Below the pieces are notes generated by a model that ran no database searches, was not told where the DNA came from, and saw only the letters and a program-made list of their open reading frames with translations. The position numbers and the translations under genes are program-made. 64,000 nt of DNA from a virus. Shown here in pieces: positions 1 through 64,000 of the stretch. The first letter of the stretch is position 1, and every line of letters starts with the position of its first letter. The DNA is taken from positions 1 to 64,000 of IMG/VR virus record IMGVR_UViG_3300049460_000150; one strand, given 5' to 3'.

Positions 1-3000
1 ATAAACGCCCGTGTTGGCCCCATCCATAACGTCCGCATCCCAGTTAATAAGAAACACGAAATTCGTGGCGACATTCTCTGGGATATTAACGATAATGCTC
101 CCCACCACAGGCGCGTAAGCACCGAACAAGGCATAGCCACCGTTGCCCTCAGTATATCGCGGAATGTTGACGGCTTCATTCCCAATTTTAGTGGTCGTTA
201 CGGCTTCGCCCCCGATTTTCAACGTGGACACGGACAGATTCTCAATATTTGCTTCCCTGACAACCAGGGTCCCGTCGATCACCAGCGCGCCGTTGATGCC
301 CACTGTCTGGATGCCGTTGACGACCCCAGCCACGAACGGGAAGCGAGTTACCTGCCCAGGCAAACCGAAGGCGAATTGGTCAGCGCGGATGATGAAAGCC
401 GAGCTATGCCCAGTGTCGCCACTTGGGTAGACGGAAAGACCGAAGCCAGCGATGTATCCATTCGCATCAATCTTGATCGAATACTGACCGTACAAACCGC
501 TGTTGACAGAGGCTTGCGTTTGAAACTGCTGTTCCATCGAAATACCGCTGTTCGCCGACCCATTAATCCTGGAGTAAACGTTGTACACAAGTCGAGCCGC
601 AGCGGAGCCAGAAGTGGCACTGACATCGTTGAGCGCGGCCACACCCGCAATCGCCACAGGCAAACCAGTATTAACGTCGTTGACCTGGGCCTTGACCGAG
701 GCGAGGGCTTGCGCGTTAGCTGAAGTGGAACCAGCCGATACGTTGTTGATCGCTGTAATCGCCGCCGCCGACGCTGCTACACCCGTTTGTGCATTGTTCA
801 CCGTGGCGGTCACGGAGGCGAGCTGCTGCGCACTAGCTGAAGACGAACCAGCCGAGATGTTATTGATAGCCAAGATGGCCGCAGAATTCCCCGCCACGGT
901 GCTGTTTAATTGCGTTACCTGCGTAGCCGTGCTGGCTCCGCTCAGAATCTCAGCTTGCAACTTACTGAAAATAGAGGTAGGACTTGGACCGTCGATCAGG
1001 TCGATGCGCGTCGTCAAGTCGTTCGCCAACTGGGTCGCGCTAATCTTACCCTGCAAGATAGCCAGGATGGCACTTGGGTCCGTCGAAGTTGTCGCGGATT
1101 TTGGCGTAGAGAAGGGGCTAAAGTTACCACTGGTGTCTTTGACGCGAACCCAGTAGAAGATTTGAACGCCAGCGTTTAGGGCCAGATGTGTCCAGTTGTT
1201 CGTCGGATAAGCCAGCTCGGACAACTTGACCGCAGAGGCCAGTGTATTGACCGTGCTGCCCCAGATTTCAATCAGGCGGGTATCTGTGGCTGGGCTATAG
1301 GTCCAGCTCAACAGCAGTTGGAAGATGCCAGAAGTGACGTTGAAAAGCGTCACATTAGCTGGCACCTTCTGCTTGCCAATCACGACGTAATCGTTGATGG
1401 TCGCCCAGGCAGAGGCGTTACCGGCTGGGTCGATGGAGGCCACGCGCAGCGAATAGTGCGCGCCTGGAGTCACTGGGACGATGTACTGTTCTGTACCAGA
1501 TGGGTGGAGCGTCTGCCATGCCTCGTCATCGGCCAGCTTGTATTGCAGGACGTAGCCACTCACAACGCTGCCGAAAGGCTTGCGCCATGTGGTAAGGATG
1601 CGCGACAGCACCTCGCCTGTCGGAAGGACCAGCAGTTGGTCATCACCACTTTGGGCTTTGAAGTTGGAAGGCTGACCCGGCAGGAAAGGCTGCTGATAGC
1701 TGTACTGAGGTTCGGTGATCGGTGTGCCAGATTCGGACAGCACGTATTTGTTACGGTTGATCTCCATCGCGGAGACCTTGAAGACGTAAGGCGAACCATC
1801 TACTTCTTCCAGTGCCATGACGCGGAAAGGTTTACCAAGGCCGAACCCTTGGTTTGGTTCCTCCAAAGTGAATACGGCGTAGCGTGGCAGATTGTCAGGC
1901 AGCGGAGCGCCCACAAGGCGGAGGCGCGTGAGGTGGCCGATTTGCTCAGGCTCTACGTCAACATCAAGGATGCCAGTCTGGGTCTGAATCTTGACCGTGT
2001 AGGTCTTCAACGTTTCGATGTAAATCGGATCGCGGAAATTGATGAAGTCTTCGTCGTAAGTCGTCAAGCGGCCAGAGGTTGACCAGCCCATGTCTGGGTC
2101 GGCAATTAATATCACATCGTAAAGGCTCAACAACGCGCCCTGACGCGCGGTGTCAAAAGAGACCATGGTGGTCTCTGTCAGTGCGGAGATCAGGCGCACT
2201 TGCGCACGCGACACGGCCTCGTGGATATTAGTGCAGCCGACAGCGATGAAATCAAGCGGAATGCGCCCGTTCTTTGCGATGTCATCTTCGCTGGTCGTAA
2301 CGTTCGGAATGCGTCGGCTATCCTCTGCCCAGTCCAGGTCCGGGTTGATAAACGTCACTGAGATGTCATTTGCCCTGGCCGTGATGTCGGTGAAGGTGTA
2401 GTTAAAACCCTCCGCCGTCACGTTCTCTGGTGTGAACATTTGAACCGCTGGGTCGTCCTTGTCCACGCGGAGGTGGATTTGACCCTGCAAATCGTCCCAC
2501 ACGAGGCCGTTAAAGGAGCCAGCCACGTACTGCAATTGTTCCATTGCAGGGCGTGGCTCTAGGATCAAGTCGTTGAACGTGAAACGCGGACGCATCTGGT
2601 CGGTGTCACCCACGCGGACAGGCTCGTCGCACCAGCGGGCCGCTTCGTAGAACACGAAACGGTTAGCGTCGATGTAGCGTCGATGCTTCGCCAGACCGTA
2701 GCGTGGATTGGTGATGAGATCGTACAGAATCCAGACGCCATTGTTGGTCCAGGCAAACTTGAAGGAACCGTCCCATGGTACGGAGTCATCATACAGGCGC
2801 AAGTCTGGGTTATAATTGGTCGGCACGCGCACGATCAAACCATCATACACACCTGAGAACTCCGGGATGGACGAGAACTGCCCGTTAGCTACGCCAAGGC
2901 CGTGGACGATTGCGGTGTCGGGATAGGTCAGCTTTTCCTTGTTCGTGCATTGGAAGCTTTCCCACTGCAACTCAACTACATCTGACGTGTCACCATCAGG

Positions 3001-3609
3001 GCTTAGTTTCATGACGCGGATGTCCCAATCATCCTGTATGCGTGGGACATCTTTTCGGAACTCCTTAATGGTGCCGCCAGAGGTCTTGCCGGTGATGCCA
3101 GTTGCGGAGAACGAGCCGACGAATGGAAGCCATTCGGTGCTTGACGACTGCTTATACTCCAGCGTGAAACGTGCGGTATTATAGGTCGTGCCGCCGTCTG
3201 ATTTCACCTTGACCAGACGGGCGAACAAGATGCGTACTTCCAGTTGGTCGATGGAATTGCGGAGCGTGCTGCTGGTCTGACGTGTGATCGACACGTTTTG
3301 CATCATCGAAACCGAAACCGCCGTGCTCGAACTTACGCCACCAAGTTTCAAGTCCAGAGGGCGTGCTGAACCATCTGGATAGCCAGGGTGGACGCCGATA
3401 GCGAATTTATCGAAGTTGCGAGTACCAGAGGGGCTAACCAGCGGGGTGTCCCCGACCATGAAGGACTTGGCCCCCTCCGCGAGTCCACGGATGGGGCCTT
3501 CTGAGACAGCAAGAGCGAACTCAATTATGTCTTCCGATTTCAGGTTGTCGTCAACCTGGGTAGGGGCGCTAGGCCCACCACCCGCTCCTGCAAAGAGGTT
3601 TTTATCCAT
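1..3609 (-). CDS. J: Tail tip / host-specificity protein J (3' end outside window)
   Basis: Central tail-tip protein that contacts the host receptor, lambda gpJ type. At least 1203 codons are visible and the C-terminus runs off the window. The N-terminal half is the conserved J core. Two fibronectin-III-like domains lie near residues 640-740 and 745-830. They are followed by three Ala/Ser-rich units of about 39 residues (near 890-1000) containing the motif INN(I/V)SAGS, probably a trimeric stalk. A DUF1983-like stretch follows (near 1025-1080, core GFGLSVYPSGDTGHSSAF). The start overlaps the end of gene I by 8 nt. Function is known from the family; receptor choice cannot be read from sequence. 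Confidence 0.9.
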   Translation of the reverse strand, partial: MDKNLFAGAGGGPSAPTQVDDNLKSEDIIEFALAVSEGPIRGLAEGAKSFMVGDTPLVSPSGTRNFDKFAIGVHPGYPDGSARPLDLKLGGVSSSTAVSVSMMQNVSITRQTSSTLRNSIDQLEVRILFARLVKVKSDGGTTYNTARFTLEYKQSSSTEWLPFVGSFSATGITGKTSGGTIKEFRKDVPRIQDDWDIRVMKLSPDGDTSDVVELQWESFQCTNKEKLTYPDTAIVHGLGVANGQFSSIPEFSGVYDGLIVRVPTNYNPDLRLYDDSVPWDGSFKFAWTNNGVWILYDLITNPRYGLAKHRRYIDANRFVFYEAARWCDEPVRVGDTDQMRPRFTFNDLILEPRPAMEQLQYVAGSFNGLVWDDLQGQIHLRVDKDDPAVQMFTPENVTAEGFNYTFTDITARANDISVTFINPDLDWAEDSRRIPNVTTSEDDIAKNGRIPLDFIAVGCTNIHEAVSRAQVRLISALTETTMVSFDTARQGALLSLYDVILIADPDMGWSTSGRLTTYDEDFINFRDPIYIETLKTYTVKIQTQTGILDVDVEPEQIGHLTRLRLVGAPLPDNLPRYAVFTLEEPNQGFGLGKPFRVMALEEVDGSPYVFKVSAMEINRNKYVLSESGTPITEPQYSYQQPFLPGQPSNFKAQSGDDQLLVLPTGEVLSRILTTWRKPFGSVVSGYVLQYKLADDEAWQTLHPSGTEQYIVPVTPGAHYSLRVASIDPAGNASAWATINDYVVIGKQKVPANVTLFNVTSGIFQLLLSWTYSPATDTRLIEIWGSTVNTLASAVKLSELAYPTNNWTHLALNAGVQIFYWVRVKDTSGNFSPFSTPKSATTSTDPSAILAILQGKISATQLANDLTTRIDLIDGPSPTSIFSKLQAEILSGASTATQVTQLNSTVAGNSAAILAINNISAGSSSASAQQLASVTATVNNAQTGVAASAAAITAINNVSAGSTSANAQALASVKAQVNDVNTGLPVAIAGVAALNDVSATSGSAAARLVYNVYSRINGSANSGISMEQQFQTQASVNSGLYGQYSIKIDANGYIAGFGLSVYPSGDTGHSSAFIIRADQFAFGLPGQVTRFPFVAGVVNGIQTVGINGALVIDGTLVVREANIENLSVSTLKIGGEAVTTTKIGNEAVNIPRYTEGNGGYALFGAYAPVVGSIIVNIPENVATNFVFLINWDADVMDGANTGVY

Positions 3610-4510
3610 AGTTTTGAGTGAATGCGATTGAGGTGCCAGCGATAGGCAGATTGGCCGTTTCGCCGCCAAGCAGCGTGGCTTGCGTTACGACGCCAGCCGA
3701 CAGAATACTGACGTGCAATGTCTGCCCGGTGGCGAAGTTCAAATCGTACTCACCAGCAGTCAGCGTGATAGGGTTAAAGTTGATGAAGGTTTGGAACTCT
3801 TCTTCTAACGTTGCAGGGTACGAGATTCCAGTGAACAGACTGGTCGGCTGTTTGTACGTCTGTGCTGGCGTACCCATCGGCAGGTCGGGAGGCGCGGCGC
3901 TGTAGTTCAACTCTCCGTTGTCTGTGAATGGCGAGCTGTACCACGCGGCGGGGGCGCTATCGAACAAGCCAGCGTCGGTGTCAAACGAGATGTACTGACC
4001 GTAGGCTTTGCGACGACCGTAGATCATTGGAATGCGCGTACCAATTGCCACGGTGTTTCGACCGTTGCCCAGGTAGCGGGATTTTTCTGCTGTTGAGCTG
4101 TTGATTGAAGGCTGGGGAGCCAGCAGTTGCATGACCCCTCCCAGGATCATCATGGCCCCGGCCAAGTACATGGAACCTGTGGCGGAAAGACCGCCAGAGG
4201 CGGTCAAGGATGCGCCGCCTGAAATGTAGGCGGCAGCAATGATGATGATCCCGATGATGATTTGTCCGACGCCTGGGCGTCCGGCACCAGCCATCACCGG
4301 ATGAACGTGCAGCTCCCCTACTTCCCTCCGTTCAAAGATGGCATCGGCAGAGTCGAAGCCTTCGACCCTGACCATGTGGCGTCCGTTGACAGGTTTAAGT
4401 GCCGGGATCAGCGCCAGGGATTGCAGCGCTTCGGCGGCAGAATTGGCTTCAACCCGGATCGGTTCCGGGTGAAGGCTCTGGAGGTATCCGTGTAGGATTA
4501 TCGTTGTCAT
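3602..4510 (-). CDS. I: Tail assembly protein I-like
   Basis: Lambda gpI-type tail-tip assembly protein. The start at MTTIILHGYL is preferred over an ATG 14 codons upstream because the family begins with this beta-strand segment and because it shortens the overlap with the JAMM gene to 62 nt. Residues 1-75 form the tail-assembly-protein fold. A glycine/isoleucine-rich hydrophobic hairpin follows at about residues 80-130 (IIIGIIIIAAAYISGG), as in other I proteins. The 3' third is longer than lambda gpI (223 aa) and has an extra domain of unknown role. It lies between the K-like genes and J, as in lambda. Confidence 0.85.
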   Translation of the reverse strand: MTTIILHGYLQSLHPEPIRVEANSAAEALQSLALIPALKPVNGRHMVRVEGFDSADAIFERREVGELHVHPVMAGAGRPGVGQIIIGIIIIAAAYISGGASLTASGGLSATGSMYLAGAMMILGGVMQLLAPQPSINSSTAEKSRYLGNGRNTVAIGTRIPMIYGRRKAYGQYISFDTDAGLFDSAPAAWYSSPFTDNGELNYSAAPPDLPMGTPAQTYKQPTSLFTGISYPATLEEEFQTFINFNPITLTAGEYDLNFATGQTLHVSILSAGVVTQATLLGGETANLPIAGTSIAFTQNYG

Positions 4511-4838
4511 GGTGGCCGTTTTGGAGTCTTTCGCGTACGGCGAGTATATCACCTGACATTTCGAAACACCATATTTCAGAGGCCGATACCACGTAATGGC
4601 GGAGGCGCGGATGAGCCATGAACGCCTTGTAATCCGCCACCGTCAAATTAGGACCAGTGCGCGGGTGCGTATGCCATGTTGCCACAACATCCAGGTTAAA
4701 AAGCAGCTCGTTTTGAATGGCGAAATTGTCCATTGGGTCCGGGTGCAAGTTGCGTAATTCGATGACCCTGCCGTCGCTCATAACTATGCCGCAACGCTCT
4801 GGCCCATTTGGGTCATGGAATTCTTTTAAGTTTTGCAT
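4449..4838 (-). CDS. JAMM/MPN-domain tail assembly protein (K N-terminal half)
   Basis: Stand-alone JAB1/MPN (JAMM) metalloprotease-like domain equivalent to the N-terminal half of lambda gpK. The metal motif is complete: HTHP, seven residues, T, two residues, D (HTHPRTGPNLTVAD), near residues 57-70. The C-terminal 25 residues are Pro/Asn/Asp-rich and overlap the start of gene I. The NlpC/P60 half that is fused to this domain in lambda is a separate gene immediately upstream, overlapping by 26 nt. The likely role is maturation or assembly of the tail tip. Confidence 0.85.
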   Translation of the reverse strand: MQNLKEFHDPNGPERCGIVMSDGRVIELRNLHPDPMDNFAIQNELLFNLDVVATWHTHPRTGPNLTVADYKAFMAHPRLRHYVVSASEIWCFEMSGDILAVRERLQNGHHDNDNPTRIPPEPSPGTDPG

Positions 4839-5301
4839 GGATATGCTCCGGTAAGATGTCCATCATGTCAGTCGTTGGGTAAGCTGTGCCAGCCATGGGT
4901 GTGGTCGCAGGGTGGCGGATGATCGCCAGCAGGCGGGCTTTCCACTTATCCATGAGTGCGTCTTCTGTCGAGAAACGCCCCATGATATGGTGGATAAACA
5001 TGCCGTTGCCGACATAGCAGCCGACGTGGTTAGCCTTCCCATTTATGAGAGAAAATACGAGGCCGTCGCCAACGCGCAAGATGCGTGTGTTGAGGCCCAT
5101 GTTCTCCCATCCATCGTGAGAGATGAACTGGTCGATCAAGTTCATCTCTTTGTCGTCCCACCAGCCTTCGGGCCGAGCGGCGTTGACAATAGTGATGCCG
5201 AACACGTCCTGGTAGTAGCGACGGGCCAGCCCGTAACAGTCGTCTACACCAGACTTGTATGCAATACCAAGCAGGTGTTTGTAGTTGGCATGAAGTCCCA
5301 T
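4813..5301 (-). CDS. NlpC/P60 peptidase, tail assembly (K C-terminal half)
   Basis: NlpC/P60-family cysteine peptidase matching the C-terminal half of lambda gpK. The catalytic Cys is in VDDCYGLARRYY (near residue 22), and the His follows in NHVGCYVGNGMFIHH (near residues 92-106). In tail tips such domains are thought to cut peptidoglycan during DNA entry or to act in assembly. Its start overlaps the stop of the L-like gene by 1 nt and its end overlaps the JAMM gene. The order NlpC then JAMM is the reverse of the lambda K domain order. Confidence 0.85.
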   Translation of the reverse strand: MGLHANYKHLLGIAYKSGVDDCYGLARRYYQDVFGITIVNAARPEGWWDDKEMNLIDQFISHDGWENMGLNTRILRVGDGLVFSLINGKANHVGCYVGNGMFIHHIMGRFSTEDALMDKWKARLLAIIRHPATTPMAGTAYPTTDMMDILPEHIHAKLKRIP

Positions 5302-5798
5302 TATCGAAGGCTCACAGTTGGAAAATCAGGTGGATAAAAACTACGGGCTGGCAGACTGAAATTAACGCCGTCGATGGTGGACCTTAGCTCGAAAACAGCC
5401 ACGTCTTTATTAAGGTTCACAACCTTGGACAGAACCCAGATGTTTTTCGTGTAGGCGTTGACGCCAGCTTCCAGGTCTGACAGCAGCGCACGGTAACGGG
5501 TGATAATGGCCCCGTCAGTCTTGCCAGATTCAATCCAGGTTGAGAAGATACCAGCAGGGTTCAACACCGTGAACTTTGGACGTGACTGTTCACCTGTGGA
5601 GTTCTGGGAGTTCTCCGATAGCTTGCATGGCAGCGTTTCCCAGGTGTGGTCTAGCCAGTCGTATTGGTTGTGCGGCGTGATGTACATTGTTGCGTCGTCT
5701 TCGGAGGCGAATTCGATCTTATAGAACTCTCGGATGCCACGGGATTCCAGCTCGAAAGCGTCGAACTGCTGAGAAATAGGAATCTTCTGATTTATCAT
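5301..5798 (-). CDS. L: Minor tail protein L-like
   Basis: Probable distal tail / minor tail protein in the lambda gpL position, between M and K. It is shorter (165 aa against 232 aa) and lacks the C-terminal cysteine cluster that binds an iron-sulfur centre in lambda gpL, so it corresponds to the N-terminal hub domain only. Recognisable features are the internal stretch FTVLNPAGIFSTW and the end INFSLPARSFYPP-like region, which resemble L/BR0599-type proteins. It overlaps the M gene by 4 nt. The assignment is mainly from position and partial similarity. Confidence 0.65.
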   Translation of the reverse strand: MINQKIPISQQFDAFELESRGIREFYKIEFASEDDATMYITPHNQYDWLDHTWETLPCKLSENSQNSTGEQSRPKFTVLNPAGIFSTWIESGKTDGAIITRYRALLSDLEAGVNAYTKNIWVLSKVVNLNKDVAVFELRSTIDGVNFSLPARSFYPPDFPTVSLR

Positions 5799-6232
5799 GG
5801 CATATCCTCGTACTCAATTTGAATCAGATCGGTCTCACCGGAACTGCCGATTCCAGGCATCTCGACAAGCTCTATTTCTATGTTCTCTACCACCCCATTG
5901 CCGCCCTCTTTTCCCTCTGGGATTTTCAGCGGCTTGTTGAAGCGGCATGAGAGTGGGCCGTACACCGGATGATTATAGGTGAACGTTGCGTGCAGCTTGT
6001 GAAGGCCGTAGAAGTCGTCCAGAAGTGCAAGGTTGTACTCTGGGTGGACGCTGCGGTCAATGGACCCATTAACTACGAAGTATTGCATGGCCTTAAACTT
6101 CAAACGGAAAATCCGTTGGTCGGGCGCGGTGGGAGGCGCGGAGAATTCATACGCCCCACCAAGGCGAACCCTGGTGGAGCTTTCAGGGTTCTCAGTGCTG
6201 AAAGTATGGTATGGAAAATTGAGAGTAGCCAT
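5795..6232 (-). CDS. M: Minor tail protein M-like
   Basis: Small beta-rich protein in the lambda gpM position, directly after the tape measure gene. It contains the typical features of the phage minor tail family: an early YEFSAPPTAPDQRIFRL segment, then LDDFYGLHKLHATFTYNHPVYGPLSCRF. The length of 145 aa is close to the family. It probably links the tape measure complex to the tail tip. It overlaps the L-like gene by 4 nt and follows the tape measure stop by 7 nt. Confidence 0.75.
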   Translation of the reverse strand: MATLNFPYHTFSTENPESSTRVRLGGAYEFSAPPTAPDQRIFRLKFKAMQYFVVNGSIDRSVHPEYNLALLDDFYGLHKLHATFTYNHPVYGPLSCRFNKPLKIPEGKEGGNGVVENIEIELVEMPGIGSSGETDLIQIEYEDMP

Positions 6233-6239
6233 GGTTGTT

Positions 6240-9200
6240 TTATACCTGATTTAACACGACTTGTTTAATGAGCTTCTTCACCTGTCCACCACGGCTGATG
6301 TCGTCGGTGATAACAGCGATGATATCCTTCGGACCAGTGGAGTTAGGCTTCTGGTCTGGACTTACAACCCACACGTTGACGACTGAGCTATCTTCCTTTT
6401 TAGCGGAGGGGACCTTCGGCGAAGAGGATGATACCACCGAATTCGCAGCGCTGTTAAGCGAATGCAGGTAGTCAGTGCCTACCGCATCCGTTGCCGTCCT
6501 GTTCAATACGAACTCCCCAGGCATCAGCATGGTAGGCACGGAGTCGCGGCCTGAAATGCCACCAGTAACAGGCCCACCACGGGCCATGCCTTTAACACGC
6601 TGAATCCCGCCTGGGACAATCAAGCCACCTGTTGCAGCCATGAGCGAGAAGTCAGCTCCTATCTGGCTGGTCGTACCTACGTCGGCTCCGGCGACTCCAC
6701 TACCAGCGCCTACACCGAAGCCAAGCAAACCGAACAAACCTTTCACGGCTTGCAGGGCCAGGGCTTGGGCCAGGATGTCGATCATGGCTTTGATGACGCC
6801 CAGTGACATATCCTTGAACGCGGACTTGACCGACTTGGTGCCAGTGACGACAGCGGCGAAGGCATTGCCCAGTTGGCCCGTCACGGAGCCAAGCACGCTT
6901 GAGAGGCCATCGCCCACGACCTTGACCACGTTCATCTGACCCACGGTTGCCTGATACTTAGCCCACACTTCATCGAGCTTATTCAGCAGGTTGTCTAGAG
7001 TGAGTTCTTGAGGCAAAGCTTCTGTGTTCTCCTGGGCCTTCTTCTGGATGTTGAAATTGTCCACTTGGAGCTTCTGCTTCTCGCTACGAGCCGAGCGCAG
7101 ATCGCGGAAACTATCCGTCATTACTTTTTCTTGCACGTTGAGCTGGGATTGCAACTCGGCTTTGACCTTCGTGTCAGTCTCAGTCAGCAGCTTGTCGCCA
7201 AGTTCTTTTACCAGCGCTTTTGACTCTTTGTATTTCGTTGTCAGCAAACCGATCTGGCCTGTGGTGGCATCACCGTATTCGGCCAACGCTTTTTCGTTCT
7301 CTTCCAACTCGATCTTGGTAGACTCTACAATCAGGCGGTTGCGGCGCTGATTCAGGGTCTCACGAATCGAGGCCGAAACGCCACCAGCCGACAGTGTGCT
7401 TTCATTGCCAGAGTTGGTCGTGGTGCGGGACGAGCTGGTGCCGCGACTGCCAGCGGTAACGCCATTTGGGCCGAACGTGGCGTTGTCGTAGGTGACGGTG
7501 GATTTCGAATCGGATTTAACCTTCTTTCCAGTGGCGATTGCAAGCTCAACTTCGCGCAGTTCTTGCTGGGCGGCGAAGACACGATCTTCGCTGTCCAATT
7601 TGTCCTCTGCAATCTTACGCTTGGACTCGTTGATTTTCTTCGTTACCGTGTCGAGACGATTCATCGCGGATTCTATCAACGAAATGAAGCTGTCAGCGAA
7701 GGTATTAATCTTCGAGTCTTCGGACTCGGCCAGAGCGTTCATTTCGAGACGATGTGCGAGGTCGCCGGTCTTCTTGTCATAACCCGGTTGTTCTGACTCA
7801 TATTTCTGCTTTGAGGCCAGCGCGGCGAGACGCTTCTTCTTAGCGTCGAATTTAGCCTCAATGGCCGCATCCATCAGCTTGCCAACTTCGTCCATCGTCT
7901 GAGCGGTCTTGATGGCGGCGCGGTCTTCGTTGGCTTCGGCGTCGGCGGCATCAGCCTGGACGCGCAAGGAACGTTCCGAAAGATTCTCGTTCAATCGAGC
8001 GCCAGGAGCGGCACGGACTTTGCGGTCGTCAATGTTCTGCTTGCGTTGCTCTGCGATGGCGCGCAGTTCTTCTTCATTGTCTTGAATCTTAGCAGCGCTG
8101 GTTAGGCCACGGTTCTTGAACGCGATTTCGTTATCGAACAACTGATCTTCGATCTCCTTCTGACGGGTCTTGTCACCCTTCATCTTGGCGTTCTTTTCTT
8201 GCTCTTGCAGCAGCCGCTTGGTGTGGTTGTAGGCGAGCTGCGCGTCGTCCTTCGAATCGTCCGCTGCGCGGAGGAATTCGTTTTTCTCTTTTTCAGAGCG
8301 TGCATTGACGAGCGCTTTCGCGGTGTCAAACGTGTCCTTGTCAATCTTGCCGGAGTTCTTCAATTCGGTGATAAGTTTGACGCGCTCTGCGTAAATCTTT
8401 TGGCGCGTCTCGTACTCATCTTTCACCAGCTCGTAGACCTTGACCGGATTGCTCTCTTCTTTCTGTCCAGAGGCTTCAAGCGCCAGCTCGGTTAAATTAC
8501 CAACTCGTGGGAGGCTTTCTTCGAACGTGCGCGTCTTACCTTTCACGGCACCGAAACGGCCAGACTCGTTGAAGTCCTTAAAGGCTTGGGTACGGTTCAA
8601 CGTCCCTTGAAGACCGCCCAGCTCTGAGCGGGTGGCATTTACATCAGACAGATTCTTGACGACTTCGCCAAGCTTATCGGCCACGGATTGGAATCGGTCG
8701 GCTACGCTCTCGGCCCCGCCACGGTTCGAGATGTCGGATGACTTACGTTGCAGCAGGATACGGGCGCTGGAGAGTTGTCCAAGATTCCCCGTGCTTCCTT
8801 CCCGCAATTGGGACAAGGCGGTCTCCAAAATCTGACGCTCGGAGGCAGTGAAATTGCCCTGGCTGGAACCGATGGCGGATTGAAGGTCACGGGTGAGGCC
8901 ATTGCCTGCCGTGCCGAACGTGCCTTTCGACTTGTCCAGTGACTCCTTCAGCTTCTCGGTTTGAGCCTCCAAAAGCTTCTCGTTGTCGGCAATGGCACTT
9001 TCAAGACTCTGCTTGCGTACTTCCTCCATTTCTTTCTTGAGCTTTTTCAGCGAGTCAATCATGCGATCAAAGCTCAAGGTCGCGGTGTCTGCCGCGTAAC
9101 CGTTCGCGCCGAACTGATTAGTCAGTGCAAGATTCTCTGCGGTCAGAGCGTTTGTGCCGTCCCCCAAGGAGCCTTGTTTATAGGTCAGTTCCTCAATCTT

Positions 9201-11792
9201 TTTCGACAAGGAAGAGACCACCTTATCCTTCTCTTCGAACACGCCTTTCGCCGTGTTCGCGGAAGCCTTCAATTCATCCATCGCGGCGGCGGAGCGGCCC
9301 GTGATGTACTCGAATGCATAGAACCCAGCGGTTGCGGCAGCGACAGCGATGCCGATTCCGCTCACGATGGATAGGCCAAGGAAGGCGGTCTTGACCGTGT
9401 TGAGCGCGACTGCGAGCGTGCTGGTCGAGGCAGCGGCAACGGTGGCGACTGGAGAGATGAGGCCGATTGAGGTCGCCAGCGTGCCGATGGAACCCACTTG
9501 GCTGGCGGTCTGCAAAGCGGTCACGGCCAGGGAGGCGGCACCGGCACCTTGCGCGAGGCGCAAAGCCCCAGCGGCCATGCTCGCCAAATAGGCGGCGGCA
9601 CCAGACGCGGCGAACCCGGCCAACGAGGTGACAGCCACGCCCACCAGTATGTTGTGTTCGGAAAGGCTCTGGATCAGCGTAGCAAAGCCGCCGATAATAG
9701 CGGTCAACAAATGGCCCAAAGGCTCGAAGCCCGTAGAGGCCAGGTTGCCGAGCGCGGTTGTCAAGCGCGTGGCTTGCGAACGGAACGAGTCCATTTGTAC
9801 TTCATTTGCCTTGACGCCAGCCTGCGTGTCCTGGAGCAGCAGGTATTGACGTTCCAGCTCGGCTGGATTGGCGATCAAAGCGTTGAATGCGGCAGCGCCG
9901 CGAACGTCGAAGGATTTGATGGCGTCGGAGGCCACAAAGCCAGCATCACGCAGCTTGTTGGTTACTCCCAGCAAACCATTCGAGCGGAAGTCCACGTCGG
10001 CCAGGGTCAGGCCCAGGCGTTGCAGAGTGGCCGTGAACTCCTTACTCGGCTTCTCGGTCTCGGTGATGAATTGGCGAAGACCAGTACCAAGTGTCGAGCC
10101 GCTACGGATACCAGCGTTGGACATGGCCGCGAGTGCCGCCGTAACCTCTTCAAAAGAGATGCCTACTTGCGAGGCGGCGTTACCTACATACTGGAAGCCA
10201 AGCGCCAGCTTTTCGACCGAGATTTTGGATGAGTTGGAAGCTTGCGTGACCTTGTTGGCGATGTCCGCAATGTCCGTCGTGCTTTTATCAAACACGCCGA
10301 TGATGGAAGTTACGAGGTCCACGGCCTGTGAAATAGAGGTGCCAGCGGCGCTTGCGAGCGAGACCACAGCGCCGAGCGAATCGCCGACCTGTTTAGCGCT
10401 CAAACCAGCTTGGCCCAGAGTCAGCGCGGCGTTGGCTACTTCAACAGACGAAAACTTACTGGCTCCAGCCACCTCTTTGATGCGGTCTTCCAGGCCGCGC
10501 ATTTCGGTGCTGGTCGTCGCCGTGACAGCCTGCACATTTCGGAAGGCGGCTTCGAGTTCAATAGACGTGCCGACAGCGGACTTTACGGACGTGACAAAGC
10601 CGTTCAAAATCGAGTAGTTCGCCAGCAGGGACGCTTGCACAGCCAGCAGGGCCGCGCCGCCCTCACCGCTGGCGCGATTCAGCATGTTGCGCGACTGAGC
10701 ATCTTGACGGGCCTGACGAGTCTCAGGATCGTTCAAGTTTTGGTCGCGGCGAGCGTTCGTAATCTGCACCGATTTCTGGCGCACTTGCTCCAGGAGTTTC
10801 GCTTCTTCCTGGAGATTGATATTGCCCTTGGCGCGCTCGGCCACGAGGCGGGCTTCGATGTCGCGCACGTCTCCCACGAGTTGGCGCACCTTGGCACCAT
10901 CGGTCAAGGTGGCTTTAATCGAGGCTTGGGCAAGGCCAGCGTCCTTGTAGATTTGGCCCAGGTATTGGCTGGTGGAAGACGACATTAAACGGTCAAGAGA
11001 GATGTCAGTCTTTCCAGGCATCAGAGACGAGTCGATACGGGCGCTGCGAATCTCTGCTTGCTGGCTCGCGTAATCGCGCCCGCGTTGGCTGTAGTCGAGC
11101 TGCGTGTTTGTGGCGCGAGTTTGCGCGGACGCCGACCCTTCCTCTTGCTTGCGCTGTTGGGCGAGGCGTTGAATCTCAGCGTAGCGCTGCTTAGAGGCGT
11201 TGAAGTTTGCTTGAGCAATTTGCTCGTTCAACTTGTCTTGCGTGGCCTGCTGTTTCATCTCGCCGATGACGACATTCAGGAGACCGATATTGTCGTTAAG
11301 AAGCGTCTTCTTTTGTTGCAGGGCAGCGTTACCAGCGTCGTTCTTCAAAGCGAGGTCCACAGCCTTGAGGTTCGTTTCGAGAACCTTCATGGCCGCAGCG
11401 GCTTCGGTGGTGGTCTTGGCGTTCAAGCCCAGTTCGTACTTCTCCAGCGCGGCGCTTTGACGCATGGAATCGTAGGCTTTGGCGGCAGCGGAAATGGCGC
11501 GATTAATCGCGTTGACATTGGCTACTTCATCGCTCTTGAAAAGCTCCTGGCCTTGGCGTACAGTTCCAAGGAACTTTAATTCACGTTGAAGGACGCGAAT
11601 CAGGTTAGTCAGTTCTTCAGGTTTTTTGCCTGCCTGGAAGGCTTCAACCAGCTTCTTCCCGCTGTCAGCCGCAGCGCCTTCCAGTTTTTCGACTATCTTG
11701 AGCAGCGCGTCGAAAGTCTTGGTCGCCTCGGCGGAACCGGGGGTCTCTATTCCGGCTACCACGCTCGCCTGGAATTGGTTATTATCTGCCAT
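6240..11792 (-). CDS. H: Tail tape measure protein
   Basis: Sets tail length and is ejected during infection. It has 1850 residues from MADNNQFQAS; an ATG 21 codons upstream lies in the preceding terminator hairpin and is not used here. Residues 20-400 are charged coiled coil. A TP901-type tape measure core follows (about 410-600, with ALTLGQAGLS and NAGIRSGSTLGTGLRQFI). A hydrophobic stretch lies near 690-850, then long Lys/Glu-rich coiled coil. A small hydrophobic C-terminal part contains GLIVPGGIQRVKGMARGG and DSVPTMLMPGEFVLNR, typical of the C-termini of these proteins. At about 0.15 nm per residue the tail should be near 280 nm, roughly twice lambda. Confidence 0.95.
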   Translation of the reverse strand: MADNNQFQASVVAGIETPGSAEATKTFDALLKIVEKLEGAAADSGKKLVEAFQAGKKPEELTNLIRVLQRELKFLGTVRQGQELFKSDEVANVNAINRAISAAAKAYDSMRQSAALEKYELGLNAKTTTEAAAAMKVLETNLKAVDLALKNDAGNAALQQKKTLLNDNIGLLNVVIGEMKQQATQDKLNEQIAQANFNASKQRYAEIQRLAQQRKQEEGSASAQTRATNTQLDYSQRGRDYASQQAEIRSARIDSSLMPGKTDISLDRLMSSSTSQYLGQIYKDAGLAQASIKATLTDGAKVRQLVGDVRDIEARLVAERAKGNINLQEEAKLLEQVRQKSVQITNARRDQNLNDPETRQARQDAQSRNMLNRASGEGGAALLAVQASLLANYSILNGFVTSVKSAVGTSIELEAAFRNVQAVTATTSTEMRGLEDRIKEVAGASKFSSVEVANAALTLGQAGLSAKQVGDSLGAVVSLASAAGTSISQAVDLVTSIIGVFDKSTTDIADIANKVTQASNSSKISVEKLALGFQYVGNAASQVGISFEEVTAALAAMSNAGIRSGSTLGTGLRQFITETEKPSKEFTATLQRLGLTLADVDFRSNGLLGVTNKLRDAGFVASDAIKSFDVRGAAAFNALIANPAELERQYLLLQDTQAGVKANEVQMDSFRSQATRLTTALGNLASTGFEPLGHLLTAIIGGFATLIQSLSEHNILVGVAVTSLAGFAASGAAAYLASMAAGALRLAQGAGAASLAVTALQTASQVGSIGTLATSIGLISPVATVAAASTSTLAVALNTVKTAFLGLSIVSGIGIAVAAATAGFYAFEYITGRSAAAMDELKASANTAKGVFEEKDKVVSSLSKKIEELTYKQGSLGDGTNALTAENLALTNQFGANGYAADTATLSFDRMIDSLKKLKKEMEEVRKQSLESAIADNEKLLEAQTEKLKESLDKSKGTFGTAGNGLTRDLQSAIGSSQGNFTASERQILETALSQLREGSTGNLGQLSSARILLQRKSSDISNRGGAESVADRFQSVADKLGEVVKNLSDVNATRSELGGLQGTLNRTQAFKDFNESGRFGAVKGKTRTFEESLPRVGNLTELALEASGQKEESNPVKVYELVKDEYETRQKIYAERVKLITELKNSGKIDKDTFDTAKALVNARSEKEKNEFLRAADDSKDDAQLAYNHTKRLLQEQEKNAKMKGDKTRQKEIEDQLFDNEIAFKNRGLTSAAKIQDNEEELRAIAEQRKQNIDDRKVRAAPGARLNENLSERSLRVQADAADAEANEDRAAIKTAQTMDEVGKLMDAAIEAKFDAKKKRLAALASKQKYESEQPGYDKKTGDLAHRLEMNALAESEDSKINTFADSFISLIESAMNRLDTVTKKINESKRKIAEDKLDSEDRVFAAQQELREVELAIATGKKVKSDSKSTVTYDNATFGPNGVTAGSRGTSSSRTTTNSGNESTLSAGGVSASIRETLNQRRNRLIVESTKIELEENEKALAEYGDATTGQIGLLTTKYKESKALVKELGDKLLTETDTKVKAELQSQLNVQEKVMTDSFRDLRSARSEKQKLQVDNFNIQKKAQENTEALPQELTLDNLLNKLDEVWAKYQATVGQMNVVKVVGDGLSSVLGSVTGQLGNAFAAVVTGTKSVKSAFKDMSLGVIKAMIDILAQALALQAVKGLFGLLGFGVGAGSGVAGADVGTTSQIGADFSLMAATGGLIVPGGIQRVKGMARGGPVTGGISGRDSVPTMLMPGEFVLNRTATDAVGTDYLHSLNSAANSVVSSSSPKVPSAKKEDSSVVNVWVVSPDQKPNSTGPKDIIAVITDDISRGGQVKKLIKQVVLNQV

Positions 11793-11810
11793 GCTGGCCT
11801 CAGTAAAAGA

Positions 11811-11844
11811 AAAAGGGATGCCCACATTATAGCGGGCATCCCTT
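11811..11844 (-). terminator. Hairpin terminator/attenuator before the tape measure gene, with TATAAT in the loop
   Basis: On the minus strand an 11-bp stem (AAGGGATGCCC / GGGCATCCCTT) with a 10-nt loop is followed by TTTTTCTTTT, a good intrinsic terminator just after the chaperone frame. The loop carries a perfect -10 hexamer (TATAAT, plus-strand positions 11826-11831), so the element could both stop readthrough and start a new transcript for the tape measure gene. No convincing -35 is seen. Confidence 0.7.
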
Positions 11845-12524
11845 CTATCCTCCACCGAATACAGCGCTGAATTTGGTCTTCAGCTCGTCCTTGCTCTGGA
11901 CCTCCTTGGGCTTTTCCTTTTCCCCAGGCCCGAAGGCGAGGCTGACGACTTTCTCCAAGGTTTGGAACTGCTGGACGATCTGGGCTTGCTGCTGCCCGAT
12001 GTACAACTTGACCTTGACCTTTATGTCGTTCAACGTCACGTCCCAGAACACGCGGCGATGAAGGTCTGATGGAGTCGTGTTAAATGCTAGACAACAGGAC
12101 TCTTCGAGACTGAGCTTTCCGGCCCAGCTTGTGTAGGTGTCGAGGACGACGGTTTTTTGAGCGCGTCGATGCGGCTTTGGCTCCGCCCCAGAACCTTGTT
12201 CGCCCGCTCCATCGACGCCACAGTAAAATCCGTGACGTGTTCCGTCACGAATTCCAGCAGGTTGGCAACGTCATCGAAGCTAACAGAAACCTCGTCCAGC
12301 TCGCGCTTCTGGATGACCTTACCCTTTGGGTCGCGCAAGGCGAGGCATTCGACCAGGATGGCTTCGCGCAGTTCCGGGTCTTGCAGGATCAGCGGAATCT
12401 GGGTGCTGTCACCCATCAGGTAGCAGATGCGGTTCAGCAGTGCGAAGGACATGAAAAATTCGAAGTTGGCACCGTCAACTGTGATGTTGAGAGTGTGCGG
12501 CAAAGGTTGAGTAACTGTGGTCAT
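11845..12524 (-). CDS. GT: Tail assembly chaperone GT fusion made by -1 frameshift
   Basis: Long form of the tail chaperone. The upstream G frame shifts -1 at C-AAA-AAA-C (T-run at 12153-12158 on the plus strand) into a frame that stays open to the stop at 11845. The extension has protein-like sequence across the junction (WAGKLSLEESCC, then NTTPSDLHRR and VFWDVTLNDI), and the GTG at 12051 does not look like an independent start. In lambda the G and GT products chaperone the tape measure at a low frameshift rate. The T-domain is about 100 residues. Shift efficiency is unknown. Confidence 0.8.
12087..12524 (-). CDS. G: Tail assembly chaperone G
   Basis: Short, unshifted form of the tail chaperone, 145 aa, located between the major tail protein and the tape measure gene, as gpG is in lambda. 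The N-terminal 110 residues are ordered (FEFFMSFALLNRICYLMG and DDVANLLEFVTEHVTDF). The last 35 residues after the slippery site are Ser/Pro/Thr-rich and look disordered, which is common for the tail beyond the frameshift site. It is preceded by a terminator and a promoter with a perfect TATAAT, so it probably starts a transcription unit. Confidence 0.8.
   Translation of the reverse strand: MTTVTQPLPHTLNITVDGANFEFFMSFALLNRICYLMGDSTQIPLILQDPELREAILVECLALRDPKGKVIQKRELDEVSVSFDDVANLLEFVTEHVTDFTVASMERANKVLGRSQSRIDALKKPSSSTPTQAGPESSVSKSPVV
12152..12159 (-). other. Slippery site for -1 frameshifting (C AAA AAA C)
   Basis: Six A residues on the minus strand read as AAA AAA in the G frame inside DALKKPSS. 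A -1 slip leaves the A-site codon fully paired and enters the T frame, which has no stop from here to 11845. It is the only long homopolymer run in the shared open region. GGAAAGC near 12113 was considered and is weaker. Confidence 0.65.
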
Positions 12525-12553
12525 GAAATTCCCCGTTGGTTGAGAGTGAGGCG

Positions 12554-12584
12554 ATTATACACCGAAGTGGTTTTGTTTGGTCAA
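12554..12584 (-). promoter_or_regulatory. Leftward promoter before chaperone gene G
   Basis: Minus-strand TTGACC (12579-12584) and TATAAT (12554-12559) with a 19-nt spacer and a TG directly before the -10. It lies immediately after the tail-tube terminator and about 30 nt before the ATG of G, so the chaperone and tape measure genes can be transcribed separately from the tail tube gene. The spacer is longer than the optimum of 17 nt. Confidence 0.6.
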
Positions 12585-12585
12585 T

Positions 12586-12610
12586 AAAAAACCCCCGCAC
12601 TTGGCGGGGG
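12586..12610 (-). terminator. Intrinsic terminator after the major tail protein gene
   Basis: On the minus strand a 7-bp GC stem (CCCCCGC / GCGGGGG) with a 5-nt loop is followed by TTTTTT. It lies about 25 nt after the tail tube stop and should limit readthrough from this highly expressed gene. Confidence 0.85.
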
Positions 12611-12636
12611 TAAGGTGCAGCTAGGGGTGCAACGAA

Positions 12637-13443
12637 TCAGTCCAGAATCATGCCCTTGGCCGGGGTGCCGTTGGCACCGATGGTCTGGAACAGGGCGAAG
12701 TGCGGGTCGGCTTCGACCAGATCGTAGATTTCCAGTTCGAACGGGATGTGGTCGAAATTGTCGGTCTTGAAGGCCATCGACAGGCCGGACTTGACGCGCA
12801 CTTTCGGGAACAGCATCGGCACGGTGTCGCCGTTCGCCAGGGTGCCGACGATCTTGCACGACAGGAACGGTGCGTTGTCCTGGGAGCCGACCGCGATAAC
12901 GTTGACCTTTTCGACCTTGGCACCGATGCCAAGAGCCATCGGCAGGCCGGAGTCCATTTGGATGCTCTTGGCACCAGCGTCAACCGAGATGATTTTGCGG
13001 ATCATCACGTTGTCGTCCTTGCCGGTGTGGACCAGGACGAAGCTGTCAACGGTCAGGCCGACAACAGCGGCCAGCAGCAGTTCGTCGTCGCCGACTTCGG
13101 CGGGGGCAACCGGCGCGGCGTAGGCAGTTGCCAGGGTGGAGCCAGCGGTTTGACGCACGAATTGCGCGCCGTCCAGCGAGAGCGAATACGCCAAGTTCGA
13201 TGGCGTGTATTCGTACATCTCGGCGGTGATGCCAACCGCGTTGCTGTTCATCACGGAATACACCAGCGAGTTACGGATGCCTTGGGTCAGCTCCACGAAG
13301 CCGGGAGTGGTCTTGGTCGTGACGTTCTTTACCAGACCGACCGAGTTCGCGTCGGTCAGATTGAAAAGTGCGTCCTGGGGGCCGAGCATAATGGTCGCGC
13401 TACCCAGCATGAAATCGGTTGTCTTTGCTGCGCCTTGGGTCAT
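12637..13443 (-). CDS. V: Major tail (tube) protein
   Basis: Subunit of the tail tube, in the lambda gpV position between the tail terminator and chaperone genes. It has 268 residues, beta-rich, with the tube-protein features TQGIRNSLVYSVMNSNAVGITAEMYEY near residues 55-80 and a C-terminal part ending in IPFELEIYDLVEADPHFALFQ. Codons are strongly C-ending, as expected for high expression. It has its own leftward promoter (13491-13519) and is closed by a strong terminator. The RBS is GGAGAACC. Confidence 0.88.
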   Translation of the reverse strand: MTQGAAKTTDFMLGSATIMLGPQDALFNLTDANSVGLVKNVTTKTTPGFVELTQGIRNSLVYSVMNSNAVGITAEMYEYTPSNLAYSLSLDGAQFVRQTAGSTLATAYAAPVAPAEVGDDELLLAAVVGLTVDSFVLVHTGKDDNVMIRKIISVDAGAKSIQMDSGLPMALGIGAKVEKVNVIAVGSQDNAPFLSCKIVGTLANGDTVPMLFPKVRVKSGLSMAFKTDNFDHIPFELEIYDLVEADPHFALFQTIGANGTPAKGMILD

Positions 13444-13481
13444 GGTGGTTCTCCAACATTAAGTGGTGGGATGAAATCAGA

Positions 13482-13510
13482 TTGCAACAGATTCTAGTCG
13501 ATGCTATGCT
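13482..13510 (+). promoter_or_regulatory. Rightward promoter of the RHH regulator gene
   Basis: TTGCAA (13482-13487), 17-nt spacer, TATGCT (13505-13510). It drives the plus-strand regulator gene starting at 13552. It overlaps the leftward major-tail promoter head-on, so the two cannot easily fire together. Confidence 0.6.
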
Positions 13511-13519
13511 CGATGGCAA
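13491..13519 (-). promoter_or_regulatory. Leftward promoter of the major tail protein gene
   Basis: Minus-strand TTGCCA (plus positions 13514-13519), exact 17-nt spacer, TAGAAT (13491-13496), about 45 nt before the tail tube ATG. It overlaps the rightward regulator promoter, and its -35 is next to the 15-bp palindrome. Confidence 0.6.
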
Positions 13520-13521
13520 CT

Positions 13522-13536
13522 GGTTTAATTTAAACC
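13522..13536. promoter_or_regulatory. 15-bp palindromic operator GGTTTAATTTAAACC
   Basis: A perfect inverted repeat with 7-bp arms and one central base. It lies just downstream of the rightward -10 and just upstream of the leftward -35. Position and symmetry fit an operator for the ribbon-helix-helix protein encoded 16 nt further on, allowing autoregulation and control of tail-tube transcription. Confidence 0.6.
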
Positions 13537-13551
13537 ATATTAGGGGATACC

Positions 13552-13794
13552 ATGAGTACGATTCACAGGGACGGAAAGCCCATCGAGGGCGATGGAAGCG
13601 ATAAAACTCACGCCGCATTTAGCGTGAGGATTCCTATCGAGCTTCTGGACCAGATTGATGCACGCCGGAAGGTGTCAAAACGCAGCCGCAACAAAGAGAT
13701 CGAAATGCTTCTCGAAAGGCAGATTGAAGCTGAGGTCGAAAGGGATCAGCTTATGATCGACAAAATAGCTAAGATGAACCTCACTCCGCCATAA
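13552..13794 (+). CDS. Arc/MetJ-type ribbon-helix-helix regulator on the opposite strand inside the late operon
   Basis: 80-aa DNA-binding protein. Residues 20-55 match the ribbon-helix-helix pattern (AAFSVRIPIELLDQIDARRK, then SKRSRNKEIEMLLERQIE): a short beta strand followed by two helices. It is the only plus-strand gene in the first 23 kb. It has its own promoter, palindromic operator and RBS (AGGGGATACC), and its 3' end overlaps the tail terminator gene by 14 nt tail to tail. It is a moron-type insertion and probably a repressor of itself and possibly of the major tail promoter. DNA targets beyond the local palindrome are unknown. Confidence 0.8.
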   Translation: MSTIHRDGKPIEGDGSDKTHAAFSVRIPIELLDQIDARRKVSKRSRNKEIEMLLERQIEAEVERDQLMIDKIAKMNLTPP

Positions 13795-14233
13795 AGCAAT
13801 TCGTCTTAAAGCCTACCATCACGAACTGGACAGGGCGCGAAGAGTCGCCCCCCACTGGTAAAACCCGCACGCCGTCCTGCACGATCAAGAGTCCCTTCTT
13901 TTCCCCTGTCTGGAAATCCAAAACGTCGATGGTTTTCATCGGTTGCAAGCGTTGGAAAAGACGCGCTACAAGTTCACGCAAACGAAACAGGTTTGTGTCA
14001 CCCTCTGTGGCAACGCCAATCATCACGTCAACGTCCACAAATGGGTGACTGGTGGAGAGGGACAAGCCAGAGGTGCCGATCAGGTCTCCTTCAGGAACAG
14101 TGTTCTCGTCCGCGTGGGCGTCGAAATCTTCGTACTCCAACGGGCTGGATTGGGCGGTGCCCCAATCGACGCAAAAGCGCTTAATACTAGCGTCGATATC
14201 CATCATCAAAAGTTGTTCACCCGGTACGGCCAT
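13781..14233 (-). CDS. Tail terminator protein (gpU-like)
   Basis: Candidate tail terminator that caps the tube and joins it to the head, assigned from position directly upstream of the tail tube gene and from size (150 aa). It includes a HPFVDVDVMIGVA strand near residue 63 and a central LFRLRELVARLFQRLQP helix. The ATG overlaps the preceding stop by one base. Its last 14 nt overlap the convergent regulator gene. Primary-sequence similarity to gpU is weak. Confidence 0.6.
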   Translation of the reverse strand: MAVPGEQLLMMDIDASIKRFCVDWGTAQSSPLEYEDFDAHADENTVPEGDLIGTSGLSLSTSHPFVDVDVMIGVATEGDTNLFRLRELVARLFQRLQPMKTIDVLDFQTGEKKGLLIVQDGVRVLPVGGDSSRPVQFVMVGFKTNCFMAE

Positions 14234-15078
14234 TATTGACTCCTAGATTTGATTGCGCGCCTGACGATATCAGGGAAGCGTCGTTCGATAAAATACCGCA
14301 GGAGCGGCGTGATGACTGCACGGATAGGGCGCTTGGAGCGGCCCATGCCGTATTCTGAGTTGATCTTGACCCATTGTTTCTCGTTGGATGGGTCCACCCT
14401 TTTGATGATGTAATCAACGACGCTTTTTTCATTAAAGGCCACACCTTTAAGATTCCCAAAGGCGGTGACAGTTGCCGTCATCTTCAGTTCTTTAGGGAAC
14501 GCCACAAAAGTGCCACGTTCGGCGGATCGAACTTGCACCCTTTGAAGCGCTCCATCCTTCTCGCTTACTGTGACAGAGAAACGAGGGTCGGGAGAAACGA
14601 AGTCATAGCTCAATGTTACAGGCCCAAAGAAGCGTGCCGTTGTCCCTTGCGAAGTGAGGGAGCGCATGTAGTCTCCGAAGGGACCGACTTTAACGAACTT
14701 GCTCTTTGACCCGGTTGCTGTGCGCAATCTGGACATCCCGTTATGTTTTGCACGTCCCAATGGCCGTCGCGCTGTACTGCTGTTGGAGAGGCCGATGTAG
14801 TGTCTTTGGCTTATATCAGCGTTGCCCTCTTTTAGCTTCGCAATTTGCCATCTGTCGGAGAGCGGTTGCCAGTAGTAAGGGATGAATCGACTAGGCGTGT
14901 TAAGAGCGCCAACAACATCTTCTACAATAAGTAAGAAGAATGTGTCGTATTCCGTCTGGAGTTCTTCCTTCAACTCAGCCGTCATTTCGCGTATCTTCTT
15001 AGACGAAAACCCCACTAGCTTTTCAGCTAGTGAGGCTTCCATCTTTTTGATCGCGTCTTTGAACGTCGATTTACTCAA
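14233..15078 (-). CDS. Head-tail connector / tail completion protein candidate
   Basis: 281-aa basic protein between the stopper candidate and the tail terminator, the position of lambda gpZ or HK97 gp10-type tail completion proteins. The N-terminal 50 residues form an amphipathic helix region (KDAIKKMEASLAEKLVGFS). A central PLGRAKHNGMSRLRTATG segment is followed by beta structure and a basic C-terminus (RYFIERRFPDIVRRAIKSR). It overlaps its neighbours by 1 and 8 nt. Longer than typical gp10 proteins (about 150-190 aa), so the assignment stays tentative. Confidence 0.5.
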   Translation of the reverse strand: MSKSTFKDAIKKMEASLAEKLVGFSSKKIREMTAELKEELQTEYDTFFLLIVEDVVGALNTPSRFIPYYWQPLSDRWQIAKLKEGNADISQRHYIGLSNSSTARRPLGRAKHNGMSRLRTATGSKSKFVKVGPFGDYMRSLTSQGTTARFFGPVTLSYDFVSPDPRFSVTVSEKDGALQRVQVRSAERGTFVAFPKELKMTATVTAFGNLKGVAFNEKSVVDYIIKRVDPSNEKQWVKINSEYGMGRSKRPIRAVITPLLRYFIERRFPDIVRRAIKSRSQ

Positions 15079-15577
15079 GTTCCACCGCCTTGACTCCCAT
15101 CACGTCGTAGACGCGCTTTACGTTGCGTCCGTCGATGATATCTCCTGACACAACATCCTGCCCTGTCAGGAAGCGATATTTAGTCTCCGAAGTACCCTGG
15201 AACATGATCGCTTCAGGCTTCTCGAAGTATGCGTAAATGAGGCCCATGTCTGATAGGCCAGTGTCGCGCTTTACCTTGGAAACCGGATCGGTCACGACCA
15301 CTCGGCGCTTCCATGCGTACTGGTGGGAGACGTAGGCGACCCGGTACGCCTCTGCCCAGGCAAAGTCTGGTGCAGTCTCCAGCAGGAGTATCTTACGGCC
15401 TCCAGGGTCAACTACAATCGCTCCTATGCTCGCAATTCCAGGCGACTTGACCATCAGCTTACGGTAGGGCATCTGGTCCTTGGTGGGCGCTTCCGCGAGC
15501 GGGCCGAGTAGCGCCATGAAACGCGCTCCGTCCAGGCGGCGGAACACCTCGAACAGCCGGTTTGAGGTAGCGCGCAT
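15071..15577 (-). CDS. Head-tail stopper candidate
   Basis: 168-aa protein beginning MRATSNRLFEVFRRLDG. This start is one base after the preceding stop and has a GGAG 6 nt upstream; the longer in-frame alternative would overlap the connector gene by about 85 nt. The second half is beta-rich (YKRVVVTDPV-like region, then FLTGQDVVSGDIIDG). Position after the adaptor suggests the head completion or stopper protein, but no family signature is clear to me. Confidence 0.5.
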   Translation of the reverse strand: MRATSNRLFEVFRRLDGARFMALLGPLAEAPTKDQMPYRKLMVKSPGIASIGAIVVDPGGRKILLLETAPDFAWAEAYRVAYVSHQYAWKRRVVVTDPVSKVKRDTGLSDMGLIYAYFEKPEAIMFQGTSETKYRFLTGQDVVSGDIIDGRNVKRVYDVMGVKAVELE

Positions 15578-15578
15578 G

Positions 15579-16313
15579 TTAGGCTCCGGTGATGCGGTCA
15601 GCCTGCGAACTGAGCGAGAACAGGTTGTGGCCGACAGCGACGGAAACCGTGCCACCGATAGCATCGGTTATTTGCTGCAAACGAGCAGCAAGTTGACCGC
15701 GCAAGTCACCCTCAAGTTTTATGAAGTCCATGGCCGCACGTTCGAAGCCGGAATTGTCTGCCTTTTCCGACTTGAGCAAGCGGCTCTGCATCGACTGGCA
15801 AAGTGACACGGCGGCTTGCAGCGCAATGGCGTTGTTCGCGGCCATGGCAATTACGTCGGTGCGGCGCAGCGCGGTATCGATGGCGGCACCATAGATCGCG
15901 GCCAGCTCCATGTAGGCCGCGATAAGGTCGATATCGTCGTCCGGCAACTCGTCATGATCGGCACCTACAAGGGCGCGCACGGACTGCGGCCCTTCCGTCA
16001 TGGGGATCATGTGGTGCAGGCGATACGCTTTCGAGACCGAATACGGCTTCGAATTGTACATGAAATCTGCGCGCAAATAGCGCGACTCAAACAGCACGTT
16101 CGAGGGGATATCGCTGAGGGCCAGTGACATCACCACGGACATCTGGGTCGGCACGGCATCTACAGGCTGGGAGAAGTTGTACTTCTGGATGATGGACCCG
16201 CCATTATCCCAGGCTGTGAAACCGATGGTGTTGGCGTCCGGCACAACCGGCTGGCCGTCAACCATAAATTCCAGTATGACAGTTTGAGCCTGTCCGGCTA
16301 GACGCCATTCCAT
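15579..16313 (-). CDS. Head-tail adaptor / connector candidate
   Basis: 244-aa protein in the connector region. The N-terminal half is beta-rich with an Ig-like look (VILEFMVDGQPVVPDANTIGFTAWDNGG). The C-terminal half (residues 115-244) is mostly helical with LPDDDIDLIAAYMELAAIYG, resembling the helical bundles of head-tail adaptors. It starts TAATG-coupled to the preceding gene. The two-part architecture may be a fusion of a small structural domain with an adaptor; I do not recognise a named family. Confidence 0.45.
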   Translation of the reverse strand: MEWRLAGQAQTVILEFMVDGQPVVPDANTIGFTAWDNGGSIIQKYNFSQPVDAVPTQMSVVMSLALSDIPSNVLFESRYLRADFMYNSKPYSVSKAYRLHHMIPMTEGPQSVRALVGADHDELPDDDIDLIAAYMELAAIYGAAIDTALRRTDVIAMAANNAIALQAAVSLCQSMQSRLLKSEKADNSGFERAAMDFIKLEGDLRGQLAARLQQITDAIGGTVSVAVGHNLFSLSSQADRITGA

Positions 16314-16774
16314 TATGCGCTCGCTTTCTGAGCTGCGGCAGCGGCGGCGATTTCAGCGAACTTTTTCTTCGATTCATCAGCAGCTTTATCAGCAGCCTCT
16401 TTGTCTGCCTGAGCCTGGGCTTCTTCAGCCGCTTTACGCTCGGCGTAACCAGCGGCGGCTTCGGCTTCCTGTTCGGTATTCAAACGGCGCTGTTCTTCGT
16501 CAAACATGGATGACTCACGGTTGTGGACGAAACTGAGGAAAGAGCTGATAGCAAGATCGACGTTTTTGTCCGACTCTTTCCAGAACTTTTCGAACTCGGC
16601 ATCGGTGGCGGAATCCGGCAGCTCGCCGCCCAGTGGTTCGATGCAACGGCTCATTGCCAGGGTCTTGACGAATTCCGTGACGGTGACGACCGATGGGCGG
16701 AAGGCATCGATCACCTCACCCAAGGTGGTGTTCAAACGGGTGGCGGAATCTTTGGTGATTACGAGGGCTTTCAT
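16313..16774 (-). CDS. Small structural-region protein with Ala/Lys/Glu-rich coiled-coil tail
   Basis: 153 aa. Residues 1-85 are a compact helical domain (TLGEVIDAFRPSVVTVTEFVKTL). Residues 90-150 are nearly all Ala, Glu, Lys and Gln, predicted as one long helix. It is the first gene after the capsid terminator and has a TATAAT 40 nt upstream, so it starts the connector transcription unit. Function not recognised; a head-tail joining or assembly role is inferred from position only. Confidence 0.55.
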   Translation of the reverse strand: MKALVITKDSATRLNTTLGEVIDAFRPSVVTVTEFVKTLAMSRCIEPLGGELPDSATDAEFEKFWKESDKNVDLAISSFLSFVHNRESSMFDEEQRRLNTEQEAEAAAGYAERKAAEEAQAQADKEAADKAADESKKKFAEIAAAAAAQKASA

Positions 16775-16813
16775 TGGATTTCCTTGAAAAAGTTTGGGAG
16801 GGACGACTGGGAA

Positions 16814-16819
16814 ATTATA
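16814..16819 (-). promoter_or_regulatory. -10 box (TATAAT) after the capsid terminator
   Basis: A perfect -10 hexamer on the minus strand lies 9 nt beyond the T-run of the capsid terminator and about 40 nt before the next ATG. The region where a -35 should be falls in the terminator stem and has no TTGACA-like hexamer. Confidence 0.4.
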
Positions 16820-16824
16820 GACGA

Positions 16825-16850
16825 AATAAAAGCCCCTTGCGGGGCTTTTA
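16825..16850 (-). terminator. Intrinsic terminator after the major capsid gene
   Basis: Minus-strand AAAAGCCCC / GGGGCTTTT stem with a 4-nt loop and a T-rich 3' side, 25 nt after the capsid stop. Confidence 0.85.
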
Positions 16851-16872
16851 TCAAGTGGTCAAGACCAACTGC

Positions 16873-18057
16873 TTAGGCGCTGAAGTCCAGGATTTCACGG
16901 GTGTCGCCGAAGGCCAGCTTGTAGCCGCTGTTTTCGGTCTTCACGTACGTGATCGACTGGTTGAGAATCGAGCGCTCGTTTTCCGAGATGGCGGAGCCGG
17001 CTTCGGTCAGTTCTTCCAGCGTGTCGGACTTCGAGTAGCCCAGCAGCTTGTTAGCTGGCATGGTGCTGGACAGGACGAAGTTGCAGTTGCCGCCCAGCAT
17101 AGGCAGGTTCACATTGATACGCGGAGCGCCCTTCTCGGCCAGCGCGTCAGCTTCGGACTTTGCAGCCGACAGCGACGGGGTGAACATGAACAGCAGTTCC
17201 AGGTACATATCGATGTTGCCGACCAGCGTGTCGATTGGCAGACCAGCCTTGGCGCGGGAGACCAGCCAGCGTGCCAGCGCTTTATACTGTCCGCTGATCG
17301 GATTCGCCGTACCGGCTGGCACGATACCCTGGAATGAGGTGAATGCCTTGGTCCCGGCGGCAGCATTGACACCATCCCCGTTGACCAGCACGGAGGTCGC
17401 GGCGCGCACCTTCGAGATTTCCAGTTCGCGGCCAATACGCGCCGCAAACGGGGTCATGATGTCCAGCGAGACGCGGCGCTCGAATTCGTACGAGGTGCGG
17501 ATACCGGAACCGTGCTTGTAAATCGCCACCGAAGTTTGGCTCGACTTGATCGTGCGAACTGGGATGTTACCCAGCTCGGAGATGGACGAGGTGCGACGGG
17601 CTTCGGCGTCGTCATCGATCACGGTCGAAATCAGCTCCGTACCGGCGATGGTGCGCGACTGCGCGATCATCGGTGCGACGGTCTCGATTTGGTCCTGACG
17701 ATTGCGCCAGCGGACCATCTGGTCGATCACTTCCGGGAACATGGCACGGGTGCCAGGGAACTTTTGGAAGGTATCGGCAGCGGCTTGCAGCAGCACGCCT
17801 TGTTCCAGGTCGTCGCGGAACGGCAGTTGCAGTTCCATGAAGGCCGCTTCGAGGCCGTTCAGGCCAGCGTACTTTGCAGCCGTCGCGGAGGCAGCAGGGT
17901 TGATCGCCAGCATCAGGTAGTTAGCCATCGACAGGCCGCTCTCCTTTGCCTGGGAAACCAGCTTTGCCGCTGCATCGCGGGAGACGCCTGGGTTCGTGTC
18001 GCGCAAACCGGCCAACACAACTTCAGGAGCGCGGCGTGGGATGTCAGTCAGATTCAT
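16873..18057 (-). CDS. Major capsid protein
   Basis: 394-aa HK97-fold-type capsid subunit, placed between the decoration and connector genes. It has an N-terminal helical arm (about residues 1-100), a central domain with SRTIAGTELISTVIDDD and TSYEFERRVSLDIMTPFAARIGRELE, and a C-terminal part with SAISENERSILNQSITYVK. The fold assignment is from gene order and the alternating helix-beta pattern rather than a strong motif. Codons are biased to C-ending forms, as in the tail tube gene. It is followed by a strong terminator. Confidence 0.85.
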   Translation of the reverse strand: MNLTDIPRRAPEVVLAGLRDTNPGVSRDAAAKLVSQAKESGLSMANYLMLAINPAASATAAKYAGLNGLEAAFMELQLPFRDDLEQGVLLQAAADTFQKFPGTRAMFPEVIDQMVRWRNRQDQIETVAPMIAQSRTIAGTELISTVIDDDAEARRTSSISELGNIPVRTIKSSQTSVAIYKHGSGIRTSYEFERRVSLDIMTPFAARIGRELEISKVRAATSVLVNGDGVNAAAGTKAFTSFQGIVPAGTANPISGQYKALARWLVSRAKAGLPIDTLVGNIDMYLELLFMFTPSLSAAKSEADALAEKGAPRINVNLPMLGGNCNFVLSSTMPANKLLGYSKSDTLEELTEAGSAISENERSILNQSITYVKTENSGYKLAFGDTREILDFSA

Positions 18058-18088
18058 GTAGTTCTCTCCAGTTGGAAGTTGTGGTGTA

Positions 18089-18487
18089 TTACAGGAAGAT
18101 TACGTCAGCGCTCAGGTTGGGTGCGTCGATGGACACAACCAGCGTGCGATTCGCCGCCGCAGCCTTCTTAACGACGCCGGGGGTGGCCGAGCCGCAAACG
18201 CTATCGCCGATTGCCAGCGCGCCAGTGTACGTGACTTTGAAGCCGCCCTTGTGATCGACCGTGCCGATTTTGATGCCTTCGATCTTGCGGTCTTCGTACG
18301 AAGCCAGCATACCGATAGGTTGCTCATCAACCGCCAGCAGTTTGACGGTGTTTGCAGCGGTCAGGTCTTGCGCGACCAGCTCACCAACGTCATCGAACGT
18401 AACGACGCCGGAAACGTTCCAGGTCCACGCCATATCTTGCGGGATGAGACCGCGCAGGGTGACGCCTGCACCAATGATACCAGCCAT
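18089..18487 (-). CDS. Head decoration protein
   Basis: 132-aa beta-rich protein directly upstream of the capsid gene, the usual place of lambda gpD-like or DUF2190-like decoration proteins. Glycine-rich turns and the segment WNVSGVVTFDDVGELVAQDL near residue 22, then KIGTVDHKGGFKVTYTGALAIGD, fit a small trimeric capsid cement protein. The RBS is AGGAGAAAC. It is probably cotranscribed with protease and capsid. Confidence 0.7.
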   Translation of the reverse strand: MAGIIGAGVTLRGLIPQDMAWTWNVSGVVTFDDVGELVAQDLTAANTVKLLAVDEQPIGMLASYEDRKIEGIKIGTVDHKGGFKVTYTGALAIGDSVCGSATPGVVKKAAAANRTLVVSIDAPNLSADVIFL

Positions 18488-18522
18488 GTGTTTCTCCTAA
18501 GTGATGTTTTCGGGGGTGGTTA

Positions 18523-18972
18523 TTAGGCCATTTTGTAGGCCGAAGCCTTGTGAACCGTGGCGGTCTTGTCGTCGCCGGTGCCAGCGTCAGTGCCTTGGGC
18601 CTTACCGCCGCCGAATGCTGCCGAGAGTTTATCACGGTTGACATCGATGGAGGCCGTCAGCTCGGCAAAAGTTGCGGTTTCCGGCAGCACGGCCACGCCT
18701 GCCGCCACGCTCAGGCGGTCGGCTTCTTTACGCACGTAGGCCAGTTGGGTTTTCATGGCGTCGGTGGCAGCGGCCAGATCGGTGACAGCCTTGGTCGCGT
18801 CAGCAGGCACAGCGGCCAGCTTGGCGGTCAGGTCGTTGACCTGGGTTTGCAATGCGGCTTTGGCCGTGGTCAGCTCGGCGTTGGCAGCGGTCAGGGTCGT
18901 CACCTGATGCAGCGCGACAGCTTTGTCTGCGGTCAGATTCGCGTTGAGCGTTACGAGTTCTTTGATTTCCAT
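18523..18972 (-). CDS. Internal-start scaffolding protein candidate
   Basis: In-frame internal ATG at residue 242 of the protease gene (MEIKELVTLNANLTADKA), preceded by GGAG with 7-nt spacing. It would give a 149-aa coiled-coil scaffold, the arrangement known from lambda C/Nu3. Evidence is the well-placed Shine-Dalgarno and the sharp change from protease to low-complexity helix at this point. Confidence 0.55.
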   Translation of the reverse strand: MEIKELVTLNANLTADKAVALHQVTTLTAANAELTTAKAALQTQVNDLTAKLAAVPADATKAVTDLAAATDAMKTQLAYVRKEADRLSVAAGVAVLPETATFAELTASIDVNRDKLSAAFGGGKAQGTDAGTGDDKTATVHKASAYKMA

Positions 18973-19695
18973 CTTTTGCTCCGGTTTCGTCGGTTGGGTC
19001 AGTGGGGATTGAGCGAATAATACAGTGGCTTCGGGACTAACGCCAGTGGCCGCTAGTTTCTCATACGCTTCGTTGCCCATCAAGGACTTCGTGCGCGAAA
19101 GAATCTTGGCATTCTTGGCCGCGCCGAGCGAGACCAGCGAGGTCTCAAGCCAGCGGGCCATGCCGGACAGGATAACGTGCGTGCCGTCCTTGCCGATTTC
19201 GTGACCCTCGTTGCAGACGAGTCCATAGATGTTGTCAGAGGTCGCTTCCGCGCCCAAGTAATCGAAGCCGCAAACCGAGCAGTTGAGGTGCTGGGTTGTG
19301 AGGCCCACCGAGACCTCTTCGATGGAGCCGGTGTCAACGCCAGAAACCAGAGGGGCTTGTGTGTTATCGATGAAGAACTGGGCGCGCAGCTCAGGAAGGC
19401 CCTGTTCATTGGTGATCTTTTCACCGTCGAAAACGCGACCCACAGGCAGCTCGTAACCTTGCTCATGCAGCGTGTGCAAAGGCACGAAGCCGCCGCCGTG
19501 TACAAAGTCAGCCATTTCCTGAAGCGTGGCTTCAGTGGTCGTGGCACCATTAAACAGGCCACGCTTATTGATAGGCAAAGTGTTCAGCGCTATGGTCTCG
19601 AACACGCTGACTTTTGAGGTGTCGAATTCGGCATCGCCGGTAGATTTAACAATGGCGGCGCGAATCGACGGGGTGATAGTGAGGGCTTTTGGCAT
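18523..19695 (-). CDS. Prohead protease with C-terminal scaffold domain
   Basis: 390-aa capsid maturation protease followed by a scaffold-like region. The protease half (residues 1-235) has a His in PLHTLHEQG (near 74-80) and a Ser in GSIEEVSVGL (near 122-131), the usual His/Ser arrangement, plus a possible zinc knuckle (CSVCGFDYLG and LVCNEGHEIG). Residues 242-390 are an Ala/Thr/Leu-rich coiled coil (TAANAELTTAKAALQTQVND), typical of scaffolds. Preceded by a TTGAAA-17-TATAAA promoter. Confidence 0.85.
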   Translation of the reverse strand: MPKALTITPSIRAAIVKSTGDAEFDTSKVSVFETIALNTLPINKRGLFNGATTTEATLQEMADFVHGGGFVPLHTLHEQGYELPVGRVFDGEKITNEQGLPELRAQFFIDNTQAPLVSGVDTGSIEEVSVGLTTQHLNCSVCGFDYLGAEATSDNIYGLVCNEGHEIGKDGTHVILSGMARWLETSLVSLGAAKNAKILSRTKSLMGNEAYEKLAATGVSPEATVLFAQSPLTQPTKPEQKMEIKELVTLNANLTADKAVALHQVTTLTAANAELTTAKAALQTQVNDLTAKLAAVPADATKAVTDLAAATDAMKTQLAYVRKEADRLSVAAGVAVLPETATFAELTASIDVNRDKLSAAFGGGKAQGTDAGTGDDKTATVHKASAYKMA

Positions 19696-19720
19696 GATGT
19701 TCGCAATCTTACTCTAAGGG

Positions 19721-19749
19721 TTTATAGGAGGCAAAAGGTTTTATTTCAA
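19721..19749 (-). promoter_or_regulatory. Leftward promoter for the protease-capsid module
   Basis: Minus-strand TTGAAA (19744-19749), exact 17-nt spacer, TATAAA (19721-19726), in the gap between portal and protease genes. This is the best-formed promoter of the left arm and would feed the protease, decoration and capsid genes. Confidence 0.65.
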
Positions 19750-19752
19750 CCA

Positions 19753-21234
19753 CTACTTGACCTTGTTGGCCCCTGCATTGTTGTCACGGGCCGGTGCGCC
19801 CTTCTCCTTGGTCTTGGCGGCGCGCTCGGTGGGGCTGTTGCCCTGGTCCGTGGTGGAGCTGGAGGGCGCGGCACCCGTGGCTGGGTCCAGGAAGTTCGTA
19901 CCGCTCAGGACCGGAGCGCCTGGAGGTGGCAAACGACCATACATTTCGAGGTGATATTCTTCGTCAGTGATGATGCCTAAACTGAGGTCGTTTTTCAGGC
20001 GCGTGGCCTTCATGGATTTGTTAGGCTCCAGCTCCGTTTCAGGGCGCAGTTCCACGTCGTCAAAAGTGCATTCAACATAGCTCTCCGAACCTTGCAGGCG
20101 CAGGCCCAGTGTGAAAGCTTGGCTCAGGAGGTCGGCGATTGGCTTGTTGATGGCCTGGGCGTTGAGCGAGAAAACACGCGCTTCAACAGTCGCGGTATTC
20201 ACGCCGGTCGTGCCACGGCCAATGATCGTCGCCATCGTGCGCAAACCAGCTTGGTTCTGCGCGTTCAAAGTGTTGATGATGGAGTCGATGTTCAAGGTCA
20301 TGGCCGACTTCTCGTTCATGGTCTTGGCTTCCACCGCGTCGTAGTGGACGAAAGCTTGATCCGACTTGATCGAGTTAATCTTCGACGTTATACCAGCCAG
20401 AGCCGAGTCCAAGAACTGCCGCGTTTTCACGGGGTCGATCTTAACGTCTGGCGGTGCGCTTTTCATCACTACTTCTTCCAGCACTTTAACGTCCAGGCGC
20501 GGGAAGCCGGTGATGTTCATGATGCGGTACAAATCGTTGATGACTTGTTGACGCGCCGCGATGGTATTAATCGCGCTGACAAACGGACTGTAGGTATAGA
20601 CGTTTGTTGGGTCCTTGCGGAACCATGTGCAAAAGAACTGCGGGATGTCGAGCGAGATGATATCGCCGCTCAATGCGCGCTGCTGCGGAGTGAACTGGGC
20701 GGGGGCCTTCTCAAACCACTCGATCTTTCCCATGTCTACTTGCCGCAATTCCATCGGCAAAAACTCCTTGCTGATGACCAGCTCTGCGCCGATACCTCCG
20801 CGCAGCAAAATCATGTAGCGCAGGTCCTCCGCGATAGCCTTCATCGACTTGACGTTTTTGTAGCCTTTGGAATAGTCGAAACGCTTGGTCAGAGCATTGA
20901 CAAGTTGCGCCATCATTTCCTGGCCTGGACGATCCACCTGTCCGTTGACATCCTTGACCAGATAACGGAAGGGGGTATCCGCCACGGTTAAGAAGGCGTT
21001 GACGGACGCGCTCATGTCCGGGTCCGTACGGAACAAATCCTGGAGCAGCGCACGGCTGTCCAGGCTTGTCCGGCTGGTGAAGATGTCGGTGAGGTGTTCC
21101 CGGTAGGCCGGGAGCGACAAGATGTTGTTGGTAGCCGAAGGGTTAAAGGTCGAGGTGGTTGCTACGCCTTTGTCGTTCCCCTTCTTGCCTGGGAGTAGGA
21201 CCTTTAACCGATTAACGAGTGAGTTGGTTGCCAT
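19753..21234 (-). CDS. Portal protein
   Basis: 493-aa portal subunit, the ring through which DNA enters the prohead. It sits between the large terminase and the protease. Typical features are an early LLQDLFRTDPDMSASVNAFL segment, a central RKDPTNVYTYSPFVSAINTIAARQQVINDLYRIM, and a Pro/Gly/Ala-rich acidic-basic tail after residue 430 that is probably disordered. The gene start overlaps the terminase end by 31 nt. Fold assignment is from position, length and pattern. Confidence 0.85.
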   Translation of the reverse strand: MATNSLVNRLKVLLPGKKGNDKGVATTSTFNPSATNNILSLPAYREHLTDIFTSRTSLDSRALLQDLFRTDPDMSASVNAFLTVADTPFRYLVKDVNGQVDRPGQEMMAQLVNALTKRFDYSKGYKNVKSMKAIAEDLRYMILLRGGIGAELVISKEFLPMELRQVDMGKIEWFEKAPAQFTPQQRALSGDIISLDIPQFFCTWFRKDPTNVYTYSPFVSAINTIAARQQVINDLYRIMNITGFPRLDVKVLEEVVMKSAPPDVKIDPVKTRQFLDSALAGITSKINSIKSDQAFVHYDAVEAKTMNEKSAMTLNIDSIINTLNAQNQAGLRTMATIIGRGTTGVNTATVEARVFSLNAQAINKPIADLLSQAFTLGLRLQGSESYVECTFDDVELRPETELEPNKSMKATRLKNDLSLGIITDEEYHLEMYGRLPPPGAPVLSGTNFLDPATGAAPSSSTTDQGNSPTERAAKTKEKGAPARDNNAGANKVK

Positions 21235-22991
21235 GTGGGGGATACCTTATTGGAGCTGGAAGAACCAGCGTGGATACCGATCAATTTCGAATCATTGTAC
21301 CCGCCAAAGACGGCACCAGCAATTGCAATAGAGGTTTGCACCGCCGAATTCAGCCCCATGTCAAGCGCGATGTAGGCCACAGCCGTGAGCATGAAGCCCG
21401 CCGCGTGGAAGATGTGGTCTTGCGAGTCGAGCTTGCGCCAGACGGCAGGCTGTTCCGGCTGTTCGTCGCGCACCATATTGCGCAAATGCGTGACGATATC
21501 GTTCTCCAATGTCCCGTATCCGCTGAAGGAAATGTATTGGCCGCGAATAGCCGCTGCAACCTTATCCAGAAGCATGGTTCTATTCGCCTGCAAATACAGC
21601 ACTTTTCCGAGCGGGTCTTTGACGACATTAATCTCCTTGTCACCACGGTATTCGCAAGGCAGGATTCGACCGTGGGTTGCCTCACGAATTGCATCAGCCG
21701 TATTGCTCTCAGGATGTCGGTCGCAAAGACCGCCCATTACGTTGTAGGCGTTGCACAGCTCTTTGGCTCGATCCACGATGCGGCCAACAGGGCAGGTTTC
21801 GACCATGACCACTTGCATGGCTTCGATGCTATAACCCTGGCCGACAGTGATCGTGCAAAAGTGGCCCATGTCGATGCCTACCCAGGTCGGCACATGCTTG
21901 TTGATCGTTGGTATCTGCGCCATGCCGGTGATGCACGCCTTGATGGAGGCTTCTGAGATGCGCGCCGTGGAGCTATCTTCAGGCTCGCCCAGGATGGTGT
22001 TTTTGAAGCGGCGAATGGTCTGCCCCTTCTTCTTCATATCGACCAGCTCAAGGATCACGTCGCGTGGTGGGCGAGTGGACACGGAAAACGGGTTCACGCG
22101 ACGGCCCCGTGCATACTGGCGGCTTGGGTATTTGGCGACCCATGCGCGGTTCGATTCACGGCCCAGGTCCAGCGGGGCGCGGCAGCGCTCGCAGCAGACG
22201 TAAGAAGCCTCCAGATCGATCTTGAAATGTTCGATGGTGCTTTGGTCCAGTTCCGTCAGCGACTCCAGGCCCGATGGGAGGCCAGGGAGGTGGATGAACT
22301 TTTCTTCGAAAAGAGGGAACTGCCAGTGGTTGCAGGCGTCACACTTAATCAGGTACTCCATCTGGTCGCTGTTTTCGTACAGCGCATGGATGCCATATTG
22401 CGTGAAAGTCGGCGTACTAAAGTAGCGCTTGATCTTCCAGTCGGAATTCAGCAGACGCGAGCTGAAAAGGCCAGCGATGTCCATGTCGTGCAAATCGTAC
22501 TCATCCAGGAACACGAAGTCGGCGTCGGTGGAGGTGGCATCGCCCTCCTTGGAACCCGTCATATATAAGAAGGACTGATTGATCTGCAAAAGCTGGATCG
22601 AACGCACCGGCTTGTTGCTGCTGGTGGTCTGCTTATTAAATATGTCAGTGTCCTCCACCATGGGCATCACGCGGGTCTGCACGTTCTTCTTGCGCATGTC
22701 GTCGTCTGGGTAGGCGTAGATGCCTTTGGTGTTGCGATGACGCGCCAGGAAGGCCAGGGCGGCGCGCTGGAAAATCTCCGACACACCCACCTGGGAAGGC
22801 TTGATCGTCGCCGAGTTGCGGTGGTCGTCGTCAACCAGGGCGCGCTGGAAGGGGTAGCGGTTGAACGAGAAGGGCTTGCCCTTCAAGGTCGTGTTTTTGC
22901 ACAGCCATTCGCTGGTCAGCATGTCCGACGCTTCGATAGCAAAGCGGCTGACAAACAGGTTGTAGAGTTCTTGGGAGTATTGATTAGCCAT
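21204..22991 (-). CDS. Terminase large subunit (GpA family)
   Basis: 595-aa DNA-packaging ATPase and nuclease of the lambda GpA type. The ATPase domain has a Walker A-like TIKPSQVGVSE (near residue 63) and Walker B DADFVFLDEYDL (near 157-168). A zinc-finger insertion follows with KCDACNH and CCERCRAPLD. The nuclease part has WVGIDMGH (near 370) and GLCDRHPES. The chosen ATG (MANQYSQELY) has no Shine-Dalgarno and lies 7 nt after a TATAAT, suggesting a leaderless start. An ATG 20 codons upstream also lacks an RBS. Confidence 0.92.
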   Translation of the reverse strand: MANQYSQELYNLFVSRFAIEASDMLTSEWLCKNTTLKGKPFSFNRYPFQRALVDDDHRNSATIKPSQVGVSEIFQRAALAFLARHRNTKGIYAYPDDDMRKKNVQTRVMPMVEDTDIFNKQTTSSNKPVRSIQLLQINQSFLYMTGSKEGDATSTDADFVFLDEYDLHDMDIAGLFSSRLLNSDWKIKRYFSTPTFTQYGIHALYENSDQMEYLIKCDACNHWQFPLFEEKFIHLPGLPSGLESLTELDQSTIEHFKIDLEASYVCCERCRAPLDLGRESNRAWVAKYPSRQYARGRRVNPFSVSTRPPRDVILELVDMKKKGQTIRRFKNTILGEPEDSSTARISEASIKACITGMAQIPTINKHVPTWVGIDMGHFCTITVGQGYSIEAMQVVMVETCPVGRIVDRAKELCNAYNVMGGLCDRHPESNTADAIREATHGRILPCEYRGDKEINVVKDPLGKVLYLQANRTMLLDKVAAAIRGQYISFSGYGTLENDIVTHLRNMVRDEQPEQPAVWRKLDSQDHIFHAAGFMLTAVAYIALDMGLNSAVQTSIAIAGAVFGGYNDSKLIGIHAGSSSSNKVSPTWQPTHSLIG

Positions 22992-22998
22992 GGCGTCG

Positions 22999-23004
22999 AT
23001 TATA
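22999..23004 (-). promoter_or_regulatory. Leftward -10 box for the terminase/late operon
   Basis: Minus-strand TATAAT ending 7 nt before the terminase ATG; the expected transcript start is at or next to the A of the ATG. The best -35 (TTTATG, 16-nt spacer) is weak, so this promoter may need an activator bound at the upstream palindrome. Confidence 0.5.
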
Positions 23005-23052
23005 GCAGCGAAAAATATCTCATAAATGAGAGGTTTGGGACGAAAAAGCATA

Positions 23053-23069
23053 GGATGATACTATCATCC
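23053..23069. promoter_or_regulatory. 17-bp palindrome GGATGATACTATCATCC, left operator
   Basis: A perfect inverted repeat with 8-bp arms in the divergent control region, between the leftward terminase promoter and the rightward promoter. An identical copy and four imperfect ones lie at 29.6-30.2 kb. A repressor or activator site is inferred. Confidence 0.7.
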
Positions 23070-23072
23070 ATA

Positions 23073-23101
23073 TTGCGCCTAGGGTGCCTGTAACGTACAC
23101 T
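23073..23101 (+). promoter_or_regulatory. Rightward promoter of the right arm
   Basis: TTGCGC (23073-23078), exact 17-nt spacer, TACACT (23096-23101), 30 nt before the start of the small terminase candidate. The palindrome at 23053 abuts its -35. Confidence 0.5.
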
Positions 23102-23131
23102 CTTTTCTCCAACTAAATAGGCGAGAAAAAC

Positions 23132-23662
23132 GTGTCCAATCCCAACGATTACCTCTACCCCGATGTGAGTGTCCAGAACCTCCGCTTTGTTGAGGTCATG
23201 CGCCGCCTGCATAAAGAACACCCAGACTATTTCACGAACCAGCGCTGCCCGTACCCCAACGAGGTCGAACGCTACTTCCGCTCCTGGTTCGACACGTCCG
23301 TGCGCCCTGCTGGCCGCCCTGCTGGCCGCGATATGGGGGCCGACTACGGCGACTCCTACGACCCTCGCGCCGACGCCCTGCTGGGCGAGGACAAATGGGA
23401 CGCTCTATATAGAGAGGTGGTCGAGCTGTACGCCTCCCTGAAAAACGCCAAACCATCGGCTGGCGACTCGTCCGAAAGCATGGCCTACTTCCGCACGGCA
23501 ACGGGCCTGCTGGATAAGCTGGTCGGCCACCAGGAACGGTGCCTGGGCATCAAGCAGGTTGCCGAGTTCCACAAAGTAGTGCTGGACATCATGGAAGGCG
23601 TGCTTTCCGAAGACCAGCGCAACAAGGTCATGTCCCTGCTTAAAGATTCCATCAAGAACTGA
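23132..23662 (+). CDS. Candidate terminase small subunit
   Basis: 176-aa protein beginning at GTG, divergent from the large terminase gene across a 140-bp control region. The C-terminal part (residues 115-176, with RTATGLLDKLVGHQERCLGIKQ and FHKVVLDIMEGVLSEDQR) is helical and resembles the oligomerisation part of small terminase subunits. The N-terminal 60 residues could form a DNA-binding domain. It encodes a duplicated RPAGRPAGR. No other small terminase is seen next to the large subunit. It could instead be a replication accessory protein, since the primase-helicase gene follows by 16 nt. Confidence 0.4.
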   Translation: MSNPNDYLYPDVSVQNLRFVEVMRRLHKEHPDYFTNQRCPYPNEVERYFRSWFDTSVRPAGRPAGRDMGADYGDSYDPRADALLGEDKWDALYREVVELYASLKNAKPSAGDSSESMAYFRTATGLLDKLVGHQERCLGIKQVAEFHKVVLDIMEGVLSEDQRNKVMSLLKDSIKN

Positions 23663-23678
23663 TACTAGAAAGAGCCTT

Positions 23679-26120
23679 ATGTCTATCGAAACCCCTACCA
23701 TCTTCGCCTCCACCGCCCCTGCGTATTTCGCTGCTGGAATGTCCGTAATTCCACTGCACGTCCGCGAGAAGAAACCAGTGCCAAACGACTGGTCCATGTT
23801 CCACGATTTGTTGCCTGCCAAGGAGCTGCAAAACCAGTGGTTGGCTGGCAATCCAAACTCCAACATTGGTCTGGTCCTGGGCCGTCAGTCCGGCGTGACC
23901 ATGATCGACATCGACACGGACGATGAAAAAATCTACTCCGCCATCATGGGTTGTCTGCCTCATTCGCCATGGCATCGTCGTGGTAAAAAAGGCATGATGA
24001 TCGCCTTCAAATTCAGCGGACATAAGACCTTCCGAATCAAGAATATGTCTGGTCAAACCATGGTCGAGTGTTTGTCGTCCAGGACCCAGTGCGTTTTACC
24101 CCCATCGATCCACCCAGAAACGCAGCAGCCATACACGTCAAACTGCGAGCTGATAGATGTCGTCGGAAATCTGCACAATCTGCCCACCGATATCGAAGAT
24201 ATGTTACGCACGGCCATCAAGGCTGCGGGCGTGGACCTTTCTCACTCCGGCTGGAGCCGTGTTACTGACTACGTTTCGAGCGGGTCGCGGGACACGACGC
24301 TGACCGAGATGGCTGGCCTCTTCGCTTTCGCCGTTGTTCGTGGCGAAAGGACGCTGAAGGAAGCCATTGGTATGCTCCAGGCGTATTACAACGAGTATAT
24401 CGAGACGGTTGCAGGCGACCAGATCGATGTTGAAAAGCACATTGAGAATCTGATTAAGTTCCTGCACCGCGACGTGCTGGATAAGGGCAAAGTCCTGCCC
24501 AAAGGGTGGGACGAAGGGTACAGCGCCGAAGATTTGACAAAAATGGGCGTGACTCTGGGCGTGGACCAGACCGAGTGGGCCTTCGATGAAGTCCGCAACT
24601 ATCTGAAGACCTGTTTTGAGACCTACGGCGCGGAAGGCAAGGAGCGCGGAGATGCGGTCGAGATCGTCTTGTCACGCATTGCCAAATCCAAGACCCTTTC
24701 CAAGATCGATGAAGACCGGCTGTTGCAGTATATCGTTGATGTCTCAGGTTTGGGCGTCAAGATCAGCACGTTGCGGGCGCGTCTGAAGGAGCTGCGCGCT
24801 GGAACTGTGCAGGGCAACGACCACAGCGAAATCGCCAGGGCTGTTCTGGCAGATTTGAGCCAGTACAATCTGGTGAGGTTCCACACCGGGAAGTTGATGA
24901 AGTGGGCAGGCTCCCACTGGGTCGAAATGGAGATGCACGCCATCAAGAGTTTGGTGTCGAACTCTTACGGTCACTTAGCCGCTTGCAAAAAGGCCAGCGA
25001 CATCAACGGTATCCTCCAAATTCTGATGTATATCGCCGAGCAGGGGATTCAGAAAAAAGTCGTCAAAGGAATTAACTTCGCCAACGGGTTTTTGACGCAG
25101 GAATTGAAGCTGATTCCCCATGAGCCAGACTTCGGCATGACTTATACGATGCCATTCCGCTACGTTCCAGAGGAAGCTGGACGCTTCCCGATGTTCGACG
25201 CCTTCCTTGCGCGGAGTTGGGGCGCGGACAAGGACTATATTGACAAGGTTATGGCGCTCCAAGAGGCCATGGCGGTGACGTTGTTCGGTCTCGGCTCCAT
25301 GTTTCAGCGTGCGATTCTGCTGCACGGTGCGCCGAAATCGGGCAAGACCCAGTTGTTGCGCATCATCGAGACCCTTGTACCAGCAGAAGCACGTACTTCG
25401 GTGCCGCCAAACCACTGGGATGACAAGTACATGCCAGGGCAGATGGTCGGCAAGATTTTGAACATCTGCGGCGAGCTGTCCGACAAGAAGCTTATCGACG
25501 GCCAATCCTTCAAGGACATCGTTGACGGGAGTGAGCGCAGTGGTCAGCACAAATATGGTGCCATTTTCAGCTTCCGTCCTTTGCTGACTCACTGGTTCGC
25601 CTCGAACCACATTCCGCGCACGGCGGATACGTCCAGCGGTTTCATTCGTCGGTGGCTGTTTTTGACGTTCCATTTCCCGGTACAAGATGGGGCCATTGTT
25701 GCAGACATTGGCGACATCATTGCAGCCCAGGAGCGCGAGGCCATTGTATCGTGGGCGGCGCAAGCAATGCCGCGTCTGTTGAAGAAGGGCGATTACACCA
25801 CGCCGGACAGTCACCGGATGCTAGTAAATGAGTTCGCAAATATGAACAACTCTGTCCGTTACTACATGCGTGAAAGTGGAAAGATTACTTTCGACCACGC
25901 GGGCCACGCGGCTAGTAAGCTTTTTGCCACAGAAATGTCGCTGTACAACTCCTACTGGGCTTTCTGTGCTGGCGCTGGTGGGCTGAAGCCGGTGGGCCAG
26001 CAACGTTTCCGGGCGATCATGCGTGAGCTGCAACCAGAGCTTGGCTTTAAGCTCGAAGTAGCCCAGACAACGCTGGGCGGAACCGAGGCAGTCTACCGTG
26101 GGATGTCTATACACGTATAG
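23679..26120 (+). CDS. Primase-polymerase / SF3 (D5-type) helicase fusion
   Basis: 813-aa replication protein. Residues 10-180 resemble a bifunctional primase-polymerase (PrimPol) domain, with AAYFAAGMSVIPLHVREKKP-like start, SNIGLVLGRQSGVTMIDIDTDD (metal-binding Asp residues near 72-79). A D5-like linker domain follows. The SF3 helicase has Walker A HGAPKSGKT (near 549-557), Walker B NICGELSD (near 594) and ASNHIPRTADTSSGFIRRW (sensor and arginine finger, near 638-656). A winged-helix-like C-terminus ends it. It probably unwinds and primes at the origin. Confidence 0.9.
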   Translation: MSIETPTIFASTAPAYFAAGMSVIPLHVREKKPVPNDWSMFHDLLPAKELQNQWLAGNPNSNIGLVLGRQSGVTMIDIDTDDEKIYSAIMGCLPHSPWHRRGKKGMMIAFKFSGHKTFRIKNMSGQTMVECLSSRTQCVLPPSIHPETQQPYTSNCELIDVVGNLHNLPTDIEDMLRTAIKAAGVDLSHSGWSRVTDYVSSGSRDTTLTEMAGLFAFAVVRGERTLKEAIGMLQAYYNEYIETVAGDQIDVEKHIENLIKFLHRDVLDKGKVLPKGWDEGYSAEDLTKMGVTLGVDQTEWAFDEVRNYLKTCFETYGAEGKERGDAVEIVLSRIAKSKTLSKIDEDRLLQYIVDVSGLGVKISTLRARLKELRAGTVQGNDHSEIARAVLADLSQYNLVRFHTGKLMKWAGSHWVEMEMHAIKSLVSNSYGHLAACKKASDINGILQILMYIAEQGIQKKVVKGINFANGFLTQELKLIPHEPDFGMTYTMPFRYVPEEAGRFPMFDAFLARSWGADKDYIDKVMALQEAMAVTLFGLGSMFQRAILLHGAPKSGKTQLLRIIETLVPAEARTSVPPNHWDDKYMPGQMVGKILNICGELSDKKLIDGQSFKDIVDGSERSGQHKYGAIFSFRPLLTHWFASNHIPRTADTSSGFIRRWLFLTFHFPVQDGAIVADIGDIIAAQEREAIVSWAAQAMPRLLKKGDYTTPDSHRMLVNEFANMNNSVRYYMRESGKITFDHAGHAASKLFATEMSLYNSYWAFCAGAGGLKPVGQQRFRAIMRELQPELGFKLEVAQTTLGGTEAVYRGMSIHV

Positions 26121-26142
26121 AGGTCGGAAATGTTGCAGTTTT

Positions 26143-26165
26143 AGCCCGCTTTGGCGGGCTTTTTC
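26143..26165 (+). terminator. Intrinsic terminator after the primase-helicase gene
   Basis: AGCCCGC / GCGGGCT stem with a 4-nt loop followed by TTTTTC, 22 nt after the stop codon. Confidence 0.85.
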
Positions 26166-26228
26166 TTTGGGTAAAAGAAAGGTTACTTTCATGTACGAAA
26201 GGTTGAGCAATTTTCAATCAAAATACCC

Positions 26229-26256
26229 TTGACTTTGAGTGTGGATATGGTACATT
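26229..26256 (+). promoter_or_regulatory. Rightward promoter before the paralogue pair
   Basis: TTGACT (26229-26234), 16-nt spacer, TACATT (26251-26256) with an extended-10 TGG just before it. It starts the accessory region, directly after a terminator. Confidence 0.6.
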
Positions 26257-26358
26257 GAAGGCTCACTCACTAGCAGAGTAATAGTAATGGTCAAAAACAG
26301 GCCACTTGTAGGGGGTCGTATCGCCACCCTTTAATCCACTTTTCCATAGGGGAAAATC

Positions 26359-27321
26359 ATGAGCACTTCTAGCATTCAACCAAGCCCACGCAAACCTTCC
26401 AAATCCACGAAGGCATCCGCGCTCCAAATTCCAGTTCCATCGACCCCAGCAAAAGGTCGTCGTAGTCAGGTATCACTCCCAGGCGAGGCACCGACCGGGG
26501 CAAAGCGTCCAAGCCCAGGCCAGCGCTCGCCCCGACTCAGTGGTATGCACGACCTGTCCTTCAACACATGCGTTAAAACGCTGTCTGGCATCACGATCTC
26601 GCGCCAGGGGCTTTTGCAACTGGAACTGGCCGTTGGTCTCGCCGTGTTCCTGGACTTCGGAGTTGCAGATCGTGCGGCCAAGACCATGCTGCAAGAAGTC
26701 TACTCAAAAGCGGGCTATGATTGTGCTGATTCGGCGGCCCCACACTATAAGACGGTCAATCGCCGGATTCAGGCCAGTGCGGCGCTGTTCGGCAAGATCA
26801 GCCTGGAGGTCCTAAACCACTGGGTAGACGGCAAGAAAGAGGGCAAGCTTTTGCAGGCCATCGCCCAGGAGATTGTGGAGTTTGGTTTCAAGTCCATGGA
26901 CGACGTTCTGGACCACGTTGGGCGCGCAAGCAATCGCGGGCCTGCCGTGGAGGGCCAGGAGGTTGGTGTCGCGGAGGCCGGTTCGGGCACTCGCGGCAGG
27001 AAGGCAAATACGGCCTTCGATATCCAGGTCGGAGACGACGTGGTTGTGCATCTGCCGCGCAAGCTGACGGAGGCAAATCTTGTCGAGCTGGCAACCAAAA
27101 TCATGGCGCTGGCCCAGGTGATCCACGACCAGGAGGCTGCTGCTAAGGCCCAGGAGGCGGCAGACGCAGCAGCGGGTCTGATAGCACCGCTGGAGGCCCA
27201 GGACGGCGCTCAGGCGGTTCTGGGCGGTCCAGAGGGCGAGGCTCCCCCGGCAGGCGCGGGTGTTGGCCCGCAGGACGTTGCCGGTGACGTAGTGGTTGTC
27301 GGGGGCCGGAAACGGCACTAA
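26359..27321 (+). CDS. Paralogue A: unknown protein with conserved helical core and low-complexity tails
   Basis: 320 aa, unrecognised. Residues 1-60 are Pro/Ser/Lys-rich and disordered. The core (about 70-200) is helical and shared with the next gene: GLLQLELAVGLAVF, HYKTVNRRIQASAALFGKIS, EFGFKSMDDVLDHVGRASNR. The C-terminal 100 residues include KLTEANLVELATKIMALAQVI and an Ala/Gln/Gly-rich tail ending in GGRKRH. KTVNRR followed by a helix looks like a nucleic-acid-binding helix, which is inference. It has its own promoter and a strong terminator at its end. It is placed beside the first hairpin repeats and the origin-like region. Confidence 0.75.
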   Translation: MSTSSIQPSPRKPSKSTKASALQIPVPSTPAKGRRSQVSLPGEAPTGAKRPSPGQRSPRLSGMHDLSFNTCVKTLSGITISRQGLLQLELAVGLAVFLDFGVADRAAKTMLQEVYSKAGYDCADSAAPHYKTVNRRIQASAALFGKISLEVLNHWVDGKKEGKLLQAIAQEIVEFGFKSMDDVLDHVGRASNRGPAVEGQEVGVAEAGSGTRGRKANTAFDIQVGDDVVVHLPRKLTEANLVELATKIMALAQVIHDQEAAAKAQEAADAAAGLIAPLEAQDGAQAVLGGPEGEAPPAGAGVGPQDVAGDVVVVGGRKRH

Positions 27322-27349
27322 ACTGAAGACGCTTAGAGAGCGTTGGTTT

Positions 27350-27380
27350 GCCGGAGGGGTCTAGGCCCCTTCGGCTTTTT
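27350..27380 (+). terminator. Terminator after paralogue A
   Basis: GCCGGAGGGG / CCCCTTCGGC stem (one G-T pair) with a short loop, followed by TTTTTT. Confidence 0.85.
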
Positions 27381-27416
27381 TACGTTTATGGGCAGGAAAA
27401 CTTGGGCGGAATGTGC

Positions 27417-27440
27417 GGCAAGAAGGTGGGCAAGAAGGTG
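27417..27440 (+). repeat. Two 12-bp direct repeats GGCAAGAAGGTG
   Basis: Two adjacent exact copies in the gap between the paralogue genes. Confidence 0.8.
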
Positions 27441-27476
27441 GACCTCTTTCTGGTAAGGGAGCGGCACCGTTTAAGG

Positions 27477-27515
27477 GGCCTGGAGAGGGGGCCTGGAGAG
27501 GGGGCCTGGAGAGGG
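27477..27515 (+). repeat. Three 13-bp tandem repeats GGCCTGGAGAGGG
   Basis: Three exact head-to-tail copies, purine-rich on the plus strand, upstream of paralogue B. Not codon-periodic and not inside a supported gene. Confidence 0.85.
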
Positions 27516-27664
27516 GGCGGGATCAGGCCCGTTATATGGTGCAAAATGGTTGCAAAAATTTTTCAAAATTTTTTCCAAAACGTGAGACCTCTATACCCGA
27601 CCCAAGCCCTCGCCACAAGCTCAAAAAAGCCCTATACTCTTAGTCATGCAGTCAGGTAAAGCAA

Positions 27665-27682
27665 GGTCCCGGAAACGGGACC
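27665..27682. repeat. GGTCCCG hairpin repeat, copy 1
   Basis: GGTCCCGGAAACGGGACC: perfect 7-bp stem with GAAA loop, 48 nt upstream of paralogue B. First copy of the family from the left. Confidence 0.9.
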
Positions 27683-27729
27683 ACGCAAGGCCCCTGCTAA
27701 CCCTATCAATCTGATATAAGGAAATGACC

Positions 27730-28548
27730 ATGAAAACCGCTGTCCAATCCACGCAAGGCCAAGGCACCACTACGTCCATCGACTATACCGTCCTGACGCT
27801 GGCAATCGCAAACGCTGCACTGTCGCGCCGCGCCGCGCTGCACATGGAGCTGGCCGTATCGCTGATTCACTTCACGCAAGAAACGGGCGGCACTGACGCG
27901 ACCGGCAAGGCCAACATGAAGGCCATCTACCATGGCGCGGGTTATCTGTGCATGGCTAAGAGTGACCGCGATTATAAAACGGTTAATCGTCGCTTGAATG
28001 CCATGGCTAAAGTGTTCGATAAAATCGGCTCCAGCACGGTCAACGAATGGATCGAGAACAAAGGCGATACAGATAGTATGCTCGCCTACGTGCAAACTGA
28101 ATTGCTGGCGTATGGCTTCGATACGTTGGATGATGTACTTGATTATGTTGGCGTAGAAACTAACAGAACCCGTGCGCCGCGCCAACCAGCCGCGCCGGTA
28201 GCAATCACGGTCCCGGAAACGGGACCAGCACCGGCAGCAGCAGCAGCGCCAGCGGTAGCAGTTCTGCCAACGTTCGACGCGGCACAAGTGCGCGCTGAAA
28301 TGATGGCTAACATGTCACCCGATGCGATCCGTGAATTCTGCGCGCAAATGCTGGCCGATGTCGCTGCACTGGAGCAAGCACAGATTGACGCTGAAACGGC
28401 AGCAGCAGCAGCGCCAGCAGCAGCAGCAGCAGCAGCAGCACCGGCAGCAGTCGTGCCGATGAATAGCAAGGCACGCAAACAGGCAAAGAAACAGGCGCAT
28501 ATCGCGGCGCAGCAGCAGCAGCAGCAGCAGCAGCGCGCAGCAGCATAA
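27730..28548 (+). CDS. Paralogue B: unknown protein with conserved core, Ala/Pro linker and poly-Gln tail
   Basis: 272 aa from the ATG that is 7 nt after AAGGA; the ATG two codons earlier is too close to that RBS. The core (residues 15-150) matches paralogue A: AALHMELAVSLIHF, DYKTVNRRLNAMAKVFDKI, AYGFDTLDDVLDYVGVETNR. A linker carries an in-frame hairpin repeat (VPETGP). The region from about residue 215 is almost all Ala/Pro coded by GCAGCA runs, and the end has seven Gln from a CAG run after a Lys/Ala-rich basic stretch. DNA or RNA binding is inferred from the basic helix only. Confidence 0.75.
   Translation: MKTAVQSTQGQGTTTSIDYTVLTLAIANAALSRRAALHMELAVSLIHFTQETGGTDATGKANMKAIYHGAGYLCMAKSDRDYKTVNRRLNAMAKVFDKIGSSTVNEWIENKGDTDSMLAYVQTELLAYGFDTLDDVLDYVGVETNRTRAPRQPAAPVAITVPETGPAPAAAAAPAVAVLPTFDAAQVRAEMMANMSPDAIREFCAQMLADVAALEQAQIDAETAAAAAPAAAAAAAAPAAVVPMNSKARKQAKKQAHIAAQQQQQQQQRAAA
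28209..28226. repeat. GGTCCCG hairpin repeat, copy 2 (in frame in paralogue B)
   Basis: Perfect copy with GAAA loop, read as TVPETGP, at the junction between the conserved core and the low-complexity tail. Followed by the AGCACCGG extension. Confidence 0.9.
28398..28548 (+). repeat. GCA/CAG trinucleotide repeats at the 3' end of paralogue B
   Basis: Runs of GCAGCAGCA (near 28400-28450) coding poly-Ala, and a CAG run (near 28510-28533) coding seven Gln. Such pure triplet runs are prone to length change by slippage. Confidence 0.85.
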
Positions 28549-28562
28549 TGTGGCACGGTAGC

Positions 28563-28580
28563 GGTCCCGGAAACGGGACC
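28563..28580. repeat. GGTCCCG hairpin repeat, copy 3
   Basis: Perfect copy, GAAA loop, 14 nt after the paralogue B stop. Confidence 0.9.
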
Positions 28581-28598
28581 GCATCGCAAGTAAATAAC

Positions 28599-28616
28599 GG
28601 TCCCGTTAACGGGACA
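28599..28616. repeat. GGTCCCG hairpin repeat, copy 4
   Basis: GGTCCCGTTAACGGGACA: loop TTAA and last base changed. It is followed by the GGCACCGG extension that runs into the RBS of the 38-aa gene. Confidence 0.8.
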
Positions 28617-28635
28617 GGCACCGGAGGAAATGTAC

Positions 28636-28752
28636 ATGCAATGGATCGTGTCTGAATTGGCCGTTTGGCCGCTGTCGCATTTTGTCGGGCTGGCGCTGGA
28701 TGTCGCCGTGATCGTTTGGCTGTGGAAGTCCACGCCTATCCGTTTGAAATAA
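28636..28752 (+). CDS. 38-aa single-span membrane protein
   Basis: MQWIVSELAVWPLSHFVGLA begins a short peptide with one hydrophobic span (about residues 7-32, rich in Leu, Val, Trp) and a basic C-terminus (WKSTPIRLK). The start is the ATG 8 nt after GGAGG; an in-frame ATG two codons earlier is too close to the RBS. It lies between hairpin copies 4 and 5 as a self-contained cassette. Function unknown. Confidence 0.6.
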   Translation: MQWIVSELAVWPLSHFVGLALDVAVIVWLWKSTPIRLK

Positions 28753-28753
28753 C

Positions 28754-28771
28754 GGTCCCGTTTCCTGGACC
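28754..28771. repeat. GGTCCCG hairpin repeat, copy 5
   Basis: GGTCCCGTTTCCTGGACC: TTTC loop, one base changed in the 3' arm. It starts one base after the stop codon of the 38-aa gene. Confidence 0.8.
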
Positions 28772-28786
28772 TTCACCGGAGGATTT

Positions 28787-29032
28787 ATGTCTGAATTCAA
28801 CATGGCCGCATGGCTGAAAAAGCGTTTGGCTGATCCATCGCTTTCGACCACGGAGTATTTACATCACGAGCGTGCTTTGCAGGACATCGAATTTCGCCAG
28901 CGTGTGCTGGACGCGGAGTATGCCCACAAGGAACGTATGCTGGCGCTGGAGGCCGAACAGGCTGATTTCCAGCGCCGCATCGGCGCGGCACATGCCAAAT
29001 TGGACGCGCTCGGCGCTCCGCGTTTTTCGTGA
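28787..29032 (+). CDS. Small coiled-coil protein, unknown
   Basis: 81 aa, highly charged and almost entirely helical (HHERALQDIEFRQRVLDAEY, then KERMLALEAEQADFQRRIG), predicted coiled coil over residues 20-72. The RBS is GGAGG, 6 nt upstream. It is flanked on both sides by hairpin repeats, so it forms a one-gene cassette. No family recognised. Confidence 0.65.
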   Translation: MSEFNMAAWLKKRLADPSLSTTEYLHHERALQDIEFRQRVLDAEYAHKERMLALEAEQADFQRRIGAAHAKLDALGAPRFS

Positions 29033-29039
29033 ACAAAAC

Positions 29040-29057
29040 GGTCCCGTTTCCGGGACC
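29040..29057. repeat. GGTCCCG hairpin repeat, copy 6
   Basis: Perfect copy, TTTC loop, followed by the GGCACCG extension, between two genes. Confidence 0.9.
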
Positions 29058-29080
29058 GGCACCGTTGAAAGGGTTTCCAA

Positions 29081-29461
29081 ATGGCTGGCATGAGCGACAA
29101 TCCCCTCGTGGGGGACTACACCAAGGGCATTTCCAAGGGTCGGCAATACTTCGTGGAGTTGCGCACGAGGTTCTTCCTTGAGAAAGCTGACCTGAAACAC
29201 GTCACTTTGGACCTCCAAATGGGGCTGTTCAAGGAGGCAAAGGCGTTCACTGACGCTTTCGTGAAGCTGAATCACCTAGACCGTTTTGGGCCGGTGCCGG
29301 TCCCGAAAACGGGACCGAAAAGCGTTGCTTTGCGTTCAACTCCATTGGCGCAGAAGCAACGAGTTATCCACAGGCCGACTTCGACAATTGCGAAAAACGC
29401 AAGCCTGAAAGTTTCTGCGTTGCAAGACATTAGGTTGCTTTACATGCAACTTTGTGGATAA
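29081..29461 (+). CDS. Unknown 126-aa protein at the edge of the origin-like region
   Basis: No family recognised. Residues 1-70 are a charged helical domain (KGISKGRQYFVELRTRFFLEK). An in-frame hairpin repeat encodes PVPKTGP, then a basic tail follows. The last third of the gene runs over the first DnaA box (VIHR codons), and the stop codon falls in the second one. RBS GAAAGGG. The 3' part may be a recent extension into repeat and origin sequence; a second ATG three codons in is also possible. Confidence 0.55.
   Translation: MAGMSDNPLVGDYTKGISKGRQYFVELRTRFFLEKADLKHVTLDLQMGLFKEAKAFTDAFVKLNHLDRFGPVPVPKTGPKSVALRSTPLAQKQRVIHRPTSTIAKNASLKVSALQDIRLLYMQLCG
29299..29316. repeat. GGTCCCG hairpin repeat, copy 7 (in frame)
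   Basis: GGTCCCGAAAACGGGACC, AAAA loop, read as VPKTGP. Preceded by GCCGGTGCC, the reverse complement of the GGCACCGG extension. Confidence 0.9.
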
Positions 29462-29584
29462 CTCGCGTTTTTCTGTGGATAGTTTTTCTGGCCCTGTGAA
29501 TAACTTATTTTTGCCTAAAAAATAGGCAGAAAACAGCGTTTTTTGTGGATAAGTCGGTGGATAACGCTAAAAAGCTGTGGATAA
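29364..29584. other. Cluster of seven DnaA-like boxes, candidate replication origin
   Basis: Four perfect TTATCCACA boxes (29364; reverse strand at 29453, 29544, 29576), one TTATTCACA (reverse, 29495) and two with one mismatch (29474, 29556). Six of the seven point the same way. An A/T-rich stretch with TTTTTGCCTAAAAAATAGGC lies among them. The density in 221 bp is far above chance and matches the architecture of DnaA-dependent origins. The flanking non-coding DNA has further repeats and palindromes. Confidence 0.75.
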
Positions 29585-29588
29585 ACCG

Positions 29589-29605
29589 GCTTGATAGTCT
29601 CATCC
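29589..29605. promoter_or_regulatory. Operator-like site 1 of the GGATGATA family (imperfect)
   Basis: GCTTGATAGTCTCATCC: right half conserved, left half degenerate. Directly follows the last DnaA box. Confidence 0.45.
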
Positions 29606-29661
29606 ACTTTCGGGGCGAGCGCCTGAAATTTCGGGTTTTCTGTAACGAATGATGGGCCGAA

Positions 29662-29673
29662 TGGTCTAGACCA
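29662..29673. promoter_or_regulatory. TGGTCTAGACCA palindrome, copy 1
   Basis: A 12-bp perfect palindrome (14 bp with flanking A and T) that occurs again at 56522. Possible binding site of an unknown regulator. Confidence 0.45.
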
Positions 29674-29703
29674 TTTGTGGTCATTTTGACAGGATTTTTG
29701 GGA

Positions 29704-29720
29704 GGATGATACTATCATCC
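29704..29720. promoter_or_regulatory. 17-bp palindrome GGATGATACTATCATCC, perfect right copy
   Basis: Identical in all 17 bases to the site at 23053, in the origin-like region. Confidence 0.7.
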
Positions 29721-29813
29721 CCCCATTTGCTTGCACATCGGACGAGAAAATGCAAGCGCTAAATCTGCCTAAAAATGAGGCAAATCGTTGTGCAGCGCAA
29801 TATTTTGGCCTTT

Positions 29814-29830
29814 GGATGATAGTCTCATCC
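29814..29830. promoter_or_regulatory. Operator-like site GGATGATAGTCTCATCC
   Basis: Left half perfect, centre G, one change in the right half. It has the same right half as the site at 29589. Confidence 0.6.
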
Positions 29831-29867
29831 CCTTTTGGGGGCCAGGACAGGCACCGGGCGATGGCGA

Positions 29868-29885
29868 GGTCCCGGAAACGGGACC
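29868..29885. repeat. GGTCCCG hairpin repeat, copy 8
   Basis: Perfect copy, GAAA loop, in the non-coding control region. Confidence 0.9.
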
Positions 29886-29926
29886 GGAGCGGCGGGTAGG
29901 AACCACAGGGAGGGGATGCAGACGTG

Positions 29927-30052
29927 ATGGCGATGAAATGGGCTTGGCTTTGCGCTCGATTTTGCGCTCGCTTTTGCGCTCGCTTTTGCGCTCGCTTTTG
30001 CGCTCGATTTCCGATCACTTTTGCCTTCGCTTTTGCGCTTGGTTTGTGGTAA
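29927..30052 (+). CDS. Possible 41-aa membrane peptide with five CARF repeats
   Basis: The 12-bp tandem repeat is a multiple of three and reads in frame as five copies of Cys-Ala-Arg-Phe after MAMKWAWL, followed by a hydrophobic end (PITFAFAFALGLW). A GGGAGGGG lies 12 nt upstream of the ATG. Repeats of this sort may also be purely structural DNA, so coding is uncertain. Confidence 0.25.
   Translation: MAMKWAWLCARFCARFCARFCARFCARFPITFAFAFALGLW
29949..30008 (+). repeat. Five 12-bp tandem repeats TTTGCGCTCGCT
   Basis: Five head-to-tail copies; copies 1 and 5 end in GAT instead of GCT. Three more diverged copies follow up to about 30040. Confidence 0.9.
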
Positions 30053-30126
30053 GGGGACGGCACCGGCTTTTCCTTTCCTTTCGTTATCTTCTCTCTTTTT
30101 CTAATTACTCTTTAGGGTTGAAGGGG

Positions 30127-30143
30127 GGATGATAGTATAAAAG
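30127..30143. promoter_or_regulatory. Operator half-site GGATGATA next to TATAAA
   Basis: Perfect left half followed by GTATAAAAG; the right half is replaced by a -10-like TATAAA. A repressor bound here could cover a rightward promoter. Confidence 0.4.
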
Positions 30144-30181
30144 GGTAAAGAGAAAAGAGTTACTTTTAAGAAATAAAGAGA

Positions 30182-30198
30182 GGATGAGACTATCATCT
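30182..30198. promoter_or_regulatory. Operator-like site GGATGAGACTATCATCT
   Basis: Two changes from the perfect palindrome, one in each half. Confidence 0.55.
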
Positions 30199-30323
30199 AA
30201 AAAATTCTGGACCCCTGCCGGTCCCGGTCCCGTCGCCAACTAATGCCCAATTTTTAGGCAGTGTTTTCGGTGCCTTTTCCGACCCCAAAAAGTTGCCGAA
30301 AAGTGCATAAAATGCCCCTCAAA

Positions 30324-30356
30324 TTTGCCTAAAATTTGCCTAAAACTTGCCTAAAA
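30324..30356 (+). repeat. Three 11-bp iteron-like repeats TTTGCCTAAAA
   Basis: Three direct copies with exact 11-bp period (third begins with C), so all would face the same side of the helix. Single copies and inverted copies of GCCTAAAA occur at 29512, 29767 and 30253 in the same region. Confidence 0.8.
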
Positions 30357-30442
30357 ATTGAGCATTTCTCGTGCTGCCGATCCACATCCTGATCCACATC
30401 CACATCCAAAATCTGCACCAATTTTCGTTAAGGGGAACATCC

Positions 30443-30613
30443 ATGCGCAACGTCATTCCGACCCAAAAGCGGTCATCACTTTTAGCCTCCCTCACCCGCC
30501 CAATTTCCATACCCGCCTGGGTGCCCATTTTCATCACCCTCACCAACATGGTTTCCATCACCATTTTGGTCATCGCCAACCGAGACATCTTCGCAGCATG
30601 GTTCCACGGCTAA
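30443..30613 (+). CDS. 56-aa membrane protein, unknown
   Basis: Starts MRNVIPTQKRSSLLASLTRP with AAGGGG 8 nt upstream. A basic N-terminus is followed by one transmembrane helix (about residues 24-44, VPIFITLTNMVSITILVIAN), giving an inside N-terminus. An in-frame upstream ATG has no RBS. It is the first clear gene to the right of the origin-like region. Function not recognised. Confidence 0.6.
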   Translation: MRNVIPTQKRSSLLASLTRPISIPAWVPIFITLTNMVSITILVIANRDIFAAWFHG

Positions 30614-30648
30614 ATGCAAGGGGTAAAGCTGCCGCCCTCCCACTGCCC

Positions 30649-30666
30649 GGTCCCGTTTCCGGGACC
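30649..30666. repeat. GGTCCCG hairpin repeat, copy 9
   Basis: Perfect copy, TTTC loop, 35 nt after the 56-aa membrane protein gene. Confidence 0.9.
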
Positions 30667-30711
30667 CGCCACAACCCTGGCCCCAGCATGGACCCCCAAA
30701 GCGATCAGAAT

Positions 30712-30739
30712 CGCCCACAGGGCGTTTTTGGCTTATAAT
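30712..30739 (+). terminator. Terminator followed directly by a -10 box
   Basis: CGCCC / GGGCG stem with a 3-nt loop and TTTTT (30712-30729), then TATAAT at 30734-30739. Same order of terminator then TATAAT as in the left arm. It starts the small-gene operon. Confidence 0.6.
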
Positions 30740-30802
30740 GAGTACCGTTCCACCACTGGCTCCATAATCGCCACCTGAGCGGTTTTAGAGCCTTCTAACA
30801 AA

Positions 30803-30816
30803 GGAGTGACAAAATG
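30803..30816 (+). promoter_or_regulatory. Start-associated sequence GGAGTGACAAAATG, copy 1
   Basis: RBS and start codon within a conserved 13-14-nt block that recurs at 35287, 35585, 44374 and 45996. Confidence 0.75.
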
Positions 30817-31161
30817 ACATCCCACCACACTACCCCGGCCCCGGCCCCGGCCCCGGCCCGGGACGAGACCGTTTCCAACCCCCGCGCCCACCACCTCGGC
30901 CATCGCCTTTACCTCTCCCCTTTGGCGGCGATTAAATCCATACTCCCGGCCACCACTTTTTACGCGCCCAATTTCGCCTCCAAATGCCAAGACACGCTCA
31001 TGGAAATGACCGAACCATTCGATGGTGACGATTTGTTCGTCGCCCTCAACCTCCTGGCCCTCTCGGAAGGCATCCTGCTTTATCGCTTTTACGAGCCGCA
31101 AATTACCACCCTCAATCACGCCGTCACCATCATCAAATACTACGCAATAAGGAAGCCTTAA
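30814..31161 (+). CDS. Unknown 115-aa protein
   Basis: First gene of the long small-gene operon. The N-terminus (residues 8-16) is a PAPAPAPA run coded by repeated CCGGCC hexamers. The rest is helical with LFVALNLLALSEGILLYRFY near residues 73-92. It uses the conserved GGAGTGACAAAATG start. No family recognised. Confidence 0.65.
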   Translation: MTSHHTTPAPAPAPARDETVSNPRAHHLGHRLYLSPLAAIKSILPATTFYAPNFASKCQDTLMEMTEPFDGDDLFVALNLLALSEGILLYRFYEPQITTLNHAVTIIKYYAIRKP

Positions 31162-31163
31162 AA

Positions 31164-31721
31164 ATGGCTATTTCAAGCCCAAAACCACCAAAGCCGCCGA
31201 AGCCAGCACCCAAAGTCAAGCCCACTGGCCGTAAGACCTCCTGGCCCACTAAAATTGACGCACCACCGGAGGCTCTTGCACTGTACGAAATGATCTCGTC
31301 CCTGCAACACAGCACGGCGTTCAAGACTTGCCACCCATATCAAGGTGCCACCAGCAAAAATACGGGCATTCCGATGTTCAAGTTTGAAGGGCGAGTCCAT
31401 GCGATGCCTTACATCATCTGTTCCTTCATGGGAATCGAGTACGGCACCCGTAACTGCAAAACCTACGGCTGCATGAACCCTTTCCACTATTCGCCTCCAC
31501 CGCGAATTTCGGGGGCGCAAATGGCCCATATTGACCTGCCAATGCCAACGCTGGCACCGGACTATCACGACCTCCTGGAATACTACGTCGAGGAAGTGGG
31601 AATACAGCCCAATTACACCGCACTTCGCGCTGCAATTCCCACTGACGACATCAGTGACGCCGCCTTGCGGGCGGCAGTGCAAGCTTGGCCCGGTCCCGGT
31701 CCCGGAAACGAGACCCTTTAA
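31164..31721 (+). CDS. Unknown 185-aa protein with degenerate HNH-like zinc motif
   Basis: The N-terminal 30 residues are Lys/Pro-rich. The middle (about 68-115) reads PMFKFEGRVHAMPY...CKTYGCMNPFHYSPPP, which has the layout of phage HNH nucleases (grip helix, then Cys-x-x-x-x-Cys-x-Asn-Pro-x-His), but the first catalytic His is not clear. The last codons are formed by hairpin copy 10 (GPGPGNETL). It may be an inactive or divergent HNH protein; binding of nucleic acid is inferred. Confidence 0.6.
   Translation: MAISSPKPPKPPKPAPKVKPTGRKTSWPTKIDAPPEALALYEMISSLQHSTAFKTCHPYQGATSKNTGIPMFKFEGRVHAMPYIICSFMGIEYGTRNCKTYGCMNPFHYSPPPRISGAQMAHIDLPMPTLAPDYHDLLEYYVEEVGIQPNYTALRAAIPTDDISDAALRAAVQAWPGPGPGNETL
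31698..31715. repeat. GGTCCCG hairpin repeat, copy 10 (in frame at a gene end)
   Basis: GGTCCCGGAAACGAGACC, preceded by an extra GGTCCC half arm. The 3' arm has one changed base. It forms the last codons of the upstream gene, and removal would truncate it. Confidence 0.85.
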
Positions 31722-31743
31722 GTCCCCCACCCCAGGAGTAATC

Positions 31744-32088
31744 ATGAACGTCCTCACCTTTAGCACCATCGGGCTGCAAAATCCGAACGTCACCACCACC
31801 AATTACACCGCCATCCAACACGCTGGCGTCGTCTTCACCCTCATCAACGGGGAAACGCACGTTTCCGTGGCCCAGCCGGACCAGAAACCGGACGGCTTTG
31901 CCGTGTATGGTCGCAGCCCAGAGGGTATGGCTGAGTGGATCGCTGATTTCGATAGCGAATTGCACTCGATGCTCTTTGCATCCACTCTGTCCTACGTCAT
32001 GGGCGTGCCAATCGAGGATAAAGTCTTCAACGTGGACGCCATTTCTGCGGCAATCTTCACCCTCAACAATCAAGGGCAACCGAACTAG
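31744..32088 (+). CDS. Unknown 114-aa protein
   Basis: Starts MNVLTFSTIGLQNPNVTTTN with CAGGAG upstream. Beta-rich first half (AGVVFTLINGETHVSVAQPD), helical second half (MAEWIADFDSELHSMLFAST). The reading frame is open further upstream, but that part overlaps the preceding gene and the hairpin. No family recognised. Confidence 0.65.
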   Translation: MNVLTFSTIGLQNPNVTTTNYTAIQHAGVVFTLINGETHVSVAQPDQKPDGFAVYGRSPEGMAEWIADFDSELHSMLFASTLSYVMGVPIEDKVFNVDAISAAIFTLNNQGQPN

Positions 32089-32146
32089 CCATGGGCTAAA
32101 GCCGTTTCCCCCTAATCTTCTAACCCTTTTCCTATAGGAATACTCA

Positions 32147-32434
32147 ATGAGTCTCGGTCAACGTAAAATGCGCGCCAAAGCTGATGCCTTGGCACCCTCT
32201 GTTCTGATCTGCGGCCACCGTGGCATGGAGTGGATCGTCATCACGGGTGGCGGTTTCAGCACCCATTTCTACTACGGCAAAGAGGGACCCAACGGTCCCG
32301 TTTCCGAGACCAATACCGGCCTCTTGGCAAGCGTCTCGGACGACTTCAAACCATGGGCCAAGAAACTGCTCAAGGATTACAACAATTTGAGGACTCAAAA
32401 TGAGAACAAAGTTCCAGTTAAGCGCCGAGCCTAA
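32147..32434 (+). CDS. Unknown 95-aa protein
   Basis: Contains HRGMEWIVITGGGFSTHFYY, a beta-rich core, then an in-frame hairpin repeat (NGPVSETN) in a loop and a helical, basic C-terminus. Its end overlaps the next gene by 35 nt. No family recognised. Confidence 0.6.
   Translation: MSLGQRKMRAKADALAPSVLICGHRGMEWIVITGGGFSTHFYYGKEGPNGPVSETNTGLLASVSDDFKPWAKKLLKDYNNLRTQNENKVPVKRRA
32294..32311. repeat. GGTCCCG hairpin repeat, copy 11 (in frame)
   Basis: GGTCCCGTTTCCGAGACC, one changed base in the 3' arm, read as GPVSET. Confidence 0.85.
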
Positions 32435-32660
32435 CGAAGTGCATCTGATCCGCAACGCGAACTTTAAAAAGATTGCGGTGCTGATCCCATGCAATAAGGA
32501 CGATGAGGTTCGTGAGCTGGTGTCCATGATCGAAAAAGGACCCTTTCCTGGCTTCCAAAACGTCACAAACTGCACAACCGCTGGCCCCAGTGTTCACCTC
32601 AGTTTTGCCAGCGCCGATGATGCTCGTGCTTTCTTCAACTTTATCTGGAGTACCCAATAA
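32400..32660 (+). CDS. Unknown 86-aa protein
   Basis: Small alpha/beta protein (KKIAVLIPCNKDDEVRELVS, then VHLSFASADDARAFFNFIW). It overlaps the previous gene by 35 nt and the next by 1 nt (TAATG), with a GAGGACTC start region. No family recognised. Confidence 0.6.
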   Translation: MRTKFQLSAEPNEVHLIRNANFKKIAVLIPCNKDDEVRELVSMIEKGPFPGFQNVTNCTTAGPSVHLSFASADDARAFFNFIWSTQ

Positions 32661-33058
32661 TGGAACTCTATTACAAACCTGACGCCTCCTTTGTTGGCGT
32701 CGGCGCGACCATCAAGACCCAATCCTGGGGCCTCGTTTACATCACCCAGATAGAATACCCAAAGGTTACGATCCGTTTCCAAACCGGACGCACCTTGACC
32801 AGCGATGCCGGGACCTTTGGTTGCGAGTGGCGTAGGACGCAAGAGGAAATAGACGCGGCTGTCGCCGAAGCCCGTACTAATCGCCAGCCAACAATCTGGG
32901 CCGTTGCCGTGCCACTTTTGGTTGAGGGTCAAGACATCCATGAAGTGCGCCAAATCCTGGCCGAGTTGTTCGCAGGACTCCAGCACAGCAATGTGGTATC
33001 CATCAACACGGAAGTGTCGGGCATCAGTACCGGCGTTTATCGGGGAGACTTGGAATGA
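32660..33058 (+). CDS. Unknown 132-aa protein
   Basis: Beta-rich N-terminal half (ATIKTQSWGLVYITQIEYPK, TIRFQTGRTL) that looks like a small SH3-like barrel, then a helical segment with EEIDAAVAEARTNRQ. TAATG-coupled to the gene before and ATGA-coupled to the gene after. No family recognised. Confidence 0.6.
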   Translation: MELYYKPDASFVGVGATIKTQSWGLVYITQIEYPKVTIRFQTGRTLTSDAGTFGCEWRRTQEEIDAAVAEARTNRQPTIWAVAVPLLVEGQDIHEVRQILAELFAGLQHSNVVSINTEVSGISTGVYRGDLE

Positions 33059-33285
33059 AAATCTTTGCCAATCTGTTCGGCTCTCGTGAACCACACGAAG
33101 CCATGGGGCGCATGATCGAAGAAACGCTCGATGAATCACGAGCGCAACTGTTCCAGACCCGTCTGGAAAAGGAGCGCGTACTTAGCGATGAATCGAAGCT
33201 CATGCGCCGCATCGAACGCCTCGAAAAAGAGGAAAAAGAACACGCCGAAAAGCGTGAAGCCCAAAGGGCCTCAACCCTGCTGTAA
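33055..33285 (+). CDS. Small coiled-coil protein, unknown
   Basis: 76 aa, with Arg/Glu/Lys-rich coiled coil over residues 18-70 (FQTRLEKERVLSDESKLMRR). The ATGA overlap with the preceding gene indicates translational coupling. A hairpin repeat follows its stop by two bases. Confidence 0.6.
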   Translation: MKIFANLFGSREPHEAMGRMIEETLDESRAQLFQTRLEKERVLSDESKLMRRIERLEKEEKEHAEKREAQRASTLL

Positions 33286-33287
33286 AG

Positions 33288-33305
33288 GGTCCCGGAAACG
33301 GGACC
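33288..33305. repeat. GGTCCCG hairpin repeat, copy 12
   Basis: Perfect copy, GAAA loop, directly after a stop codon. Confidence 0.9.
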
Positions 33306-33336
33306 ATAACACCACCTTATCCAAAGGATAATAGCC

Positions 33337-33789
33337 ATGAACACCCTCTCCCAAGAGAACATCAAGAAAACCTACTTCGGTGTCGTCACAGATATCAGCG
33401 AGATTTTCGAGCGCTTCCTGTACTGCCACGATGCCACCTTTCACCCAGACCGTGGAAGCCTCACGCCGCGCCCTGAAGGCTTCTATTTCTGCCCCGGTCG
33501 CGGCACGACTGTCGAAACGTGGCTGAATTGGGGAAAGCCGCGCCCTAAATCGGGCAATCTGTCGGTCAAACCGACCTACAAAGTCGCCACCGCTGTCTTG
33601 AAGCGATCCATGGAGGGCAAAATCGGCGGTTTTCAGATCATACCCTGGGAACACGCTGGTCACGCCCTCATCATTGGCAGTGACAGCACGGGAATTGCCT
33701 CTGTTTGGCTGGCGTTTATCCCGCTGGACAAACTCCCGACGATCAATCAGGACAACACGCCCATCTGGGACGGCAAAGCCGATGTCTAA
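33337..33789 (+). CDS. Unknown 150-aa protein
   Basis: Helical N-terminus (NIKKTYFGVVTDISEIFERF) and beta-rich remainder (GGFQIIPWEHAGHALIIGSD). The end overlaps the zinc-finger gene by 8 nt. No family recognised. Confidence 0.6.
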   Translation: MNTLSQENIKKTYFGVVTDISEIFERFLYCHDATFHPDRGSLTPRPEGFYFCPGRGTTVETWLNWGKPRPKSGNLSVKPTYKVATAVLKRSMEGKIGGFQIIPWEHAGHALIIGSDSTGIASVWLAFIPLDKLPTINQDNTPIWDGKADV

Positions 33790-34219
33790 ACCGACTCCTG
33801 ATAACCCCTCGCGCCGTGCCATGGCCCGCGTCCCGAATCCCCTGCCAATTCCCACCAATTGCCCGCACTGCGGCGCTCTGGTCTTTTGTGTAGGCAACCA
33901 AACGATCTATGGTAGGCCGTTTGGTGACTGGCCGTACGCCTACCAATGTGCACGCCCCTCCTGTGGGGCCTATGTCGGCCTGCATCCGTTCACAAACTAC
34001 CCACTTGGCACGCTGGCGGATGAGCAAACTCGTCGCGCTCGAAGTCTCGCCAAGGATTACTTCAACCCACTGTGGAAAAACCGGGTCATGACCCGCACCG
34101 AAGCCTATGCCTGGCTTGCGACCGTCATGAATCTCCCACCTGAGCTGTGCCATTTCGGCCTGTTCAACGTGGACCAGTGCAGCGCCGCAGTTAAACACAT
34201 CATGGAGCGTACAAAATGA
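33782..34219 (+). CDS. DUF3268-type zinc-finger protein
   Basis: 145-aa protein matching the DUF3268 pattern: a zinc ribbon with CPHC near residue 23 and C-x4-C (CARPSC) near residue 52, then AYVGLHPFTNYPLGTLAD, FNPLWKNR, TRTEAYAWLATVMNLP and ELCHFGLFNVDQC. The family is found in phages and prophages, and its role is unknown. It begins inside the previous gene (8-nt overlap) and overlaps the next by 4 nt. A longer in-frame extension exists but lies within the upstream gene. Confidence 0.75.
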   Translation: MSKPTPDNPSRRAMARVPNPLPIPTNCPHCGALVFCVGNQTIYGRPFGDWPYAYQCARPSCGAYVGLHPFTNYPLGTLADEQTRRARSLAKDYFNPLWKNRVMTRTEAYAWLATVMNLPPELCHFGLFNVDQCSAAVKHIMERTK

Positions 34220-34752
34220 CTCAAAATTTCGACACAAAAGAGAACCGCGCCAAGCAGTTTAAGCGCGGCCTCCGCGATGCCAAGACTGCCCAAGTCCCGT
34301 TTGGTCAATCCAACGAGCTGGGAACCGTCGCCACGAATCTGGATCGCGCCTACCGCAAGGGCTGGATTGCGGGGCGCAATGAAGATACCCACCTCACGCC
34401 GCCTATCCCGAACATCAAAACATCGGGCCGTTTGCACTGGCTGAAATACTTCCACGAGTTGACGCCCAAAGAGCGGGCCGAACTCGATTACATCACCGAT
34501 GACACCAACTCCTTCCTGCGCCACCAAGGTCATGTGTACGACCTGGGTGAGTTTTCGCGCATCATCCCGCCCGAAGAAATCGGCACGCGCCATCTGCATC
34601 CTATGTGCCTGCACGACTGGCACGGCGACTACGACAACTGGGACGCCTACCTGGGCGATTCGGCTTTTAGCATGGTCCTCATCCGTTATGAGCGTGACAG
34701 CAGCGGCGACATCAACGCCGAACGGGCCGTGATCGGACACGCATCATGGTAA
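34216..34752 (+). CDS. Unknown 178-aa protein
   Basis: Basic helical N-terminus (ENRAKQFKRGLRDAKTAQ and YRKGWIAGRNED, resembling a ribosome-modulation-factor-like Arg/Gly motif), then an acidic, aromatic-rich C-terminal part (LHDWHGDYDNWDAYLGDS). ATGA overlap with the zinc-finger gene. No family recognised. Confidence 0.6.
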   Translation: MTQNFDTKENRAKQFKRGLRDAKTAQVPFGQSNELGTVATNLDRAYRKGWIAGRNEDTHLTPPIPNIKTSGRLHWLKYFHELTPKERAELDYITDDTNSFLRHQGHVYDLGEFSRIIPPEEIGTRHLHPMCLHDWHGDYDNWDAYLGDSAFSMVLIRYERDSSGDINAERAVIGHASW

Positions 34753-35015
34753 CGTACTTTGTTGAGGTGACGGACACCTACGGCGGCGAGGCAAACTACT
34801 GCTGGGCGCACCACTTCAAAGTGGAAGCAAAAACCGAGCGCGGCGCTGTCCGTAAAGTGCGCCGTGAAATGGAGCTTGGTTCTTCTCGCTGCGTGATGGA
34901 TGCTGGCGACATGCAACGCTGGGACATTAAAGGCGCTGCCATTTGCATGTTCGTGGAGTGGTACGACGAGACCCGTCACGGACTCGATAAATACGCTAAA
35001 CAGCGTGACCTGTAA
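34746..35015 (+). CDS. Unknown 89-aa protein
   Basis: Alpha/beta protein (ANYCWAHHFKVEAKTERGAV, KVRREMELGSSRCVMDAG) with a Trp/Tyr-rich C-terminus. It overlaps the previous gene by 7 nt. A hairpin repeat follows one base after its stop. Confidence 0.6.
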   Translation: MVTYFVEVTDTYGGEANYCWAHHFKVEAKTERGAVRKVRREMELGSSRCVMDAGDMQRWDIKGAAICMFVEWYDETRHGLDKYAKQRDL

Positions 35016-35016
35016 C

Positions 35017-35034
35017 GGTCCCGTTTCCGGGACC
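35017..35034. repeat. GGTCCCG hairpin repeat, copy 13
   Basis: Perfect copy, TTTC loop, between a stop codon and the next RBS. Followed by CTTTCCA, as after copy 16. Confidence 0.9.
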
Positions 35035-35058
35035 TTTCCACTTCAAAGGAGTAACACC

Positions 35059-35247
35059 ATGAAATCACAGAATGGTTACGTGTTTTTCTACGGCAGCAAG
35101 CGCGTCGAACTGTACGCCGACAGCCTGTATGCGGCAAAGGTGGCGGCAATTGCGCATTTCAAAGCGCCGAAGTCGAAGCAACACATGGTCCACGGCGCAC
35201 TCGCTGAAAAAGCGGGAAGCGCCGTGATCCACACGCCAACGGAATAG
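35059..35247 (+). CDS. Unknown 62-aa protein
   Basis: MKSQNGYVFFYGSKRVELYA starts a small protein whose middle (SLYAAKVAAIAHFKAPKSKQ) forms a helix; this layout of short strand, then amphipathic helix with basic end, occurs in many small phage proteins. RBS AAAGGAGTAAC. Flanked by hairpin repeats on both sides. Confidence 0.65.
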   Translation: MKSQNGYVFFYGSKRVELYADSLYAAKVAAIAHFKAPKSKQHMVHGALAEKAGSAVIHTPTE

Positions 35248-35263
35248 TCCCGTTTCCGGGACC
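35246..35263. repeat. GGTCCCG hairpin repeat, copy 14
   Basis: AGTCCCGTTTCCGGGACC; first base changed, because it overlaps the TAG stop codon of the upstream gene. Confidence 0.85.
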
Positions 35264-35286
35264 TCACCTCACCACAACCTTTAAAC

Positions 35287-35300
35287 GGAGTGACAAAATG
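35287..35300 (+). promoter_or_regulatory. Start-associated sequence GGAGTGACAAAATG, copy 2
   Basis: Identical to copy 1; 23 nt after hairpin copy 14. Confidence 0.75.
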
Positions 35301-35591
35301 AACATAGATAAAATCATGAAAGCCTGGACGAATGAACTTCAGGAAGCCGCAGTTATGGAAGGCTGGGATTTGTTTACTGCCACCGATGGAAGTCCTGTTC
35401 AAGTGCAGCGCTTCGATGACGCTGAGGAATTGCCATTCGGTGCGCACCATTTAACGTGCGATGCTGAGGCAATGATGATCGTCAGGACCGGCACCGGGCC
35501 ACATCATGCCGTTGCACGCAAAATACTGCACGACCATTTCCCCGCCGAGTGGGCCATTATGAACGCCGCTATATTCAGTCCAAAGGAGTGA
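35298..35591 (+). CDS. Unknown 97-aa protein
   Basis: Acidic alpha/beta protein (MKAWTNELQEAAVMEGWDLF, HHLTCDAEAMMIVRTGTGPH, ARKILHDHFPAEWAIMNAAI). It has the layout of a small phage protein of the helix-strand type, with no named family. Uses the conserved start block; the gene after it uses the same block. Confidence 0.65.
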   Translation: MNIDKIMKAWTNELQEAAVMEGWDLFTATDGSPVQVQRFDDAEELPFGAHHLTCDAEAMMIVRTGTGPHHAVARKILHDHFPAEWAIMNAAIFSPKE

Positions 35592-35598
35592 CAAAATG
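35585..35598 (+). promoter_or_regulatory. Start-associated sequence GGAGTGACAAAATG, copy 3
   Basis: Identical to copy 1. Overlaps the stop codon of the preceding gene. Confidence 0.75.
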
Positions 35599-35907
35599 AA
35601 CGAGAAATTGATAGCGATACTGCGTGCCATTTGCGAAGACACGGATGGTGCCTGCGCCGCCTACAGCCACAGCAAATCTGCCTACGTCCACATCGTAACG
35701 GAGGACAACATCAACGAGGCCAAGGAACTCCTGGCCGAGATCGACCAGACTTACGAGGTCGTCAAGTGCTTTTCCGGCGACACGCCGCAGGAAGTCACGC
35801 ACACCGGCCTGACCAAAGATGAGGCCAAGGACATCGTAGGCGGAGACGACACCAGCGGCACCCTCCCCACGGGTGAGAAGTGGATGCTCATCTTCCGTGC
35901 GGAGTAA
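35596..35907 (+). CDS. Unknown 103-aa protein
   Basis: Acidic (ICEDTDGACAAYSHSKSAYV, NINEAKELLAEIDQTYEVVK), alpha/beta, ending in WMLIFRAE. No family recognised. Confidence 0.65.
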   Translation: MNEKLIAILRAICEDTDGACAAYSHSKSAYVHIVTEDNINEAKELLAEIDQTYEVVKCFSGDTPQEVTHTGLTKDEAKDIVGGDDTSGTLPTGEKWMLIFRAE

Positions 35908-35909
35908 CC

Positions 35910-36173
35910 ATGGCCTCCGAACGCTTCATTGAGACCACTTACTACTTCCACAAAGAGGTAGTCAAGATCACTCGCGCCGCCCACCCTGAAAATGCTTTGC
36001 CAAACGCGGTGCGGCACCTGCTGCAAAACGACTACGGTGCCACCGTGGTCGAGGTCACGGACCTCCAATACGGCGAACTGCTGGCCGTGGCAACGTACAA
36101 GATCGGCGAGAAATTGCAGATCATTTTCGAAAAGAACCCGCACCGTCCTGTGTGCATAAAGTGGGAGATTTGA
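35910..36173 (+). CDS. Unknown 87-aa protein
   Basis: MASERFIETTYYFHKEVVKI start with GGAGTAACC upstream. An in-frame extension of ten codons lies within the preceding gene and is not used. Beta strand, helix (HPENALPNAVRHLLQNDYGA) and strand order. No family recognised. Confidence 0.6.
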   Translation: MASERFIETTYYFHKEVVKITRAAHPENALPNAVRHLLQNDYGATVVEVTDLQYGELLAVATYKIGEKLQIIFEKNPHRPVCIKWEI

Positions 36174-36174
36174 C

Positions 36175-36432
36175 ATGGCAACTTACGAAGAACTGGACTC
36201 TCGCGTCAAGGTGGAATTTGTCGCCGCCGCACTGGCTGAAAAAGAGCCTGAAATGCTGGCTAAAGTCTTTACTGTTTGCGCCCGCCATTTTCATCATGGC
36301 AGGGACATCAGCGTGTTCTGTTCCGAGCGCAAGAAAGATGGCTGGCTGGAATGGCTGGTGAAAGTGGATGGCCGTATCACCATCGGCGTGATCCAGCGCA
36401 CCGTCGGTGCTGAATTCGAACTGCATTCCTAA
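36175..36432 (+). CDS. Unknown 85-aa protein
   Basis: Helical N-terminus (VEFVAAALAEKEPEMLAKVF), then a beta region with His and Cys (CARHFHHGRDISVFCSERKK). No family recognised. A hairpin follows. Confidence 0.6.
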   Translation: MATYEELDSRVKVEFVAAALAEKEPEMLAKVFTVCARHFHHGRDISVFCSERKKDGWLEWLVKVDGRITIGVIQRTVGAEFELHS

Positions 36433-36443
36433 CCCACGGTCCC

Positions 36444-36461
36444 GGTCCCGTTTTCGGGACC
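36444..36461. repeat. GGTCCCG hairpin repeat, copy 15
   Basis: GGTCCCGTTTTCGGGACC, TTTT loop, preceded by an extra GGTCCC half arm (36438). Confidence 0.9.
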
Positions 36462-36489
36462 ACACGCACACATTTTTTCGGAGAATAAT

Positions 36490-36999
36490 ATGAACCAAGT
36501 CCACATCATGCGTACCACCCTCGTCAACGAAGTAATGCGCCTCGCAAGCCTGTTCGCCACGGCCCGTGTCCGTCACCACGTTGTCAACGCGGGCCTCAAC
36601 GGCAATTCCGCCGAGACCAAAGAGGGCGTTCAAAAGCGTGTTATCAAGGCTGAAAACGAGCTGCGCGGCTATGCCAATGGTTTGGCTCTCCTTTCGGAGA
36701 ACAATGAGGTCGCCAAAGCCCTCATGCGCAAGCAGGAACTCATCGCCGACATCGGCTTTGAAGTCGGCCACTGGTGGGAGCGCACCACCAACAGCGGTTG
36801 CAGCAAGATCATGGAACATTGCGACGGCTCGCGCGGCCTGATGCAACTGGTTGTGGAATGGGCCGGTGAATTCGACACGTTCTGGGAAGCGTTGGACGAG
36901 GACGACGACCGCCGCGAAAACTACATCGAAGAAATCGTTAATTTCACGGCGAAAAAGATCGCCGCGTTGGCCCTGGACGCCGGGGTCGATTCTAAATAA
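36490..36999 (+). CDS. Unknown 169-aa helical protein
   Basis: All-helical (MRTTLVNEVMRLASLFATAR, KRVIKAENELRGYANGLALL) with a long acidic C-terminus (ALDEDDDRRENYIEEI). No family recognised. Between hairpin copies 15 and 16. Confidence 0.65.
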   Translation: MNQVHIMRTTLVNEVMRLASLFATARVRHHVVNAGLNGNSAETKEGVQKRVIKAENELRGYANGLALLSENNEVAKALMRKQELIADIGFEVGHWWERTTNSGCSKIMEHCDGSRGLMQLVVEWAGEFDTFWEALDEDDDRRENYIEEIVNFTAKKIAALALDAGVDSK

Positions 37000-37007
37000 C
37001 ACATAAG

Positions 37008-37025
37008 GGTCCCGTTTCCGGGACC
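37008..37025. repeat. GGTCCCG hairpin repeat, copy 16
   Basis: Perfect copy, TTTC loop, followed by CTTTCCA as after copy 13. Confidence 0.9.
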
Positions 37026-37047
37026 TTTCCATATCAGGGAGAACGTC

Positions 37048-37263
37048 ATGAAATACCTACTCATTGCCCTACTGGCTGGTTGCGCACAACAACAGCCTAT
37101 GCTTTACAACCCCTACAAGACGCCTGCAATGGCGCAGCAAGACAACCTGGAATGCCGCTATGAAGCGATGAAGGTTGAGGCCACGGTACAGAACGCGGCA
37201 ATGGGCGTTTTCGCTCGCCAAGACGCCATGCGTATGTGCCTTCAAGTAAGGGGATACAAATGA
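37048..37263 (+). CDS. Small lipoprotein
   Basis: 71 aa. The N-terminus MKYLLIALLAGC is a very short signal with a lipobox (LLAGC; lipidation Cys at position 12), so the mature protein of 60 residues would be anchored in a membrane. The mature part is Gln/Ala/Met-rich with one more Cys pair. In an early region such lipoproteins can block receptors or superinfection (as known for T5 Llp), but that role is only a possibility. ATGA-coupled to the next gene. RBS CAGGGAGAA. Confidence 0.65.
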   Translation: MKYLLIALLAGCAQQQPMLYNPYKTPAMAQQDNLECRYEAMKVEATVQNAAMGVFARQDAMRMCLQVRGYK

Positions 37264-37586
37264 GCGTCAAGACCGTAACAACCTCCGACCTCGAAGCTCG
37301 CATCCAAGAGCTGGAGGCCAAGGTCATGGATGACGACGAGCTGGAAGAGTTTCAAGCTCTCACCGATCTCCGCCACGACCTCGACTACTGCTGGCGTCAA
37401 CCAGCAACGCTAATCCGCGAGGCTGATTTCGTGGAATACGCCATGGAATTCCTGTACGAAGTCGGCGACCTCAAGAAAGGCGGCGTGGCCGACTCCTGCA
37501 TCGACCAAGACGAGGCAGCGCGCATTGTCGAACAGGACTACCGTTTGTGCGTCCACGACGGTGAAGATTATCTCGTGAGGGCCTAA
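37260..37586 (+). CDS. Unknown 108-aa protein with coiled coil
   Basis: N-terminal coiled coil (SDLEARIQELEAKVMDDDEL), then an acidic helix-strand region (DFVEYAMEFLYEVGDLKKGG) ending in RLCVHDGEDYLVRA. ATGA overlap with the lipoprotein gene. No family recognised. Confidence 0.6.
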   Translation: MSVKTVTTSDLEARIQELEAKVMDDDELEEFQALTDLRHDLDYCWRQPATLIREADFVEYAMEFLYEVGDLKKGGVADSCIDQDEAARIVEQDYRLCVHDGEDYLVRA

Positions 37587-37588
37587 CC

Positions 37589-37978
37589 ATGGCACGCATC
37601 TCAAACAGCCTGTCTCCGGCGCGTAAAGGGGACAAGATCGTTATCGAAGTCGGAAGCGAGCGCTATTGGGGCAACACCATCGCGCTTGCCAAGGCCGACA
37701 TGAAGGAGCGCAACCGGGGCGTGGTCACGGCCCCATCTTTCAAGGTCTGGTCTTCCGGCACAAGCGCCCCGCCTATTCTGCTGCAAGAGAACGGGCAAAA
37801 GCAGCCGACATCGGCGCTGCCGCTGTCGGTGGTCTGTCCGCTGTGCAAAGCGGGCCTCGCCCGACCCTGTATCAATGACAAGGGTGTCGTACTGCTGGAC
37901 AAGCCACATAAAACACGCATTCTGCTGGCGCGTAAAATGCTGCTGGCACCATCGAAAAAACGGAGCAAGAAAAAATGA
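37589..37978 (+). CDS. Unknown basic protein with CPLC motif
   Basis: 129 aa. A beta-rich start with GDKIVIEVGSERYWGNTIAL, then VVCPLCKAGLARPCIN (near residues 81-96), whose Cys residues fit a single zinc knuckle, and a Lys-rich end (KKRSKKK). Nucleic-acid binding is inferred. It overlaps the next gene by 4 nt. Confidence 0.6.
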   Translation: MARISNSLSPARKGDKIVIEVGSERYWGNTIALAKADMKERNRGVVTAPSFKVWSSGTSAPPILLQENGQKQPTSALPLSVVCPLCKAGLARPCINDKGVVLLDKPHKTRILLARKMLLAPSKKRSKKK

Positions 37979-38664
37979 AAACCTCTCTCTACATCTGCGA
38001 GAAAGTCCACCGCGACTATCGCCCCATCGGCCCGTATTACCCACCCGTTACAGAGGTGGAGGACTACGAAAACACCGTCAGCATCCGCGCTGCCATGAAG
38101 GGCGCGGGACCGTACAAGACATGCACCTATCAAGGCCCTCTGTCAGCCTGGAAGGGCAAGACAGCGCTCACCGTCCCGCTGGTCGCGGTGCAATTCGATG
38201 ACCAGGGCCAGTACATGGCCTACGGCTGGCACCTGTTCAATGCCAACGACTGGAAGGTCCCGGAAACGAGACCTCTTTTCCAGGCGTTTGCCAGCGCCGT
38301 CGTGGCGCTTGCCAACTGCATCAAGAACGGCAATCAAGAATGGTATCGCATTTGGAACGATTGCCTCGACGGCTGGTGCAAGAACTACATGCCGAGCGGT
38401 TCTGGCTTCGACAACGGCACGCAAATCGACCTGGAAGCGTCAGGCGAACACAAGCTGGTCTTCAACGTACACTACCACCACATGGACGAGCATGGTTGCT
38501 ACGACGGCTGGACCGAGCATCAGGTGATCGTGACGCCAAGCCTTTTGTTCGGCTTTACGCTGCGCATCACCGGCCCGAACCGCAACGAGATCAAGGACTT
38601 CATCTCGGACACCTTCCATATCGCACTTTCCCAACAGGTGAATCCACACGAGTACAAGCCATGA
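37975..38664 (+). CDS. Unknown 229-aa protein
   Basis: Beta-rich, with HYHHMDEHGCYDGWTEHQVI near residues 163-182, and IRAAMKGAGPYKTCTYQGPL near 37-56. An in-frame hairpin repeat gives KVPETRP near residues 93-99, which would lie on the surface. The His and Asp residues could bind a metal. No family recognised. Confidence 0.6.
   Translation: MKTSLYICEKVHRDYRPIGPYYPPVTEVEDYENTVSIRAAMKGAGPYKTCTYQGPLSAWKGKTALTVPLVAVQFDDQGQYMAYGWHLFNANDWKVPETRPLFQAFASAVVALANCIKNGNQEWYRIWNDCLDGWCKNYMPSGSGFDNGTQIDLEASGEHKLVFNVHYHHMDEHGCYDGWTEHQVIVTPSLLFGFTLRITGPNRNEIKDFISDTFHIALSQQVNPHEYKP
38256..38273. repeat. GGTCCCG hairpin repeat, copy 17 (in frame)
   Basis: GGTCCCGGAAACGAGACC, one changed base in the 3' arm, read as VPETRP. 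Confidence 0.85.
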
Positions 38665-39032
38665 ACCAGCAACGTTTCCCATCGGTGGTGAAACTGATGG
38701 AAGTCTTCAACGACGAAGCCACGGCACTCATGGCGCGAAAGGTGATGGAAATGTCGCGGGGCGAACTGCTGCGCACTGATGCAGGACGTTTCCGTGCCAA
38801 CGAGTGCCTTAATCCCCCGCCGCTGAATGATCTCCGTATGTACGTTATGAACAGCCTTGACCCTGGCCTGTTCGGTATCGAAACTGAGGAAATCAAGAGC
38901 GAGTATTTCGACTACCTCAATGCCGGGGATGCGTATAACCCGACGGTCATCCTGTGGCGCGGAAAGTTTCGCGTCCAGGATGTGGCAACTTTCCGCGAAC
39001 GAAATGAAAGGCTGGTGCGCAATGAAAACTAG
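38661..39032 (+). CDS. Unknown 123-aa protein
   Basis: Starts MNQQRFPSVVKLMEVFNDEA in an ATGA overlap with the previous gene. Mostly helical (TALMARKVMEMSRGELLRTD), with an acidic middle. No family recognised. Overlaps the next gene by 11 nt. Confidence 0.6.
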   Translation: MNQQRFPSVVKLMEVFNDEATALMARKVMEMSRGELLRTDAGRFRANECLNPPPLNDLRMYVMNSLDPGLFGIETEEIKSEYFDYLNAGDAYNPTVILWRGKFRVQDVATFRERNERLVRNEN

Positions 39033-39384
39033 CCACCAAAGCGGCAAGGCTATGCTTAGTGTAGAGAGGGATGGTGACGATCTGTACGCCAGCGCTTTCG
39101 CCCTCACTGGTTTGCATACAGAAGCCGCGCATTGTTGGTTTGGTGATGCCGTCTCTGATCTAGCCGTTTTCCACGACTGGATTCCGGCACAGTGCTTTCG
39201 TATGAAGGAGGGGGACAAGATGATCTTCAAGGTCAACTTTGAACAGACCTACTACCAAGGGGATGGTTACACCAGTGACGACGATGAACTTTTGGTGTTC
39301 ACCAAGGCGGTGAAGTTGTATCACAAGCGCGGGGCCAAAGCGTCCCGTAAATCGCTCAAGAAATATTACAGGAGTGCGCAATGA
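39022..39384 (+). CDS. Unknown 120-aa protein
   Basis: Starts MKTSHQSGKAMLSVERDGDD. Alpha/beta with a Lys-rich C-terminus (RGAKASRKSLKKYYRS). ATGA overlap with the next gene. No family recognised. Confidence 0.55.
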   Translation: MKTSHQSGKAMLSVERDGDDLYASAFALTGLHTEAAHCWFGDAVSDLAVFHDWIPAQCFRMKEGDKMIFKVNFEQTYYQGDGYTSDDDELLVFTKAVKLYHKRGAKASRKSLKKYYRSAQ

Positions 39385-39836
39385 ATCCTAAATACCAAAG
39401 GGGGCCTGACGGCAACTGCATCCCCGGCGATGCCGTCACGTATGCAGCGTATGGTCCCATCCCCGAAGCTTACGCTTTCCAAAACGAGGTGGGCGGCGTC
39501 GAAGTTCCCGCCATCGTCCACCACTGGGGCTGGTCCACGACCTTTGGCCGCTGGGGCGCTGTGGTCACGTTCAAGAGCGGATGGCATGGCTTTACGTGGC
39601 CTTTCATCCGCCTGGGCGAATTCCCTTTCCAGACTGTGGAAGTGGAACCATTCCCAGGCTTAACCTTGACCATTTACGGTCGCGTCAAGGCCGTCACCCA
39701 GCCGGAGAAACTTCAGCAGGGTTACTACGTCGCCAAAGGCGGCATACCGATCCCTCGCTCGGAGCTGTACCGCGACGAGCGCGATGCCATCGAAAAAATC
39801 CTGCATGAAAGGTATCCCGAACATGCCAACCTTTAG
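39381..39836 (+). CDS. Unknown 151-aa beta-rich protein
   Basis: Trp/Phe/Gly-rich beta structure (VHHWGWSTTFGRWGAVVTFK, WHGFTWPFIRLGEFPFQ), then a helical end (ELYRDERDAIEKILHERY). No family recognised. Overlaps the next gene by 14 nt. Confidence 0.6.
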   Translation: MNPKYQRGPDGNCIPGDAVTYAAYGPIPEAYAFQNEVGGVEVPAIVHHWGWSTTFGRWGAVVTFKSGWHGFTWPFIRLGEFPFQTVEVEPFPGLTLTIYGRVKAVTQPEKLQQGYYVAKGGIPIPRSELYRDERDAIEKILHERYPEHANL

Positions 39837-40032
39837 CACAGGCAGATCGCCACCGCTCGTATCGCATGTCTTTGGACAGCCAAGGCAGCGCTACATCCAA
39901 TGCCCTCATTGCTGTGAGCAAGTCTTTCTTCCAGCGGGGGCGTTTCGCGGCCAACAATTTACGCACACCGATGGGAAATGCGGCGGCGTTTTTGAGGTCT
40001 ACTGGAACGCTAAAATTTGCGTTCGAACCTGA
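39823..40032 (+). CDS. Small zinc-ribbon protein
   Basis: 69 aa with RYIQCPHCCEQVFLPAG and a later Cys (GKCGGVF): a one-sided or minimal zinc knuckle. It begins MPTFSTGRSPPL inside the end of the preceding gene. Function unknown. Confidence 0.5.
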   Translation: MPTFSTGRSPPLVSHVFGQPRQRYIQCPHCCEQVFLPAGAFRGQQFTHTDGKCGGVFEVYWNAKICVRT

Positions 40033-40043
40033 AAGGAAACGCC

Positions 40044-40229
40044 ATGGACATCATCCGCCATTACGGAATGACCCGCGAAGAGTTTGCCAGCAAGCTTGGC
40101 AAGCATCCGTCCTGCTTTGAAAATTTCTTACGGCCTTTGTGCAATAACGGCAGCTATCACGCTTACACCACGCGGGATAAAGCGCTTGTCAATTGCCCAG
40201 AATGCCTAAAACGTTTGAAGGGGAAGTGA
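40044..40229 (+). CDS. Small protein with CPEC end
   Basis: 61 aa, MDIIRHYGMTREEFASKLGK with a helix-turn-helix-like start, Cys residues at HPSCFENFLRPLC and a CPEC near the end, which fits one zinc site. RBS AAAGGAAAC. Function unknown. Confidence 0.55.
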   Translation: MDIIRHYGMTREEFASKLGKHPSCFENFLRPLCNNGSYHAYTTRDKALVNCPECLKRLKGK

Positions 40230-40230
40230 A

Positions 40231-40551
40231 ATGAAAGCAGTCGTAGAATTTGGCCGACCACAATCGGCCCTCCCCGCTGGCGCACCGTGCGGCGTTTCAG
40301 GCCATCAGACTTGCGAATCACTGGCGGCGGCTAACCACCTCGCCCTGCATTTGCGCCATGTGCTGGGGAATCGGCAGCATGAGTACCACGGCCCCGATGA
40401 CTTTCTCGTGTCGCGGGATAACCCGCGCATTGTGTGGTGGGCCAATGACCATTCCTGCTGGGTGGCAGTGACGATTTTCAAGCCTAATTACGAACCTGGA
40501 CCTTACGCGGCCCAGGCCGACAAATTTGCCAAAATAGCGAAGGAGCTGTAA
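40231..40551 (+). CDS. Unknown 106-aa protein
   Basis: Contains CESLAAANHLALHLRHVLGN and IVWWANDHSCWVAVTIFKPN, an alpha/beta pattern with clustered Trp. TAATG overlap with the next gene. No family recognised. Confidence 0.6.
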   Translation: MKAVVEFGRPQSALPAGAPCGVSGHQTCESLAAANHLALHLRHVLGNRQHEYHGPDDFLVSRDNPRIVWWANDHSCWVAVTIFKPNYEPGPYAAQADKFAKIAKEL

Positions 40552-41135
40552 TGCGCAACGTACCAACACCAATCCAGTATCAGGCGCTCATTGATTATGC
40601 CGCCGCTAACGGTTTCTACTGGAAGCACAAACTCAGCACGGCGTGGATGAACGGCACCGACACGCCTTTGCTGCGCCAAATACGCAACGAATTCGGACCC
40701 GGCTGGCTCACGAAATTCAAGCTGCGCACCTACCGCCTGGAACAGATTTCGGAAGTGGCGAAACACTACATCCTTGCCGCCATCTGGGCCGACGCGCCGG
40801 AAGGCACGCAACCTCGCGCCTCGCAAGAGACCCAGGAGGAAGCCTTTCGCCAGTGCGCAAAGTTCATCATGGAATGCGGCCCTCTGTTCGACGCTGCCAT
40901 GGCGCGTTTCGAACGTGGCTACGGCACGCATCCAGACGCGGGCAGTGCAGAGGCCGCTTTCGGCCACGACTTCTGGCTGACGCGGCAAGGCCATGGGGTT
41001 GGCTTCTGGGACCGCAAGGAACTGGGCAAGGAACTGGGACAAGCTTTGACCGACGCGGCCCATGCAAGGCGCGAGGCCAATTACGAGTTCTACCGTGGCT
41101 GGTTCTACTTGAGGGCTGATTATGAAGCCCGGTGA
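40551..41135 (+). CDS. Conserved phage hypothetical protein
   Basis: 194 aa with a helical core and the segment GHDFWLTRQGHGVGFWDRKE near residues 142-161, which is typical of a widespread group of uncharacterised phage proteins that carry DFWLTRNGHGAGFWDR. The function of that group is not known to me. It overlaps the following gene by 14 nt. Confidence 0.7.
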   Translation: MRNVPTPIQYQALIDYAAANGFYWKHKLSTAWMNGTDTPLLRQIRNEFGPGWLTKFKLRTYRLEQISEVAKHYILAAIWADAPEGTQPRASQETQEEAFRQCAKFIMECGPLFDAAMARFERGYGTHPDAGSAEAAFGHDFWLTRQGHGVGFWDRKELGKELGQALTDAAHARREANYEFYRGWFYLRADYEAR

Positions 41136-41313
41136 TACCATCACGTTCCGCCATTACGGCGTCGAAAAGACTGAGACCATCGGGCGCATCAGTCCTGATG
41201 GCACAATCGTCTACACGACGATGTGCCGCTGGCTGCACAAGGAAAGCATTTTGTCCGTCAACAACGTTCCCGTTTCCGGGACCTCAACCAAGGAGAAGAA
41301 AGATGAAATTTGA
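41122..41313 (+). CDS. Unknown 63-aa beta-rich protein
   Basis: MKPGDTITFRHYGVEKTETI starts a small SH3-like protein (strands TIGRISPDGTIVYTTMC). Its C-terminus is coded by an in-frame hairpin repeat (VPVSGT) and overlaps the next gene by 11 nt. Function unknown. Confidence 0.55.
   Translation: MKPGDTITFRHYGVEKTETIGRISPDGTIVYTTMCRWLHKESILSVNNVPVSGTSTKEKKDEI
41266..41283. repeat. GGTCCCG hairpin repeat, copy 18 (in frame)
   Basis: GTTCCCGTTTCCGGGACC, second base changed, read as VPVSGT. Confidence 0.85.
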
Positions 41314-41821
41314 TCCAAAATATCCGGCGCGCACCAAGGGCGGCGAGACTGTCGCTTTCCTTACCACGGAATCGCGTGATCCAAAGTTCCCGTACATCGG
41401 CTACGTCGGCGATGAGGACACGCTGACCAAATGGGACAAGGATGGCGCACCACAATATGGGTCCACCTACGACAACGGCTCGCTGGAAAACATCCCGTTT
41501 GAAGGCGTGGTTTACATCGCCATTTACTCTGACGGGAAACGCACCGGGACCTACACGCACTTGATCCCACGAGGCATCCCAAACGTAAGCGAAATGCACC
41601 TCCCGTTGGTGTCCGTCCTCCGCCTACCCTATTCGGTCATGCCTGGAGTGCAGGACCATATCACAACCCTGCTGGCGGAAGCGGAGGCGCTGAAAGAGGA
41701 AATGGCCGCGCTGCCAACACTTGGCGGCATCGTTGACGAATTCGCGGACATCAAACCGCCGAAACCACCCGAAGGTCCGTCGCCGATCCATGACCCGTGG
41801 GGTCTCGGAAAAATGCCGTGA
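41303..41821 (+). CDS. Unknown 172-aa protein upstream of the AAA+ ATPase
   Basis: Starts MKFDPKYPARTKGGETVAFL with AAGGAG upstream. Beta-rich first 110 residues, a helix (HITTLLAEAEALKEEMAALP), then a Pro-rich end with PPKPPEGPSPIHDPWG. The GTGA overlap with the ATPase gene suggests the two products work together. Confidence 0.6.
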   Translation: MKFDPKYPARTKGGETVAFLTTESRDPKFPYIGYVGDEDTLTKWDKDGAPQYGSTYDNGSLENIPFEGVVYIAIYSDGKRTGTYTHLIPRGIPNVSEMHLPLVSVLRLPYSVMPGVQDHITTLLAEAEALKEEMAALPTLGGIVDEFADIKPPKPPEGPSPIHDPWGLGKMP

Positions 41822-42744
41822 AAAAGTTGAGCATGGACGCCCTCACGAACTGGGGCGATCCCGCCGTGCGCAAACAGTTCGTTCCACCTCCACCACCTCC
41901 CAAACCTCCGAAGGAGTATCAAATGTCCCAGCTCGCCGAACAGCAAGAAGTTGTTCAACAACTCAACCAGATCATCCGCATTTTCAAGAACTCTAAGGGC
42001 GCGATTCGCCCGCACTTCATGATGACCGGCCCCAGCGGTTCCGGTAAGTCCTTCCTGACCGAAGAACTGGCCGATGAACACGATCTGGCCTTCCTGGAAA
42101 TCAACGCGGCCCAGCTCACCAAGGAAGGCACGGCTGGCAACAGCCTGTCCAAAGCGCTGACGCCACTGACCGGCAAGAGCGCCCAGTTGACGCTGTGCTT
42201 TGTCGATGAATTCGACAAGCTGTTCATCAGCGGTAACACGAACTCCCAGCTCGCCCACGAGACCACCAACGGCGTGCAAAACGAGTTCCTGAAAGTGCTG
42301 GAATCGAAGACCACCTCGGTGTATGGCGAGTACGGAAAATACCATGACGTGAACGTGAACAACGTGTTGTTCGTGTTCGCCGGGGCCTTCAACGGCGAAG
42401 AAGACTTGACGATCGATCGCCTCCGCGACTTCGGCATCAAGACCGAATTCCTGGGCCGCGTCGGTCTGGTCTACAACCTGAAAAAGCTGTCGCTGGAATC
42501 GATGCGCGCTGCGCTCGAAAACAGCCCTTTGCTCGCCCGCTACCTGGGCTTGTTCCAGAAGGCGCAGAAGGCCGATGTAGTGGCCGCGCTGATGCCTTAC
42601 ATCGCCAAGCACTTCGACAAGAACACGCTGGGCATCCGCATCATCAACACGCTGCTGCACCAGTATTTCATCAACGGCGGCAAGCTGCCGGTGCTGGCAA
42701 CGGAGAACCTGGCCTTCCAGACTTCCATGGAACTGGCCTCGTAG
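41818..42744 (+). CDS. AAA+ ATPase (ClpX/FtsH-like module)
   Basis: 308 aa from a GTG coupled to the previous stop. A second ATG at 41923 (MSQLAEQQEV) has a better RBS (AAGGAG, 6 nt), so a 273-aa form is likely as well, without the PPPPPPKPPK tail. Walker A GPSGSGKS (near 71-78) and Walker B CFVDEFDKL (near 128-136) are intact, and VNNVLFVFAGAF fits sensor 1. It lies in the small-gene operon, not near replication or packaging genes. The partner is unknown. Codons are strongly biased, so it may be well expressed. Confidence 0.8.
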   Translation: MKKLSMDALTNWGDPAVRKQFVPPPPPPKPPKEYQMSQLAEQQEVVQQLNQIIRIFKNSKGAIRPHFMMTGPSGSGKSFLTEELADEHDLAFLEINAAQLTKEGTAGNSLSKALTPLTGKSAQLTLCFVDEFDKLFISGNTNSQLAHETTNGVQNEFLKVLESKTTSVYGEYGKYHDVNVNNVLFVFAGAFNGEEDLTIDRLRDFGIKTEFLGRVGLVYNLKKLSLESMRAALENSPLLARYLGLFQKAQKADVVAALMPYIAKHFDKNTLGIRIINTLLHQYFINGGKLPVLATENLAFQTSMELAS

Positions 42745-42762
42745 GGTCCCGGAAACGGGACC
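42745..42762. repeat. GGTCCCG hairpin repeat, copy 19
   Basis: Perfect copy, GAAA loop, starting one base after the stop codon of the AAA+ gene. Confidence 0.9.
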
Positions 42763-42783
42763 CTCTAATATAAGGGGAATTTT

Positions 42784-42996
42784 ATGAAGACCACACAAGA
42801 CGGATTCCACACGATGCGCGGCCACGTCGCGGATGGTTGTGAGATTGCGATGGCTAACGGCGACACGCTGACGCTCAAGGCCGTCATCAACGGCTGGCAA
42901 CTGGTCGATCAAACCGGGCGCAATTTCGGCCTCGCCACCAACTCGGCGCACGTCATCGCGTGCCTGGTATTTGCCCATCCTTCGGAGGACATCTAA
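42784..42996 (+). CDS. Unknown 70-aa protein
   Basis: Beta-rich (GCEIAMANGDTLTLKAVING, WQLVDQTGRNFGLATNSAHV). AAGGGG upstream. TAATG overlap with the next gene. No family recognised. Confidence 0.6.
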   Translation: MKTTQDGFHTMRGHVADGCEIAMANGDTLTLKAVINGWQLVDQTGRNFGLATNSAHVIACLVFAHPSEDI

Positions 42997-43292
42997 TGCT
43001 CACCACACCACGCAATCGCCTGCTGACGCATGGGCGCAGCTCCAAGACGTACATGGCCTGCATGGACACGCTGTACGAAACCGCCGACGCCGAACTCAAT
43101 TCGGACGAGACCGTTCACGATGAGTTCCACCGGCTGCGGGCGAAGTACAGGACTTTTACTAAATCGTTTATACGGTTTATACGGCCAAAGGTTTTGGCTA
43201 TCAACAGCCGCGACAAGCTGGGCATTTTCGAGGAACAAGTCACGACTGTTTGCGAGCAAATTTACAAGGACTGGGAGAGGGTCACACCATGA
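42996..43292 (+). CDS. Unknown 98-aa helical protein
   Basis: Helical throughout, with KYRTFTKSFIRFIRPKVLAI near residues 50-69. The local base composition (TTTTACTAAATCGTTTATAC) is more A/T-rich than the neighbours. ATGA-like coupling to the next gene. No family recognised. Confidence 0.6.
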   Translation: MLTTPRNRLLTHGRSSKTYMACMDTLYETADAELNSDETVHDEFHRLRAKYRTFTKSFIRFIRPKVLAINSRDKLGIFEEQVTTVCEQIYKDWERVTP

Positions 43293-43798
43293 AGCCAGCT
43301 AAGACCAAGCGCGACGAGTTTTTCAAGGACCTGTCGGCGCAAAAGCGCGTGGATAACGGGACGATCCGCGCCCTCAAAATCTACTTCAACAATCGCCAGC
43401 ACTCACCCAATAAGGAGCGCTACGAGCGCTTGAACCTGCTGCCCACGCTCGGCCCATATCGCCTGGAGATGCAGTGCGAGGCCGACTACATGCACCTGTT
43501 GACCAAAGCGTGTTACATCAACCCAGACTCCAAACATGAGGTATGGCGCAACACGGAATTCACGCGCTTCTTCGGCACCCAGCAACGCAACATCATGAAC
43601 GACCGCCACAGCCTGTATCTGGTGGACTTCCAAGACGAGCAAACGGACGGCAGCGCCAAGTGGGAACGGCGCAACCATCCAGACTGCGAAGCAGGCTTCT
43701 TTGTTCCCATTTATGAGATGCGTGACAGCAGTGGCAATTCGTTCCAATTTATCATCCGCTCGTGGCAGCAGGGCGGCGACCGTATCACCATCGTTTAA
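43289..43798 (+). CDS. Unknown 169-aa protein
   Basis: Basic N-terminus (MKPAKTKRDEFFKDLSAQKR) and an acidic-aromatic C-terminal half (HPDCEAGFFVPIYEMRDSSG). Contains FGTQQRNIMNDRHSLYLVDF. No family recognised. Confidence 0.6.
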   Translation: MKPAKTKRDEFFKDLSAQKRVDNGTIRALKIYFNNRQHSPNKERYERLNLLPTLGPYRLEMQCEADYMHLLTKACYINPDSKHEVWRNTEFTRFFGTQQRNIMNDRHSLYLVDFQDEQTDGSAKWERRNHPDCEAGFFVPIYEMRDSSGNSFQFIIRSWQQGGDRITIV

Positions 43799-43810
43799 GG
43801 AGCCTCAAAA

Positions 43811-44125
43811 ATGAAAGCCAAAATGTTTGCATACCTGACGCAACAGGACATGCACATCCTGTCGGCGGAAGACCTCAAGGACGTTGAGAAGGTTTCCAAG
43901 CGCGTCTACCTGTCATCGCACGACATGAGCGCCCAGGGTTGGGTGTTGGTCGGCCACGTTGAAGCCGACATCGAAATCCTGCCGCCTAACGCTGTGGTCG
44001 AAAACGCTGTGGTTGCGTTCCGCGCCAAGGCCACGGAAATCCGCGCCAAAGCGACGGCGGAATGCACCCAGCTCGAAGGGCTGGTCAACCAACTGCTTGC
44101 CATCGAAAATGGGGTGCAACCGTGA
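43811..44125 (+). CDS. Unknown 104-aa protein
   Basis: Beta start (MFAYLTQQDMHILSAEDLKD), then a long helix (VVAFRAKATEIRAKATAECT). RBS AAGGAGCC. GTGA overlap with the next gene. No family recognised. Confidence 0.6.
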   Translation: MKAKMFAYLTQQDMHILSAEDLKDVEKVSKRVYLSSHDMSAQGWVLVGHVEADIEILPPNAVVENAVVAFRAKATEIRAKATAECTQLEGLVNQLLAIENGVQP

Positions 44126-44346
44126 AACAGATCGGCGAACCTAAAACCACCACGGCCCGCAACGGTTTGGGCCACGACGCAACCAGCACGCGGACGAACT
44201 ACGTGATCGAAAAAAGCGATGTCGGCATGACGCGGGAAAACTACCGTGGCAAAGGGCATTCGCAATACACGTTCGAAGGCTCGGACGTGGGCAAGGAAAT
44301 CGCAGTCTACACGGACGGCACCGGCTGGACGTGCTGGGTATTTTAA
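44122..44346 (+). CDS. Unknown 74-aa protein
   Basis: GTG start (MKQIGEPKTTTARNGLGHDA) coupled to the previous stop. Thr/Gly-rich start, then beta structure ending TGWTCWVF. No family recognised. A hairpin repeat begins one base after its stop. Confidence 0.5.
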   Translation: MKQIGEPKTTTARNGLGHDATSTRTNYVIEKSDVGMTRENYRGKGHSQYTFEGSDVGKEIAVYTDGTGWTCWVF

Positions 44347-44364
44347 GGTCCCGTTTTCGGGACC
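44347..44364. repeat. GGTCCCG hairpin repeat, copy 20 (last copy)
   Basis: GGTCCCGTTTTCGGGACC, TTTT loop. It is followed after 9 nt by the conserved start block. No complete copy is seen to the right of this point. Confidence 0.9.
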
Positions 44365-44373
44365 TCTAACAAC

Positions 44374-44386
44374 GGAGTGACAAATG
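44374..44386 (+). promoter_or_regulatory. Start-associated sequence GGAGTGACAAATG, copy 4
   Basis: Same block with one A fewer before ATG; directly after the last hairpin. Confidence 0.75.
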
Positions 44387-44575
44387 AAAATCAAGATTGA
44401 AATTGTGACCAAAGGCGCGGCCTTTGGCGATGACGAATTCGACGCGGCTACTGAGGTGATCCGCGTCATACAAAAGGATGTGGTCCGGCTGATCGACGGT
44501 GGGCTATCGAACCTGGACCACCGCCTGCTGGACCTCAACGGCAACACCTGTGGCTTCATCAAGGTGACGAAATGA
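44384..44575 (+). CDS. Unknown 63-aa protein
   Basis: Alpha/beta (MKIKIEIVTKGAAFGDDEFD, helix with ATEVIRVIQKDVVRLIDGGL). ATGA overlap with the next gene. No family recognised. Confidence 0.55.
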   Translation: MKIKIEIVTKGAAFGDDEFDAATEVIRVIQKDVVRLIDGGLSNLDHRLLDLNGNTCGFIKVTK

Positions 44576-44826
44576 GCGCCATCCGCACCTTCCTGTGGCG
44601 GCACGCTCAAGACTCCAAATCCCTTGACCGCACCGTATGGATATGGGAGATGAAGGAAGACGGCCCACGCCCAATCGTAATGGACTATCTCTTTCGCTAC
44701 CAGGACCCGCTGCGTAAGGTAAAGGAAATCCTCGCCAGCCACGGTGTCTTGGCCCCACCTGTCAACAAGCCAAGCGGGGCCAGTGTTTTCGAACCCAATC
44801 CTAACGTAAGGATTTTCGAATTATGA
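44572..44826 (+). CDS. Unknown 84-aa protein
   Basis: IRTFLWRHAQDSKSLDRTVW then EDGPRPIVMDYLFRYQDPLR; alpha/beta with clustered Trp/Arg. Coupled on both sides by 4-nt overlaps. No family recognised. Confidence 0.55.
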   Translation: MSAIRTFLWRHAQDSKSLDRTVWIWEMKEDGPRPIVMDYLFRYQDPLRKVKEILASHGVLAPPVNKPSGASVFEPNPNVRIFEL

Positions 44827-45068
44827 CTACTAAATTTGAGATCATCGACCGCAGCCTGGGCCGCGTCTATTTTCTGATGGATGACGGCGTATGGATTCAA
44901 TGCTATTTGCATGAAAATACGCTGTGGGAAAAACGCTTCACTGTCGTGGAGCAACCGTGCCGTGCGGAGTGCGTGCTTTCGCACTTCGACACGTTGGAAG
45001 AAGCCCAGCCGGTGTACGACGCCGCCGTGGCCCGCACCAAGGCCCTTATTTTGGAGGCACTAAAATGA
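44823..45068 (+). CDS. Unknown 81-aa protein
   Basis: MTTKFEIIDRSLGRVYFLMD beta start, then helix (AQPVYDAAVARTKALILEAL). ATGA overlaps on both sides. No family recognised. Confidence 0.55.
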   Translation: MTTKFEIIDRSLGRVYFLMDDGVWIQCYLHENTLWEKRFTVVEQPCRAECVLSHFDTLEEAQPVYDAAVARTKALILEALK

Positions 45069-45526
45069 AGATCAAGAACCAAGTAAAGACCGTCAAAGAG
45101 ACGAACAGCGCCAAGAACATTTCGTGCTATCTCGTGGTCAATAAAAAGGGCGCGGAAGTTGCAACGATCCACTGCTACCACAGCGCCACCATCCACGGCT
45201 TTGTGGTGCGAGTCGATGTCTACCAGCCGATAAAGGATGGTTTCGCGCAATACCGTGGCCGTTCCATCGCCAACGCCTTGCACGGCGGCGAGATCGCCGG
45301 AGTCAAGCTGTATGACGGAAGCGAGACCGACGCCGATTCCGAAAAGATGCTCGCGGAATACCGTGCTGGCAACAAGACGATGCAAGCCTATATTGTGCAG
45401 CAAGCCGTGTCCCAAGGGATGTGCTTCACCAACACTGACGGCGACAATCTCTTCACGGGCCTGTATTACATGGAGGGCCTGGAGCGTCTGCATTCCTTTG
45501 GTTACATCGTCCATCGTGTGCTGTAA
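45065..45526 (+). CDS. Unknown 153-aa protein
   Basis: Starts MKIKNQVKTVKETNSAKNIS. Central GFVVRVDVYQPIKDGFAQYR and GEIAGVKLYDGSETDADSEK suggest an alpha/beta fold. Longer in-frame starts overlap the preceding gene. No family recognised. Confidence 0.6.
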   Translation: MKIKNQVKTVKETNSAKNISCYLVVNKKGAEVATIHCYHSATIHGFVVRVDVYQPIKDGFAQYRGRSIANALHGGEIAGVKLYDGSETDADSEKMLAEYRAGNKTMQAYIVQQAVSQGMCFTNTDGDNLFTGLYYMEGLERLHSFGYIVHRVL

Positions 45527-45556
45527 AATGTAGGTTCCAACAACAAGGGAGCTTGC

Positions 45557-45775
45557 ATGAGAATCGAAGACGCCTACGCGGCCAACGGCGAAGCCATTTG
45601 GCACTATTTCAAAGACCCAAAGGCCCGCCCTTGCCCGCGTGGGATCAAGGTACAACTTCTAACCCGTGGCTTCACCACGGTTACGGGGGAATACACGAAC
45701 GAGGTGGACTACCACGCTTGGGCACCTGTCATTAAGAGGGACAAGGCCCTGGAAGAACGTTTAGGAATTTCGTGA
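45557..45775 (+). CDS. Unknown 72-aa protein
   Basis: RIEDAYAANGEAIWHYFKDP and KVQLLTRGFTTVTGEYTNEV. RBS AAGGGAGC. Overlaps the next start by 1-4 nt. No family recognised. Confidence 0.55.
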   Translation: MRIEDAYAANGEAIWHYFKDPKARPCPRGIKVQLLTRGFTTVTGEYTNEVDYHAWAPVIKRDKALEERLGIS

Positions 45776-45969
45776 TGAGTCATGAACATAAAAAGGCGTG
45801 CGAACGCATCGCTACGTTGTGTTCGAAGTCTACCCAGCCGACCAAGCGCATCGAACAGATTTTCGATGTCGCTTTGGAAGCGCTGGGTATGACGGCGAAT
45901 CAACGCGAATTTGAAATACGCACCATGCGGCAAACTGCGCTGCAACGCAAGCGCAACCGAGCATCATAA
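45772..45969 (+). CDS. Unknown 65-aa helical protein
   Basis: GTG start overlapping the previous stop, with an ATG one codon later. Helical and basic at the end (KACERIATLCSKSTQPTKRI, RQTALQRKRNRAS). Followed by a terminator. No family recognised. Confidence 0.5.
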   Translation: MMSHEHKKACERIATLCSKSTQPTKRIEQIFDVALEALGMTANQREFEIRTMRQTALQRKRNRAS

Positions 45970-45973
45970 CCAC

Positions 45974-45992
45974 GCCCCGAAAGGGGCTTTTT
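45974..45992 (+). terminator. Terminator in the small-gene operon
   Basis: GCCCC / GGGGC stem with a GAAA loop and TTTTT. It sits just before the next conserved start block. Confidence 0.75.
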
Positions 45993-45995
45993 AAC

Positions 45996-46008
45996 GGAGT
46001 GACAAATG
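45996..46008 (+). promoter_or_regulatory. Start-associated sequence GGAGTGACAAATG, copy 5
   Basis: Identical to copy 4. Confidence 0.75.
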
Positions 46009-46515
46009 GGCGAAGAAAGCGACCGGATGATCCAGCGGATTCTGGATGAAGACCCTCGCTTTGGTGGTAAGTCAAAAGCCGAGAAGAAACAGGCTCGCGC
46101 CGAATGGCTACTTCGGAGGAAGGAAGCCGCGATGAAAGCCCAACTTCCCATTGTCTCGGTCCTGACCAAAGGAGAACCGATCACGACCGAGAAGCTTTCG
46201 GCGCAACACCTCTCATGGCAGGACCCGCCGCGCACGTTGGAGAACATGCCTGACGCTTTGAAGGCCGAACTGGCAGCGGAAAAACATGAGCATCGGCGGG
46301 CCATCAAAATCCTGCAATGGCTGCAAGACATCACGCAGACAGAAGCCATCAATCAATACAACGCCTACAACCGCAAGCGGCGCGGGGAGGAAGCGGAGGC
46401 GGAACGTCACCGCGAATGCCGCGAAAAGATAGAGCAACTTATGGCCGCTGAAACGCTGGAGGATTTGAAGCCTCTCCTTTCTGAAATCATCATCTTACTT
46501 TGGAGTCCAAAATGA
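46006..46515 (+). CDS. Unknown 169-aa helical protein
   Basis: Highly charged helices: KSKAEKKQARAEWLLRRKEA near residue 22, KHEHRRAIKILQWLQDITQT near 90 and EEAEAERHRECREKIEQLMA near 128, mostly coiled coil. Overlaps the next gene by 4 nt. No family recognised. Confidence 0.6.
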   Translation: MGEESDRMIQRILDEDPRFGGKSKAEKKQARAEWLLRRKEAAMKAQLPIVSVLTKGEPITTEKLSAQHLSWQDPPRTLENMPDALKAELAAEKHEHRRAIKILQWLQDITQTEAINQYNAYNRKRRGEEAEAERHRECREKIEQLMAAETLEDLKPLLSEIIILLWSPK

Positions 46516-47480
46516 CCCGCACTACTACCCGCACCACCACGACCGCATCCGTCCCAGCCATCGCTTTGGAAAAAAGTGCCATGCGCGGCCTGGACATCAC
46601 GCTTACCTTGAACCACGTCACGCAGCAGGACGAAAGCGATATGTTCTTCAAGGTCGAAGGCGACCACATCATCGTCGCCTATCTGGTCCAGGACGAGGAC
46701 TGCGAGGACCCCATGGGCAACCATGCCAACGGCGCGATTTTCACGTCGCATCGCCATGCCACTTCCGAGAACCATGTGGGCTTCCAAAACGCGCTGGGTT
46801 TGAACTCCGACTGGCAACCAGATTTTGAGCTGGTGGACGAGGGAAAAGTCTATGCATTGGTGCGCGCCGACATCGAAAGCTGGGCGACCAAAGACATTGG
46901 CAAGTTCTCGGACCTGCTGGACGCCGTGGTCGAAGATCACGAGGAAGGTAAGCCTGACACTGACCAACTGGCTTGGGTTTTCGACCGCCTGGATGACCTG
47001 GATGGTATCGAATCTTCCAGCTACGATTTCGACATGGACGCCTACCGTATGGCGGCATGGTCCGAGGGTCGCTTAAACGGGACCATTGGTAACAAGTACG
47101 CCGTGTCCCTCGACGTGTACGAACACGGAGGCATTTCCTACAGCTTGTCGGGCCAGGGCACGCAGTGCCAATTCGACACGGCACGCGGAGGCGCGATCTG
47201 GGTGCCTGATGAGTCTTGCGTGGAGAACTTCGAGGACAAGAATCTGACCTACGAAGAGAACATGAAGAAGGCGCGTGAATACGCTAAAACCATCGTGGAA
47301 GAGTACACCCGCTGGTGCAACGGTGAATGCTACGGCGCGGTCGTGGAGCGTCACACACTCGAAGGTGAGTTTGTGGAAGAACTCGATTCGTGCTGGGGCT
47401 ACATCGGCGCTGATTACGCCAAAGAGCAGTGCAAAGAACAGTTCGACAACCAAGGAGAAGAAGATGCAACTCAAGGCTAG
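46512..47480 (+). CDS. Acidic conserved phage protein, unknown function
   Basis: 322 aa from MTRTTTRTTTTA, with an ATGA overlap with the previous stop. Strongly acidic throughout (EDHEEGKPDTDQLAWVFDRL). The segment VYEHGGISYSLSGQGTQCQF followed by DTARGGAIWVPD occurs in a widespread group of phage proteins without known function. DNA-mimic behaviour could be proposed from its acidity but nothing else supports it. Its 3' end overlaps the next gene by 17 nt. Confidence 0.65.
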   Translation: MTRTTTRTTTTASVPAIALEKSAMRGLDITLTLNHVTQQDESDMFFKVEGDHIIVAYLVQDEDCEDPMGNHANGAIFTSHRHATSENHVGFQNALGLNSDWQPDFELVDEGKVYALVRADIESWATKDIGKFSDLLDAVVEDHEEGKPDTDQLAWVFDRLDDLDGIESSSYDFDMDAYRMAAWSEGRLNGTIGNKYAVSLDVYEHGGISYSLSGQGTQCQFDTARGGAIWVPDESCVENFEDKNLTYEENMKKAREYAKTIVEEYTRWCNGECYGAVVERHTLEGEFVEELDSCWGYIGADYAKEQCKEQFDNQGEEDATQG

Positions 47481-47838
47481 TATCACCCGCGAGCTGTCGG
47501 TGGATTTTATCGACGGCATTTTCGTTACCGCTTTCGAGGGCGGAATCAACTACTGGTGCGACCATGCAGTCTCGCAGTACGAGGGGGAGCATGTTGTCAG
47601 CACTAAGCTCCACTATAAAGAGGACGAAGACGAGCCAAAAACGACGGAGGTTTCCGTTGATACCGCTGCCGTCGTTGACGCCCTCACCAAGATCATCGAA
47701 GGCATCTACCAGTGCCGCGTTGATTTGCGCGAGGCAATTACTCGTGCAGTGTTCGACCTGGACGCCGGAAACATCGACGCAGATTGCGCCGATGTTGTTG
47801 TCCAGTATGCAGCGTTTAAAGAACTTGTCTACGGCTGA
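47464..47838 (+). CDS. Unknown 124-aa protein
   Basis: Starts MQLKASITRELSVDFIDGIF with GGAGAAGA upstream, inside the end of the previous gene. Alpha/beta with VFDLDAGNIDADCADVVVQY near the end, a pattern common in small phage proteins of unknown function. Confidence 0.6.
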   Translation: MQLKASITRELSVDFIDGIFVTAFEGGINYWCDHAVSQYEGEHVVSTKLHYKEDEDEPKTTEVSVDTAAVVDALTKIIEGIYQCRVDLREAITRAVFDLDAGNIDADCADVVVQYAAFKELVYG

Positions 47839-47849
47839 CAAATTCGGAG

Positions 47850-47855
47850 TATAAT
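47850..47855 (+). promoter_or_regulatory. -10 box TATAAT before the KTSC-domain gene
   Basis: Perfect -10 hexamer 33 nt before the ATG. The only -35 candidate (TTGTCT, 47825) is 19 nt away and weak. Confidence 0.4.
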
Positions 47856-47888
47856 CACAACCTTTCCATCCATCTACTGAGGAAAATC

Positions 47889-48110
47889 ATGAACACCAAT
47901 CTCACCAAAGTTGTATCCAGTCAAATCGCCGCTGTCGGCCACGCCAACAACATCCTGACCGTCCAGTTTAACAACGGTGCCACCTACGAATACGCGAACG
48001 TCGATGATGGCCTGTATGCCAAGCTGATGGAAGCGGAATCGATCGGTTCCTACTTCAGCCGTGAAATCAAGGCCAAGCAGACCGTATTCCCGTTCACCAA
48101 AGTCGCCTAA
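47889..48110 (+). CDS. KTSC-domain protein
   Basis: 73-aa protein with the KTSC-domain pattern: V-SSQIAAVGHANNILTVQF, then NGATYEYANVDDGLYAKLME and SIGSYFSREIK. KTSC domains occur alone in phages or fused to other proteins and may bind nucleic acid; the role is not established. It has its own possible -10 box and a terminator after it. Confidence 0.8.
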   Translation: MNTNLTKVVSSQIAAVGHANNILTVQFNNGATYEYANVDDGLYAKLMEAESIGSYFSREIKAKQTVFPFTKVA

Positions 48111-48122
48111 ATCTCAACCCAA

Positions 48123-48148
48123 TAAGGGGGCCACTTCCGGCCCCTTTT
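48123..48148 (+). terminator. Terminator after the KTSC gene
   Basis: GGGGCC / GGCCCC stem with a 6-nt loop followed by TTTT. Confidence 0.7.
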
Positions 48149-48164
48149 CCACAAGGAGTTTTTG

Positions 48165-48668
48165 ATGCAAATCTTGACCAATCCTTCGGCGCAAGTCGCC
48201 ATGATGAACACGGTGTTCGGCAACCCTGCTGGCGTCATCAGCGCGCCCGACTGGACCGCCATCGACCGCCAGATGAACATTATCGAGAGCGAATTCCATG
48301 AACTGAAACTGGCGGTGGCCGCTCGCCGAATCCACGGCGTTGGCGGCATCCGCGACGGCATCGCAGATTTGAACGTGACCAACCTGGGCATGGCCCACGT
48401 CCTGGGCGTCGATTCCGATGCTGACATGCTGGAAGTTTTCAAGTCCAATATGTCCAAGCTCATCACCAACGAAGACGAGCTGGCCGCGTCCATCGACAAG
48501 TACGGCCAATGGGGCGTCGAAGTCTACGCCGAAGGCGAGTACCCGCGCATGTGCATCAAATCGGTCAAGGACCAGACCGGCAGCAACGGCGAGTTCTACA
48601 AGAAGGGCAAGTTCCTGAAAGGCATCAACTTCAAGGAACCAAAACTGGAGGCGGATCATGTCGAATAA
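48165..48668 (+). CDS. MazG-like NTP pyrophosphohydrolase
   Basis: 167-aa all-alpha NTP-PPase. The metal-binding motifs are ESEFHELK (near residues 42-49) and RDGIADLNVT (near 65-74), and the rest of the fold follows (GMAHVLGVDSDADMLEVFKS). The start is the ATG 7 nt after AAGGAG. It would remove non-canonical or excess nucleoside triphosphates, or lower ppGpp, during phage replication. It begins a nucleotide-metabolism group with the dNMP kinase two genes on. Confidence 0.8.
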   Translation: MQILTNPSAQVAMMNTVFGNPAGVISAPDWTAIDRQMNIIESEFHELKLAVAARRIHGVGGIRDGIADLNVTNLGMAHVLGVDSDADMLEVFKSNMSKLITNEDELAASIDKYGQWGVEVYAEGEYPRMCIKSVKDQTGSNGEFYKKGKFLKGINFKEPKLEADHVE

Positions 48669-48888
48669 AGGCTTTGTTCCGACCAGGGTTGAGAAGGGTG
48701 CCTTCTTGGTGGCGCTTGGCACCGTCATGGCTCGGCAAGACCTCCTGGCCGATGCCGCGTTGGATGGCAACTCTGACGACGACCTCGTGGACATCATGAT
48801 GGAGAACGGCCTGGACGCCACTGTGGCCGGTCGCTTCCTGTCGATGGACCATGGTGCCTTGACGGAGGCGATTGATGGTTCGTTCTAG
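48658..48888 (+). CDS. Unknown 76-aa protein
   Basis: Helical (TVMARQDLLADAALDGNSDD) and overlapping both neighbours (11 and 14 nt). It lies between the MazG-like and kinase genes. No family recognised. Confidence 0.55.
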   Translation: MSNKGFVPTRVEKGAFLVALGTVMARQDLLADAALDGNSDDDLVDIMMENGLDATVAGRFLSMDHGALTEAIDGSF

Positions 48889-49474
48889 CAAAATTTACAT
48901 CGGCCTTGGGGGCCGCGCAGGGCATGGGAAAACCACCCTGGCCCGCGACCTCCAAAACTACTTCCGTTGCGCTGGCATGACTTGCGACATAACCTCGTTC
49001 GCCACCATCCCTAAAAAGATGCTGGCAACGATGGGCCTTAGCAACGACGAGTTGTACGGTGCGGATAAGGAAAAACCCAGCGCGCTTATCTCCGGCCACA
49101 CGCCGCGATTTGCGATGCAAAGTCTGGCGACGGAATGGGGCCGTCACATGCTCTACGATGAAATCTGGGTTGATGCGTGGCAGCGTGACGCACAAGCCCG
49201 CCGGGTGGATGTTGTGATTGTGGACGACATCCGCCACGGTCCAGAGATTGACAGGTTGCAGGAGATGGGCGCGAAAATTTACGAGGTCTACCGACCTTCG
49301 AAAATGCCTCAAAGCGCGTGGGGATGGTGCAAGCATTATTGGCATCAGCTTTCCGCGCATTCTTCCGAGCGTTTGAACTTCAGAAAGCACGGTATCCAGC
49401 GCATAATCGTCTGCGAGGGCGAGTCGGACAAGACCCTCTACGAAGCACTGGAAATTATTTTCGAAGTGCAATAA
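48875..49474 (+). CDS. Deoxynucleoside monophosphate kinase
   Basis: 199 aa, P-loop kinase of the T4 gp1 type. Walker A is GRAGHGKTT (near residues 12-20). RFAMQSLATEWGRHMLYDEI matches the conserved substrate-side segment, and VIVDDIRHGPEIDRLQEMGA followed by VYRP matches the region found in dNMP kinases of phages. It phosphorylates dNMPs to dNDPs for DNA synthesis. Start chosen at ATG rather than an adjacent TTG. Confidence 0.8.
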   Translation: MVRSSKIYIGLGGRAGHGKTTLARDLQNYFRCAGMTCDITSFATIPKKMLATMGLSNDELYGADKEKPSALISGHTPRFAMQSLATEWGRHMLYDEIWVDAWQRDAQARRVDVVIVDDIRHGPEIDRLQEMGAKIYEVYRPSKMPQSAWGWCKHYWHQLSAHSSERLNFRKHGIQRIIVCEGESDKTLYEALEIIFEVQ

Positions 49475-49486
49475 AATAGCGGTCCT

Positions 49487-49508
49487 GGGAGGGCTACCCC
49501 GCCCTCCC
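49487..49508 (+). terminator. Strong hairpin after the dNMP kinase gene
   Basis: GGGAGGGC / GCCCTCCC stem with a 6-nt loop. No T-run follows, so it may be an RNA-stability or regulatory hairpin, not a full terminator. Confidence 0.5.
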
Positions 49509-49537
49509 TCGTGACCAAGTGCTAAGGCATATCCTCT

Positions 49538-49924
49538 ATGGATAATACGCAACGCGATTTTCTAATTGCCGTTCAATTCATGGACGGCACGCCCGTCCCG
49601 AAATTAGCACAAGACCACAGCCTTTCTGTACCCGCGATTAACCGCATCCTAGCAGCACAAAATGTCGATAGGTCACAGCGTCGAAGAGTCATCATAGAAG
49701 ACAAGGTAGTTGATGACCACCACGACAAGATAGGAAAGCGGCTTTATCACTACCGCGCATTCGTCGCGTACGAAGAAAGGCTTGCGGCCTCCAAGACACT
49801 GGGCTGGTCAGCGAAAAAACTGGCGATGATTGAGCAGGGGCATACTGTCTTGTCTCTAATCGATTTGAGGACCATCGCCAGCTATATGAAACAGTCCCTT
49901 AGCCAATTACTCGAAGACCTATGA
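49538..49924 (+). CDS. Putative DNA-binding regulator with two helix-turn-helix motifs
   Basis: 128 aa. The first HTH is near residues 19-40 (PKLAQDHSLSVPAINRILAA), the second resembles an XRE-type HTH near residues 83-125 (LAASKTLGWSAKKLAMIEQG, DLRTIASYMKQSLSQLL). A basic linker lies between them. It is the only XRE-like protein in the window and a candidate for binding the GGATGATA palindromes, which is inference. No lysogeny genes are seen next to it. ATGA overlap with the next gene. Confidence 0.65.
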   Translation: MDNTQRDFLIAVQFMDGTPVPKLAQDHSLSVPAINRILAAQNVDRSQRRRVIIEDKVVDDHHDKIGKRLYHYRAFVAYEERLAASKTLGWSAKKLAMIEQGHTVLSLIDLRTIASYMKQSLSQLLEDL

Positions 49925-50088
49925 TTATTAACCGACTTCAACAGCACTGGACCATGTGCCGCTTGATTAATAGCGAGTTTGCTTCGCAAAGACAGAACGC
50001 CAAGTTATACTTCCAGGCACAAGCCGGTCTTGCCCGCACCGCCTTAGCGCGCAAAGCCGTGACCTACGCACAAAGAAGGATTGCATAA
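49921..50088 (+). CDS. Unknown 55-aa basic helical protein
   Basis: MIINRLQQHWTMCRLINSEF starts a short protein rich in Arg, Gln and Ala (LARTALARKAVTYAQRRIA). It is linked by ATGA and TAATG overlaps to the HTH gene and the next gene, so it is translated as part of this operon. Function unknown. Confidence 0.65.
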   Translation: MIINRLQQHWTMCRLINSEFASQRQNAKLYFQAQAGLARTALARKAVTYAQRRIA

Positions 50089-50780
50089 TGAGCGATGAAC
50101 TGATCCCAGTCACCCACTATGGTCTGCACACTACGCCGGACGGCGTGGCCTATTTGCACCAGGGGCGTAAGGCGAGCAACTTCATTTCCATGAGGCAGCT
50201 TTCGCCGTACGAGGTCACGACCAAGCGCAAGCGCCTGTGTCCGCACCTGATTAACCCCGCCTCCACGGTGCCAGACCGCGCCCACTGGGAGCTGTTCTTG
50301 CGCTTGTTTGACGACCCGCTGGTGCAGGCACTCATGCCCATCCCAAAGGACCGCAACAGTCTGGTCCCTTACATCAACGACCCGAACGGGGAATTGATGA
50401 TGGATTTGGTCATGCTTTCCCGCATGGGAAGCCCAGTGTTTCCTGTCGTGATGCCGATCAACAAATTGCCGAAGGCAACCATCCTGGAAGAACTGTCGTT
50501 GACCAACGTACTCCCGCTGGTCTTGACCGGCGTGGAAACTGCCGATCAAAGACTGGTCAATGAGCTGGCCGTGGAGTCCCGCACTCTGCCGCGCAAACTT
50601 GTGTTTGCCGGTAACGAGTTTGTGGTGATCCGCAACCCGCTGATCCGCATCGCCACGGAGCTGTGGCATTTCGACCGGGTGGAGCTGCAAAGCTTGAACA
50701 TGGAAACCATCGGTGCCGCCATCATCCGGCGCTACGCTCGCGGTGAGCGCATCGATACAGAATTTGTGCGTGACAAATGA
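50088..50780 (+). CDS. Unknown 230-aa protein
   Basis: Contains VTTKRKRLCPHLINPASTVP, DDPLVQALMPIPKDRNSLVP and LVMLSRMGSPVFPVVMPINK; alpha/beta. No family recognised. It lies between the HTH regulator and a winged-helix-like gene and may be part of a regulatory group. Confidence 0.6.
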   Translation: MSDELIPVTHYGLHTTPDGVAYLHQGRKASNFISMRQLSPYEVTTKRKRLCPHLINPASTVPDRAHWELFLRLFDDPLVQALMPIPKDRNSLVPYINDPNGELMMDLVMLSRMGSPVFPVVMPINKLPKATILEELSLTNVLPLVLTGVETADQRLVNELAVESRTLPRKLVFAGNEFVVIRNPLIRIATELWHFDRVELQSLNMETIGAAIIRRYARGERIDTEFVRDK

Positions 50781-50802
50781 TTCCCATAAATGAGAGGAAA
50801 TG

Positions 50803-51105
50803 ATGAAGACAATTGAGATGAAAATGTTGCAGGACGCGAAGGCCAGCAACGGTGGCGGCGTGCGTGATCGCAAGTACGGCCTGGACGTGGTGAATACTTT
50901 GCTGCGCAAAGGATACATCGCGGCCAAGAAAGGCCACGGCTTTAACCTGGACGGCTCGCGCCTGATGGTTATCACGGCGGCGGGCCGTGAGTTCCTGGAC
51001 CGCGAACGCAACGTACCTGAGCTGATCGAGGAAGAGGGCCAGCGGGTTGGCTTTGCCGCCTCGACCATCCACCTGGACGGCGGCGAAGCCCCACCCTGGG
51101 AGTAA
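50803..51105 (+). CDS. Winged-helix-like small protein
   Basis: 100 aa; the start is the ATG 5 nt after AGAGG. The pattern of helices with YGLDVVNTLLRKGYIAAKKG, then a two-strand wing (LDGSRLMVITAAGREFLDR) fits a MarR/PadR-type winged helix; typical of DNA-binding proteins. Acidic C-terminal end. The fold is inferred from sequence pattern only. Confidence 0.6.
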   Translation: MKTIEMKMLQDAKASNGGGVRDRKYGLDVVNTLLRKGYIAAKKGHGFNLDGSRLMVITAAGREFLDRERNVPELIEEEGQRVGFAASTIHLDGGEAPPWE

Positions 51106-51109
51106 AACC

Positions 51110-51379
51110 ATGACACTTCGATGGTTTGACGTTCACTCCCCAGTTTCACGGTATGGCGTAGGAAAAATCGAAGTGTCAGACGACACAATAACCAAGACCA
51201 GCCCAGCTTATCGCTGGGCTTTGTCTAGGCACTTCGAAACTACGCGCCGCGTCTGGGAACGTGACGGCTTCGAACTGGTGGAGCGTTTCGAGTGCAACTG
51301 CAAGGGCTTTAACAAGCCCGCTCGCAAGCATCCTCCCATCCCAAACGATTCAGAACTTTATCATAGGATATCTCCATGA
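51110..51379 (+). CDS. Unknown 89-aa protein
   Basis: MTLRWFDVHSPVSRYGVGKI; two nearby Cys (FECNCKGFN) and a Pro-rich basic end. Overlaps the helicase start by 4 nt. No family recognised. Confidence 0.55.
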   Translation: MTLRWFDVHSPVSRYGVGKIEVSDDTITKTSPAYRWALSRHFETTRRVWERDGFELVERFECNCKGFNKPARKHPPIPNDSELYHRISP

Positions 51380-52800
51380 CATGGACCGCCCGCGAGGACC
51401 AAGTGCAAGACCTCGCACACTTCATCAACAATCCGCGTGACTTGATGCTGCATGATCCAGGCGTCGGCAAGACCATTGTTGCGGCCTTGTATTCGTACTA
51501 CGCCTGGGCGCACAAGAAGTCCCGTATTAGCTGGGTTCAACCCATCTCGCTCGTTAACAAGAACCGCGAAGAGATTTTGAAGTTTACGAACTTTGACGAA
51601 AAAGATGTGGTCTGCGTGCAAGGCACTGTCGTCAAGCGCGAGAATATAATGAAGTCAGACGCCAAGGTCTTTTTGTTCGGTGGTGATGGCTACGCCGCCG
51701 AGTGGGAAAAGCTACACAGCTTTCACCCGGACCTCGGCGTCAATATCTGCGATGAGCCGCACCTGTATTTCAGCGGCCATAAGTCGAAGCGCACCCAGTC
51801 CTGGTATCGCTCCAGTCGTACCATGTGGTCTGTCATCCCCATGACTGGCACAATCGTGAAGGGTAAACTTGACTCGATCTACCCTTTCCTTCATGCGTCG
51901 TTCCCAGACTATTACGGGACCTATGAGAACTTCATGGCGATGCACGCCGAAACAGACGAGTATGGCAAGCTGATCTACTGGAAGAACCACGACCGGCTGC
52001 GCACGATCTTGGAGCGGCATAGCATCTGCCGTTCCTTCGAGTCGATCTACGGCGAAGACGCCACGCTCATTATCACCGAGACCGTGGAGATGGAGAAGGT
52101 GCAGCGCGAGAAGTACGAGGAACTGGAGGCTTTCGCGCTGGTGGAGCTGGAGGATTCCTTCATCGAAGCTGGCACTCCAGGCATCAAGGCTATTCGCGCC
52201 AGACAGATCATGTCCTGCCCCGAACACCTGGGCGTGGTTCCAATCGGCACCGTCACCGGCAAAGATGAACGCCTGCTGTTGCATATTCAGGAGGCCATCG
52301 CGTCGAACGAACGGCTCACGATTTTCGCCGCACTGGTGCCGGAGCAAGAGCGCATCGTTGCCATGCTCAAGAAGCTGGGCAAGACGGTGGGGCTTATTAA
52401 CGGGAACACGCCGTTGAAACATCGCCAGACCTTCGATGAAGAGTTCCGCGCTGGCCGTCTGCAATTCGTGGTGGGTTCTCCCGCGTGCATGTCGGTGGGC
52501 TTTAACTGGGGCTTTCTGCGCAAGGTCGTGTTCACATCGCTTGACTACATGGACGACAACTTTGTCCAGGCGTACAAGCGAGGCGTGCGCGGCGTGCGCG
52601 AACACCCGCTGCTGGTCTACGTCCTTGAGTATAAAAACTCGATTGACCAGCGCATTTTCAGGATCGTGGAAGGCAAGTCGAAAGACGCGCAAAAGATCAC
52701 TCCGCACAAGCGGATACTCAACTTCAAAGGCCACGCCATCCGTGACCTGGAAGAGAAGGCCCGAATGGGCAACTTAACTATGGAAGGATTTATATCGTGA
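51376..52800 (+). CDS. SF2 (SNF2-like) DNA helicase
   Basis: 474-aa superfamily 2 helicase. Motif I is DPGVGKT (near residues 27-33), motif II is DEPH in place of the usual DEAH (NICDEPHLYFSG, near 122-133), motif III MTGTIVKG, motif V/VI ACMSVGFNWGFLRKVVFTSL and DDNFVQAYKRGVRG. RecA1 and RecA2 domains are complete. It is likely to act in recombination or replication-fork processing. Begins in an ATGA overlap. Confidence 0.85.
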   Translation: MTWTAREDQVQDLAHFINNPRDLMLHDPGVGKTIVAALYSYYAWAHKKSRISWVQPISLVNKNREEILKFTNFDEKDVVCVQGTVVKRENIMKSDAKVFLFGGDGYAAEWEKLHSFHPDLGVNICDEPHLYFSGHKSKRTQSWYRSSRTMWSVIPMTGTIVKGKLDSIYPFLHASFPDYYGTYENFMAMHAETDEYGKLIYWKNHDRLRTILERHSICRSFESIYGEDATLIITETVEMEKVQREKYEELEAFALVELEDSFIEAGTPGIKAIRARQIMSCPEHLGVVPIGTVTGKDERLLLHIQEAIASNERLTIFAALVPEQERIVAMLKKLGKTVGLINGNTPLKHRQTFDEEFRAGRLQFVVGSPACMSVGFNWGFLRKVVFTSLDYMDDNFVQAYKRGVRGVREHPLLVYVLEYKNSIDQRIFRIVEGKSKDAQKITPHKRILNFKGHAIRDLEEKARMGNLTMEGFIS

Positions 52801-52994
52801 AAGTAATCACCACACCCGATCATGTAGCCCTGGACCGCGAGCAGATATCGAAGATCATCAGGGAATCGGTGGGGAAAGCCACCGGGCGCGTGCCGAAGGT
52901 ATGCTCGATCAACTGGGACGACGGCTCGGCCACGGTGACGCTGGAGCCTGTGCCGACTCCGACCACAATACCAAACAGGCCCGACCCTGATTGA
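52797..52994 (+). CDS. Unknown 65-aa protein
   Basis: GTG start coupled to the helicase stop. MKVITTPDHVALDREQISKI, then INWDDGSATVTLEPVPTPTT; Pro/Thr-rich end. No family recognised. Confidence 0.5.
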   Translation: MKVITTPDHVALDREQISKIIRESVGKATGRVPKVCSINWDDGSATVTLEPVPTPTTIPNRPDPD

Positions 52995-53019
52995 CAGTCC
53001 GGCAGCGCGCCTATATAGT
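52991..53019 (+). promoter_or_regulatory. Strong sigma70-like promoter
   Basis: Perfect TTGACA (52991-52996), exact 17-nt spacer, TATAGT (53014-53019), 37 nt before the exported-protein gene. The best promoter on the plus strand of this window. Confidence 0.75.
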
Positions 53020-53055
53020 GGGTGTGTTGTCCCTATAAACCTGAAGGAGAAGTTG

Positions 53056-53379
53056 ATGAATAAGTCCTCGTTTGTTCGCCTTGCTTTCGCACTGCTGTGC
53101 GGCCTGTCCCTCGGCGCTCCCGCCGTCGCGGTCGAAACCGCACCCGGTCCCACCTACCAAGCCCAGTCGGTCGTGGTCAAGCGCGATGTCGCCCAGGTGG
53201 TCGAGGCCGCTGCACAGGCTCCGGTCAAGGCCCAGCTCGCGGCCATGGCGGTGCGCTGGGACCTGATGAAGCCTTACCCCGTCCGCTACGCCGTGGCCCG
53301 CCAGCGCCCCGCCAGCGCGGTCAGCGAGCCGAAAAGCCACAGCGCGGAACAGCCGCGAGCGCCGCCGAAGTTGACCTAG
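53056..53379 (+). CDS. Exported protein with signal peptide
   Basis: 107 aa. Start MNKSSFVRLAFALLCGLSLG (ATG; an adjacent TTG is less likely) gives a classical signal peptide with a cleavage site at AVAVE (near residue 26). The mature part of about 80 residues is Ala/Pro/Lys-rich with no Cys. It is expressed from a strong separate promoter and is closed by a terminator, a moron-like arrangement. It would act in the periplasm or outside; function unknown. Confidence 0.7.
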   Translation: MNKSSFVRLAFALLCGLSLGAPAVAVETAPGPTYQAQSVVVKRDVAQVVEAAAQAPVKAQLAAMAVRWDLMKPYPVRYAVARQRPASAVSEPKSHSAEQPRAPPKLT

Positions 53380-53400
53380 ACCATTCAGCATGTTATAAAT

Positions 53401-53426
53401 AAAGCCCCGATCTTCGGGGCTTTTTT
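53401..53426 (+). terminator. Terminator after the exported-protein gene
   Basis: AAAGCCCCGA / TCGGGGCTTT stem (10 bp) with a 3-nt loop and TTTTTT. Confidence 0.9.
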
Positions 53427-53441
53427 ATTGGAGAAAATAAA

Positions 53442-54047
53442 ATGAAAATGTCCGCAATCTATGACGGCCTTTTGAACGGCTCTCTTGTCCCTCGCTATCA
53501 TTCTGGCGTCGGCATGATCCAGATGTATCTGAATGAGCAGTACCGCATCCACGTCTGGCACCCAGAACTACGCGCCAAGACGGAAGCGTTTGGCAACCGT
53601 CATTCGCACCGTTTCGACCTGACCTCAACGGTCCTGCTTGGCAACGTGTTCGATACCGCGCTGCGCCTGGAGCCTAACTTCTTCAACGGCAGGTTCGAAA
53701 CCTTTGACGTTGTTCCAGCACACAAGGGTGTGATAACCAGACCGACTCCGAACGACGCCATGTTCGATCTGATCGTTACTGGCATTCGCCACTACCGCAC
53801 CGGGGAAACTTACGCGATAAAGAAGTTTGATTATCACGAGACAAAGACCGAAGGTTTGACCGTCACGTTGCTGCGCAAAGACAACCAGGAAGAGACTCAT
53901 GCCAGGATCATCGGCTTCGCTGGTCAGCGCCCCATCCACGCCATGGCGAATCCGCCCGAACAAACGCTGCTGAATCAGCTCATGTTTTCCGCGCTTCGAA
54001 AGCTGTCGCCGGAAGCTGTGCAAACCATTGAACAACAAACGGAGTAA
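53442..54047 (+). CDS. Unknown 201-aa protein
   Basis: Contains GVGMIQMYLNEQYRIHVWHP and NRHSHRFDLTSTVLLGNVFD; the His pair and beta pattern suggest a cupin-like barrel, but no catalytic set is clear. The C-terminal part is helical with NQLMFSALRKLSPEAVQTIE. First gene of the unit leading to the Toprim protein. Confidence 0.6.
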   Translation: MKMSAIYDGLLNGSLVPRYHSGVGMIQMYLNEQYRIHVWHPELRAKTEAFGNRHSHRFDLTSTVLLGNVFDTALRLEPNFFNGRFETFDVVPAHKGVITRPTPNDAMFDLIVTGIRHYRTGETYAIKKFDYHETKTEGLTVTLLRKDNQEETHARIIGFAGQRPIHAMANPPEQTLLNQLMFSALRKLSPEAVQTIEQQTE

Positions 54048-54050
54048 GCC

Positions 54051-54362
54051 ATGCATCTGCAAACCTACAAGAGCGGCCACAAGGGGGTCCATGCTCTCAA
54101 AATCGAACTCGATACCCGCCCACCTATTGTGCATCTGTGCATGGTACAAGTCGGCGATACTTTCTTGCGTGAAGGCGCGGTGTGTATGCGTGTCAAAGAC
54201 GACTGCATAAACGGGGCCGTAAAAGATGAAGTCCGCCACGAAGGAAAAATCGTCATCATCAACCTGCAAACTGGCAATGTATGGCCCGCTTCGGGCCAAG
54301 ATGAAGTCTTCATGATTGACGCGAAACTCGTCATCACCAAAGTCTACAAACAGGAGGTGTAG
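54051..54362 (+). CDS. Unknown 103-aa protein
   Basis: Beta-rich (GDTFLREGAVCMRVKDDCIN, GKIVIINLQTGNVWPASGQD), probably a small barrel. RBS GGAGTAAGCC. It precedes the Toprim gene by 4 nt. No family recognised. Confidence 0.6.
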   Translation: MHLQTYKSGHKGVHALKIELDTRPPIVHLCMVQVGDTFLREGAVCMRVKDDCINGAVKDEVRHEGKIVIINLQTGNVWPASGQDEVFMIDAKLVITKVYKQEV

Positions 54363-54366
54363 AACC

Positions 54367-55257
54367 ATGGCGAAACAAGAATACAAAGATGTGAACTTCA
54401 AAACGGAGACGTACAAGCTCATTGTCCGCATCAACAAAATCATTGAAGACTACATGGAGCAGGGCTATACGGTGACCGTGCGGCAGTTGTACTACCGACT
54501 GGTGGCTAAAGCGGAGATCGAAAACACCGAGAAAAGCTACAAACGAATCACCGGCATTGTTAATGATGCGCGCATTGCTGGTTTGATCGATTGGGACGCC
54601 ATCGAAGACCGCACCCGTTCCTTCATCCGCCGCTCCCGCTGGGAGAACGGAAAACAAGTACTGGAGGGCTGCGCCTCCCAGTTCCACATGGATATGTGGA
54701 AAGGCCAGGAGGATCGCGTCTTCTGTCTAGTGGAAAAGGAAGCGCTGGTGGGCGTGCTGGAGCGCGTGTGCAACACATTCGATATACCGCTCCTGGCCGC
54801 TCGCGGATATCCATCGGGAACTGTGCTGCGGGAGTTTGCGCAATCTGACATCATCCCGCACGCGGAAGACGGCCAGAACATCATCATCCTGCACCTGGGA
54901 GACCATGACCCCTCCGGCCTGGACATGACCCGCGACCTCGAAGAACGTATCAAGATGTTCTCTGAACACTGGGACGGCGACGTGACGTTGAAGCGCATCG
55001 CCTTGAACATGGACCAGATTGCAGAACAAAAACCGCCGCCGAACCCGGCCAAACAGACGGACGCCCGCTTCAAGGCTTACGCTGACCAGTTCGGTGACGA
55101 ATCGTGGGAGCTGGACGCACTCTCTCCCTCGTACCTGAATGACCTCGTGAGAGATCATGTCGAACGCCACATCGACCATGAGTTGTGGCACCAGCGGCAA
55201 AATCAAATCAACGCGATCAAGTATCGCCTCAAGAAAGTAGCCGCTGAATTTGCATAA
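54367..55257 (+). CDS. Topoisomerase VI-A/Spo11-like Toprim protein without B subunit (Mini-A type)
   Basis: 296 aa. A winged-helix part contains VTVRQLYYRLVAKAEIENTE (near residues 38-57), which matches the Topo VI-A/Spo11 segment holding the catalytic Tyr. A Toprim domain follows with the Glu in CLVEKEAL (near 122-129) and Asp residues in ILHLGDHDPSGLDMTRD (near 175-191). No gene for a GHKL ATPase B subunit is seen. Such proteins without a B subunit are known from mobile elements. It could cut or nick DNA in replication or recombination. Starts MAKQEYKDVN; upstream in-frame codons overlap the preceding gene. Confidence 0.75.
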   Translation: MAKQEYKDVNFKTETYKLIVRINKIIEDYMEQGYTVTVRQLYYRLVAKAEIENTEKSYKRITGIVNDARIAGLIDWDAIEDRTRSFIRRSRWENGKQVLEGCASQFHMDMWKGQEDRVFCLVEKEALVGVLERVCNTFDIPLLAARGYPSGTVLREFAQSDIIPHAEDGQNIIILHLGDHDPSGLDMTRDLEERIKMFSEHWDGDVTLKRIALNMDQIAEQKPPPNPAKQTDARFKAYADQFGDESWELDALSPSYLNDLVRDHVERHIDHELWHQRQNQINAIKYRLKKVAAEFA

Positions 55258-55263
55258 ATGTTG

Positions 55264-55296
55264 TTGCAATAGCGATTGTGCTTCTATACAATCGCT
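55264..55296 (+). promoter_or_regulatory. Promoter with an overlapping 9-bp inverted repeat
   Basis: TTGCAA (55264-55269), 17-nt spacer, TACAAT (55287-55292). AGCGATTGT (55271-55279) and ACAATCGCT (55288-55296) form a perfect inverted repeat over the spacer and -10, an operator-like layout. It drives the 242-aa gene. Confidence 0.65.
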
Positions 55297-55353
55297 TCAT
55301 CGGTTGAACATCACCGATCTAATGAACCTTAACCTGACGAAAAGAGAAATAAC

Positions 55354-56082
55354 ATGACTACTATCGATCCCGTAGCAGCAGCCATCGCCGCCGCACAGCA
55401 AACCGCCGCTGCAACCCCTGCTGTACAACACAGCCAAGTCACCGACGTTGCCGTAGCCGGTAACACCGCTGTCGGCGCTGTCGCTCCGAAAGGCGCTCCG
55501 CTGTCGATGGAAACCCTGATGATGGGTTCCATGTCCGTGGATGGCTGGCTGAAGCCGAAGGAATACGGTCTGGCTGTCGGCGACAATCCGGCCCTGTTCA
55601 CTTCCGCGAAAGTGTACCTGGACATGACCGATGGCTCTGGCTTCATCTCGAAGATGGCGATCAAGGGCGGCAACCCGGCGCAATACGCCTACACGACCGA
55701 TCTGGTCACGGCGATGGGTGGCGGCACCTGGGAAGCGGCGCAGGCCCGTATCCGCGCCCTGGACCCGAAAGCCAGCCCGTACCGCGCCGTTGATCTGCCG
55801 TTCACCGTGGCCGTCGATATCGTGGCCGTCCCGATGGGCGCACCCGCTGGCACGCCAGGAATCGTTCTGGCGAAGGCAGGCCAAAAGCTGGGCTATACCA
55901 CCAGCACGACCAATTGGGCGAACTGGGAGGCGTTCTACCGCGAGGTAGTGCAGGCCGGTCTGGTCGGCAAGAAGGTCGAGCTGACTATCGGCTCGCAGCG
56001 CCGCCAGAACAAGAACAACAACGTATGGGGCGTAATGACCTTTGCGTTGGTGGGCGAAGTCGTGGCCGAAGAAACCGAATAA
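55354..56082 (+). CDS. Highly expressed 242-aa protein, possible ssDNA-binding protein
   Basis: The N-terminal 50 residues are Ala/Val/Thr-rich. The main part is beta-rich with ALFTSAKVYLDMTDGSGFIS and YRAVDLPFTVAVDIVAVPMG, then QRRQNKNNNVWGVMTFALVG, and a short acidic C-terminus (EVVAEETE) like that of many SSB proteins. Codon use is the strongly C-ending type seen in the capsid genes. It has its own promoter and operator-like repeat and lies just before the polymerase module. The SSB role is inference from these features; no family match is certain. Confidence 0.5.
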   Translation: MTTIDPVAAAIAAAQQTAAATPAVQHSQVTDVAVAGNTAVGAVAPKGAPLSMETLMMGSMSVDGWLKPKEYGLAVGDNPALFTSAKVYLDMTDGSGFISKMAIKGGNPAQYAYTTDLVTAMGGGTWEAAQARIRALDPKASPYRAVDLPFTVAVDIVAVPMGAPAGTPGIVLAKAGQKLGYTTSTTNWANWEAFYREVVQAGLVGKKVELTIGSQRRQNKNNNVWGVMTFALVGEVVAEETE

Positions 56083-56091
56083 AATCGGTAA

Positions 56092-56123
56092 GAAAGTGGC
56101 CGCAAACACTTGCGGCTACTTTC
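56092..56123 (+). terminator. 14-bp hairpin after the 242-aa gene
   Basis: GAAAGTGGCCGCAA / TTGCGGCTACTTTC, 14 pairs including one G-T, 4-nt loop. No T-run follows, but the 3' arm carries the -35 of the next promoter. Confidence 0.6.
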
Positions 56124-56138
56124 GAAGTGCTTTATAAT
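56110..56138 (+). promoter_or_regulatory. Promoter before the 85-aa gene
   Basis: TTGCGG (56110-56115), exact 17-nt spacer, TATAAT (56133-56138). The -35 lies in the 3' arm of a hairpin. Confidence 0.6.
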
Positions 56139-56197
56139 CTGTTCCATCAACACGTAGTTCAAACAACTCTCTCTTACAATTTTTAAAGGAAATTATC

Positions 56198-56455
56198 ATG
56201 CTGCTGAAAGTCACCGTAAACGGCCAGGAATTCTTCGTTGACGCACCTAACAAGGGCACCGCTAAAGCCTTCGGCAAAAAGCAACTGAAGGTCGAAGTGA
56301 CCGAACTGTCGCTGGCCGACCTGCAAGCCCTGGACGTGTCCACCGTGGTCAAGGTCGAGATCGAAGAAAAGAAAGAAGGCGCTGCCGCTGAAGCAACCGA
56401 AGCCAACACCGCGCCGGCCGCTACCGAGCAAGCCGCCGAAGCCGTGAACTACTAA
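56198..56455 (+). CDS. Small acidic protein, unknown
   Basis: 85 aa: a beta start (MLLKVTVNGQEFFVDAPNKG), a helix, then an acidic Ala/Glu-rich tail. Codons are strongly biased, as in the 242-aa gene. Has its own promoter and a terminator, so it is expressed separately. Function unknown; a polymerase or SSB helper is possible from position. Confidence 0.6.
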   Translation: MLLKVTVNGQEFFVDAPNKGTAKAFGKKQLKVEVTELSLADLQALDVSTVVKVEIEEKKEGAAAEATEANTAPAATEQAAEAVNY

Positions 56456-56473
56456 TCCCGGCCAGCCGTAGAG

Positions 56474-56498
56474 AAAGCCCGCCACGAGCGGGCTTTTT
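56474..56498 (+). terminator. Terminator after the 85-aa gene
   Basis: AAGCCCGC / GCGGGCTT stem with a 5-nt loop, followed by TTT. Confidence 0.8.
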
Positions 56499-56514
56499 CA
56501 CGGGCAGTTTTAAT

Positions 56515-56550
56515 AGCTATGTGGTCTAGACCAACCACGAACACATAGCT
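56515..56550. promoter_or_regulatory. Nested inverted repeat with TGGTCTAGACCA palindrome, copy 2
   Basis: Outer arms AGCTATGTG (56515-56523) and CACATAGCT (56542-56550) are a perfect 9-bp inverted repeat. Inside lies the 12-bp palindrome TGGTCTAGACCA (56522-56533), identical to the copy at 29662. It sits between two terminators, just upstream of the flap endonuclease gene. Confidence 0.5.
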
Positions 56551-56573
56551 CTTATCAACTGATAACACGTATT

Positions 56574-56594
56574 AAGCCCCACTTCGGGGCTTTT
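56574..56594 (+). terminator. Terminator/hairpin before the flap endonuclease gene
   Basis: AAGCCCC / GGGGCTT stem with a short loop and TTTT, 17 nt before the next ATG; may act as an attenuator. Confidence 0.7.
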
Positions 56595-56611
56595 CTTCCA
56601 GGTGCAAACCT

Positions 56612-57394
56612 ATGTCCATAATCAACCTAGTTGACTGCAATAACATTGTGCGGGTCCGCTTCGAAAAAGATGGCTATGCTTTACGCAATCTTTTCGAATG
56701 GGCTTTCCGCGATCCAGAACCACACATCTTTGTCTTCGACGGAAAGAACGCAAAGGCATCACGCCGCGCCATCTTCCCCGGCTACAAAGTCGGGCGCACT
56801 CCGGCACCGGATAACTTCTATCGTCAGCTTGAGATTTTTCAAGAGCTTCTGACGTACACCAACAAGGTGCAAATGAAGGTGCCACTCTTCGAGGCGGATG
56901 ATGCAATCGCCTCCATGGTTTTCAACAATCCTACGGCCAAGTTCCGCGTCCATTCCAACGACGGCGACTTTGCACGTCTCATAAATGAGAACGTTGAGAT
57001 GACCACGCCAACGCTGAAGGACATTCCGGCCCACGAAATTCGCCTCTACAAAACGCTCAAGGGCGACGGCGCGGATAAGATACCAGGCGTTCGCCTTTAC
57101 GGTCAAAAGTCCTGGGAGGGAATGACCCAGGCGCACAAGGACAATTGGTACAAGCTCCTGGCCCATTTGGAAACGCTAGACCCAGCGAGCGAAACGGCCA
57201 GCATTGCCACTGGTGGCCTCAACCTCACCGATGGGCAGCAAGCATGGCTGCTGGAAAACTGGCGTCTGGTACGATCCTTCTGGCTCGTAGTAGACTTCCT
57301 CAAAGTGCCAGCCGAAACCATGGCACAACACACGGTCGTCGGCACGCCACGTTACGCGCTTGGCGACTCACTTTTGAAGGAGCTGCTTCTGTGA
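56612..57394 (+). CDS. 5'-3' exonuclease / flap endonuclease
   Basis: 260-aa PIN/FEN-type nuclease that removes RNA primers or 5' flaps. Metal-binding Asp/Glu residues occur in FVFDGKNAKASRRAIFPGYK (near residues 40-59), FEADDAIASMVF (near 94-105), VHSNDGDFARLINE (near 113-126) and KTLKGDGADKIPGV (near 147-160), the order seen in T5 D15 and T7 gp6. It lies directly upstream of the polymerase and is GTGA-coupled to the next gene. Confidence 0.85.
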   Translation: MSIINLVDCNNIVRVRFEKDGYALRNLFEWAFRDPEPHIFVFDGKNAKASRRAIFPGYKVGRTPAPDNFYRQLEIFQELLTYTNKVQMKVPLFEADDAIASMVFNNPTAKFRVHSNDGDFARLINENVEMTTPTLKDIPAHEIRLYKTLKGDGADKIPGVRLYGQKSWEGMTQAHKDNWYKLLAHLETLDPASETASIATGGLNLTDGQQAWLLENWRLVRSFWLVVDFLKVPAETMAQHTVVGTPRYALGDSLLKELLL

Positions 57395-57660
57395 GCGATT
57401 ACGAACTCCCAAGCATTCAGGAAGTCGCGCAACACTTGCGCGACAAACGCAAGGCGTATCAGCAACGGTATGGGTACGCCCCCAACTACGTTGTTTTTCG
57501 TGAGCGCTGGAAGATGGTGGACTGCACGAGTCTGCTTAACGGAACCAACGGGGTCCAACCAGTGGGCGTTATGCGTCTGCGCGACTTGACCATGTTCGAT
57601 GGTCTGACGGTGCTGTTTTCTGATAAAATTTCGGAGTCCTTTGTGGGGATACTCGAATGA
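57391..57660 (+). CDS. Unknown 89-aa protein between exonuclease and polymerase
   Basis: GTG start overlapping the exonuclease stop. MSDYELPSIQEVAQHLRDKR, then PNYVVFRERWKMVDCTSLLN and MRLRDLTMFDGLTVLFSDKI. ATGA overlap with the polymerase. Translational coupling suggests a polymerase accessory role, but no family is recognised. Confidence 0.6.
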   Translation: MSDYELPSIQEVAQHLRDKRKAYQQRYGYAPNYVVFRERWKMVDCTSLLNGTNGVQPVGVMRLRDLTMFDGLTVLFSDKISESFVGILE

Positions 57661-60269
57661 AACGACCTAAGCCCAATACCATCTTGGTCGATTCCCGTAA
57701 CTGGGCGTCGATCAAGGACCGTGTGAGAGCCGAGATATCTGCCGCTGGTCTGGCGGGCCTGGACATCGAGACCGAGGACAGCCGCCGCCACGAGGGTCTT
57801 AACCGTCTGATGCAAGTCGATGACGAAGGACACAAAAGCAGCACGAAAAAGCTGCTTTTCGATACCAATCGCACGACCATCACCGGCTTCTCTGTCTACG
57901 CCGATGATTCTGATACGGCCTACTACATCAATCTGGCCCACGCGGACGTGGAAAACCGCGTGCCTTGGACCCTGGCCCGCGAGCTGTTGGATTGCAAGCG
58001 CCCAGAGGCTTCCTGGGTGTGCCACAACGCGCCCTTTGAATTGACGATGTTCCGCAAGTGTTTGGGCCTCAAGTTGGACAAGGTTATCTGCACCATGCAG
58101 CTCGCGGTAACGGCGTTCAACGACGACACCTACAGCCGCGAGGACTTCATCAAGCCGGGCCTGGGGGGTATTGAGCGCCTGATGCCTCAGATCATTCGCG
58201 CCTTCGCCACGTTCCAGGGCAACGGCTCGAACGACATGGACGACAAGCAATCCGACTTGTTCTTCAAAGTGGTAGCGAAAGAGTCGAAAGCCGAACACTC
58301 GTGGATCGGTTACATGAAGACCATGACCTGGACGTTCGGCCTGAAGAAGCTTTCGAAGCGCTTCCTGGGCTACACCCAGACCACGTTTGAAGAGGTCTTG
58401 AACGGTCGGGCGCACATGGGCCAGTTGACCGGCGAGGAAGTGGCTGAATACGGCGCAGACGATGCCTGGGTTTGTATGCACCTCTTCCACGAGTTGCTGG
58501 CCTATCTTGCACAGACGAATGCGAAGGCAATACCAACGTTCTTTAGCCAAGAGAATCCGATGATCCACGTCTACTCCGACGTGTGGGCTGACGGCGTTAG
58601 GATCGACATCAAACAAGTGCTGGCCCGCCAGCTCGTTTCTCGCAAGCAGTATGCCCGCACGCTGGCAGAGCTGAAGGCTGAGGTGCGCAAGATGCTGCCG
58701 TTCCCGCAGGACGTGCATGAAAAGCTGGTCAAGTACGACCCTAAAGGCTACGGCAAAGAAGGAACGGCGGAGCGGTATCGCCATCAGGTAGAAACCTGGG
58801 CAAAGATGGCCGACGCACCCAATGCCTTCGAGCAGATTTACCAGACCAAGAACCCGCTGGGTAAACAGTGGGGCGCGGAGCTGAACCGTAAAGAGTCGAA
58901 GGGCTTGTCCATCAACTACTACCAAGTCAAGCGCTGTATCCTGCTGGACTTGTGCCGTTGCAGCTTCCAGCTCAATGATGGGAAACCAGCATCGGATGCG
59001 GACGCCATCGATACGATGGAAGAACGGTGGAAGAAGAAGGGCGATGGCGGCGAGCGTGGCCCAGCGGCGTACGAGCCGGTGCTTAAAATCATTGAGCTTT
59101 ATAAGAAGCTGGCGAAGATTGAACAGGTCAACAAACTGTTCATCAACTCGTACTTGAACTTGACCGATCCCGACACCGGCAAAGTCTACCCGACTTTGAA
59201 CTCGCTGTTGAACTCGCGCCGTATGGCGTTGGCGACACCGAACCTGTCGCAGCTCCCGAAGTACGACGAGAACGCTTTTGTTCGCTCGTTCTTCCTGGCC
59301 GACGAGGACGACCATATCATCATCTCCGCCGACTGGGCCTCCATCGAGCTGGTGCTGATCGGCGACCGATCCGGCGACCCTGGCTTCGCTGCCGTTTTCG
59401 GCCAGCTCCCGTTCGGCGACTTGCACTCGGAAACGGCGGCTTTCTTGCAAGATTTGAGCGTGCTAGATTTCAAGCAGCGTCCTACCTACAAGGAAGAACG
59501 CCGCGACCTGGGCAAAGTGCCAAACTTCGGCTACTGGTATTCCGGCGCGCTGGGTCAAGCCGCGAAGGCCATGAACTGGGGCAGCGAGAAGATGTGGGAA
59601 GCCACGGACAAGTATCGTCAGCGTTTCCCAGTGGCGGAAGCGTGGCGTGTTGGCGTCATCCAGAAGACGCGGGAAACTGGCATTGTCCACTTGCCAGACG
59701 GTCACACGCGGATTCGTTACGAATCCACGTACGATTGGGCGCAGCAGATGCGTGCCAAATGGGCGCGTCACGGCGATATAGCTCTGAAGTTCGGGGAACA
59801 GGTCATTAAGAAGATTCAGACCCGCTCCGGCAATCAGGCCGTCAACTCGGAGATTCAAGGCACTTGCGCCACGCTGGCGAAGCGTGCAATCTTGCGCATC
59901 CGCGAGAAGGTAGCACAGATGGATTTACGCGCTCGATTCATGTTCCCAGTACACGACGAATTGGTGTTCTCGGTTCACAAATACGACGCGCTGCCGTTCA
60001 TCCGCATTCTGCGTCAAGCGATGTGCGAAGGCCACGAAGACATCGTTACGCGCCTGAAACTGGATTGCGCCGTGGCTGTTGGCTTCAACTACCTGGGATG
60101 GGATGCCGAGACCAATCCAACGGGCCAGATCGAGCTGGACGAGTGCAGCAAGTTGCCGATCTTCGGCAAAGAGAAGTGGGGTACGAAACTGGACGAAAGC
60201 GACTACACAGCCGTGATCGATTATCTGTATGCAGTTAGAGCCAAGAAAGAGGAAGAGGTGACAGCATGA
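57657..60269 (+). CDS. Family A DNA polymerase with 3'-5' exonuclease domain
   Basis: 870-aa replicative DNA polymerase. The proofreading domain has GLDIETED (near residues 37-44) and VCHNAPFELTMF. The polymerase domain has motif A (IIISADWASIELVLIGDRSG, near 557-576), motif B (ERRDLGKVPNFGYWYSGALG, near 614-633, with the Arg, Lys and Tyr) and motif C (FPVHDELVFS, near 763-772). Part of the thumb region contains extra sequence. Coupled by ATGA overlaps to its neighbours. Confidence 0.95.
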   Translation: MKRPKPNTILVDSRNWASIKDRVRAEISAAGLAGLDIETEDSRRHEGLNRLMQVDDEGHKSSTKKLLFDTNRTTITGFSVYADDSDTAYYINLAHADVENRVPWTLARELLDCKRPEASWVCHNAPFELTMFRKCLGLKLDKVICTMQLAVTAFNDDTYSREDFIKPGLGGIERLMPQIIRAFATFQGNGSNDMDDKQSDLFFKVVAKESKAEHSWIGYMKTMTWTFGLKKLSKRFLGYTQTTFEEVLNGRAHMGQLTGEEVAEYGADDAWVCMHLFHELLAYLAQTNAKAIPTFFSQENPMIHVYSDVWADGVRIDIKQVLARQLVSRKQYARTLAELKAEVRKMLPFPQDVHEKLVKYDPKGYGKEGTAERYRHQVETWAKMADAPNAFEQIYQTKNPLGKQWGAELNRKESKGLSINYYQVKRCILLDLCRCSFQLNDGKPASDADAIDTMEERWKKKGDGGERGPAAYEPVLKIIELYKKLAKIEQVNKLFINSYLNLTDPDTGKVYPTLNSLLNSRRMALATPNLSQLPKYDENAFVRSFFLADEDDHIIISADWASIELVLIGDRSGDPGFAAVFGQLPFGDLHSETAAFLQDLSVLDFKQRPTYKEERRDLGKVPNFGYWYSGALGQAAKAMNWGSEKMWEATDKYRQRFPVAEAWRVGVIQKTRETGIVHLPDGHTRIRYESTYDWAQQMRAKWARHGDIALKFGEQVIKKIQTRSGNQAVNSEIQGTCATLAKRAILRIREKVAQMDLRARFMFPVHDELVFSVHKYDALPFIRILRQAMCEGHEDIVTRLKLDCAVAVGFNYLGWDAETNPTGQIELDECSKLPIFGKEKWGTKLDESDYTAVIDYLYAVRAKKEEEVTA

Positions 60270-60943
60270 GAATTAGCAGCTTTCAAATAGCGGTTACGCT
60301 GTGGATGGACCGCTGCTTCGGCCCGCTGATTGCGGGCGATAAAGAGGAACGTGGGTTCCGTTTCCTGGAAGAGTCATTGGAGCTGGTCCAGTCCACAGGC
60401 TGTTCTAAGGAAGACGCGCACAAGCTGGTCGATTACGTCTACGGTCGCCCCGTGGGCGAGATCGCGCAAGAGGTCGGTGGCGTCTCTGTCACCTTAGCCG
60501 CGCTGTGCCAAGCTAACGGCGTTTCGTGGGAGGCGGCGGCGGTCGATGAATACCGCCGCATCAACACGCGGGAGGCGATGCTGAAGATTCAGCAAAAGCA
60601 ACTGACAAAACCGCAGCGTAGCCCGCTGCCGGGTCACACGGTTCCGGTGCAAGCCTTTTACACGCACAATCTGTCGGATGACGACCTGGAGCGCGAGGCT
60701 GGTTTGAGCCGTAACTTCGAAGCGCCATACGACCCCTTCGACGACCGAACCGGCGCTCCGATCTCCCCCGTGGTAATGGAGGCGTTGAATGCGCGCCTGA
60801 AGCCACTAGAACAGGCCAAGACGCTTGCGGTCTCGACCCCGAACGGTTGTGAATGCGAGCATCTGCGCCGCCTGTTCGAGCGGGAGCAACCAGAGTTCCA
60901 TCCTGACGGCCTGACAGGCGAATGGAAGGCACCTCATGGCTAA
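60266..60943 (+). CDS. Phage MazG-like NTP pyrophosphohydrolase
   Basis: 225 aa. The NTP-PPase part (residues 1-120) has ERGFRFLEESLELVQSTGCS (near 29-48) and GEIAQEVGGVSVTLAALCQA (near 72-91), the form common in phages. The C-terminal 100 residues are an unrelated, Pro-rich tail with CECEHLRRLFEREQPEF. It is the second nucleotide pyrophosphohydrolase in the window and is ATGA-coupled to the polymerase. Confidence 0.8.
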   Translation: MRISSFQIAVTLWMDRCFGPLIAGDKEERGFRFLEESLELVQSTGCSKEDAHKLVDYVYGRPVGEIAQEVGGVSVTLAALCQANGVSWEAAAVDEYRRINTREAMLKIQQKQLTKPQRSPLPGHTVPVQAFYTHNLSDDDLEREAGLSRNFEAPYDPFDDRTGAPISPVVMEALNARLKPLEQAKTLAVSTPNGCECEHLRRLFEREQPEFHPDGLTGEWKAPHG

Positions 60944-61367
60944 GTCTGTTTGGATGAACGCCCAGGCGGATTTCGAATCTGTCTGGGTGGGCAAACAATG
61001 CTGGTGCTACGCTTTCGAAGATACCAGGGAGGCGATGGGCCTCTCTGGCTCGCGCCGTGTGTTCACGAAGGGTCGGCCCTCCGACTATCTCGTGACCGCT
61101 GGTGGCAAGACGTTCTTTGCCGAGGTGAAGTCAAGCCAAAACGAGGTATCGTTTAACCTCAACAACGTTGAAGAGTCGCAGTGGCAAGCAGCCATCCGCT
61201 CGGTGGCCGCTGGTGGCCTCTACTTCTTCTTCATTCGTTGCGAAGTCAACGGCCTGTGGTTCCAGGTGCCAGCAGTGATCTTGGTGGAACAACGCAAGAC
61301 CAAGAAAAGTATCAAATGGGTAGACCTTAAACCTTACTTCTGGAAGATGTCACATGAACATAAATAA
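60936..61367 (+). CDS. PD-(D/E)XK nuclease, Holliday-junction-resolvase-like
   Basis: 143 aa. RPSDYLVTAGGKTFFAEVKS (near residues 47-66) has the Asp and the E-x-K of PD-(D/E)XK nucleases, followed by SSQNEVSFNLNNVEESQWQA, as in RecU/Hjc-type resolvases. It probably resolves branched DNA before packaging. It overlaps both neighbours (8 and 14 nt). Confidence 0.75.
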   Translation: MAKSVWMNAQADFESVWVGKQCWCYAFEDTREAMGLSGSRRVFTKGRPSDYLVTAGGKTFFAEVKSSQNEVSFNLNNVEESQWQAAIRSVAAGGLYFFFIRCEVNGLWFQVPAVILVEQRKTKKSIKWVDLKPYFWKMSHEHK

Positions 61368-62010
61368 AGACGATTTCCCCGACGTGATGGTGGACATTGA
61401 AACCACCGGCACCGACTCGGCCTCTTGCGCGATCATTCAGATCGCAGCGGTGCGTTTCAACCTCCAGGCGCGTACCGTGTCACCGGACTTCTTCGACCGC
61501 TGCCTGATGATTCCCACGACGCGCTTCTGGCAGGAAGGCGGGCGCGATTTCTGGGTCAAACGTAAGGAGCTGTTCCACAGCATCAGCGCCCGCATGGAAG
61601 ACCCAGAAACGGTGATGCGCGCTCTGATCGAATGGTGCGGCGGTCAGCGCGTGCTGTGGGCCAAGCCAAGTCACTTCGAATTCCCGTTCCTGGAATCGTA
61701 CTTCCGCCGCTACGAACTGCAAACGCCGTTCTTCTACCGCAGCGTGAACGACCAGAACTCGTTCTTCCGTGGCCTGTATTACCCGGCCACGGTGCCTGAC
61801 TTCGAGCGCTCCTTGCCCTTCGTCGGCGAACTGCACAATGGCCTGTACGATACCTTGCACCAATTGAAGGTGTTGTTCCACACGGTTGAGGACGCGATGG
61901 CGCAGCGTAACGCGGTCCTGGGCGCGGTGGGCGAGATCGTGGGCGAGATGAAACAGGTCCTCGACACGGTTGGCGACGGTCCCGACAACCCGGCCACTGG
62001 AGCAGCATAA
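61354..62010 (+). CDS. DnaQ-like DEDDh 3'-5' exonuclease
   Basis: 218 aa. Exo I is MVDIETTGTDS (near residues 12-22), Exo II WAKPSHFEFPFLES (near 100-113), Exo III HNGLYDTLHQLKVL (near 163-176, with His and Asp). The layout is like exonuclease X/RNase T. It may act on the phage's own DNA ends or on host nucleic acids. Separate from the polymerase's own proofreading domain. Confidence 0.85.
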   Translation: MNINKDDFPDVMVDIETTGTDSASCAIIQIAAVRFNLQARTVSPDFFDRCLMIPTTRFWQEGGRDFWVKRKELFHSISARMEDPETVMRALIEWCGGQRVLWAKPSHFEFPFLESYFRRYELQTPFFYRSVNDQNSFFRGLYYPATVPDFERSLPFVGELHNGLYDTLHQLKVLFHTVEDAMAQRNAVLGAVGEIVGEMKQVLDTVGDGPDNPATGAA

Positions 62011-62322
62011 ATGCAGATGGAATTGCACCGGAATTATCCGCAGGCTATTAAGAACGTTCTTGGCATCGTTGTCGGCATCAAATTGATGCCAAGTAGTCTG
62101 CCAAAAGAAGGGCCGATTTCCTTGCACGAAATCGGATATCCTGCCATACTGATGGCTTGCAATTTGTGGGAAGCCGAAGATGGCGACTCCAAGCACTGGG
62201 ATTGGTACTATTGCCATGACCCAGAAATAAACGCCAAGATCGACAAGTTTGTGCGTGAACAAGCGCTCAACTTTCATCAGTGGTACTACCTCGATGTGTT
62301 TGACTTTCAAGACGGAGAATAA
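62011..62322 (+). CDS. Unknown 103-aa protein
   Basis: Starts at ATG directly after the exonuclease stop; a second ATG two codons later is possible. Contains AIKNVLGIVVGIKLMPSSLP and ACNLWEAEDGDSKHWDWYYC, alpha/beta with acidic-aromatic end. No family recognised. Confidence 0.55.
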   Translation: MQMELHRNYPQAIKNVLGIVVGIKLMPSSLPKEGPISLHEIGYPAILMACNLWEAEDGDSKHWDWYYCHDPEINAKIDKFVREQALNFHQWYYLDVFDFQDGE

Positions 62323-62324
62323 AA

Positions 62325-62741
62325 ATGACTGCACGTACCAACGCAAAAACCAAAGGTGTTCCAACCCGCGATTCCGAGAAGCCAAGCCGTCACGCCCAAG
62401 CGAAGGCTACGGCCCGCAAGACCAACGGTGATGTTGGCTACACGGACGTTGCCGCCCAGCCGTTCGAGCTGGTCAAGCCTGTGCTGATGCCGCGCCAAGC
62501 ACTGTTCATCAACGCCCTGCCGGACAACATCGCCGACGATCTGATGGTGTCCTCCATGGCAGAACAGATGTACGGCAAGATGGGCTACAACCGCATGGAA
62601 GGCAAAGCGGGCTGGCACACCACGCAATGCTCCACCGAAGACCTGAAACTGATGCTGAAGAATCTGGTGGCAAAGCAGGACTGGATCGACGTGGCAATCG
62701 TGTCGAGTATGCTGCTGATCCGTGAACAACTGGCGATGTAA
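62325..62741 (+). CDS. Unknown 138-aa protein
   Basis: Basic, disordered N-terminus (KTKGVPTRDSEKPSRHAQAK), then a helical domain (FINALPDNIADDLMVSSMAE, LKLMLKNLVAKQDWIDVAIV). Followed by a terminator. A DNA-binding role is possible from its basic start; no family recognised. Confidence 0.6.
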   Translation: MTARTNAKTKGVPTRDSEKPSRHAQAKATARKTNGDVGYTDVAAQPFELVKPVLMPRQALFINALPDNIADDLMVSSMAEQMYGKMGYNRMEGKAGWHTTQCSTEDLKLMLKNLVAKQDWIDVAIVSSMLLIREQLAM

Positions 62742-62767
62742 AATCCAGACCAATCTGGCGTAGCAAC

Positions 62768-62790
62768 AGCCCCGCAGTGCGGGGCTTTTT
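62768..62790 (+). terminator. Terminator before the SbcD-like gene
   Basis: AGCCCCGC / GCGGGGCT stem with a short loop and TTTTT. Confidence 0.85.
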
Positions 62791-62804
62791 CACAGGAGAA
62801 AATC

Positions 62805-63803
62805 ATGAATGTAATACCTTTCGAAATCGGCGATGTCCACCTGGGCCGCAAGTTCACCAATGGCGTGCCGTTGCACCGCAAGGGCGACCGCGAGCGCATG
62901 GTGATGGACGACTTCAAGATGCGGCTTGCCACTTACGATGGCCCGCTGCTGGTCCAGACTGGCGACCTCTTCGACTCCTTCACCGTGGACGAGGCAATCG
63001 TTCTGGACGTGGCCCGCACCGTGCGCGCCGCCGCGACGGCGCACCCTGACAGCATCTACGTGTTCTATCGCGGCAATCACGACGCCAGCAAGGACACCAG
63101 CAAGGCCAGCTCCTTTGACGTGTTCAAAGAGCTGATGCAAGGGCTGGAAAACGTCAAGGTCTTGACCAACGTTGACGTTGTGATCTTTGAAGGTCAAGCT
63201 TTCGGGTTCATCCCCTGGCATCCATTCAAGTCAGCCGATGAGCTGGCCCAGAACCTTATCGACAACTGGGGAGGTTTCCAGTTCGAGGCCGTCTACGGCC
63301 ACTGGGACGTGGAAGGTTACGGCAGCGCTGCGCATGACTTCAACATGGTGCCCACGAAGATACTTTCGGCCCGCACCAAAGTGGTCAAGACCGGCCACGT
63401 TCATAAACCAACGGCTTTCGACCGCGACGGTGTGCGCGTGACCGTGATCGGTTCCATGCAGCCATACGCGCACGGCGAAGACCCAGCAACCACTTGGTAC
63501 AAGACGACCTCGTATGCTGACTTCAACGCCTACGGCCCACTGGAAAAAGAATGGTGCCGCAACCTAAACCTGCGCATCGTGGTCAAAGACGGCGAGGTGC
63601 CGGAACCGATCAACTGCCTGTCCTTCATCACGAAGAAGGCCACCGACAAGAACGACGATGAAGCCCCAGACCTGGATGTCCAGATCGCGGACTTTAACAT
63701 GGACAATCTGTTCTCGCAAGCCATGGACGCACGCGGCGTGACCAGCCATGTGCAAGAACTCGTTTCCTCCAAATTCAAAGAGCTGCGCAACACTGGAGCA
63801 TAA
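62805..63803 (+). CDS. SbcD/Mre11-type nuclease subunit
   Basis: 332-aa calcineurin-like phosphoesterase. The metal motifs are all present: EIGDVHLGR (near residue 7), TGDLFDSF (near 52), YRGNHDAS (near 88), YGHWDVEG (near 165) and TGHVHKPT (near 197). In phages (T4 gp47 and T5 D12-like) this subunit pairs with the ATPase encoded next to process DNA ends for recombination-dependent replication. Follows a terminator, so probably starts a unit. Confidence 0.9.
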   Translation: MNVIPFEIGDVHLGRKFTNGVPLHRKGDRERMVMDDFKMRLATYDGPLLVQTGDLFDSFTVDEAIVLDVARTVRAAATAHPDSIYVFYRGNHDASKDTSKASSFDVFKELMQGLENVKVLTNVDVVIFEGQAFGFIPWHPFKSADELAQNLIDNWGGFQFEAVYGHWDVEGYGSAAHDFNMVPTKILSARTKVVKTGHVHKPTAFDRDGVRVTVIGSMQPYAHGEDPATTWYKTTSYADFNAYGPLEKEWCRNLNLRIVVKDGEVPEPINCLSFITKKATDKNDDEAPDLDVQIADFNMDNLFSQAMDARGVTSHVQELVSSKFKELRNTGA

Positions 63804-63804
63804 A

Positions 63805-64000
63805 ATGCTAAAAGACATCCGTATTCAAGGCACCTTCGGCCACCGTGATTCCTACTTCAACTTCGAAGAAGGTCTGACCTCCATCACGGGCCGTAACGGT
63901 CGTGGAAAATCCATGATCCAGGAAATGGTGCAGTTCGCCTACTGGGGCATCGCGGCGCTGCGCGGCGTATCCTCTGACTATCCAGAGCTGAAAGTCGTGC
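63805..64000 (+). CDS. SbcC/Rad50-type ATPase subunit (3' end outside window)
   Basis: The first 65 residues are visible. MLKDIRIQGTFGHRDSYFNF then TSITGRNGRGKSMIQEMVQF: the typical start of Rad50/SbcC with the Walker A GRNGRGKS near residues 30-37. It begins one base after the SbcD stop and is the partner of that nuclease. The coiled coil and second half lie outside the window. Confidence 0.9.
   Translation, partial: MLKDIRIQGTFGHRDSYFNFEEGLTSITGRNGRGKSMIQEMVQFAYWGIAALRGVSSDYPELKVV

Follow-up and report, generated by a model that had tools for sequence, protein, structure and literature searches.

What does a gene for a small DNA-binding protein do when it lies against the direction of a phage late operon? 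The question is raised by the window analyzed here, bases 1-64000 of a 79,112-bp IMG/VR virus record. On its plus strand, an open reading frame at 13552-13794 encodes an Arc-like ribbon-helix-helix (RHH) regulator of 80 amino acids, recognized by Pfam, PHROG, and PDB profile matches and by synteny. The gene is antisense to the late operon of this 79-kb siphovirus record. A preliminary description of the DNA had named it the sole plus-strand gene of the left arm. This appears to be so within positions 1-23051, where the other plus-strand open reading frames overlap larger minus-strand genes.

The RHH gene of that description is real. Searched alone, its protein matches the Pfam Arc family with an E-value of 6.8e-4, slightly below the gathering score, and also matches PHROG families of Arc-like repressors. 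A profile built from 27 relatives matches the structures of Arc, AmrZ, and Mnt at 1e-4 to 2e-6 in a PDB profile search, the best match being AmrZ (3qoq, 2.3e-6). The AlphaFold2 (AF2) monomer model has a pLDDT of 85, with both helices predicted at high confidence; the strand pairs only in the dimer. The best folds for this model are Arc and AmrZ (TM by target of 0.76-0.80), none of them significant in Foldseek (E > 0.1). Its sequence places the window protein in the Arc-type RHH family.

Arc and Mnt are classical repressors. The present protein shares with these P22 proteins the fold and sequence family (Arc-type RHH, PF03869), a small size, and the N/T-x-R contact pattern of the beta-strand. 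Autoregulation by an operator placed between closely spaced promoters would be a further likeness, in the present phage a predicted one. The P22 genes lie in the immI region with ant, whereas the gene in the window is antisense inside a virion operon. A reading as a P22-type immI region (Arc/Mnt/ant) was rejected because no antirepressor gene ant is adjacent and the neighbors are tail and head genes. The antitoxin of a type II toxin-antitoxin pair was also rejected as a reading, because no toxin or partner gene is found in the same operon. The RHH gene stands alone, with opposite-strand genes on both flanks, in the window and in Achromobacter phages JWF and 2-1.

On one flank is the tail tube protein gene (12637-13443, minus strand), which belongs to PHROG 28493, a family of unknown function in PHROGs. 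Its AF2 model has a pLDDT of 90 and is closest in fold to the solved tail tube structure of phage Mystique (9n71, TM 0.81), which confirms the earlier naming of this gene. An intrinsic terminator follows it at 12591-12611 on the minus strand. Terminators are annotated at the same place in JWF and Caulobacter phage Seuss, and in both phages another is annotated after the capsid gene. The tube and capsid genes thus appear to be promoter-to-terminator units, which a regulator such as the RHH protein could set. On the other flank, a gene at 13781-14233 (minus strand) occupies the position of a tail terminator. It had been called one, a name left unconfirmed by searches of Pfam and PHROG, which gave no family match. 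This gene and the RHH gene overlap convergently at their ends by 14 bp (13781-13794), as do their counterparts in JWF and 2-1. A terminator scan found no terminator-like site nearby downstream of the RHH gene, and antisense read-through is possible.

The arrangement is not peculiar to the window. Tail tube relatives are found in Xylophilus phage Lumi, in JWF, 2-1, and Seuss, and in others. Direct IMG/VR searches with the RHH or tail-tube protein alone gave no matches; searching and aligning with the capsid protein gave 84 further loci. An antisense RHH open reading frame lies just upstream of the tube gene in 48 of the 68 loci or records with a recognizable tail-tube gene, a count that includes a few near-duplicates (36 are non-redundant). 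In JWF, 2-1, Lumi, and Seuss, it sits between the tube gene and the preceding gene; it is annotated as Arc-like in JWF and as hypothetical in 2-1, and is unannotated in Lumi and Seuss. A second look at the 20 loci initially scored as without the gene found an antisense open reading frame of 71-113 amino acids at the same place in at least 13. Some of these have a C-terminal stretch like 'SFTLRLP...TRQQAFQIAV' that looks RHH-like and has a weak or no RHH score. In Pseudoalteromonas phage KB12-38 and the Acinetobacter phages, the tube locus leaves no room for an RHH gene. Loci L071, L066, L073, L075, and L083 and the L046-L059 group have a longer antisense protein (103-140 amino acids), which may hold two tandem RHH domains. 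Some relatives lie within bacterial contigs, namely those of Burkholderia paludis MSh1 (L096, 290 kb) and Inquilinus limosus (L095, 120 kb), and a temperate lifestyle is therefore possible for members of the group. JWF has been called temperate (PMC9959647).

Between the RHH and tail-tube genes, two candidate promoters face each other across the same ~35 bp. The candidate RHH promoter, TTGCAA-17-TATGCT, is on the plus strand at 13482-13510 (TTGCAA at 13482-13487, TATGCT at 13505-13510) and has counterparts in Lumi and locus L015. The tail-tube promoter, TTGCCA-17-TAGAAT, is on the minus strand at 13491-13519 (TTGCCA at 13519-13514, TAGAAT at 13496-13491), and its position is conserved in relatives. 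The preliminary description had given both promoters as overlapping, and they were found as described. It had also placed a perfect 15-bp palindrome between the leftward -35 and the RHH gene. The palindrome is present there, but its actual length is 17 bp (13521-13537). This candidate operator, TGGTTTAA-T-TTAAACCA (8+1+8), has GGTT-N7-AACC half-sites. Judged from the hexamers, it would lie at about -37 to -53 relative to the tube transcription start and at about +5 to +21 relative to that of RHH. The minus strand also carries a terminator-like hairpin at 13607-13628, inside the RHH coding region and just before the tube promoter along the direction of late transcription.

The promoter matches alone are not beyond chance. 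The tube promoter agrees with the consensus at 10/12 positions, and 3 such matches were found versus 2.7 expected in 7.6 kb; the rightward RHH promoter, at 8/12, is under the threshold of the same scan. Significance from consensus alone was rejected, and the case therefore rests on comparison. In Lumi and L015, the nearest relatives, the best promoters of the two strands likewise form a face-to-face pair (TTGAGA-17-TAGAAT with TTGCCT-17-TATCAT, and TTGCCA-18-TATAAT with TTGCAC-17-TATTAT, respectively).

The relatives also have paired AACC half-sites, of which the window operator is an inverted version; the spacing within these pairs is fixed at 10-11 bp. AACC-N6-AACC occurs between the RHH start and the tube gene in 11 of 36 non-redundant regions, against a shuffle mean of 0.095 and a maximum of 1. 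Among the spacings of AACC pairs, 10 bp stands out with these 11 cases, and no other spacing rises above 3. In 11 of 17 anchored sequences, the best tube-ward promoter begins 1-2 bp after the second half-site, whereas the operator lies anywhere from 15 to 71 bp away from the RHH start codon. About one third of the RHH phages have no clear operator. In Achromobacter phage JWF, PJWF_00017, annotated as an 'Arc-like DNA binding domain protein', has the orthologous position and orientation and is 49% identical to the window protein over 45 amino acids. The JWF tube promoter, like that of the window, has half-sites upstream of its -35 (ACC-N7-ACC). PJWF_00017 differs in that it is annotated by domain only, its half-sites are direct and not inverted, and the head-gene promoter of JWF is without a clear operator.

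Contact residues and operators vary between lineages. Paired ACC half-sites accompany 16 of the 23 proteins with an Arg at the Arc R13 position and 0 of the 13 others (Fisher p 5e-5), an association that is not significant after correction for kinship, reflects mostly one split in the capsid tree, and was rejected as independent evidence. Phages whose RHH protein has a different DNA-contacting strand have a different motif common to both of the promoters discussed below. In the L046-L059 group, a conserved AGGTA-N-TAACCT palindrome precedes the tube ATG by 20-40 bp and probably overlies the promoter, and this closeness to the tube start might suit repression.

A palindrome search of the window gave two exact or near copies (<=3 mismatches), versus a shuffled-window mean of 0.09. 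The second is a candidate operator, TGGTTGAAATAAAACCT, on the minus strand at 19736-19752, with 3 mismatches to the palindrome. It sits in the short gap before a head gene (18523-19695, minus strand) and abuts from upstream the -35 of a second late promoter, TTGCCT-17-TAAGAT (19706-19734, minus strand). Two bases separate AACC from this -35, a geometry identical to that at the tail tube. The head-gene site reads TGGTTGAAATAAAACC-tt-TTGCCT-17-TAAGAT, and the tail-tube site reads TGGTTTAAATTAAACC-ag-TTGCCA-17-TAGAAT. The head gene belongs to PHROG 37797 and is protease/scaffold-like, with a C-terminal coiled coil; 2 of its 19 relatives match Phage_scaffold (best 2.8e-6), and one weakly matches the Phage_GPO scaffold peptidase family. 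On the late strand of the 79-kb genome, the composite 'AACC-2 nt-TTG-17-TA' occurs only at the tube and head-gene promoters. Under a Markov model of the genome, ~0.025 sites with 3 mismatches that abut an 8/12 promoter would be expected by chance per genome. A third match in the genome, at 72554-72570, was rejected as an operator because it is within an open reading frame and has no abutting promoter.

Motif sharing between the tube and head-gene promoters is also seen in other phages. In the window genome, Seuss, L073, L075, and L083, it scores higher than each of 150 shuffles, and in L039, L043, and L094 it reaches a shuffle p of 0.02 or below. The common motif in Seuss consists of TATGCAC repeats. 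Promoter-region pairs scoring 10.5 or more make up 18% of within-genome pairs versus 2% of cross-genome pairs. The Lumi head gene has a similar site by eye, TAGTTCAAAAAGAACCAT-TTCCCT-17-TAGGAT; the score test does not single out Lumi. Many JWF-like phages have a near-consensus head-gene promoter without an operator. In Seuss (L014), a small antisense gene, Seuss10 (4023-4211, 62 amino acids), also lies upstream of the second, head-gene promoter; no RHH signature was seen in it.

These observations suggest how the locus may work. An Arc-family RHH dimer would bind the paired half-sites (here GGTT-N7-AACC) between its own and the tail-tube promoters, and the same dimer would bind the second operator copy before the head gene. 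That the RHH protein binds and controls these promoters is probable. In the window, Lumi, and L015, the face-to-face promoters share the same DNA, so that RNA polymerase at one of them shuts out use of the other. Protein bound slightly downstream of the RHH transcription start (about +5 to +21) should block RHH transcription, and this position suits autorepression. At about -37 to -53, where the operator abuts the -35 of both late promoters, binding would most likely help RNA polymerase. This placement, its near-constant spacing, and its repetition at the head gene without an adjacent RHH gene suit activation. The late promoters are sub-optimal, and bound RHH protein would aid RNA polymerase there. 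As its level rises, RHH would turn the site over from RHH production to tail tube production, and expression of the tail tube and of the head gene would be linked. Activation is the slightly favored sign of its action at the late promoters. For the model taken whole, in which an autoregulated RHH switch would activate the late promoters and repress itself, belief and doubt are evenly balanced. The preliminary description had held that the RHH protein could control the tube promoter and itself through an operator between the face-to-face promoters. Comparison lends this support, as the arrangement is conserved across very divergent phages. The description had not foreseen a second late promoter with an operator, and a site upstream of the -35 is no less suited to an activator than to a repressor.

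Known systems offer partial parallels. Lambda CI at OR2 combines class II-like activation with autoregulation, and one operator next to the -35 serves one promoter positively and blocks another. CI is an HTH protein that acts at divergent promoters, whereas here an RHH protein and overlapping face-to-face promoters are involved. Unlike those of P22 Arc and Mnt, the present candidate operators lie upstream of the -35, at the tail-tube and head promoters. Among RHH proteins, AmrZ both activates and represses and is a precedent for both signs (PMC3325190). AmrZ of Pseudomonas represses its own promoter and activates another, a behavior only proposed for the present protein. It differs in being a host regulator with a C-terminal oligomerization region and other operators, and it controls no phage late genes.

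The main rival to activation at the late promoters is repression. As a classical Arc-type repressor, the RHH protein would use the same operators to hold down, or later shut off, its own promoter together with the two late ones, and virion genes would be delayed, limited, or silent in a prophage. Such a role would be in keeping with Arc and Mnt, with the location of the operator in the promoter overlap region, with the L046-L059 palindrome close to the tube start, and with the temperate life suggested by JWF and by relatives in bacterial contigs such as that of B. paludis MSh1. However, in the window, Lumi, L015, and the JWF group, the operator covers neither the -35 nor the -10 of the late promoters, and it abuts the -35 from upstream at a nearly fixed spacing that a pure repressor would not need. 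Repression is possible but rather unlikely.

The activating reading must also be weighed against accounts in which the RHH protein does not act at these sites. The sequence upstream of the -35 could be an UP-element or other RNA-polymerase element of the late promoters, with RHH acting elsewhere. The site is AT-rich and located where contact by the RNA polymerase alpha subunit is possible, and the same element is found at a promoter without an adjoining RHH gene. What makes this improbable are the GC-containing half-sites with exact 10-bp spacing, the 17-bp perfect palindrome of the window, and the different motif shared by the two promoters where RHH has a different DNA-contacting strand. It is also conceivable that the convergent RHH transcript acts mainly as antisense RNA or by collision with upstream late transcription, the protein being secondary. 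The two genes overlap at their ends in JWF and 2-1 as in the window, and the scan showed no terminator-like site just after the RHH gene. Both features would allow this, but the RHH motif of the protein is kept through great divergence in 48 loci, which antisense RNA would not need. This account is highly improbable.

Other palindromes and repeats were noted in these genomes. A perfect 17-bp palindrome, GGATGATACTATCATCC, occurs twice in the window (23053-23069 and 29704-29720), one copy immediately before the minus-strand terminase gene, which is the first late gene, and the other in a non-coding stretch; it is a candidate operator for another regulator. Several DnaA-box-like TGTGGATAA repeats are intergenic at 29540-29600, beside a GGATGATACTATCATCC palindrome, and this region is a possible replication origin. 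Palindromes of the form GGTCCCG-N4-CGGGACC, with varying loop and arms, lie at 28561, 28600, 29039, 29298, 42743, and 44346 of the window, mostly in or near intergenic early-region DNA. In L011 and L012 (phage JWF), the palindrome GGTTCGTAACGAACC is repeated at record positions 69009, 71215, 75034, 77592, 78614, and 81403, just upstream of early gene starts, and has the same half-sites as the window operator. It is also present in L032, another JWF-like record, and Burkholderia relatives have GGTTCAACTTGAACC. The JWF palindromes of the early region are possible additional RHH operators, but the palindromes that other phages carry in that region are unrelated.

In an open-literature search, no paper turned up that describes an RHH regulator within a late operon of a phage, nor any published account of late-gene control in JWF-, Lumi-, or Seuss-like siphoviruses. 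The RHH gene is absent from the text of the paper describing Lumi. Read from sequence comparison, the locus places a known DNA-binding fold at a regulatory position that is widely conserved and had not been described. In its broadest form, the proposal is that an Arc-family protein is the dedicated late-gene activator of the whole siphovirus group. One antisense gene in the tail-tube promoter would turn on the tail-tube and head units through operators abutting the -35 and shut itself off through the same operator, and operator sequence and RHH contact residues would change together between lineages. This generalization is plausible, though doubted somewhat more than believed. The overlooked RHH gene, missed in deposited genomes, is probably a switch for virion genes. 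The group is widespread and includes JWF-, Lumi-, and Seuss-like siphoviruses of Burkholderiales, Caulobacter, and others, for which a single candidate regulator, its putative binding sites, and two target promoters are now named. The lineage-specific operators provide natural pairs for studying RHH specificity, and whether an Arc-family protein activates virion genes can now be tested directly.
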